From a virus: a stretch of DNA of 23,745 nucleotides. The notes below the pieces were generated by a model. That model saw nothing but the letters and a program-made list of their open reading frames with translations. It was not told the DNA's origin and made no database searches. The stretch's first letter is position 1. Every line of letters begins with the position of its first letter. The stretch is taken from positions 1 through 23,745 of the IMG/VR virus record IMGVR_UViG_3300031759_001047. The stretch is one strand, 5' to 3'. Below are positions 1 to 23,745 of the stretch, piece after piece. The translations under genes were made by a program, and so were the position numbers.

Positions 1-1
1 G

Positions 2-88
2 CACGTTGATTGGTCGTCAGTTGCAGTTCGTTTATCCATTGGCTGGGGGTTGATCAAAGCGGCAGATGCACCTAACCCAAAGCCGTGA
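2..88 (+). CDS. C-terminal end of an unidentified upstream gene (partial)
   Basis: An open frame enters from the left edge and stops with TGA at 86-88. Only 28 residues are visible, ending in AADAPNPKP. The stop overlaps the GTG start of the next gene as GTGA, the same tight coupling seen at other junctions here, which is the main reason to believe it is real. Its place directly before a spanin-like pair suggests a lysis gene such as a holin or an endolysin, but the visible tail carries no diagnostic motif. Confidence 0.45.
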   Translation, partial: HVDWSSVAVRLSIGWGLIKAADAPNPKP

Positions 89-399
89 TACCTGCAATTA
101 TTACGACTGTTCTCGAAACCGTGATTGTTCTTGCAAAAGCATACACGGTCAACATCGAGTTCAAGACGAAAGAATCAGTTTATCTCCACAATGAAAACCT
201 TATCAAACAAGATACTGAACTTGCGGTCATGGCTGCTAGTATCACTCCTGACACTGCTCAGTCTGTCATGCTCGAATACGACCGGCTTGAGCAAGGCCGC
301 AACCGCCTCTGTGAACTCATCCGCTCTTCGGGCGCCACTATCAGTGATTCTCCAACCCCACGTGCCATACCAGTTCAAGGAGGGAGTTCTAACGCTTGA
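85..399 (+). CDS. Putative inner-membrane spanin (Rz-like)
   Basis: This 104-residue protein starts at GTG (85), overlapping the preceding stop; an in-frame stop at 73-75 prevents a longer version. Residues 2-21 are mostly hydrophobic and could form one N-terminal membrane anchor, though Glu11 lies inside it. The remainder is charged and helical (about residues 25-82), followed by a Pro/Ser/Gly-rich tail. That is the layout of an i-spanin, which spans the periplasm with its outer-membrane partner and fuses the membranes at lysis. The best support is the out-of-frame gene embedded in it, which encodes a lipoprotein-like product, the classic Rz/Rz1 architecture. At 104 residues it is short for the family. 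A small holin is the main alternative. Confidence 0.5.
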   Translation: MIPAIITTVLETVIVLAKAYTVNIEFKTKESVYLHNENLIKQDTELAVMAASITPDTAQSVMLEYDRLEQGRNRLCELIRSSGATISDSPTPRAIPVQGGSSNA

Positions 400-472
400 T
401 GAAGAGCAACAGTTTTACTCCAAGGCTGCGTGGCTTTGGGCGCTTCAAACTGGCCAAGAACGTAAAAAATAA
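191..472 (+). CDS. Putative outer-membrane spanin lipoprotein (Rz1-like), embedded in the preceding gene
   Basis: The frame is +1 relative to the i-spanin candidate and runs past its end. I chose ATG 191 over an upstream possible start at 125 because the product then begins MKTLSNKILNLRSWLLVSLL: basic residues followed by a hydrophobic stretch ending LSLSC. This is a type II (lipoprotein) signal peptide with a somewhat degenerate lipobox, so Cys27 would be the lipidated residue. The mature protein is about 67 residues and polar. Spanin o-subunits are small outer-membrane lipoproteins encoded inside or overlapping the i-spanin gene, and this fits in size, position and signal. It ends six bases before the GH75 gene. 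No Shine-Dalgarno sequence is visible. Confidence 0.55.
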   Translation: MKTLSNKILNLRSWLLVSLLTLLSLSCSNTTGLSKAATASVNSSALRAPLSVILQPHVPYQFKEGVLTLDEEQQFYSKAAWLWALQTGQERKK

Positions 473-477
473 CTACC

Positions 478-990
478 ATGACTCTCGAAGAACGAATTGA
501 TCTCATGCGACACGGTCGCCTGCTTAAGATACTCGACAACGGTTCGATCGTTTTTTGCGTTGACGATGCAATTCGTTTCATCGGGGACATGGACATTGAC
601 TCCGACGGTGGACCAAACGTCGATCACGATCCTTGCTGGCAACCTGACACAACCCTCCACTTCAATGGACACGCAATCAACTCACAGATTGTCCCCTACG
701 TTGTCGCTCCTATCGGATTGTTCGAGAAGGTTAAAGGCATTGGTCTTGGTTGCAAATGCATCATTACCCATCTTAAAAACAAACTCTCATGCGATGCCGT
801 ATGCGCAGATCTCGGACCAGCAACCAAAGACGGTGAAGGTTCTGCGGCACTGGCACGGCGACTTGGCGTCAATCCAAACTCACGCACTGGTGGTGAAGAC
901 CGCCCGGTGGTGTTTTACGAACTCTACGTTGGCATTCCGGCAATAATCGACGGCGTGACATATGATCTTCAACCTCTGCATTCGAGATAG
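478..990 (+). CDS. GH75-family (chitosanase-like) glycoside hydrolase, candidate endolysin
   Basis: The 170-residue product carries features I associate with glycoside hydrolase family 75: the acidic signature DMDIDSDGGPN at residues 37-47, a YVVAP strand near 74-78, and a D-L-G-P ... D-G-E-G-S-A-A-L-A segment at 111-126 followed by LGVNPN at 129-134. In bacterial GH75 proteins these occur in the same order. The Asp cluster and Glu120 are plausible catalytic residues, but which ones act is not shown here. Known GH75 members cleave chitosan. In a phage lysis cassette, directly after spanin-like genes, the likeliest role is cell-wall degradation at lysis, which is an inference. There is no signal peptide, so export would need a holin. 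Cys residues at 27, 53, 92, 94, 105 and 109 are unusually many for a cytoplasmic hydrolase. Confidence 0.7.
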   Translation: MTLEERIDLMRHGRLLKILDNGSIVFCVDDAIRFIGDMDIDSDGGPNVDHDPCWQPDTTLHFNGHAINSQIVPYVVAPIGLFEKVKGIGLGCKCIITHLKNKLSCDAVCADLGPATKDGEGSAALARRLGVNPNSRTGGEDRPVVFYELYVGIPAIIDGVTYDLQPLHSR

Positions 991-994
991 TCCT

Positions 995-1010
995 ATTAAG
1001 GCGCTTAACA
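995..1010 (+). repeat. 16-bp TTAA-N5-TTAA skew-switch element, copy 1 (intergenic)
   Basis: The sequence is ATTAAGGCGCTTAACA. It lies in the 23-base gap between the GH75 and terminase genes. It has an imperfect inverted repeat (TTAAG / CTTAA around GCG), with orientation set by the asymmetric core. By hand count, G/C is 23/41 over 601-720 and 42/18 over 1081-1200. It is the only one of five copies outside a coding region, and it sits 3 bases before the terminase start, so it could also be a promoter or operator. Confidence 0.75.
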
Positions 1011-1013
1011 AGT

Positions 1014-2537
1014 ATGGTTTCCGCATTACAACAGATTGAAAGTATCCGTGATTTGAGGCGCTTGGAGCAACTCAAGACGGATTTTGGTCTGTTGTTTTAT
1101 GAGCCGCATAAAAAGCAGTGCGAGTTTCACGAGGCTGGGGCGATTAAGCGACGGTATGTGAGGACGGGGAATCGATTTGGAAAGTCTACGATGGGTGCCG
1201 CCGAGGATTGTGCATGGGCGTTGGGAGAACGTCCTTGGTACAAGAAAGGTGATCCTCGACGGCACGTTGGGATTCCGCAGCATAGCACCAAGGGATTGAT
1301 TATTGTCGCTGACTGGGATAAGGTGCACGAAATTTTCACCAATCCTGTAAAGGGTGTCGGTCAAGGGAAGTTGTTCAAGTTTTTGCCGAAGGATAAGATT
1401 GTTAAGTTTAATCGGCATAACTCTGGGATGATCGCGGAGATCACGGTGATGAATATATGGGGCGGTGAGAGTACGATCGTGATGGATACGGTGAAGTCGT
1501 ATCAGGCGAATCCGATGGGACAGGAGAGTTCGGACTGGGATTGGATTCATATTGATGAGCCGTGTCCGAAGGATATGTGGGTGGCGAATAGTCGTGGTTT
1601 GATTGACAGAAATGGAAGTGCGTGGTTTACGTGCACGCCGATCAATCATCCGTGGATCAATGATATGTTTGTACCGAGAGATCAGTTTCGGTTGAATAGT
1701 GGTGAGGTGATTAAGAAGGACTTGAATCACTGGATGTGTGTTGGGACGTCATTTGATAATCCGTATAATCCGGTCGAGGCGATCGATATGTTTATGGATA
1801 ATCTGACAGACGCGGAGAAAGGGTGTCGAATTCAAGGAATTCCACTCGCGCTTTCTGGGTTAGTTTATAAGGAGTTTCACCCTTCGGACTCGTTGTATAG
1901 AGGGACGCCAAGTGGATGGGAGGGGCCAATGACGCCTCCGGAGAACTATACGATTCGACTCGCAATAGATCCACATCCTCAGGTTCCTCATGCCGTGTTG
2001 TTTGCAGCGACGAGTCCGGAGGGGATTGTGTATTTCTTCGCTGAGATTTTTCGGAAGTTGAGTGCACAGCAGTTGTGTGAAGCGATTCATGAGATTACGG
2101 CGGGTCGTTATGTGCATATTAATCTTTGTGATCCTGCGGCTTATATTCCCTCGAATATAGATCAGAGCGTTATGGCCGACGTTTTAATAGAAGGAGGTGT
2201 ATTCGTTGAAAAGGCCAGTAAGGATTTGAGCCGCGGGATCATTACCACGCAGACTGCATTGAATGAGACGATCACGAGTCCGTTGGGTGTGAAGTCGCGT
2301 AAGATTTTGTTTGGCGAACATTTGCAAGAGACGAGGTGGGAGTTTGATCATTATACGTGGAATCCCGCGAGGCCGAATAAGCCGATTGATAAGCATGATC
2401 ATATGATGGAGAATTTGTATCGACTTGTGCTTGAGGGGTTAGATTATGTAAAACCTGATTCTGACGCGGAGTATATGTATATTTCGAATGGCGTTCCGCA
2501 ACATAGCAAATTTACTATACCACAAAATGGACGATAG
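1014..2537 (+). CDS. terL: Terminase large subunit
   Basis: This 507-residue protein is the DNA-packaging motor: ATP-driven translocation plus nuclease cleavage at the portal. The N-terminal ATPase has a Walker A variant TGNRFGKST (51-59), a Walker B strand ending IHIDEP (178-183, Asp181/Glu182) and a CTP coupling motif (207-209). The C-terminal RNase H-like nuclease begins RLAIDPHP (315-322, Asp319). Further acidic positions are at FFAEIF (Glu344) and LCDPAA (Asp373), with a late His/Asp cluster near 470. Length is normal for the family. ATG 1014 is preceded by AACAAGT, not a Shine-Dalgarno. The stop overlaps the portal start by 11 bases. No small terminase subunit is recognisable in the window. 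Confidence 0.93.
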   Translation: MVSALQQIESIRDLRRLEQLKTDFGLLFYEPHKKQCEFHEAGAIKRRYVRTGNRFGKSTMGAAEDCAWALGERPWYKKGDPRRHVGIPQHSTKGLIIVADWDKVHEIFTNPVKGVGQGKLFKFLPKDKIVKFNRHNSGMIAEITVMNIWGGESTIVMDTVKSYQANPMGQESSDWDWIHIDEPCPKDMWVANSRGLIDRNGSAWFTCTPINHPWINDMFVPRDQFRLNSGEVIKKDLNHWMCVGTSFDNPYNPVEAIDMFMDNLTDAEKGCRIQGIPLALSGLVYKEFHPSDSLYRGTPSGWEGPMTPPENYTIRLAIDPHPQVPHAVLFAATSPEGIVYFFAEIFRKLSAQQLCEAIHEITAGRYVHINLCDPAAYIPSNIDQSVMADVLIEGGVFVEKASKDLSRGIITTQTALNETITSPLGVKSRKILFGEHLQETRWEFDHYTWNPARPNKPIDKHDHMMENLYRLVLEGLDYVKPDSDAEYMYISNGVPQHSKFTIPQNGR

Positions 2538-4467
2538 AATTTTTAATGAATTGAATCAACAGACGATGACGGACTTTCACGTTCGTTTGTTGGAGCATTG
2601 TCGGACACGGATCAATCGTTCGCGTACGAAGATGAGTACGTATTTTGATGGTTGGGATTTGCGGCATAATACATATAAATCAACACGTGCTCAGGATAAA
2701 CAAGATCGAAAGGCGAAGGAGGAGGGACGGCCAGAAAAGCAGGTGTTACCCTTTACGTATGCGAAGGTTAATACGTTCCAGAGTTTTGTTATGTCGTTGT
2801 ACACGCAGCGACCCGGTGTGTTTGAACTCGAGCCGCAAGGTGGTGAAGATCAGGACTATCGGATTCTGGCAGAGAAGATGCTTAACTATGATATACGAAC
2901 CAATGGATTTACGCGCGTACTCCGACAGCATGTTAAAGATATTGCGAAGTTTGGTGTCGGTATTCTCAAGCATTCGTGGGAAGAGGATTATGTGTATGTT
3001 CCGAAGGAGACGAGTGAGACAAAGACGATCTTCGGGATTCCGTGGAAGGCTGGGACGTCTAAGACGGTGGATAAGGTTTGCAAGCGGAAGGGGAACAAGG
3101 TAACTGCGACGAGTCCATATAACTTCTTGCCTGATCCGCGATATACGTTGGTTGATTTTCAGAAGGGTGAGTTTTGCGCCGACGAGTGCGATTACTCGCG
3201 TGGAGAGTTGCTGCGTATGGAGAATGAAAAGAAGGTCGCTGGCGTGGAATTTATCACTCCAATGCCGACGAATCTTTCATATTCGTTTGCGCCTTATTTG
3301 AAACGTTCGCAGCTCAATTGGGACAATCCGGAAAAGACTCCGAATATTGTGCGGTTGACGGAAGTGCAGATCAAACTCACGCCGTGTGATTTTTTGTTGG
3401 TTGACGGAACTCCGATGGGAGAGGAAAAGTTTCCAGTCTTGTTTTTGGTTTGGATGACGAATAGTTCTCGTATCGTTCGCTGCGAACCTATGGGTTACTT
3501 GCACGGTGAGTTTACATACGAGGTCGCGCAATATGACGAAGACTCGCATGAGTTTGTTGGTCAATCGCTTCCGGAGATTCTTGACCGCCTGCAGGAAACT
3601 GCTGATTGGTTTATGAATGCGCGGGTTGAAAGCGTGACTCGTACGATTGATAATCAACTTGTTGTCGATCCTCTCGGTGTGGAAATGGCCACGATCACGA
3701 ATCGCTCGCGGGTGATTTTGTTAAAGAAAGGTGCGGCTCGCACGGGCGTTGATCGTTATATTAAACAGCTTGAGGTTCAAGACGTTACCGCACGGCACAT
3801 GGAAGATATTTCCGGAATTCATGGTTTTATGGACACAGTGTCTGGTGTGAATGAAAATGCACAAGGCCAGTATAATGCGGGACGGCGTTCGGCGACTGAA
3901 GCACGTGTTGTCACGCAAGGTGCAGCAGCCCGTCTTAAAGGCACCGCACTTGCGATCTGGGACGCTTCGGTGGCAGCAAGCGGATATAAGATGCTTTTGA
4001 ATCTTCGTCAAGGTTTAACTCCCGAAGATGTGATTCAAATTGCCGGGCAAGAATACGCGCAAAAGCCTGAGTTGATCGCGGCTTTTCTCGCAGATTCCGC
4101 GACCCTTGCTCGGCAAACTGATTTCTTTGTTTATGATGGCACACTTGCAAGTGAGAAAGCCTACCTCGCACAAACTCTCAAAGAACTGTTCCAAGAAGTT
4201 CTTGCACTCGGTCCGCAAGGTCTTGTCAATCTCGACATCTCTCCGAAACTCATCCTCGAAAACATTTACGAACTCCTCGGTGTCGGTGCAATCTCACAAT
4301 TTGCACTTTCCAAAGATCCTCAGACTTTGCAAAACGCCGTAGCACAGATCGTCCAACAACAAGTTCAACAAGCAATACAACAATATGTCCAACAACTCTC
4401 AAGTGGTCAGGGTGCAGGCGGATCTGGACAAGGACCAAATGCGCCGGCTCCAGCAGGAACTGTATGA
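2527..4467 (+). CDS. Portal (head-tail connector) protein
   Basis: This 646-residue protein would form the dodecameric ring at the packaging vertex. The call rests on position directly after terminase, length, and a portal-like N-terminal half: a helical start, then a region around FTYAKVNTFQSFVMSLYTQRP typical of podovirus portals, and mixed stem/wing segments. The C-terminus is rich in Gln with runs of QQ and ends in a Gly/Pro/Ala tail, as in long portal barrels. I chose ATG 2527, inside the end of the terminase gene (ATGGACGATAG). An in-frame ATG at 2488 would add 13 residues and lengthen the overlap to 50 bases. Codon style shifts from G/T-rich to C/A-rich in the last 450 bases, following the regional skew rather than any visible domain change. 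Confidence 0.85.
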   Translation: MDDRIFNELNQQTMTDFHVRLLEHCRTRINRSRTKMSTYFDGWDLRHNTYKSTRAQDKQDRKAKEEGRPEKQVLPFTYAKVNTFQSFVMSLYTQRPGVFELEPQGGEDQDYRILAEKMLNYDIRTNGFTRVLRQHVKDIAKFGVGILKHSWEEDYVYVPKETSETKTIFGIPWKAGTSKTVDKVCKRKGNKVTATSPYNFLPDPRYTLVDFQKGEFCADECDYSRGELLRMENEKKVAGVEFITPMPTNLSYSFAPYLKRSQLNWDNPEKTPNIVRLTEVQIKLTPCDFLLVDGTPMGEEKFPVLFLVWMTNSSRIVRCEPMGYLHGEFTYEVAQYDEDSHEFVGQSLPEILDRLQETADWFMNARVESVTRTIDNQLVVDPLGVEMATITNRSRVILLKKGAARTGVDRYIKQLEVQDVTARHMEDISGIHGFMDTVSGVNENAQGQYNAGRRSATEARVVTQGAAARLKGTALAIWDASVAASGYKMLLNLRQGLTPEDVIQIAGQEYAQKPELIAAFLADSATLARQTDFFVYDGTLASEKAYLAQTLKELFQEVLALGPQGLVNLDISPKLILENIYELLGVGAISQFALSKDPQTLQNAVAQIVQQQVQQAIQQYVQQLSSGQGAGGSGQGPNAPAPAGTV

Positions 4468-4702
4468 TTTCAAAAAGACGTCTCTCTATCAACACTGGAA
4501 AGACCACTTTCAAACTCTCATTGACTCGACGATCGAGAACATTCTCGAGGTCGATCTCAAAGGACCAGAAACCCTTTATGCACGCGAAGGGTGGATAGGT
4601 GAAGCTCGAAGTGCGAGACTGCAAATCGGATGGTTTGAAGTTCTCGAACTCGAACTCGAACAACAACTGCGTGATCTGCAAACAACACAAAACGAATCCT
4701 AG
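4385..4702 (+). CDS. Small helical protein between portal and scaffold
   Basis: This 105-residue protein is predicted from its composition to be almost entirely alpha-helical and charged, with heptad-like Leu spacing at both ends (LQQELYDFKK near 23-32 and LELELEQQLRDL near 87-98). I do not recognise a family. ATG 4385 gives an 83-base overlap with the portal gene. An in-frame ATG at 4439 gives an 87-residue product with a 29-base overlap and is equally possible. The stop lies 2 bases before the scaffold start. Position between portal and scaffold suggests a role in head assembly or completion, which is inferred from position only. Confidence 0.6.
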   Translation: MSNNSQVVRVQADLDKDQMRRLQQELYDFKKTSLYQHWKDHFQTLIDSTIENILEVDLKGPETLYAREGWIGEARSARLQIGWFEVLELELEQQLRDLQTTQNES

Positions 4703-4704
4703 AT

Positions 4705-5475
4705 ATGAACCTCGACGACCTAGACGATGACGAAATCATCGACGACTCCTCCAATCTCAATGCCGATGGCAATGTGATTGTCAAAGTGCCTGACGATGAT
4801 GCGTCAACCACAAAATCGCCCGCATTCGATCCAACCTCTCTTGCGACTGCAGTTTCCGAAGCTGTTGCAACGCAACTCCAAGCACACGCCTCCTCGCAAC
4901 CTGCACCGCAAATGACGCCTCAGCAACTTGCTGAGCACTATGCCATTTGGGATCCGAATGAAGGTTTCATTAATGGGCTTAATGCGTTGACGGACGCTGA
5001 TGCAACACCTGCGCAGAAGAAGAAGATCTTCGAGGATATGCGGGATGGGATTATGCAGCAGGCGTTTCGTGCGTCGCAGTTGGTGGTGGCGCAGGAGACA
5101 CAGAAGATGCGGGCTGAGTTGGCACCGGCGGTGCAGTATGCGCAACAGCGGCAAGCGAAGAATGTGATGAAGGAATTTGTTACAAAGTATCCTGCGTTGA
5201 ATGGGCAGACTGAGTTGGTTGATGCGGTGATTGCGAACCTCGCGCAGCAGAATTTCAAGCCTAAGTCGAAAGACGAGGCTTACGAGAAAGTGGCGAAGAT
5301 TGCGGAGAAGATCCTGCAAGGGGTTAATCCACAATTTTCGTTGAAAACCAGTGGCGGCTCTGGCGGGAAACCCGGCATGGCTAGTACTAATATGGGTGGT
5401 GTTGGTGGTGGTGGGAAACCGAATGCGCCAGTGAATGGCGAGAGAGGTAAACTTGCTGCCTTCTGGCAACGTTAA
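4705..5475 (+). CDS. Capsid assembly scaffold protein
   Basis: The 256-residue product has a strongly acidic N-terminus (Asp/Glu-rich residues 3-14), a low-complexity Ala/Gln/Pro middle, a long helical region rich in Lys, Gln and Ala (about 105-215), and a Gly-rich, basic C-terminal tail. This composition and its place immediately before the major capsid gene are typical of phage scaffolds, which template procapsid assembly and are later expelled, often contacting coat protein through a basic C-terminal segment. There is no fold-level motif to confirm it. The gene contains copy 2 of the TTAA element at codons 89-94. Codons before it are C/A-rich and codons after it G/T-rich, although the protein shows no matching break. 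Confidence 0.75.
   Translation: MNLDDLDDDEIIDDSSNLNADGNVIVKVPDDDASTTKSPAFDPTSLATAVSEAVATQLQAHASSQPAPQMTPQQLAEHYAIWDPNEGFINGLNALTDADATPAQKKKIFEDMRDGIMQQAFRASQLVVAQETQKMRAELAPAVQYAQQRQAKNVMKEFVTKYPALNGQTELVDAVIANLAQQNFKPKSKDEAYEKVAKIAEKILQGVNPQFSLKTSGGSGGKPGMASTNMGGVGGGGKPNAPVNGERGKLAAFWQR
4969..4984 (+). repeat. TTAA-N5-TTAA skew-switch element, copy 2 (inside scaffold gene)
   Basis: The sequence is ATTAATGGGCTTAATG. It is the most divergent copy in the core and last two bases but keeps TTAA-N5-TTAA. G/C is 21/46 over 4801-4920 and 50/25 over 5041-5160 by hand count. Confidence 0.7.
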
Positions 5476-5518
5476 GTTGCGAAGTTAGTTAACAAAAGAA
5501 ACAAAGAAACAAAGAAAT
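5476..5518 (+). promoter_or_regulatory. A-rich leader of the major capsid gene
   Basis: The 43-base gap ends with repeated AAACAAAG units just before ATG and has no Shine-Dalgarno sequence. Unstructured A-rich leaders promote initiation in hosts that do not rely on Shine-Dalgarno pairing, which fits the most abundantly made virion protein. No clear promoter hexamers are visible. Confidence 0.45.
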
Positions 5519-6889
5519 ATGGACCATGCAATATTGGGTTTAGTCAGTGGTAAGACTTTTACAGATCAAGCCTTCCACAATCGTAATAATCGCCGACGAA
5601 TCTTTCATGATTTCCCGGTCGGCCAGTTCCCGTTGACGGGATTGCTGAGTTTGATGGACAGCGAAGAAACGGATTCGTTCGACTTTGGCTGGTGGGAGAA
5701 GCGCTTTGAAACGCCGCAGACGACGATTGCGTCTGGTGCTGCGCCGTTCCAAACTGCTGTTGGTGGTGCGTTGGCTGATGCGACGTTTGTTGCGGGTACG
5801 GAGTTTATCGTGCTTGTGGCGGATTCGAGCATGTTCCAAGTGCGTCAGCAGGTGTGGTTCCCGAGTTTGTCGATCTATGGAGCGGCGACGACTTATGCTG
5901 AGCTGAAGGGTGTTGTGACTGCGGTTGCGACTGGTTCGATTAAGTTCCAATGCTCGGAGAGTACAGTGCGTTTGGTGAATACGGACACGGCGATGCCGAA
6001 TGGTGCGACGGGTTGCGATGTGATTTGTGCAGGTAATGCGGTTGGTGAAGGTGCGAGTACGACTTCGGGTCGGACGCTTCTTCCAGTGAATCCGCATAAC
6101 TTTACGCAGATCTTTCGTAACGGGATGAGTTTCACACGTACGGCAATGAAGGTTCCGACCAACTTCGACAAGACTGGTATCTATCGCGAGTCTGCGGAAG
6201 AAGCCTGTCGGAATCATATGGTTGACATAGAGATGGCGTTCTTGTTCGGGTCGAAGCGCACAGACAATGTCGTGGAGAACGGCGAGACTGTGCCACGTCG
6301 TCAGACTGGTGGTGTCACATGGTATCTGAAGCAGTGGGAAGCCGCGGATTCGATCTATCGTGGCGGTACTGGTACCGCGGCGGTTACGGACAATGCGAAC
6401 GACAACAAGCGGATTATCTTGTCAACGGCAGGTAATATCGTTTGGTCGACGATGAATACGTACCTTGAACGTGCGTTCCGCGTGACGAATGACAAGGCGT
6501 TCGAGAAACTGTTCCTTTGCGGGAGTGGTATTCTTGGTGCGTTCAATGCGTATCTGGAAGGGAAAGCGCAACTGCAGAAACAGTTCAGTGTGCAGACCGT
6601 GTATGGTATGAATGTGGTTTCTTGGGAAACTCCATTCGGGACTATTCACTTCAAGACGCATCCGTTGTTCTCGCGGCAGGCGGCACTCCGTTACAACGGG
6701 TTGCTGTTGGACGTGCAGAATCTGAAACATCGCCCGCTGAACGATAGCGATACCACGTTGCTCACCAACCGTCAGGCGAATGACTACGACGGCCGCAAGG
6801 ACGAGTGGATGACGGAAGCTGGTCTGGAACTTCGGTTCCCAGAGTCGTGTATGTATTTCCAAAACCTGAAGACGTTCTCGGCGACGTAA
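5519..6889 (+). CDS. Major capsid protein (HK97 fold, SU10/DUF5309-like)
   Basis: The 456-residue length, position directly after the scaffold and sequence pattern indicate the coat protein. The N-terminal third has an arm-like segment, then a Gly/Ala/Thr-rich domain. A central region (about 195-240, NFTQIFRNGMSFTRTAMKVP) resembles the spine-helix region of SU10-type coats. The C-terminal part has A-domain features ending in a strand near DEWMTEAGLELRFP. These resemble DUF5309/SU10-like coats, but the assignment is by recognition and was not searched. No protease gene or obvious N-terminal propeptide is seen nearby, so scaffold removal may not involve a phage protease encoded here. The A-rich leader fits high expression. 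Confidence 0.82.
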   Translation: MDHAILGLVSGKTFTDQAFHNRNNRRRIFHDFPVGQFPLTGLLSLMDSEETDSFDFGWWEKRFETPQTTIASGAAPFQTAVGGALADATFVAGTEFIVLVADSSMFQVRQQVWFPSLSIYGAATTYAELKGVVTAVATGSIKFQCSESTVRLVNTDTAMPNGATGCDVICAGNAVGEGASTTSGRTLLPVNPHNFTQIFRNGMSFTRTAMKVPTNFDKTGIYRESAEEACRNHMVDIEMAFLFGSKRTDNVVENGETVPRRQTGGVTWYLKQWEAADSIYRGGTGTAAVTDNANDNKRIILSTAGNIVWSTMNTYLERAFRVTNDKAFEKLFLCGSGILGAFNAYLEGKAQLQKQFSVQTVYGMNVVSWETPFGTIHFKTHPLFSRQAALRYNGLLLDVQNLKHRPLNDSDTTLLTNRQANDYDGRKDEWMTEAGLELRFPESCMYFQNLKTFSAT

Positions 6890-6930
6890 GGTAGTGGGAT
6901 TAAACAACAAACAACAAGAAACAAAACATT
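6890..6930 (+). promoter_or_regulatory. A-rich leader before the small protein gene
   Basis: The 41-base gap contains repeated AACAAC/AACAAG units up to the ATG at 6931 and no Shine-Dalgarno sequence. It is similar in style to the coat-protein leader, suggesting that both products are made in quantity. No terminator hairpin is visible after the coat gene. Confidence 0.4.
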
Positions 6931-7140
6931 ATGGCTGATGCAAAAAGTCTGCGTGCCAATCCAATTGGCCAAGGGAATAGTCAGAAGGGTGTATGTGCAT
7001 GTGACTCTCCGGGGTTGCAGAATACTTCCGCCCGCACTACGCCCGATCACGACATGCCTACGAATGTGCTGACCAAGGAAACCTCGACTCATAAGCCGTT
7101 TGGTGAACTTGGCGGCCAAGGGATGGGTGGAGCGGAGTAA
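6931..7140 (+). CDS. Small disordered protein downstream of the capsid gene
   Basis: This 69-residue product is rich in Gly, Thr, Pro and Ser and has two close Cys residues (CAC near 22-24). It shows no membrane segment or recognisable domain. It is likely a real gene because it has its own A-rich leader like the coat gene and fits exactly between coat and adaptor genes. Candidates are a minor head or decoration protein. The function is unknown. Confidence 0.55.
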   Translation: MADAKSLRANPIGQGNSQKGVCACDSPGLQNTSARTTPDHDMPTNVLTKETSTHKPFGELGGQGMGGAE

Positions 7141-7163
7141 GTAGGAATCTAGTTTAGCCAGTC

Positions 7164-8183
7164 ATGAAAACGTTCGAAGATCTTAAATCGCAGGTTAAAC
7201 GCTATCTCACCAGCAACACGAATCTCGTGAATGCATGGCCGGGACAAGCGGGTGACACTAATGCACTGATGGCGGAAATTGACAGCGCGATTTTGGTCGC
7301 CGCGAATAATGCACGTCGTCAAGCTGAAATGCGACATGATTTTGGGATTAGTATCATGACTGGCTACGCTACTTTAGTGGTTGGCGGGTCAGTGGACCTC
7401 GACCACATTGCGGTGGATGAAGTGGGAGGGACAGATTTTCGGAGCTTTAAGACGCTTCGAGAGGTTTTTGTAGTCAACACGGATGGCACGATGTATCCGG
7501 TGAAGATCGTTAGTCAGAAGACGAAATCGATCCAATTGTTCAAGCAACAAGATTTAGGAAAGCACACGTATCAAGAGGGATATATTGCGGTGGTGAGTGG
7601 AAGGCAGTTGACGATGGAGCGACAAGCAGTCAGTGTGACGTTGTCACTTGCGATAACGGGGAGTGTGTGGTTGGAAGAGTTTACTGCGGAAGTTGCTACA
7701 ACGGGAATTTATATTGGTGGACTCTTGTCGCCTGATATCACTGGAGATTGCGCGGTAGTTGTTTCACTGAATGAATATGCTGCGTGGTCGCGAGGAACAC
7801 AAGGTTCAGCGGCGGCAAATATTAGCTATACTTTGGGTGCGTGGCGGATCAATCCGATGTCAAGTTTGGGACAATACAGTGCGTATAAATCTAGCACGGA
7901 ATCCTCGCCTATTGGTTTGACTGATTGGACAATGGTTCGTGGTGCGGGGCAACCTATTTTGACGCAAGCAGTAACGCCTGTGGTGTTTAATTGGTTTCTC
8001 GAACGTGGATTTGAGTACCTGCAATGGGCAGTGATTTGCGAGTTAAATCACATGTTACTCAAGTTTGTTCCGCGACAAGAAGGAACGCTCGGGCCGCCTG
8101 ACAGTGCCCGAGACAAAGCACTTGACGCATTGATTGTTAATGATGCTTATGCCACTGATGGCGATATCTATCACGATCTTTAA
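7164..8183 (+). CDS. Probable head-tail adaptor/connector protein
   Basis: The 339-residue product begins with a helical segment of about 60 residues (FEDLKSQVKRYL ... DSAILVAANNARRQAEMRHDF) resembling the helical core of podovirus adaptor proteins that dock under the portal. A beta-rich C-terminal part follows. I am inferring this from pattern and from position after the capsid genes, and no single motif proves it. ATG 7164 is chosen because it is the first start after the preceding stop; GGA bases upstream are too far away to be a convincing ribosome site. The stop (8181-8183) is two bases before the next ATG. Confidence 0.5.
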   Translation: MKTFEDLKSQVKRYLTSNTNLVNAWPGQAGDTNALMAEIDSAILVAANNARRQAEMRHDFGISIMTGYATLVVGGSVDLDHIAVDEVGGTDFRSFKTLREVFVVNTDGTMYPVKIVSQKTKSIQLFKQQDLGKHTYQEGYIAVVSGRQLTMERQAVSVTLSLAITGSVWLEEFTAEVATTGIYIGGLLSPDITGDCAVVVSLNEYAAWSRGTQGSAAANISYTLGAWRINPMSSLGQYSAYKSSTESSPIGLTDWTMVRGAGQPILTQAVTPVVFNWFLERGFEYLQWAVICELNHMLLKFVPRQEGTLGPPDSARDKALDALIVNDAYATDGDIYHDL

Positions 8184-8185
8184 GT

Positions 8186-9331
8186 ATGTCTTTTCAAATT
8201 AACATCGCACAGAATATCCTCACCCAACAACTCGTCGGTACCCTCATGGGCCCGGTGATGATTGGACAGACTTACGTCGAAGGGCTTCTGACGACGATGA
8301 CGACAATGGAATGGAAAGTGGCAAATGGCTCGCAACTTACACATCCTTTGCCGTATGGAGTTTTTGCGAATATTGAGAATCGTCACAACATGACGCAGTC
8401 ATACCTCGTTGCGCATTTTGCACCGGGATTTTTTGACACGCCCAGCGCACCGGTTTTTAACGAAGTTTGCTGTAAGAAACAAGACATTCATGAGTTTATT
8501 TGCTCAGCAACAGTTTGCAAAAAGGTCGTTCCGATCGCGAGTAATCTCGAGACTGACTCAGGCGGAACAGTGATCTGGTCATGCAATATCGAACCGATCG
8601 ACGAGGTTCACGGATTGATGACGACGATCAAAAATCCCTATCTTCTCGAACAGGAAGGTTCGGTCTGGGATGAAGTGTTGCATCAGTTTATTATCCTCAA
8701 GCGCTTGTTGACGAAAACTTTCGCCGCTTCATCAATAGGCGTCGTCAGTACGACAATGACGTATATTAATTACACACCACTCAAATGTGGTTGGTGGATT
8801 AAAAATACGGAAGTTTTCTCGGGTTTCTCACTTGCATACTCAACCACGATCAACTATGACTGGCCTGCAGTTTTGAAGAAACTCTATGTTGACATTTGGC
8901 CGCTCGTCGAGGGTGGTGCACATGAATTTGGTTTTCCGGTGTATTCAAAACCACATTACTCTGGTCCTTGTAAAGCAGACGTCACTGAAAGTTTCGAGGT
9001 CGGTGCACCGAGTGTGGATATCCCGACTCCAATGCTTCCAAGGTCGATTCAACTTAATTGTCCTTTCTATAACATCACCGAACTACCTTCACTTCACGGT
9101 CGTGGAGCGATCACAACCTACTCTGGCGATGATAGTCCTGTTTGGTTACCGGCATATGCGATCTTTGATGTTCCCGCGACTACGCCAACTGACTGGCCGG
9201 ATTTCGTCATCGACATGACACAGGTGCAACCTTACAAAGGTGGATTTATCAAGAAGAAATATAAGGTCTATCCGCCTGTCGAAGATGCACAACCAACAGC
9301 TTCTAATTGGTCCGGAGTTCTGCCACCATGA
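8186..9331 (+). CDS. Virion structural protein of unknown family (Cys-rich, 381 aa)
   Basis: I do not recognise this protein. It looks beta-rich, with many Thr, Ile, Val and aromatic residues and no coiled coil or membrane segment. It has eight Cys residues, four of them in a short stretch (EVCC ... FICSATVCKK, about residues 94-113). The gene starts two bases after the previous stop and ends in an ATGA overlap with the next gene, so the three genes are probably translated as a unit. The block between adaptor and internal virion proteins is where podoviruses encode tail tube/nozzle or fibre components, so a tail role is plausible but unproven. Confidence 0.6.
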   Translation: MSFQINIAQNILTQQLVGTLMGPVMIGQTYVEGLLTTMTTMEWKVANGSQLTHPLPYGVFANIENRHNMTQSYLVAHFAPGFFDTPSAPVFNEVCCKKQDIHEFICSATVCKKVVPIASNLETDSGGTVIWSCNIEPIDEVHGLMTTIKNPYLLEQEGSVWDEVLHQFIILKRLLTKTFAASSIGVVSTTMTYINYTPLKCGWWIKNTEVFSGFSLAYSTTINYDWPAVLKKLYVDIWPLVEGGAHEFGFPVYSKPHYSGPCKADVTESFEVGAPSVDIPTPMLPRSIQLNCPFYNITELPSLHGRGAITTYSGDDSPVWLPAYAIFDVPATTPTDWPDFVIDMTQVQPYKGGFIKKKYKVYPPVEDAQPTASNWSGVLPP

Positions 9332-10197
9332 TCAAACCAGATCATAATCGTCCGTTTGTCTCACGACTCGATGAAAGTCCATTCATCGAACACAAAGATT
9401 TGTCGCTTAGTCAGCCTGTGACACACAAGCAACAGGCGATGAACATTCCTTGCTTGGTAAATCCAAACTTCGTTGCACCACCGCGAATCCCGCAAAGTTA
9501 TAAACCTTTCTCCTTTGCACTTGCCGCTGGGCCCGCAGGTAAGATGCACGTTTATTATGGACAGTTGATTCAACTCGTCACATTCCCAAACTTCAAACGT
9601 AACATTGTCAACGCAGTTCATTTCAACGTCCTTGCATCGCAAGACGAAATTCAACAACCTGTGATTTGGGTGCCTGACAATCTTCGCACAGATCATGGAT
9701 TCTTACGCGCAACACTTCTTAACTGGCGTGGTAACGCTTATCTCTACTGGGAAACCAACGCAAATGGAGTAATCACACTTTGCCGTATTGTTGGTCCTGA
9801 CGTTCCGACACTTAAAAATATTCCTGAACTCAATTCAGACCTCATTCGCGATTGGGGCGAAGATGAACCAGTCGGAAAATACTGTGCATTTATTGGTTCA
9901 GTTTCAGACTCAGGCGAGATTACACAAAAGATTTCCTCCGACTACTTCTGGTCGCCTTGTGTCATCCCCGAAGGTTCTGATGGTACAACGATCACCACAG
10001 ACGGTGGTTATGGTGGTGTCGCAATCGTCGGTGGCACTGGTAAAATTACAGTCACAATTTACGATACTGACACTATCTACATTCTCTCCGAATGGCATAA
10101 CGGTATCGAAACCATAAACAACTGGACAAATCTCACCTTTAACACACTCGCTGGTGGAGGCAAACTCATCTCCATCGATTCTCACGGATTTCCTTAA
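9328..10197 (+). CDS. Virion or tail-associated protein of unknown family (289 aa)
   Basis: The start is set at ATG 9328 because it overlaps the preceding TGA as ATGA; a TTG at 9307 would add only seven residues. The 289-residue product appears mostly beta-stranded. It has a Gly/Thr/Val-rich stretch (about residues 225-260, GGYGGVAIVGGTGKITV) like beta-helix or receptor-binding tips. Its C-terminus is Gly-rich. No enzymatic motif or known fold is recognised. The context suggests a tail or head-fibre component. Composition is strongly C/A-rich, as across the whole 9-10.3 kb region. Confidence 0.55.
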   Translation: MIKPDHNRPFVSRLDESPFIEHKDLSLSQPVTHKQQAMNIPCLVNPNFVAPPRIPQSYKPFSFALAAGPAGKMHVYYGQLIQLVTFPNFKRNIVNAVHFNVLASQDEIQQPVIWVPDNLRTDHGFLRATLLNWRGNAYLYWETNANGVITLCRIVGPDVPTLKNIPELNSDLIRDWGEDEPVGKYCAFIGSVSDSGEITQKISSDYFWSPCVIPEGSDGTTITTDGGYGGVAIVGGTGKITVTIYDTDTIYILSEWHNGIETINNWTNLTFNTLAGGGKLISIDSHGFP

Positions 10198-10208
10198 CTA
10201 ATATTCTC

Positions 10209-10844
10209 ATGCAAAGTCGTCGTATACAACAACAACAAGAAGAAACTCTTCGTAACGTCGAGATCCTCCGCGGTCTAGGCCTCACCGAGTCACCAATCTC
10301 GCAGTTCGGTAGTCTCATTAATGCGCTTAACAGCACCGATGCGCCAGCGATTCAACAGGGACAGTTTGAAAAGACGTTTGGGTTGCAACAGTCTGGTCAA
10401 CAGCAGCAGGCGAGCGAGTTTGCGCAGAGTCATGCGTTAGCGCAACAGAATTATGCGTTAGCGCAACAGGGGCAGGACTGGCAGCATTGGGGGATGGAAA
10501 ATGACATGAATCAGAAGGCGTGGGAGCAGTATTTACAAAGCAAGAAGTTTGAACAAGAGCAAGGGAATCATAATGATATGATGCAACATTATGGAGCAGC
10601 ATTAGCACAACAGGGAGAGCAAGGTGGTTTGCAGGCTTTGTTACATATGTTTGGATTGAATCAAGAGTCGACGTCGCGTGGGATGCCGGCGTTGTTTAAT
10701 CAGGATGTGCTTGGGTCGCTTGCGTCACAGCATGGGTTTTCTAATTTGCTTAACAGTGTTTCAAACGTGAGTACGCTTGGGCCTAAAGCAAGTTGGAGTG
10801 ATGCTGAGGTTGCTGCAGCGCGGCAGAAGTTGGGATTGAAGTGA
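10209..10844 (+). CDS. Gln-rich putative internal virion protein (211 aa)
   Basis: The product is very rich in Gln with repeated ALAQQ units (SHALAQQNYALAQQGQDW and later ALAQQGEQGG), giving a long polar helix. No family is recognised. Small Gln/Ala-rich helical proteins encoded just before very large virion proteins are typical of podovirus ejection (internal core) proteins, which leave the capsid with the DNA. The role is inferred from this layout. The gene contains copy 3 of the TTAA element at codons 37-42. Codons upstream of it are C/A-rich and downstream G/T-rich. Confidence 0.6.
   Translation: MQSRRIQQQQEETLRNVEILRGLGLTESPISQFGSLINALNSTDAPAIQQGQFEKTFGLQQSGQQQQASEFAQSHALAQQNYALAQQGQDWQHWGMENDMNQKAWEQYLQSKKFEQEQGNHNDMMQHYGAALAQQGEQGGLQALLHMFGLNQESTSRGMPALFNQDVLGSLASQHGFSNLLNSVSNVSTLGPKASWSDAEVAAARQKLGLK
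10317..10332 (+). repeat. TTAA-N5-TTAA skew-switch element, copy 3
   Basis: The sequence is ATTAATGCGCTTAACA, inside the Gln-rich protein gene. G/C is 32/52 over 10141-10320 and 43/24 over 10381-10500 by hand count. Confidence 0.75.
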
Positions 10845-10863
10845 GTTTTAACTAAATACAAAA

Positions 10864-11940
10864 ATGGCTGATATCAATGCAATTATGAAGTTGTTTGCTG
10901 GAATCCAACAGGGACAGCAGGCTTTGGTCAATTCTGTGCAGAAACCGCGTGGGATTATGCGGCATAATGATGATATGACCAATATGGGGACGCCGGGGAT
11001 GAGTGGGACTCCGGGATTGGATCAGTGGTATCGGAACAATCCGGGGTATCAGAACACTCCGGTGGTTGCGGATACTGGGCAGGCACAGAGGGATCATCAG
11101 CTGTTTTTGGATCAGATCGCACGGAGTACAGAGGAGATCAATGCGTATGATGAACATGCGAAGTTGGCAGGGTTGCCGACGTATAAGGAGAAGATGGCAC
11201 AAGATCAACAGTCAAATGTTAAGTCTATTGCGGATGAGTGGAATCAGACACAGAGTCAGTGGCAGGGTGCACAAAATCCGGGTGGTGCTGGAGGGTTGAA
11301 TTTTAATCTTGTTAATGGCCCTATGGATGTGTTTGCACAGAATAGTGAGAATGCATTGAATTGGGCGAAGATCCAAGGACAAGAGATGGTGGGAAGAGGT
11401 TTGAAGGCTGATACGAGCGGTTTTGGGAATTATGCGCCGATTGCGTCTGTGACGAGTCCGAGTAGGACTCCGACTACACCGAGTGCGTTGCCGGGAAGTT
11501 TGGCAAGTGTTGGACAAGATCCTTTTGCGGATATTAAGATTGGAGGTATTCCACGGCAACCAAATGCTTTAACCAATGCATTTAATGCGCCAGATAAAAC
11601 AAATATGGCGCAAGGCATGGAAAGTTTGTTGTTTGGGCGTGCTGCAATGCCACAAGTTACACAACAAGGGATTGCGGCTGCAATGCCACAAGTTACACAA
11701 CAAGGGATTGCGGCTGGGATGACACGAGAACCGACAGTTTCTCCTGCATTGTTAATGGCGGCTGGGATGAATCCATTAGCTGCACAATTTTATGGTGCGT
11801 TACCGCCTGAGATGCCACTGGGCAACTTTATGGATCAAATCATGTCGAAGTTTAACGCAAGGAATCGCGAACGTGCAAATAGCGCTGCGGACGATGCTGC
11901 AATTGGCAGGATGATTAAGATACTGCAAACCAGTAAGTAA
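10864..11940 (+). CDS. Putative internal virion protein (358 aa) with a 12-residue tandem repeat
   Basis: This product is rich in Gln, Asn, Met, Gly and Pro, with low-complexity linkers and predicted helical ends. I do not recognise a family. A perfect 12-residue repeat (AAMPQVTQQGIA, twice) lies at about residues 260-283. Its place between the Gln-rich protein and the giant virion protein makes an ejection or core protein the likeliest role. The start at 10864 follows a short A-rich spacer (AACTAAATACAAAA) with no Shine-Dalgarno. The gene ends four bases before the next start. Confidence 0.6.
   Translation: MADINAIMKLFAGIQQGQQALVNSVQKPRGIMRHNDDMTNMGTPGMSGTPGLDQWYRNNPGYQNTPVVADTGQAQRDHQLFLDQIARSTEEINAYDEHAKLAGLPTYKEKMAQDQQSNVKSIADEWNQTQSQWQGAQNPGGAGGLNFNLVNGPMDVFAQNSENALNWAKIQGQEMVGRGLKADTSGFGNYAPIASVTSPSRTPTTPSALPGSLASVGQDPFADIKIGGIPRQPNALTNAFNAPDKTNMAQGMESLLFGRAAMPQVTQQGIAAAMPQVTQQGIAAGMTREPTVSPALLMAAGMNPLAAQFYGALPPEMPLGNFMDQIMSKFNARNRERANSAADDAAIGRMIKILQTSK
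11641..11716 (+). repeat. Perfect 36-bp tandem duplication (two units plus 4 bases)
   Basis: Units 11641-11676 and 11677-11712 are identical, and 11713-11716 begin a third. The repeat is in frame and adds 12 residues. Perfect identity at the DNA level suggests a recent duplication, such as slippage or an assembly-sensitive site. Confidence 0.9.
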
Positions 11941-11944
11941 CTCT

Positions 11945-14900
11945 ATGGACACCTATCAAGATTTTCTAAAACAGAATCCTGTGGATGAGTTTAACTCGCC
12001 GCGGCAGATTCAACAAGACTTTGTGGACAATATCCGCAAGGCTGATCCACGTTTTAGTGACTTGACAGAAGGGCAGACTGGTCAGGTGTTGGCGCAGTTG
12101 ACCGGAGAGCAGGGGTTTAATAGATTTTCGGCTGGTGCGTTGAATCGTGGGTTTGATTGGTTAGGTGATAAGTTTACGAATACGCTTAACGAATTGCCTG
12201 TCGGTGGTGGTCTGACTGCGAGTCAATATGCTGGTGAAGGAGCACAAGGATTTGCGCAAATTTTTGGTGCTGGAGAGGATACACAACAAGCGTTTAAGAG
12301 TGGTGGTGAGCAATTGCCAACGATTATCGGGATGCTTGGGTTGGGCGGTGTTGGAAGTGTGATTGGTGGTATTGCTGGTGCGATTGGTGGTATTGGAAGT
12401 GTGATTGGTGGTATTGCTAGTGCAGGTATGACTGGTTTGATGGGTGCGACTATGTACGGACAAGGCGTAGGTAGCGCATATGAACAAGGCGCTACTGGAC
12501 TTGCGCCGACTGCAGTTGGTGCAACGAGTTTGGCGACACTTGCGATTCCGATGGTGTTCAGTCGTGCGATTGCTGATGTTGCGGGGACTGCAGCGTTGAA
12601 ACTTACTGCGAGTGGTGCGTTGAAGGATTTGACTGCAGAAGCGGTTAAGGATGGAGTGAAGTTCAGTGGATCAGAGGCGGTGAATTTGATCACTGGGAAT
12701 CCTGCAGTGTCGACTTTGCGCCGAAGTGCGTTGAAGACGGTGCAGGAAAGCATTGCAATGAGCACGGCGAGTGCATTGAGTATTTCTAGTGCGGTTGCTG
12801 GGCAGTTGATCATTAATCCGAAGAAGTTTGTTGAAGATCAGTTGACGAGTAAGCAGTTCTGGATTCCGACGTTGATTGGTGAAACTTTCAACGGTGTGGG
12901 TGGTGTGATGATGGGGAGGATGCGGGAACCAGTTAAGAGTTATAAGACACTGACTGAAGAACAGGCAGCACTGAAAGCAAAGTTGCATGGTAGTGAGCAA
13001 GCGAGTGCCGAGGAAGGTGCAAAGTCACTTGTGGGGATTTTGCCGGATAAGACTGCGGGGACGGAACCTTCATTGACTGTTCCGTTAGATGAGACGATGT
13101 ATCCGGAAAGTATTTACAGTTCGAAGATTAAGAAGCAACTTGGAATTCCTGCAGGTCCTGAAAGCGATCAGGCATTACTTTCGCATTATAGTGCGATTCG
13201 TCAAGCAAATGCGGAAGCGATTGTTGCGGAGACAAATAAGGCGTCTACTGATACACCTGAAAGTCCTGCGGTTAAAGATCGTGTGATTAACACTCCAGAC
13301 GAAGCGTACGCTGCGATTGCTGATGTAATGGCAGCGCATGATCCGTCGAGTGATCAGTTGAACATGCTTGGAATGGCAGTGCAACATCTGCAAGAAGCGA
13401 TGGAAAGTACGCATCCAGAAGTGTCGACAGATGAAGCATTCATGCATGCAGTAGAGGAGATTCACGCGCGTGCTTATGATCCTAACGTGCAGAATTATGA
13501 GCATATTGTCACGACGGATGATGGAAATCATATTGCGTTTCATAATCCCGGGACGAAGGAAGTTGGGACGTTTGTTCAAGTGATGCGGACAGGAGAGGAT
13601 GGCAAAGTTCATCCTGTGGGTAAGCAATTCATTGAAAACGTTCCCGGCACGGCGACGATTTTGCGCCTGCATGACGTGTTACAGCTTGCGAAACTTGACG
13701 CGCCAGCGTTGAAACCTGCACTAGACAAACACTTTGGAGTTGATGTGACGCCGAAGGAACTTGAAGTTTTTCATCGTGTCTTTCAGCGGACTGCACAAGC
13801 GGAAGCCGAGATGCCGTATGGCGTGAGTTTTCATGAAGATTATCATGCTCAAGATCCGAGGCGAGCTGCTGGGATTGCTGAGATGTTGCATCGGACGGGG
13901 ATGCAGAAGGCGCTAGTTGCGCTTAAGCAGAAGTTACGTTTTACTGCGAGTTCTGCATGCCTTGATCCAAAGGCGTTAGATAACGCGACGTTTGATTATT
14001 TTGGCGCGAAGAATATTGCGGCGCATTCGTTGGTTGAGAATACGAATGGTGAACTCGTGCACGTGATTTCACGTAACAATACGTATGGTCCTGATGTGGA
14101 TATTCATGAATTAGGACACGTGTTGCATGTGCTTATCGACTCAGGTGGTTATGGGAAAGAGATGAAGGCTGAGGTCGATAAGTGGCTTGGTGACATTGTT
14201 AACCCAGATAGCGAGTGGAATAAGGGGAAGGAACGTGGTAAGCAACGAGCGGAAGATGTTAAGCACGCTGCAGAAACCGGCGCGACGATTGCGTCAAAGG
14301 TTCAGGCAGGAACTAAACGCGCACAAGGTTTGCCAGATACAGAAGAGATTCGTCAGCATTACTTGTCATACTATGAAACATTCGCGCAAACCTTTCATGG
14401 CTATATGATGTCTGCTGGGAATAAGTTCTCAGACTTTATGGCAAAACACTTTCCGACTTTGCATGGATTCTTTTCGGAGTATGCAAAAGCTTTTAAGACT
14501 GGTGGACCGCTTAATCGTTACTCGCCGGGTTATAGTGTTGGCAAGTCGATTTTGAAAACCTACCTCGATGCACATTATGATGCAACTGAAGCACCTGCGA
14601 AACGTCTGCATGCACTCATGGATGCGACACCGGGAATGTCTTCTCGAGTTGCAGAAGCGTTAGTTCACGAGTGGTTTCAAGCGAAAGGTGTTGGTATTCG
14701 TGATGCACTCGAGACGACGGTCAAGCAGTTGAAAGAGACTGGCGAAGGTGTGAGTGATTCTTCTGTGATCGATTTGCTTTCGAGCATCGGACGCGTGAAC
14801 GGAGAAACGAATATGTTCTCTCCAATGGAAGGTTACGATGGACAGTTAAATTCCAAGGCGTTTATTCTTGCACCTTGGATTAGCCATCTTGTCGGTGAAA

Positions 14901-17900
14901 CACATCTCGGTTGGGATAAGATGCTGAGTGCTGCGAAGGAACTTGCGGCAAAAACAGGTAAACCTTTCAAGAGTGAAAAGTGGTTTAACTCGCACACACT
15001 TGCAACAGAACTTGGATTCAAACCCGGCACACCACGTCACGCAGAAGCGCAATCCTATCTCAATGGACGGTGCTTCATTATGAAGAACATTGAACGTCTT
15101 CAACGCGTGGTTGATGTAATTTTGAATCCTGCGGAAACTGAGCGATATACGCAGGCCGACGTGTTAAAGCAGATTTATAAACTCGATGGAGTTTTACGTG
15201 ACTGGTATCTGGGTCGCTTGGATTACCAGAAAGGTAAGCCAATGTACGAGCCGACTTGGGACAAACTTAGTTCGTCTGTCGAAGCTGGTCGTCAACATAC
15301 AATCGAACTTCCAGAACGCGAGGCTGCGTTTGTTGAAAAATCACATAAGTCTTGGTTCCCAGACCTCACCGATGCGTTGATGAAACGCGTGAAGAACACT
15401 GCGAAACCACCAAAATCTCACCTTGACATTGATGGTAATTTTGACTTCGAGACAAAGCAACGCGAGTCAGGTACGAAACGTCCTGAGTTGAAGTCTTTCT
15501 CATCTGAGCAAGAAGCTCGAGATTATGTTGACTCGATTCAAAACTCGAGTAAGTACGCGATGGTCGAACTTTCGACTGAGCATTATACCAAGCGTACAGT
15601 TGCAAAAACTCGCGAAGAAAAACTTGTTGCACAAGGTAAATACAAACTCACCGATGCGTGGCGTATCGTTGCAAAAGACACAACGAATCGCCTTCGTCTC
15701 GCCTCCGAAGATTCCACTTGGCGCGCTTCAAAACAAGCGTTCGAGGCTGCTGCGTTTGAACAAGCGCCCGAGCATGTGCAAGAATCGCAGTCCGAACTCG
15801 AGTCCATCGCCGCTCCACGTCCACAGCCTACGAAAGAAAAGCGGGTCGTCGCTCAGTTGTCACCTGAAAGTGCAAAACAATTTTGGGCCGAACTTGAAAA
15901 AACTGGTGCTCCTGCACTTCACAAACTTCGTGACATAGTTCCGAATCACGTGGAGAAAGCTCTGCAAGACATCCTCGCAGGCACAGATCAACCACATACG
16001 AACGTCAATGAATTTGCGACGTTGAAAAAGCATTTTCTTGGAATGCTCGAGTGGCGTAAGGCGAATCCGGGCATCTTCAACGATCTCTTACATGAACACG
16101 GTGTTGATCTATTGCCTACGCAAAATGGTCTAATCACGATGGTCAAGGCATATGTTAATTCGTTGCACACCTTCACGCCTGATCTTAACGCAAAACAAAT
16201 CCAATCTGAACACCTTCGCAATCTCAGTAAGATGATCGCGTTTGGTGAAGACGTCGCCAACGCAAGTAACAAACCAAGCGCAGCATACGATCCTGACACT
16301 GTAACAAACTTCTACAAGTCTCTCACAAACTATGTGAAAGATTTGCAGTCTCAATATCTCAACGAAAGTGCTGCTGACACTGGTCGCGGTATGATTCCGC
16401 AAGTCACACCTTCCGAGCAAGGTCGTCAAGCTGGCACGACAGCATTCGCAACACCACTTTCTAATCCAACAGTCCAAGCAAACGTCGCAGCTGTTCTCAA
16501 CACACAAGAAGGCAACCTCGGACGTCCACATGACGTCGCACATGAACGTAGTGCGATCGGAAAGATCTTCGGAGCCGTCCTAGGTAAACCACTCAGTGTC
16601 GCACAAAAAATCCACTCCGCAATCGGCCAAGGCCCGCTACAACGAGCCGTGCAAGATCCAAACTTTTATTGGGCTTCTAAAGCATTCTACGACGAAACTG
16701 TTAATGTCTCCGGTAACACAACAGGTGCACTCAAGCATTTGCACTGCGCAGGCAAACTAGTCTCGCAACTCGAACTCATACCGCCCGATGAACGTGCAAA
16801 TCTAAAACCCGAGGAAATTGCACACCTTGAAGCGCTTCCAAAGATTTTCAAACTCGACGAAGGTGACAGCATGGATCCAAACCGTACTGTCCGTACAATG
16901 TTAGCGAACCCTCGTCTGCGTGACATCTTCAATCGCATTGGACTTCTGGAGAACCAAGGTTCAGACTTCTATGAAAACATAATCAACAAACCTCTTGATC
17001 CGAACGACGAAATTTCGGTTAGTGCTTATGCGTACAAGAAAGAACTCTCAAACCCAAAAGAGGCAGCACTCATGGAAGAATGCCTTAAGCGTTTTTACGC
17101 CTCTCACAAGTACTCGGTCCAAGTCCAAACTGTTCAAAGCATGCGAAACTTCATTGCTTCGCATGCCACCTCACTAATCTCTCGTCCCGAGTTCGGCAAC
17201 TCCGCCGAAAAAGCGATGGATTTTGCTACACGCTTCAACGCTGCCAGCACTCCAGATCGTCTACAATTACTCGTTAAGGAGCTTAACAAGACTCCGAGAG
17301 AGATGACGAATGCGCAACAGGCAAAGATGACTGAGGAGGAGTTTCACCAGTCGCAGAGTACGACGATGACGTTGGATGATGCGGAGAGATTGCTTAAGCC
17401 GTATATGGAAGCGGAGCAAGGGGTGTTGAAGCAGAATCAGATGCTGTTACACAATTCGTTTTATACGAGTGAGGTGCGGTATGGTGCGTGGCATGTGAGG
17501 GTGGTGTTTAAGGAGGATGGGAGAATGCCAGCGAGTAAGACGGAACGGATGGGGTATTATGGGTTTAATTCGTTGGAGGAGGCACAGAAGTTTGCTGCGG
17601 AACAGCGGGTACTTGGAAATACTTCAGGCACGCCGTGGGACTTTGGACGGGCGAAGCGTAATTATCGTGAGATTAATGGGACGTATGAAGATGCGTTGAA
17701 TGATGTTACGAAGACGACGCGAGTGATGTTGGAGTTGTTTTTAGAAGGGAAAGGGTTGGATGAAGAGACGTTGAATACTGTATCGAATGCTATTGGTGAC
17801 TTGCCTGATAAGGTGACAATGCAGAATGAGGCAGTGAAGATTAATTCGTTGACTGCTAGAAAGCGTTCGTTTACGAAAGGGCGGGAAGAATTGGATCGGT

Positions 17901-19951
17901 TTGAACAGCATTTGGAAAGCGTTCGGCGTCGTCTTGCGGCGAGTGGACGTAAGGAGACTGATATTAAGTTCAAACTTTACGCGCGGGATAAAGGGACGCT
18001 TGCGAATAATGATTTGTATGAAAAGTTGGATGAGTTCAAATCTGGCATGCGTTTGAAGGATAGTGAGTATCAGAAGCAGATTGGGATGCTTGGGTATAAT
18101 GCGTGTATGTTGGGGAACTTGTCTTCGGGGATTATGGAAATGCAGCAGGGTCCGATTATTACTGCGGCGAGTTTGATGGCTCATGGTGGGAGTTTGAAGG
18201 ATGCGTTTTTGGTTCCGACGCAAGTGGTGAAGTATGCGTATCAGTCTGCGATGAAGCGGTTAGTGAGAGGGGATCAGACTAGCGTTTGGGATAATCCTGA
18301 AGAGCGTGCATTCATTCGTGATGCGGTGAATAAGAATAGGCTGGCACAGAGATTGCATCATGATATTGATCAAACGAGCACGGATCGTGTGATGGAGCAG
18401 TATCGAAATCTTGATGGGTTTGAGGATCAGACGACGAAGGATAAGATTAAATCTGTTGGACAGCATGTGTTCAATGGGTTGAATAATATGTATGGAGCGA
18501 TGAATCGTTTCAACATGGAGGTGTCGTTGATCTCGCATTATAGACTGTTGAGGAAATTGCAGTATGGGAACGTGCCGACGATGACTGCGGAGCAGATGCA
18601 GACGAACGGGCATCCGCAGTTTACTAAACGCCAGTTTGCCGAACTTTCCAACAAGGTAATGATGGCCAGTGACATGGCGAATGGTACGTTGCAGAGGTTG
18701 GGAAGACCTGAGTTTTTCAATACGAAATCAGAGATGCTGCGGAATGCAGCGAGTACGTATTGGAGTTTGCAGAGTTTTGTGAATGCGCAGGTCGCGAATC
18801 AGTTACTCTATATGAGTAAGGCGTTGAACGCGAAGGGGATTTACTCGAGGTCGGAGAGTATCGCAGCGAGAAAAGCGATGGCGACGTTGCTTGGAATGCA
18901 ATTTCTCGCGATGGGAACGGCAGGATTTACTTTGTGGCCTAGTGCGAACAAGGCAATTAAACTCGCGACTGGGTTTGATCCGGAGGAAGAAATGCGTGAT
19001 GCGTTTTTGTCGAATAAGAATTGGAGTGACAGTGACCGTCAATTCATGGCAGATTTTGCTGCGAATGGATTAGCGACTGCGGCAGGTGTTCCGATTGATT
19101 ATGGAACTCGTTTGAGCGTACAGGGTTTAGGTCCAATGAGTCCGTATGCTGGGTTTGATGCGAAACAACTTGGTGGGCCGGTCATCGGTTTGGTCACGCA
19201 GGCGATGAGTGATTTGAAGAAGGTGCAGGAAGGAACGTTGGGTATTGGCGAAGCTGTTACACTCAATATGCTGCCTGTTGGACTTCGTCGTGGTTTGCGC
19301 ATGGAGATGTTCGATCATGGTGATATCTATGATGGAAATAAGAAGTTCATGTTCACACCAACCGCAGTTGAACGTGTTGGTATGTGGACTGGATTTAACA
19401 CTGTCCGTGCGCGTAAGGAAATGGAAGCGCGGATGAAGAGTACGGAGGCGATTGACGCTGGTGCGAGGTTGAAGATGACACGTGCAAATGCGGTGATTGA
19501 TGCGCAAGCGAGTGGGAATTTGCCCGAGGCCATGCGGATCATGCGGCAGACGGCGACTGACTTTCAAGAGAAGGTTCCAGCCTTTGCAAAGTATGTCGCA
19601 GAGTTGAAGGTGTCGAAAGATATGGGACAACTCGTACGCGAGGGAAGTGGTCCAGAAGCTGATCGAGTCGCACGTTTGTATCAGACTTTGAATCCACCGC
19701 AGGAGATGTTACGGAAAGCAAAAACTGATAACTACATGCAACAACTTGGTGTACCAGTGGTTCCAAACTTCCAAGCCTACCGACATGCGGCAGCGTTTGA
19801 CTCGATAATGCAAAACAACCCCGGAATTACTTCCGGAGCTGCGTCTAAGATGTTGTCCGATCCAATGCGGCGCGGAACGATATATGGAGCACTTGATCCT
19901 AACTCTGCAACTGAAGCATTTCAGTCGAATTTCCCATCAGTAGCTTGGTGA
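11945..19951 (+). CDS. Giant virion protein with zincin (HELGH) metallopeptidase motif (2668 aa)
   Basis: One third of the window is this single reading frame. After a polar start, residues about 125-170 form a glycine-zipper, membrane-active-looking segment with repeated GSVIGGIA units. Residues 721-725 are HELGH in a typical zincin setting (hydrophobic before, HVLID after). Glu811, in YYETFAQTFHGY, is a candidate third zinc ligand. The region after about 1150 is long, charged and helical. Residues about 2050-2360 are helix-rich with an MNRFNMEV segment, reminiscent of the conserved C-terminal regions of large phage polyvalent proteins. No T7/N4-type RNA polymerase motifs and no lytic transglycosylase motif are recognised. 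The likeliest role is an ejection protein delivered with the DNA and acting on host proteins or the cell envelope. It contains TTAA copy 4 and ends 53 bases into a convergent - strand gene. Confidence 0.85.
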   Translation: MDTYQDFLKQNPVDEFNSPRQIQQDFVDNIRKADPRFSDLTEGQTGQVLAQLTGEQGFNRFSAGALNRGFDWLGDKFTNTLNELPVGGGLTASQYAGEGAQGFAQIFGAGEDTQQAFKSGGEQLPTIIGMLGLGGVGSVIGGIAGAIGGIGSVIGGIASAGMTGLMGATMYGQGVGSAYEQGATGLAPTAVGATSLATLAIPMVFSRAIADVAGTAALKLTASGALKDLTAEAVKDGVKFSGSEAVNLITGNPAVSTLRRSALKTVQESIAMSTASALSISSAVAGQLIINPKKFVEDQLTSKQFWIPTLIGETFNGVGGVMMGRMREPVKSYKTLTEEQAALKAKLHGSEQASAEEGAKSLVGILPDKTAGTEPSLTVPLDETMYPESIYSSKIKKQLGIPAGPESDQALLSHYSAIRQANAEAIVAETNKASTDTPESPAVKDRVINTPDEAYAAIADVMAAHDPSSDQLNMLGMAVQHLQEAMESTHPEVSTDEAFMHAVEEIHARAYDPNVQNYEHIVTTDDGNHIAFHNPGTKEVGTFVQVMRTGEDGKVHPVGKQFIENVPGTATILRLHDVLQLAKLDAPALKPALDKHFGVDVTPKELEVFHRVFQRTAQAEAEMPYGVSFHEDYHAQDPRRAAGIAEMLHRTGMQKALVALKQKLRFTASSACLDPKALDNATFDYFGAKNIAAHSLVENTNGELVHVISRNNTYGPDVDIHELGHVLHVLIDSGGYGKEMKAEVDKWLGDIVNPDSEWNKGKERGKQRAEDVKHAAETGATIASKVQAGTKRAQGLPDTEEIRQHYLSYYETFAQTFHGYMMSAGNKFSDFMAKHFPTLHGFFSEYAKAFKTGGPLNRYSPGYSVGKSILKTYLDAHYDATEAPAKRLHALMDATPGMSSRVAEALVHEWFQAKGVGIRDALETTVKQLKETGEGVSDSSVIDLLSSIGRVNGETNMFSPMEGYDGQLNSKAFILAPWISHLVGETHLGWDKMLSAAKELAAKTGKPFKSEKWFNSHTLATELGFKPGTPRHAEAQSYLNGRCFIMKNIERLQRVVDVILNPAETERYTQADVLKQIYKLDGVLRDWYLGRLDYQKGKPMYEPTWDKLSSSVEAGRQHTIELPEREAAFVEKSHKSWFPDLTDALMKRVKNTAKPPKSHLDIDGNFDFETKQRESGTKRPELKSFSSEQEARDYVDSIQNSSKYAMVELSTEHYTKRTVAKTREEKLVAQGKYKLTDAWRIVAKDTTNRLRLASEDSTWRASKQAFEAAAFEQAPEHVQESQSELESIAAPRPQPTKEKRVVAQLSPESAKQFWAELEKTGAPALHKLRDIVPNHVEKALQDILAGTDQPHTNVNEFATLKKHFLGMLEWRKANPGIFNDLLHEHGVDLLPTQNGLITMVKAYVNSLHTFTPDLNAKQIQSEHLRNLSKMIAFGEDVANASNKPSAAYDPDTVTNFYKSLTNYVKDLQSQYLNESAADTGRGMIPQVTPSEQGRQAGTTAFATPLSNPTVQANVAAVLNTQEGNLGRPHDVAHERSAIGKIFGAVLGKPLSVAQKIHSAIGQGPLQRAVQDPNFYWASKAFYDETVNVSGNTTGALKHLHCAGKLVSQLELIPPDERANLKPEEIAHLEALPKIFKLDEGDSMDPNRTVRTMLANPRLRDIFNRIGLLENQGSDFYENIINKPLDPNDEISVSAYAYKKELSNPKEAALMEECLKRFYASHKYSVQVQTVQSMRNFIASHATSLISRPEFGNSAEKAMDFATRFNAASTPDRLQLLVKELNKTPREMTNAQQAKMTEEEFHQSQSTTMTLDDAERLLKPYMEAEQGVLKQNQMLLHNSFYTSEVRYGAWHVRVVFKEDGRMPASKTERMGYYGFNSLEEAQKFAAEQRVLGNTSGTPWDFGRAKRNYREINGTYEDALNDVTKTTRVMLELFLEGKGLDEETLNTVSNAIGDLPDKVTMQNEAVKINSLTARKRSFTKGREELDRFEQHLESVRRRLAASGRKETDIKFKLYARDKGTLANNDLYEKLDEFKSGMRLKDSEYQKQIGMLGYNACMLGNLSSGIMEMQQGPIITAASLMAHGGSLKDAFLVPTQVVKYAYQSAMKRLVRGDQTSVWDNPEERAFIRDAVNKNRLAQRLHHDIDQTSTDRVMEQYRNLDGFEDQTTKDKIKSVGQHVFNGLNNMYGAMNRFNMEVSLISHYRLLRKLQYGNVPTMTAEQMQTNGHPQFTKRQFAELSNKVMMASDMANGTLQRLGRPEFFNTKSEMLRNAASTYWSLQSFVNAQVANQLLYMSKALNAKGIYSRSESIAARKAMATLLGMQFLAMGTAGFTLWPSANKAIKLATGFDPEEEMRDAFLSNKNWSDSDRQFMADFAANGLATAAGVPIDYGTRLSVQGLGPMSPYAGFDAKQLGGPVIGLVTQAMSDLKKVQEGTLGIGEAVTLNMLPVGLRRGLRMEMFDHGDIYDGNKKFMFTPTAVERVGMWTGFNTVRARKEMEARMKSTEAIDAGARLKMTRANAVIDAQASGNLPEAMRIMRQTATDFQEKVPAFAKYVAELKVSKDMGQLVREGSGPEADRVARLYQTLNPPQEMLRKAKTDNYMQQLGVPVVPNFQAYRHAAAFDSIMQNNPGITSGAASKMLSDPMRRGTIYGALDPNSATEAFQSNFPSVAW
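12351..12418 (+). repeat. 26-bp direct repeat, 42 bases apart, encoding a glycine zipper
   Basis: Identical 26-bp units at 12351-12376 and 12393-12418 encode repeated GSVIGGIA segments of the giant protein. The spacer also repeats part of the unit. They mark an internal duplication of the hydrophobic segment. Confidence 0.8.
17273..17288 (+). repeat. TTAA-N5-TTAA skew-switch element, copy 4 (inside giant gene)
   Basis: The sequence is GTTAAGGAGCTTAACA, codons 1777-1782 of the giant gene. G/C is 32/57 over 17101-17280 and 67/24 over 17341-17520 by hand count. Codon style changes sharply here within one continuous reading frame. Confidence 0.8.
19899..19951. other. Convergent overlap of two coding regions (53 bases)
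   Basis: The last 53 bases of the + strand giant gene are also the last 53 of the - strand ATPase gene, read on opposite strands. There is no room for a terminator between the converging transcription units, and no hairpin plus T-run is visible. Confidence 0.9.
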
Positions 19952-21083
19952 CGACATCTGTACGAACTAGATAATCAAGAGCTTTTTCAGTCTGCTCAAT
20001 ATCTCCGGACTCCCAGAGCGCCGAAATGATTTGCTTTTTCGAAAGCATTTTGTTCGGCGCTTCTTCGAGTCTAGAGTAAATGAGATATGCAAGTTCGGCG
20101 AGTGGGTTTTTACCTGCACCAGCTAGGACTTTGTTGAGATGAAGTTCGACCGCATCGAGCATGACAAGCGCATCTCGGAAAAGTGCTTCGGTGAGAAGGC
20201 CAGTCATATCGCTCGCGAGGTCAAGAAGCATTGCGCATTTGATGAGTTGTGTGTCTTTTGTGCGCAACCAGTTCTTGAACACATTCGTATGCGGCATCGC
20301 CATCTGTTTATACTTCTCGTTATACCAAGGGACGAAGAAGTTTTCACCGTCGCGTGAGAGTTTGTACTCGCAAGCGAAGGATTTGACTTTACGCAAGTGC
20401 GCAAGACATCGAACGTGAGCGTCGACTTGCTCTTGCGTTTCCTGTGGAAGTGCGACCGGGTTGCCGTGTCGCTTTCCCCAGACAAAGATACCACGGCGTG
20501 AGAAACCACCTGTGATGAGTTTTTCTTTGAGTAGCTGACCGGTTTGCTCGGGAGTCATACAAGCGAGCATTGTCACGTAAGGGGAGAAGATGATGTCGGT
20601 GCCTTTGTTTTTCGTGGCGACTTCATAAGCCTCTTGGTCATAAATGTCCGTAAAGAACGTAATGAGGCCAGAGGGATTACCACCCGCCGAGAGCATAGTA
20701 ACAATTTCATTTGCGAAAAATGAAAACTGCGAGACTTCGACTGGCATGATGCCGTGAATGAACTTGAGGTGACACTTTGATGCTTCATTGGTTTTTGACA
20801 TTAAGACAGAGATTTGCTGTAACGTGATGGATGGTGGCGCGATTGGAGTCTCAAGTTTCTGACACATCCGCCGCGCTTTGTTCATCGCAGTCGACTTTCC
20901 GTCGCCGGGTTCACCGACAAGCACAACATAAAGATTTGGATAGATTTTACAAACGTGTTGATCGAAAAAGACTTTACGCGACACGACCGCGGAGAGTACA
21001 CTCAACGCACTCCACGTATGAAAGAGTGGCGAGGCTTCTCCACCGGAAGTGTACAGCATGTAATCGTCGATGAAGTTATTCAT
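19899..21083 (-). CDS. DUF3987-like P-loop ATPase (putative replication helicase/ATPase)
   Basis: The 394-residue product has a clear Walker A, VGEPGDGKST (56-65). A hydrophobic strand ending in FFANEI (121-126, Glu125) is a candidate Walker B. GGFSRRGIFVWG (191-202) is a candidate arginine-finger/sensor segment. This order, with an N-terminal F/W-rich segment before the P-loop, is what I know from DUF3987 proteins, often found with phage replication genes. A helicase or primase-associated ATPase role is inferred; no primase catalytic motifs are seen. The C-terminal 100 residues look like a winged-helix domain (KKQIISALWESGDIEQTEKAL). The start overlaps the ligase gene's end by 8 bases, and the stop lies inside the end of the giant + strand gene. 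Confidence 0.75.
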   Translation of the reverse strand: MNNFIDDYMLYTSGGEASPLFHTWSALSVLSAVVSRKVFFDQHVCKIYPNLYVVLVGEPGDGKSTAMNKARRMCQKLETPIAPPSITLQQISVLMSKTNEASKCHLKFIHGIMPVEVSQFSFFANEIVTMLSAGGNPSGLITFFTDIYDQEAYEVATKNKGTDIIFSPYVTMLACMTPEQTGQLLKEKLITGGFSRRGIFVWGKRHGNPVALPQETQEQVDAHVRCLAHLRKVKSFACEYKLSRDGENFFVPWYNEKYKQMAMPHTNVFKNWLRTKDTQLIKCAMLLDLASDMTGLLTEALFRDALVMLDAVELHLNKVLAGAGKNPLAELAYLIYSRLEEAPNKMLSKKQIISALWESGDIEQTEKALDYLVRTDVVTKLLMGNSTEMLQLQS

Positions 21084-21918
21084 GTACGCAGGCGATGATG
21101 GGTTTTAGTGGAATTCCTGTGTCTGAAAGCATTTCATACTCTATATGTACGCGTTTACCCATAACACGCTCAGGGTTATGCCAGTAGTCGTAGCGTTGTT
21201 GCATAGTTAAACCACTGCCAGCAGTGAACAGTGCGCCATTGTCTGCGCGAAGTTCAAACGCGCCGAGAGTGTCCTTATCACCTTTCGTCTTACTATCCAC
21301 CATCGCGATAAGATCAGTAATCGTAGCATCCATATCTAAGCACTCCTTGCGTTTCTGCAAGCACCACCAACGGTTTTCCTTGTTACCGCACTGCGACTCG
21401 AGGCCATAGTGTGCCTCCGCATCCCGATACATCATTCCCTCAAAGCCATGGATATTTTTCCACTGGTTATACCAATGTTCAGCTTCGATCGGAGTAAAAA
21501 TTTCGTGCGTTTCAACGAACTGCACATACTCATTCCCTTCTAAACTCTGCCCCAGCCACCGCATAATCTCCGCACGCTTCCGAAACGGGACTCTCACAAT
21601 AACATCAAACACATGAAACTGTATCAACGTACTCTCCGCATGCACTCCCGAACGAACCACACTAATCCGCGAGTTGATCTCCTGCAAAGAAAATCCATGC
21701 CTATAAAACTCACCGTCAAGAAATACATTACCTAGTTTCGTTAAGGCGCTTAACGCGTGGTTGACTACTGCGTTCGTCCAGCGTTCGCCTTGGCGAGACT
21801 GGAAGTGAGGGGAGCGTGGGTCGTAGATTCCGCGAACGCCGTTGAGTTTGGGTTGGACGAAGCATGGGAAGGTGATGCGAGAGGGATTGTAGTGGAAGGC
21901 GAGCATTGGTTTGATCAT
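21076..21918 (-). CDS. ATP-dependent DNA ligase
   Basis: The 280-residue protein seals nicks using ATP. Motif I is KLNGVR with nucleophile Lys24. Motif III includes FLDGEF (67-71, Asp68/Glu70). Motif IV is FEGMMY (159-164, Glu160). Motif V is LQKRKE (187-192). A C-terminal OB-fold follows, with GAFELRADNG around 219-228. Length matches compact phage ligases without extra N-terminal domains. It overlaps the PLD-like gene's end as ATGA and the ATPase start by 8 bases, so the replication genes form one translationally coupled unit. TTAA copy 5 lies inside this gene in the antisense orientation; composition changes there from G-poor to G-rich on the + strand. Confidence 0.88.
   Translation of the reverse strand: MIKPMLAFHYNPSRITFPCFVQPKLNGVRGIYDPRSPHFQSRQGERWTNAVVNHALSALTKLGNVFLDGEFYRHGFSLQEINSRISVVRSGVHAESTLIQFHVFDVIVRVPFRKRAEIMRWLGQSLEGNEYVQFVETHEIFTPIEAEHWYNQWKNIHGFEGMMYRDAEAHYGLESQCGNKENRWWCLQKRKECLDMDATITDLIAMVDSKTKGDKDTLGAFELRADNGALFTAGSGLTMQQRYDYWHNPERVMGKRVHIEYEMLSDTGIPLKPIIACVHE
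21740..21755 (+). repeat. TTAA-N5-TTAA skew-switch element, copy 5 (antisense inside ligase gene)
   Basis: The sequence is GTTAAGGCGCTTAACG, in the same + strand orientation as the other copies although the gene is on the - strand. G/C is 25/61 over 21541-21720 and 53/18 over 21781-21900 by hand count, one of the sharpest switches in the window. Confidence 0.8.
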
Positions 21919-22334
21919 GGTGCTTTGTAGTTATTGGCCCAGAGTTCTGTGAAATATTCTTGAAGTGCTTTTGCTTGAGAGGGTGACACTTTGTACATGA
22001 GTTCGTGAAGAGTCATTGCGGTGGCGTTAGCAGAGCCGATGAAGACGTCGGGGATGGCAGAGTGTTTGGGATAGGCCAGCCAGAGTTTCATGTGGGTGGC
22101 GGTGACACGGCAGGAGAGTGCTGCGCGTGGTGGAATGCCTTCGACGTAGATTACGCGGCGGAGGTTTGTGACGTGAGGAGAGACGGAGTAGGTGACAACG
22201 TCGAGGTGATCGTAGCGACAGATTGCGTGGATGAAGTTGGTGGAGTCGTAGAAGCCATTGGGAAGCCAGCAATCTGTAAGATTGATGGGTGGTGGAGTGA
22301 CGATGTGATTGAGGGATGGGAAGTCGTGTTTCAT
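21915..22334 (-). CDS. PLD-like (HxK) nuclease, single half-domain
   Basis: The 139-residue product has a phospholipase D-superfamily signature: HMK at 81-83, Asp96, then FIGSAN at 98-103 (H-x-K ... G-S-x-N). In this superfamily the His and Lys carry out phosphodiester cleavage. One motif in a small protein suggests a nuclease that works as a dimer, as in Nuc-type enzymes. It lacks an obvious signal peptide, consistent with cytoplasmic DNA processing. It sits between polymerase and ligase genes with ATGA overlaps at both ends, suggesting a role in replication, recombination, repair or host DNA degradation. Confidence 0.65.
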   Translation of the reverse strand: MKHDFPSLNHIVTPPPINLTDCWLPNGFYDSTNFIHAICRYDHLDVVTYSVSPHVTNLRRVIYVEGIPPRAALSCRVTATHMKLWLAYPKHSAIPDVFIGSANATAMTLHELMYKVSPSQAKALQEYFTELWANNYKAP

Positions 22335-23745
22335 ATTGGATTAGAAGTGTTGCCCCATGAATCGCCGTAAGCGCCTTCGAATGGAATGTTTATGAGTTGA
22401 CCGGAGATGAGGATTTTGTCAGAGAAGTAAGTACGTAGTTTTTGAATCGCCCAATCACGAGTCTCCAATGGCCATTGTCCGCACATCGCGTCATGTACAT
22501 GGTGAAGTGGTTCGATGATGAGGGAATTGTTTGGCCGACGATTCTCAGGATCGTACCAGAGGTTGCGAAGGGCACGGTTCGTTGCATAGGTGGTGTTTGC
22601 CTGAGGTTCATGGGCGACGGCGGATCGGAGAGTTTCGTGTGACGCACGACGCCCGAAGAATGTTCGAGTGTGACCAGAAGCGCATTGAAGTTTTCCTTTC
22701 GTTCGTAACTCTTGCTCGACCCAAGTCTGCCAAGCAGCGACTCCCTTATAGCGAAGTCGGTAAAGTTTTTGTAAAGCCATGCATGTCTTGTTGTCGGCAT
22801 AAATTGGATTGCCGGTAAGTTTGAATGAATCTTTGAGGATTTGATCTGCCATGGTAGATGGTCCCAGCAGATAATTTGTCCCATGTTGTACTCGTTTGCA
22901 GATGAAATACAACGCAGCAACTTCATTCGTGTTAAGTGGGGACTGGTCATTGCCTATGTATTTTGAGACTTTGTAGAGTTCTTCGCGCGAGAGACGGAGG
23001 GCCTCCACTCCGTGAAGATAGAGGTAGGCGATGACTCGAGCGGGTTTGATGCCGTATAGGTAATCGTCCAACATGGTTCGGTCGCCAAACTTGGCACAGT
23101 GTGCAGCAACTGTCCAACCATCCGCGCCAGCAAGGTCAAGCTGAAAGAATTCGCATCCCGGATCAGCTCGGAATAGATGGCGTAACTTTTTGGTGACAGT
23201 TGTAAGATTCGATCCAACGTCTTTTTCTTCACCTTTCTTATCGAGGACGTCAGAGTTTTCAGCGGAGTGCTGACAGTTAAGCCGCCCGGTGTCGGTCCCG
23301 ACAATATTGTAAGAGCAACGGACCCGTCGATCTCGACTTGAAGTTGGCATAGCGAGGGTCTGCATGAGTTTTTCGCATTTGCGCCACGAGATGAGGTCGC
23401 GAATAAGGGCTGCATCGTGAATCCGATTAATTTCAAGCAAGGCGTCGATGTTCGTGGTGAGTTTTGTTTTGTCGATACGGCCACCTTTTTTGGGATGTTG
23501 TTTCGGGAAGTGCTTTTCTTTATAGAGGACATTGCATAGTTGGGTTGGAGAGTTTACATTAACTTTTTTGCCGCATTCCAAGTTGATACGAAGTTGGATT
23601 TCATCTTGCTTGATTTTAGTGAAGTTATAAAGTTCGTCAGCTCGCGCTTTATCAAAGACCATTCCGCGCAGTTGCATGTAGTTGATCGCGGGGAGGAGTG
23701 ACATGTTGAACTTAAAATGTTCAAGAGCGTTTCCGGACATTGCCG
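22331..23745 (-). CDS. Family A DNA polymerase, polymerase domain (5'-truncated by window edge)
   Basis: The frame stays open to the right edge, so the ATG at 23740 need not be the real start. About 469 residues are visible, matching a thumb-palm-fingers domain without the 3'-5' exonuclease. Residue numbers count from that ATG. TGTDTGRLNCQ (147-157) is the pre-motif A strand. Motif A is QLDLAGAD (200-207, Asp202). Motif B is KRVQHGTNY (282-290). Motif C is HVHDA (414-418, Asp417). The C-terminus ends in a polymerase-like NIPFEGAYGDSW. Both catalytic Asp residues are present. Unusual residues are Asp207 in place of the usual motif A Glu, His286 where Phe/Tyr/Leu is usual, and Ala418 after the motif C Asp instead of Glu. 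Confidence 0.88.
   Translation of the reverse strand, partial: AMSGNALEHFKFNMSLLPAINYMQLRGMVFDKARADELYNFTKIKQDEIQLRINLECGKKVNVNSPTQLCNVLYKEKHFPKQHPKKGGRIDKTKLTTNIDALLEINRIHDAALIRDLISWRKCEKLMQTLAMPTSSRDRRVRCSYNIVGTDTGRLNCQHSAENSDVLDKKGEEKDVGSNLTTVTKKLRHLFRADPGCEFFQLDLAGADGWTVAAHCAKFGDRTMLDDYLYGIKPARVIAYLYLHGVEALRLSREELYKVSKYIGNDQSPLNTNEVAALYFICKRVQHGTNYLLGPSTMADQILKDSFKLTGNPIYADNKTCMALQKLYRLRYKGVAAWQTWVEQELRTKGKLQCASGHTRTFFGRRASHETLRSAVAHEPQANTTYATNRALRNLWYDPENRRPNNSLIIEPLHHVHDAMCGQWPLETRDWAIQKLRTYFSDKILISGQLINIPFEGAYGDSWGNTSNPI

Follow-up and report, generated by a model that had tools for sequence, protein, structure and literature searches.

The last gene of the late module in the window, a term used here for the whole analysed stretch (an IMG/VR record of 23,745 bases), encodes a member of a family of giant phage proteins that is widespread and for the most part uncharacterised. 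The family provides many divergent natural versions of the protein, in which a zinc site is kept while nearly all else changes, and some versions are found without the site. Judged from its sequence, the window giant is probably an ejected protein of the phage polyvalent-protein kind. It is ordinary in kind, and the central claim of an earlier sequence-only reading of this DNA, that of a giant, probably ejected protein with a HELGH zincin motif, is well supported. To that reading, sequence comparison adds a conserved C-terminal domain, a similar placement of the zincin and an extra segment specific to the window's subgroup.

The late module lies on the plus strand and is podovirus-like, with the terminase large subunit, the portal, the major capsid protein and several unassigned genes in this order and the giant gene at the end, while the genes for primase, DNA ligase and DNA polymerase lie on the minus strand and converge with it (Table 1). 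The open reading frame was found intact over all 2668 codons, as had been claimed. Its reading as a virion protein agrees with its place as the last late gene, the position at which N4 encodes its ejected polymerase; virion proteomics for the giants of these phages was not located in the searchable literature. A second record, of 31,603 bases, carries a giant 100% identical to that of the window. At their 3' ends, the giant gene and the convergent gene for primase have 53 bp in common (19899-19951), and a smaller overlap of this type was observed in the relative G005 (L036 19159-19179).

Table 1. Features of the window relevant to the giant gene and its surroundings
Feature	Position	Strand	Basis or remark
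Terminase large subunit	1014..2537	+	phrog_2, 3.8e-8; served to find relatives
Portal / head-tail adaptor	2488..4467	+	phrog_332, 9.4e-24
Major capsid protein	5519..6889	+	phrog_1328, 3.9e-31
Giant gene for a probable ejected virion protein of 2668 aa	11945..19951	+	intact ORF, ATG start, no internal stop
N-terminal hydrophobic segment, residues 123-168	12311..12448	+	hydropathy
21-bp tandem repeat, 3.2 copies, encoding the "glycine zipper" heptads	12356..12423	+	Tandem Repeats Finder
Zincin-like domain, about residues 620-870, boundaries approximate	13802..14554	+	conserved alignment block; profile match to family zincin
HELGH, residues 721-725: predicted zinc ligands H721 and H725, predicted catalytic E722	14105..14119	+	
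E811, predicted third zinc ligand, ExxA motif	14375..14377	+	invariant in 21/21 family members
Extra segment, about residues 870-1590, between zincin and C-terminal domain	14552..16714	+	window subgroup only
Conserved C-terminal domain, residues 1665-2637	16937..19855	+	iterated profile search with reversed decoys
DNA primase	19899..21083	-	phrog_14296, 1.3e-34; begins convergent replication module, overlaps 3' end of giant gene

Searches of the giant protein against Pfam, PHROGs, NCBIfam, PADLOC and PDB sequences, as well as tblastn against phages, returned nothing significant. Among genome contigs no relative turned up with the patterns used, and the major capsid protein or the primase alone as query found near-identical contigs only; alignments of distant capsid proteins or primases were too divergent to serve as queries, and it was the terminase that succeeded. 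Through terminase relatives at 44-77% identity to that of the window, two giants (2560 and 2573 aa) were reached that are 31% identical to the window giant over the whole length, and also one giant of 2283 aa; a search with a terminase alignment yielded 80 loci from which 18 further giants were read. Two of the giants, G022 and G023, appear to be the same one, so that the family set comprises 21, namely the window giant and 20 relatives from divergent phage contigs. The family giants (L113-L130) range from about 1820 to 3570 aa and differ in length mainly before the zincin, in a part of which almost nothing is recognised by Pfam and which looks like unexplored cargo.

The predicted residues His721, Glu722, His725 and Glu811 were all located where the sequence-only reading had placed them, and they are invariant in 21 of the 21 family members at 11-34% identity to the window, being the only invariant columns of the 21-row zincin alignment; A814 is conserved at 90% or more. 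HExxH itself occurs in 20 of the 21 giants (19 of the 20 relatives and the window), the sole exception being G021 (L119), which carries HELIGH at residue 684, an HExxxH form known among polyvalent-protein zincins (PMC5512222). Because the segments were cut around the HExxH motif, the invariance of H721, E722 and H725 is partly by construction, whereas E811 and A814 played no part in the selection and thus constitute independent evidence. The motif alone is weak evidence since about one in ten shuffles of the window protein contains at least one HExxH, and its conservation is decisive. For the narrower pattern HE[hydrophobic][small]H the expectation is about 0.008 occurrences, and the mean chance of an HExxH, by shuffling, is 0.04 per family giant, so that the product over 20 giants is about 4e-31, a figure that ignores shared ancestry and is a guide only.

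Furthermore, the zincin of the window subgroup was matched to that of the other giants in a profile-profile comparison at E 2.7e-6 and a probability of 88.5%, with HELGH and E811 in register, and a further giant in L143 has the zinc motif at the usual place. From this conservation the zinc site of the window giant is very probably functional, and peptidase activity of its zincin seems reasonably likely. A second HExxH of the window protein, HEDYH at residue 630, was rejected as a second active site, since the two nearest relatives do not keep it. Two HExxH motifs each were also observed in the giants of Roseobacter phage CRP-810 (L008; residues 840 and 1457), G025 (L115; 833 and 2320) and G019 (L116; 1132 and 1341), possibly reflecting two zincin domains.

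Since the structure models are of low confidence, the case for the zinc site rests on sequence conservation. AlphaFold2 modelling of the window zincin from three sequences reached a pLDDT of 45 and was uninterpretable, while a model of the zincin and C-terminal domain of a relative, built from ten rows, reached a mean pLDDT of 58.5. The two helices 81-102 and 160-177 of this model carry HExxH and the Glu; short strands of low confidence come before them, and the C-terminal region is long and helical. The arrangement of helices and strands fits a zincin at low confidence. Foldseek with this low-confidence model found no match below E 0.001 in the PDB, where N4 gp50 ranked 27th at E 1.2. VIA-align returned mostly short helical matches with Z up to 8.3, and among the matches listed there was no zincin and no N4 chain, which does not imply a difference in fold.

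The sequence-only reading had also stated that most of the protein is without an assigned domain. This is true of the databases, the C-terminal domain included, which has no match in Pfam, PHROGs or NCBIfam, but the last 970 residues or so were found to form a conserved family domain. A profile built from four members over window residues 1665-2637 and iterated retrieved all 21 giants in round one, followed in later rounds by VS-ABTNL-3, Mel-JY34, Kuura and ctLwi270, and then by 119X, EBPR podovirus 3 and Tiera; the domain, of about 930-970 residues, is thus common to seven named phages and 21 of 21 giants. Reversed decoys stayed out in every round. The search set, however, was small and its members had been picked for being related or for their position, and caution is due with the E-values of later rounds, especially those of 119X, EBPR podovirus 3 and Tiera. 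The distance from HExxH to this domain is 270-466 residues in most giants and 865-1017 residues in the window, G005, G002 and G010; of the set in which a giant could be read, these four are the closest by terminase. The longer form is accounted for by the extra segment, of about 600 residues net, whose flanks align to the short forms.

In named phages the giant likewise ends the late module and is convergent with the replication genes, as was seen in VS-ABTNL-3, Mel-JY34, Desulfofustis phage, Tiera, EBPR podovirus 3, 119X and N4; in CRP-810 more late genes follow the giant. The giants of Vibrio phage VS-ABTNL-3 and Microcystis phage Mel-JY34 have the same position and C-terminal domain as that of the window, with HExxH 1127-1162 residues before the C-terminus, but no similarity to the window giant was detectable beyond that domain and the stretch around the motif. 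The giants of Jamesmcgillvirus 119X (Fredfastierviridae), Polaromonas phage Tiera and EBPR podovirus 3 also occupy this position and have part of the C-terminal domain in common with the window by iterated profile, but are shorter, at about 1845 aa, and contain neither HExxH nor HExxxH. Because the C-terminal domain occurs there without HExxH, the zincin appears dispensable in several named lineages. The VS-ABTNL-3 giant (L004 17815-23187) is annotated as a "putative DNA methylase". In Caudoviricetes sp. vir526 (L017; listed host Methanomicrobiales, thus archaeal), the primase is related to that of the window at E 4e-11 and the giant is again last, but no convincing match of this giant to the C-terminal domain was found.

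The layout and zincin of the giants resemble, at the level of sequence and gene order, the injected RNA polymerase of N4, minus the polymerase. In gp50, the virion RNA polymerase of N4 and other Schitoviridae, the N-terminal domain inserts in the membrane, domain C1 contains HExxH, and C2 is large and helical (PMC12633501). The gp50 gene, like that of the window giant, is the last of the late module and convergent with replication genes, and both proteins have an N-terminal hydrophobic segment. HExxH lies 1063-1313 residues from the C-terminus in 10 of 10 schitovirus homologues and mostly 1189-1423 residues from it in the window family; unlike these, the window zincin is 1948 residues from the end because of the extra segment. 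A profile of the other giants' zincin matched that of ten schitovirus zincins at E 4.6e-5 and a probability of 68.5%, against E 0.63 for a reversed control, whereas the window-subgroup zincin alone gave no match (E 0.19); the C-terminal domain gave no clear match to N4 C2 by sequence profiles (E 0.1). An RNA polymerase as cargo was rejected, since neither the N4 polymerase domain nor PF00940 found a match in the family, within the limited sensitivity of a search in which PF00940 detects N4 gp50 itself weakly.

Zincin is the commonest domain of polyvalent proteins, for which self-processing or host targeting has been proposed (Iyer et al. 2017, PMC5512222). Like these proteins the window giant is very large and encoded with late virion genes, and its family has in common with them an HExxH zincin with a Glu on the following helix, the HExxxH variant and, in homologues, polyvalent-protein domains, with LPD37 directly before the zincin in G014 (Pfam, 4e-14) and LPD23 in G019 (Pfam, 3e-12). 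The best Foldseek match of the relative's model in a viral structure library was a protein named as a large-polyvalent-protein domain protein (E 5e-15). Unlike polyvalent proteins, the window giant matches no polyvalent-protein model: no LPD domain was found in it, and a search with MPTase-PolyVal (PF18818), at E up to 10, hit neither the window nor the relatives' records nor N4; LPD38 was without a match in the records, as was its control. Of the several unrelated enzymatic domains that polyvalent proteins combine in one chain, the zincin is the one recognisable in the window giant, whose residues 870-1590 and much of whose N-terminal part carry no assignment. The kinship suggested earlier stands through the relatives and finds no domain match in the window protein itself.

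The N-terminal segment proposed by the sequence-only reading is real and recurs in the nearest relatives. Residues 123-168 are hydrophobic and Gly-rich, with a peak mean hydropathy of 1.84 and five GxxxG in residues 121-180, and comparable hydrophobic segments without the repeat occur at 139-170 in G005, G002 and G010. The glycine zipper that had been paired with the zincin exists as well, but not as a designed element: the zipper-like stretch (about residues 138-160) derives from the 21-bp tandem repeat, a lineage-specific minisatellite. As a conserved feature it was discarded, the repeat lying in an insertion absent from G002 and G005. The repeat is thus best read from the sequence as having expanded inside the hydrophobic segment, the zipper being incidental.

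Taken together, the window giant is likely to belong to the phage polyvalent kind and to serve as an internal virion (ejection) protein. Such a protein would be packed in the head and threaded via the tail into the cell alongside the DNA, whereupon its N-terminal hydrophobic part might insert in the inner membrane and the remainder refold in the cytoplasm, as has been reported of N4 gp50. The C-terminal domain is probably a packaging or delivery module, because it is present even where the zincin is missing, and the variable N-terminal part would be the cargo; that some natural giants lack HExxH suggests that the zincin is not required for delivery. Since the zincin lies between cargo and C-terminal module in most relatives, its likeliest role would be that of a metallopeptidase acting after entry, either on its own chain at the junction of cargo and C-terminal domain or on a host protein, and the order of variable N-terminal part, zincin and conserved C-terminal domain favours chain processing or a cargo role. 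Cleavage of its own chain can be put forward tentatively, and cleavage of a host protein is somewhat unlikely. The N4 virion polymerase, with a similar zincin, is packaged without processing (PMC5512222), and no degradation of it was seen in a structural study (PMC12633501), so that spontaneous self-cleavage is not favoured.

Alternatively, the zincin could be purely an effector that cuts host proteins, for example those of defence or the envelope, soon after entry and has no role in self-cleavage. This has been put forward for polyvalent-protein zincins generally (PMC5512222), and the accessory distribution of the zincin across the named relatives fits a host-facing role; its placement in most relatives, 270-466 residues before the C-terminal module, however, fits a chain-tied role at least equally, and the effector reading is rather improbable. 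A structural or relic zinc site, which aids folding, packing or refolding after ejection and cleaves no peptide, is unlikely: the unprocessed, undegraded N4 polymerase with its comparable domain, the several relatives that manage without HExxH and the remark of the N4 authors that HExxH is found in non-peptidases too are in accord with it, but Glu722 is kept with the ligands in 21 of 21 giants although identity in the domain has fallen to 11-34%, and a catalytic Glu would be needless for a purely structural zinc. Least convincing is a structural internal-core or tunnel protein like T7 gp16, channel or core only with the zincin a minor addition, a distinctly unlikely reading to which the late-module position, the N-terminal hydrophobic segment and the long helical C-terminal region of the relative's model would conform, but against which stand the lack of any transglycosylase or other core-protein family in the database searches, the greatly varying length of the homologues before the zincin and the polyvalent-protein domains in two of them.

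Returning to the ejected giant with a post-entry metallopeptidase, one speculative and on balance doubtful extension is a single plan for the giants injected by a large family of small tailed phages, in which variable cargo, metallopeptidase and conserved C-terminal delivery module are combined, the peptidase releases or activates the cargo once inside the cell, and the N4 polymerase is a specialised version. That giant phage proteins can contain zincin domains has been known since 2017; through the present family, with a conserved C-terminal domain that is missing from Pfam, small phages become suitable for tests of self-cleavage, of host targeting and of the delivery module, and the family may bear on the HExxH domain of the N4 polymerase.

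The gene directly upstream of the giant (10864-11940) encodes 358 aa without a significant family match, and a perfect 36-bp tandem repeat of 2.1 copies was observed within it at 11641-11716.
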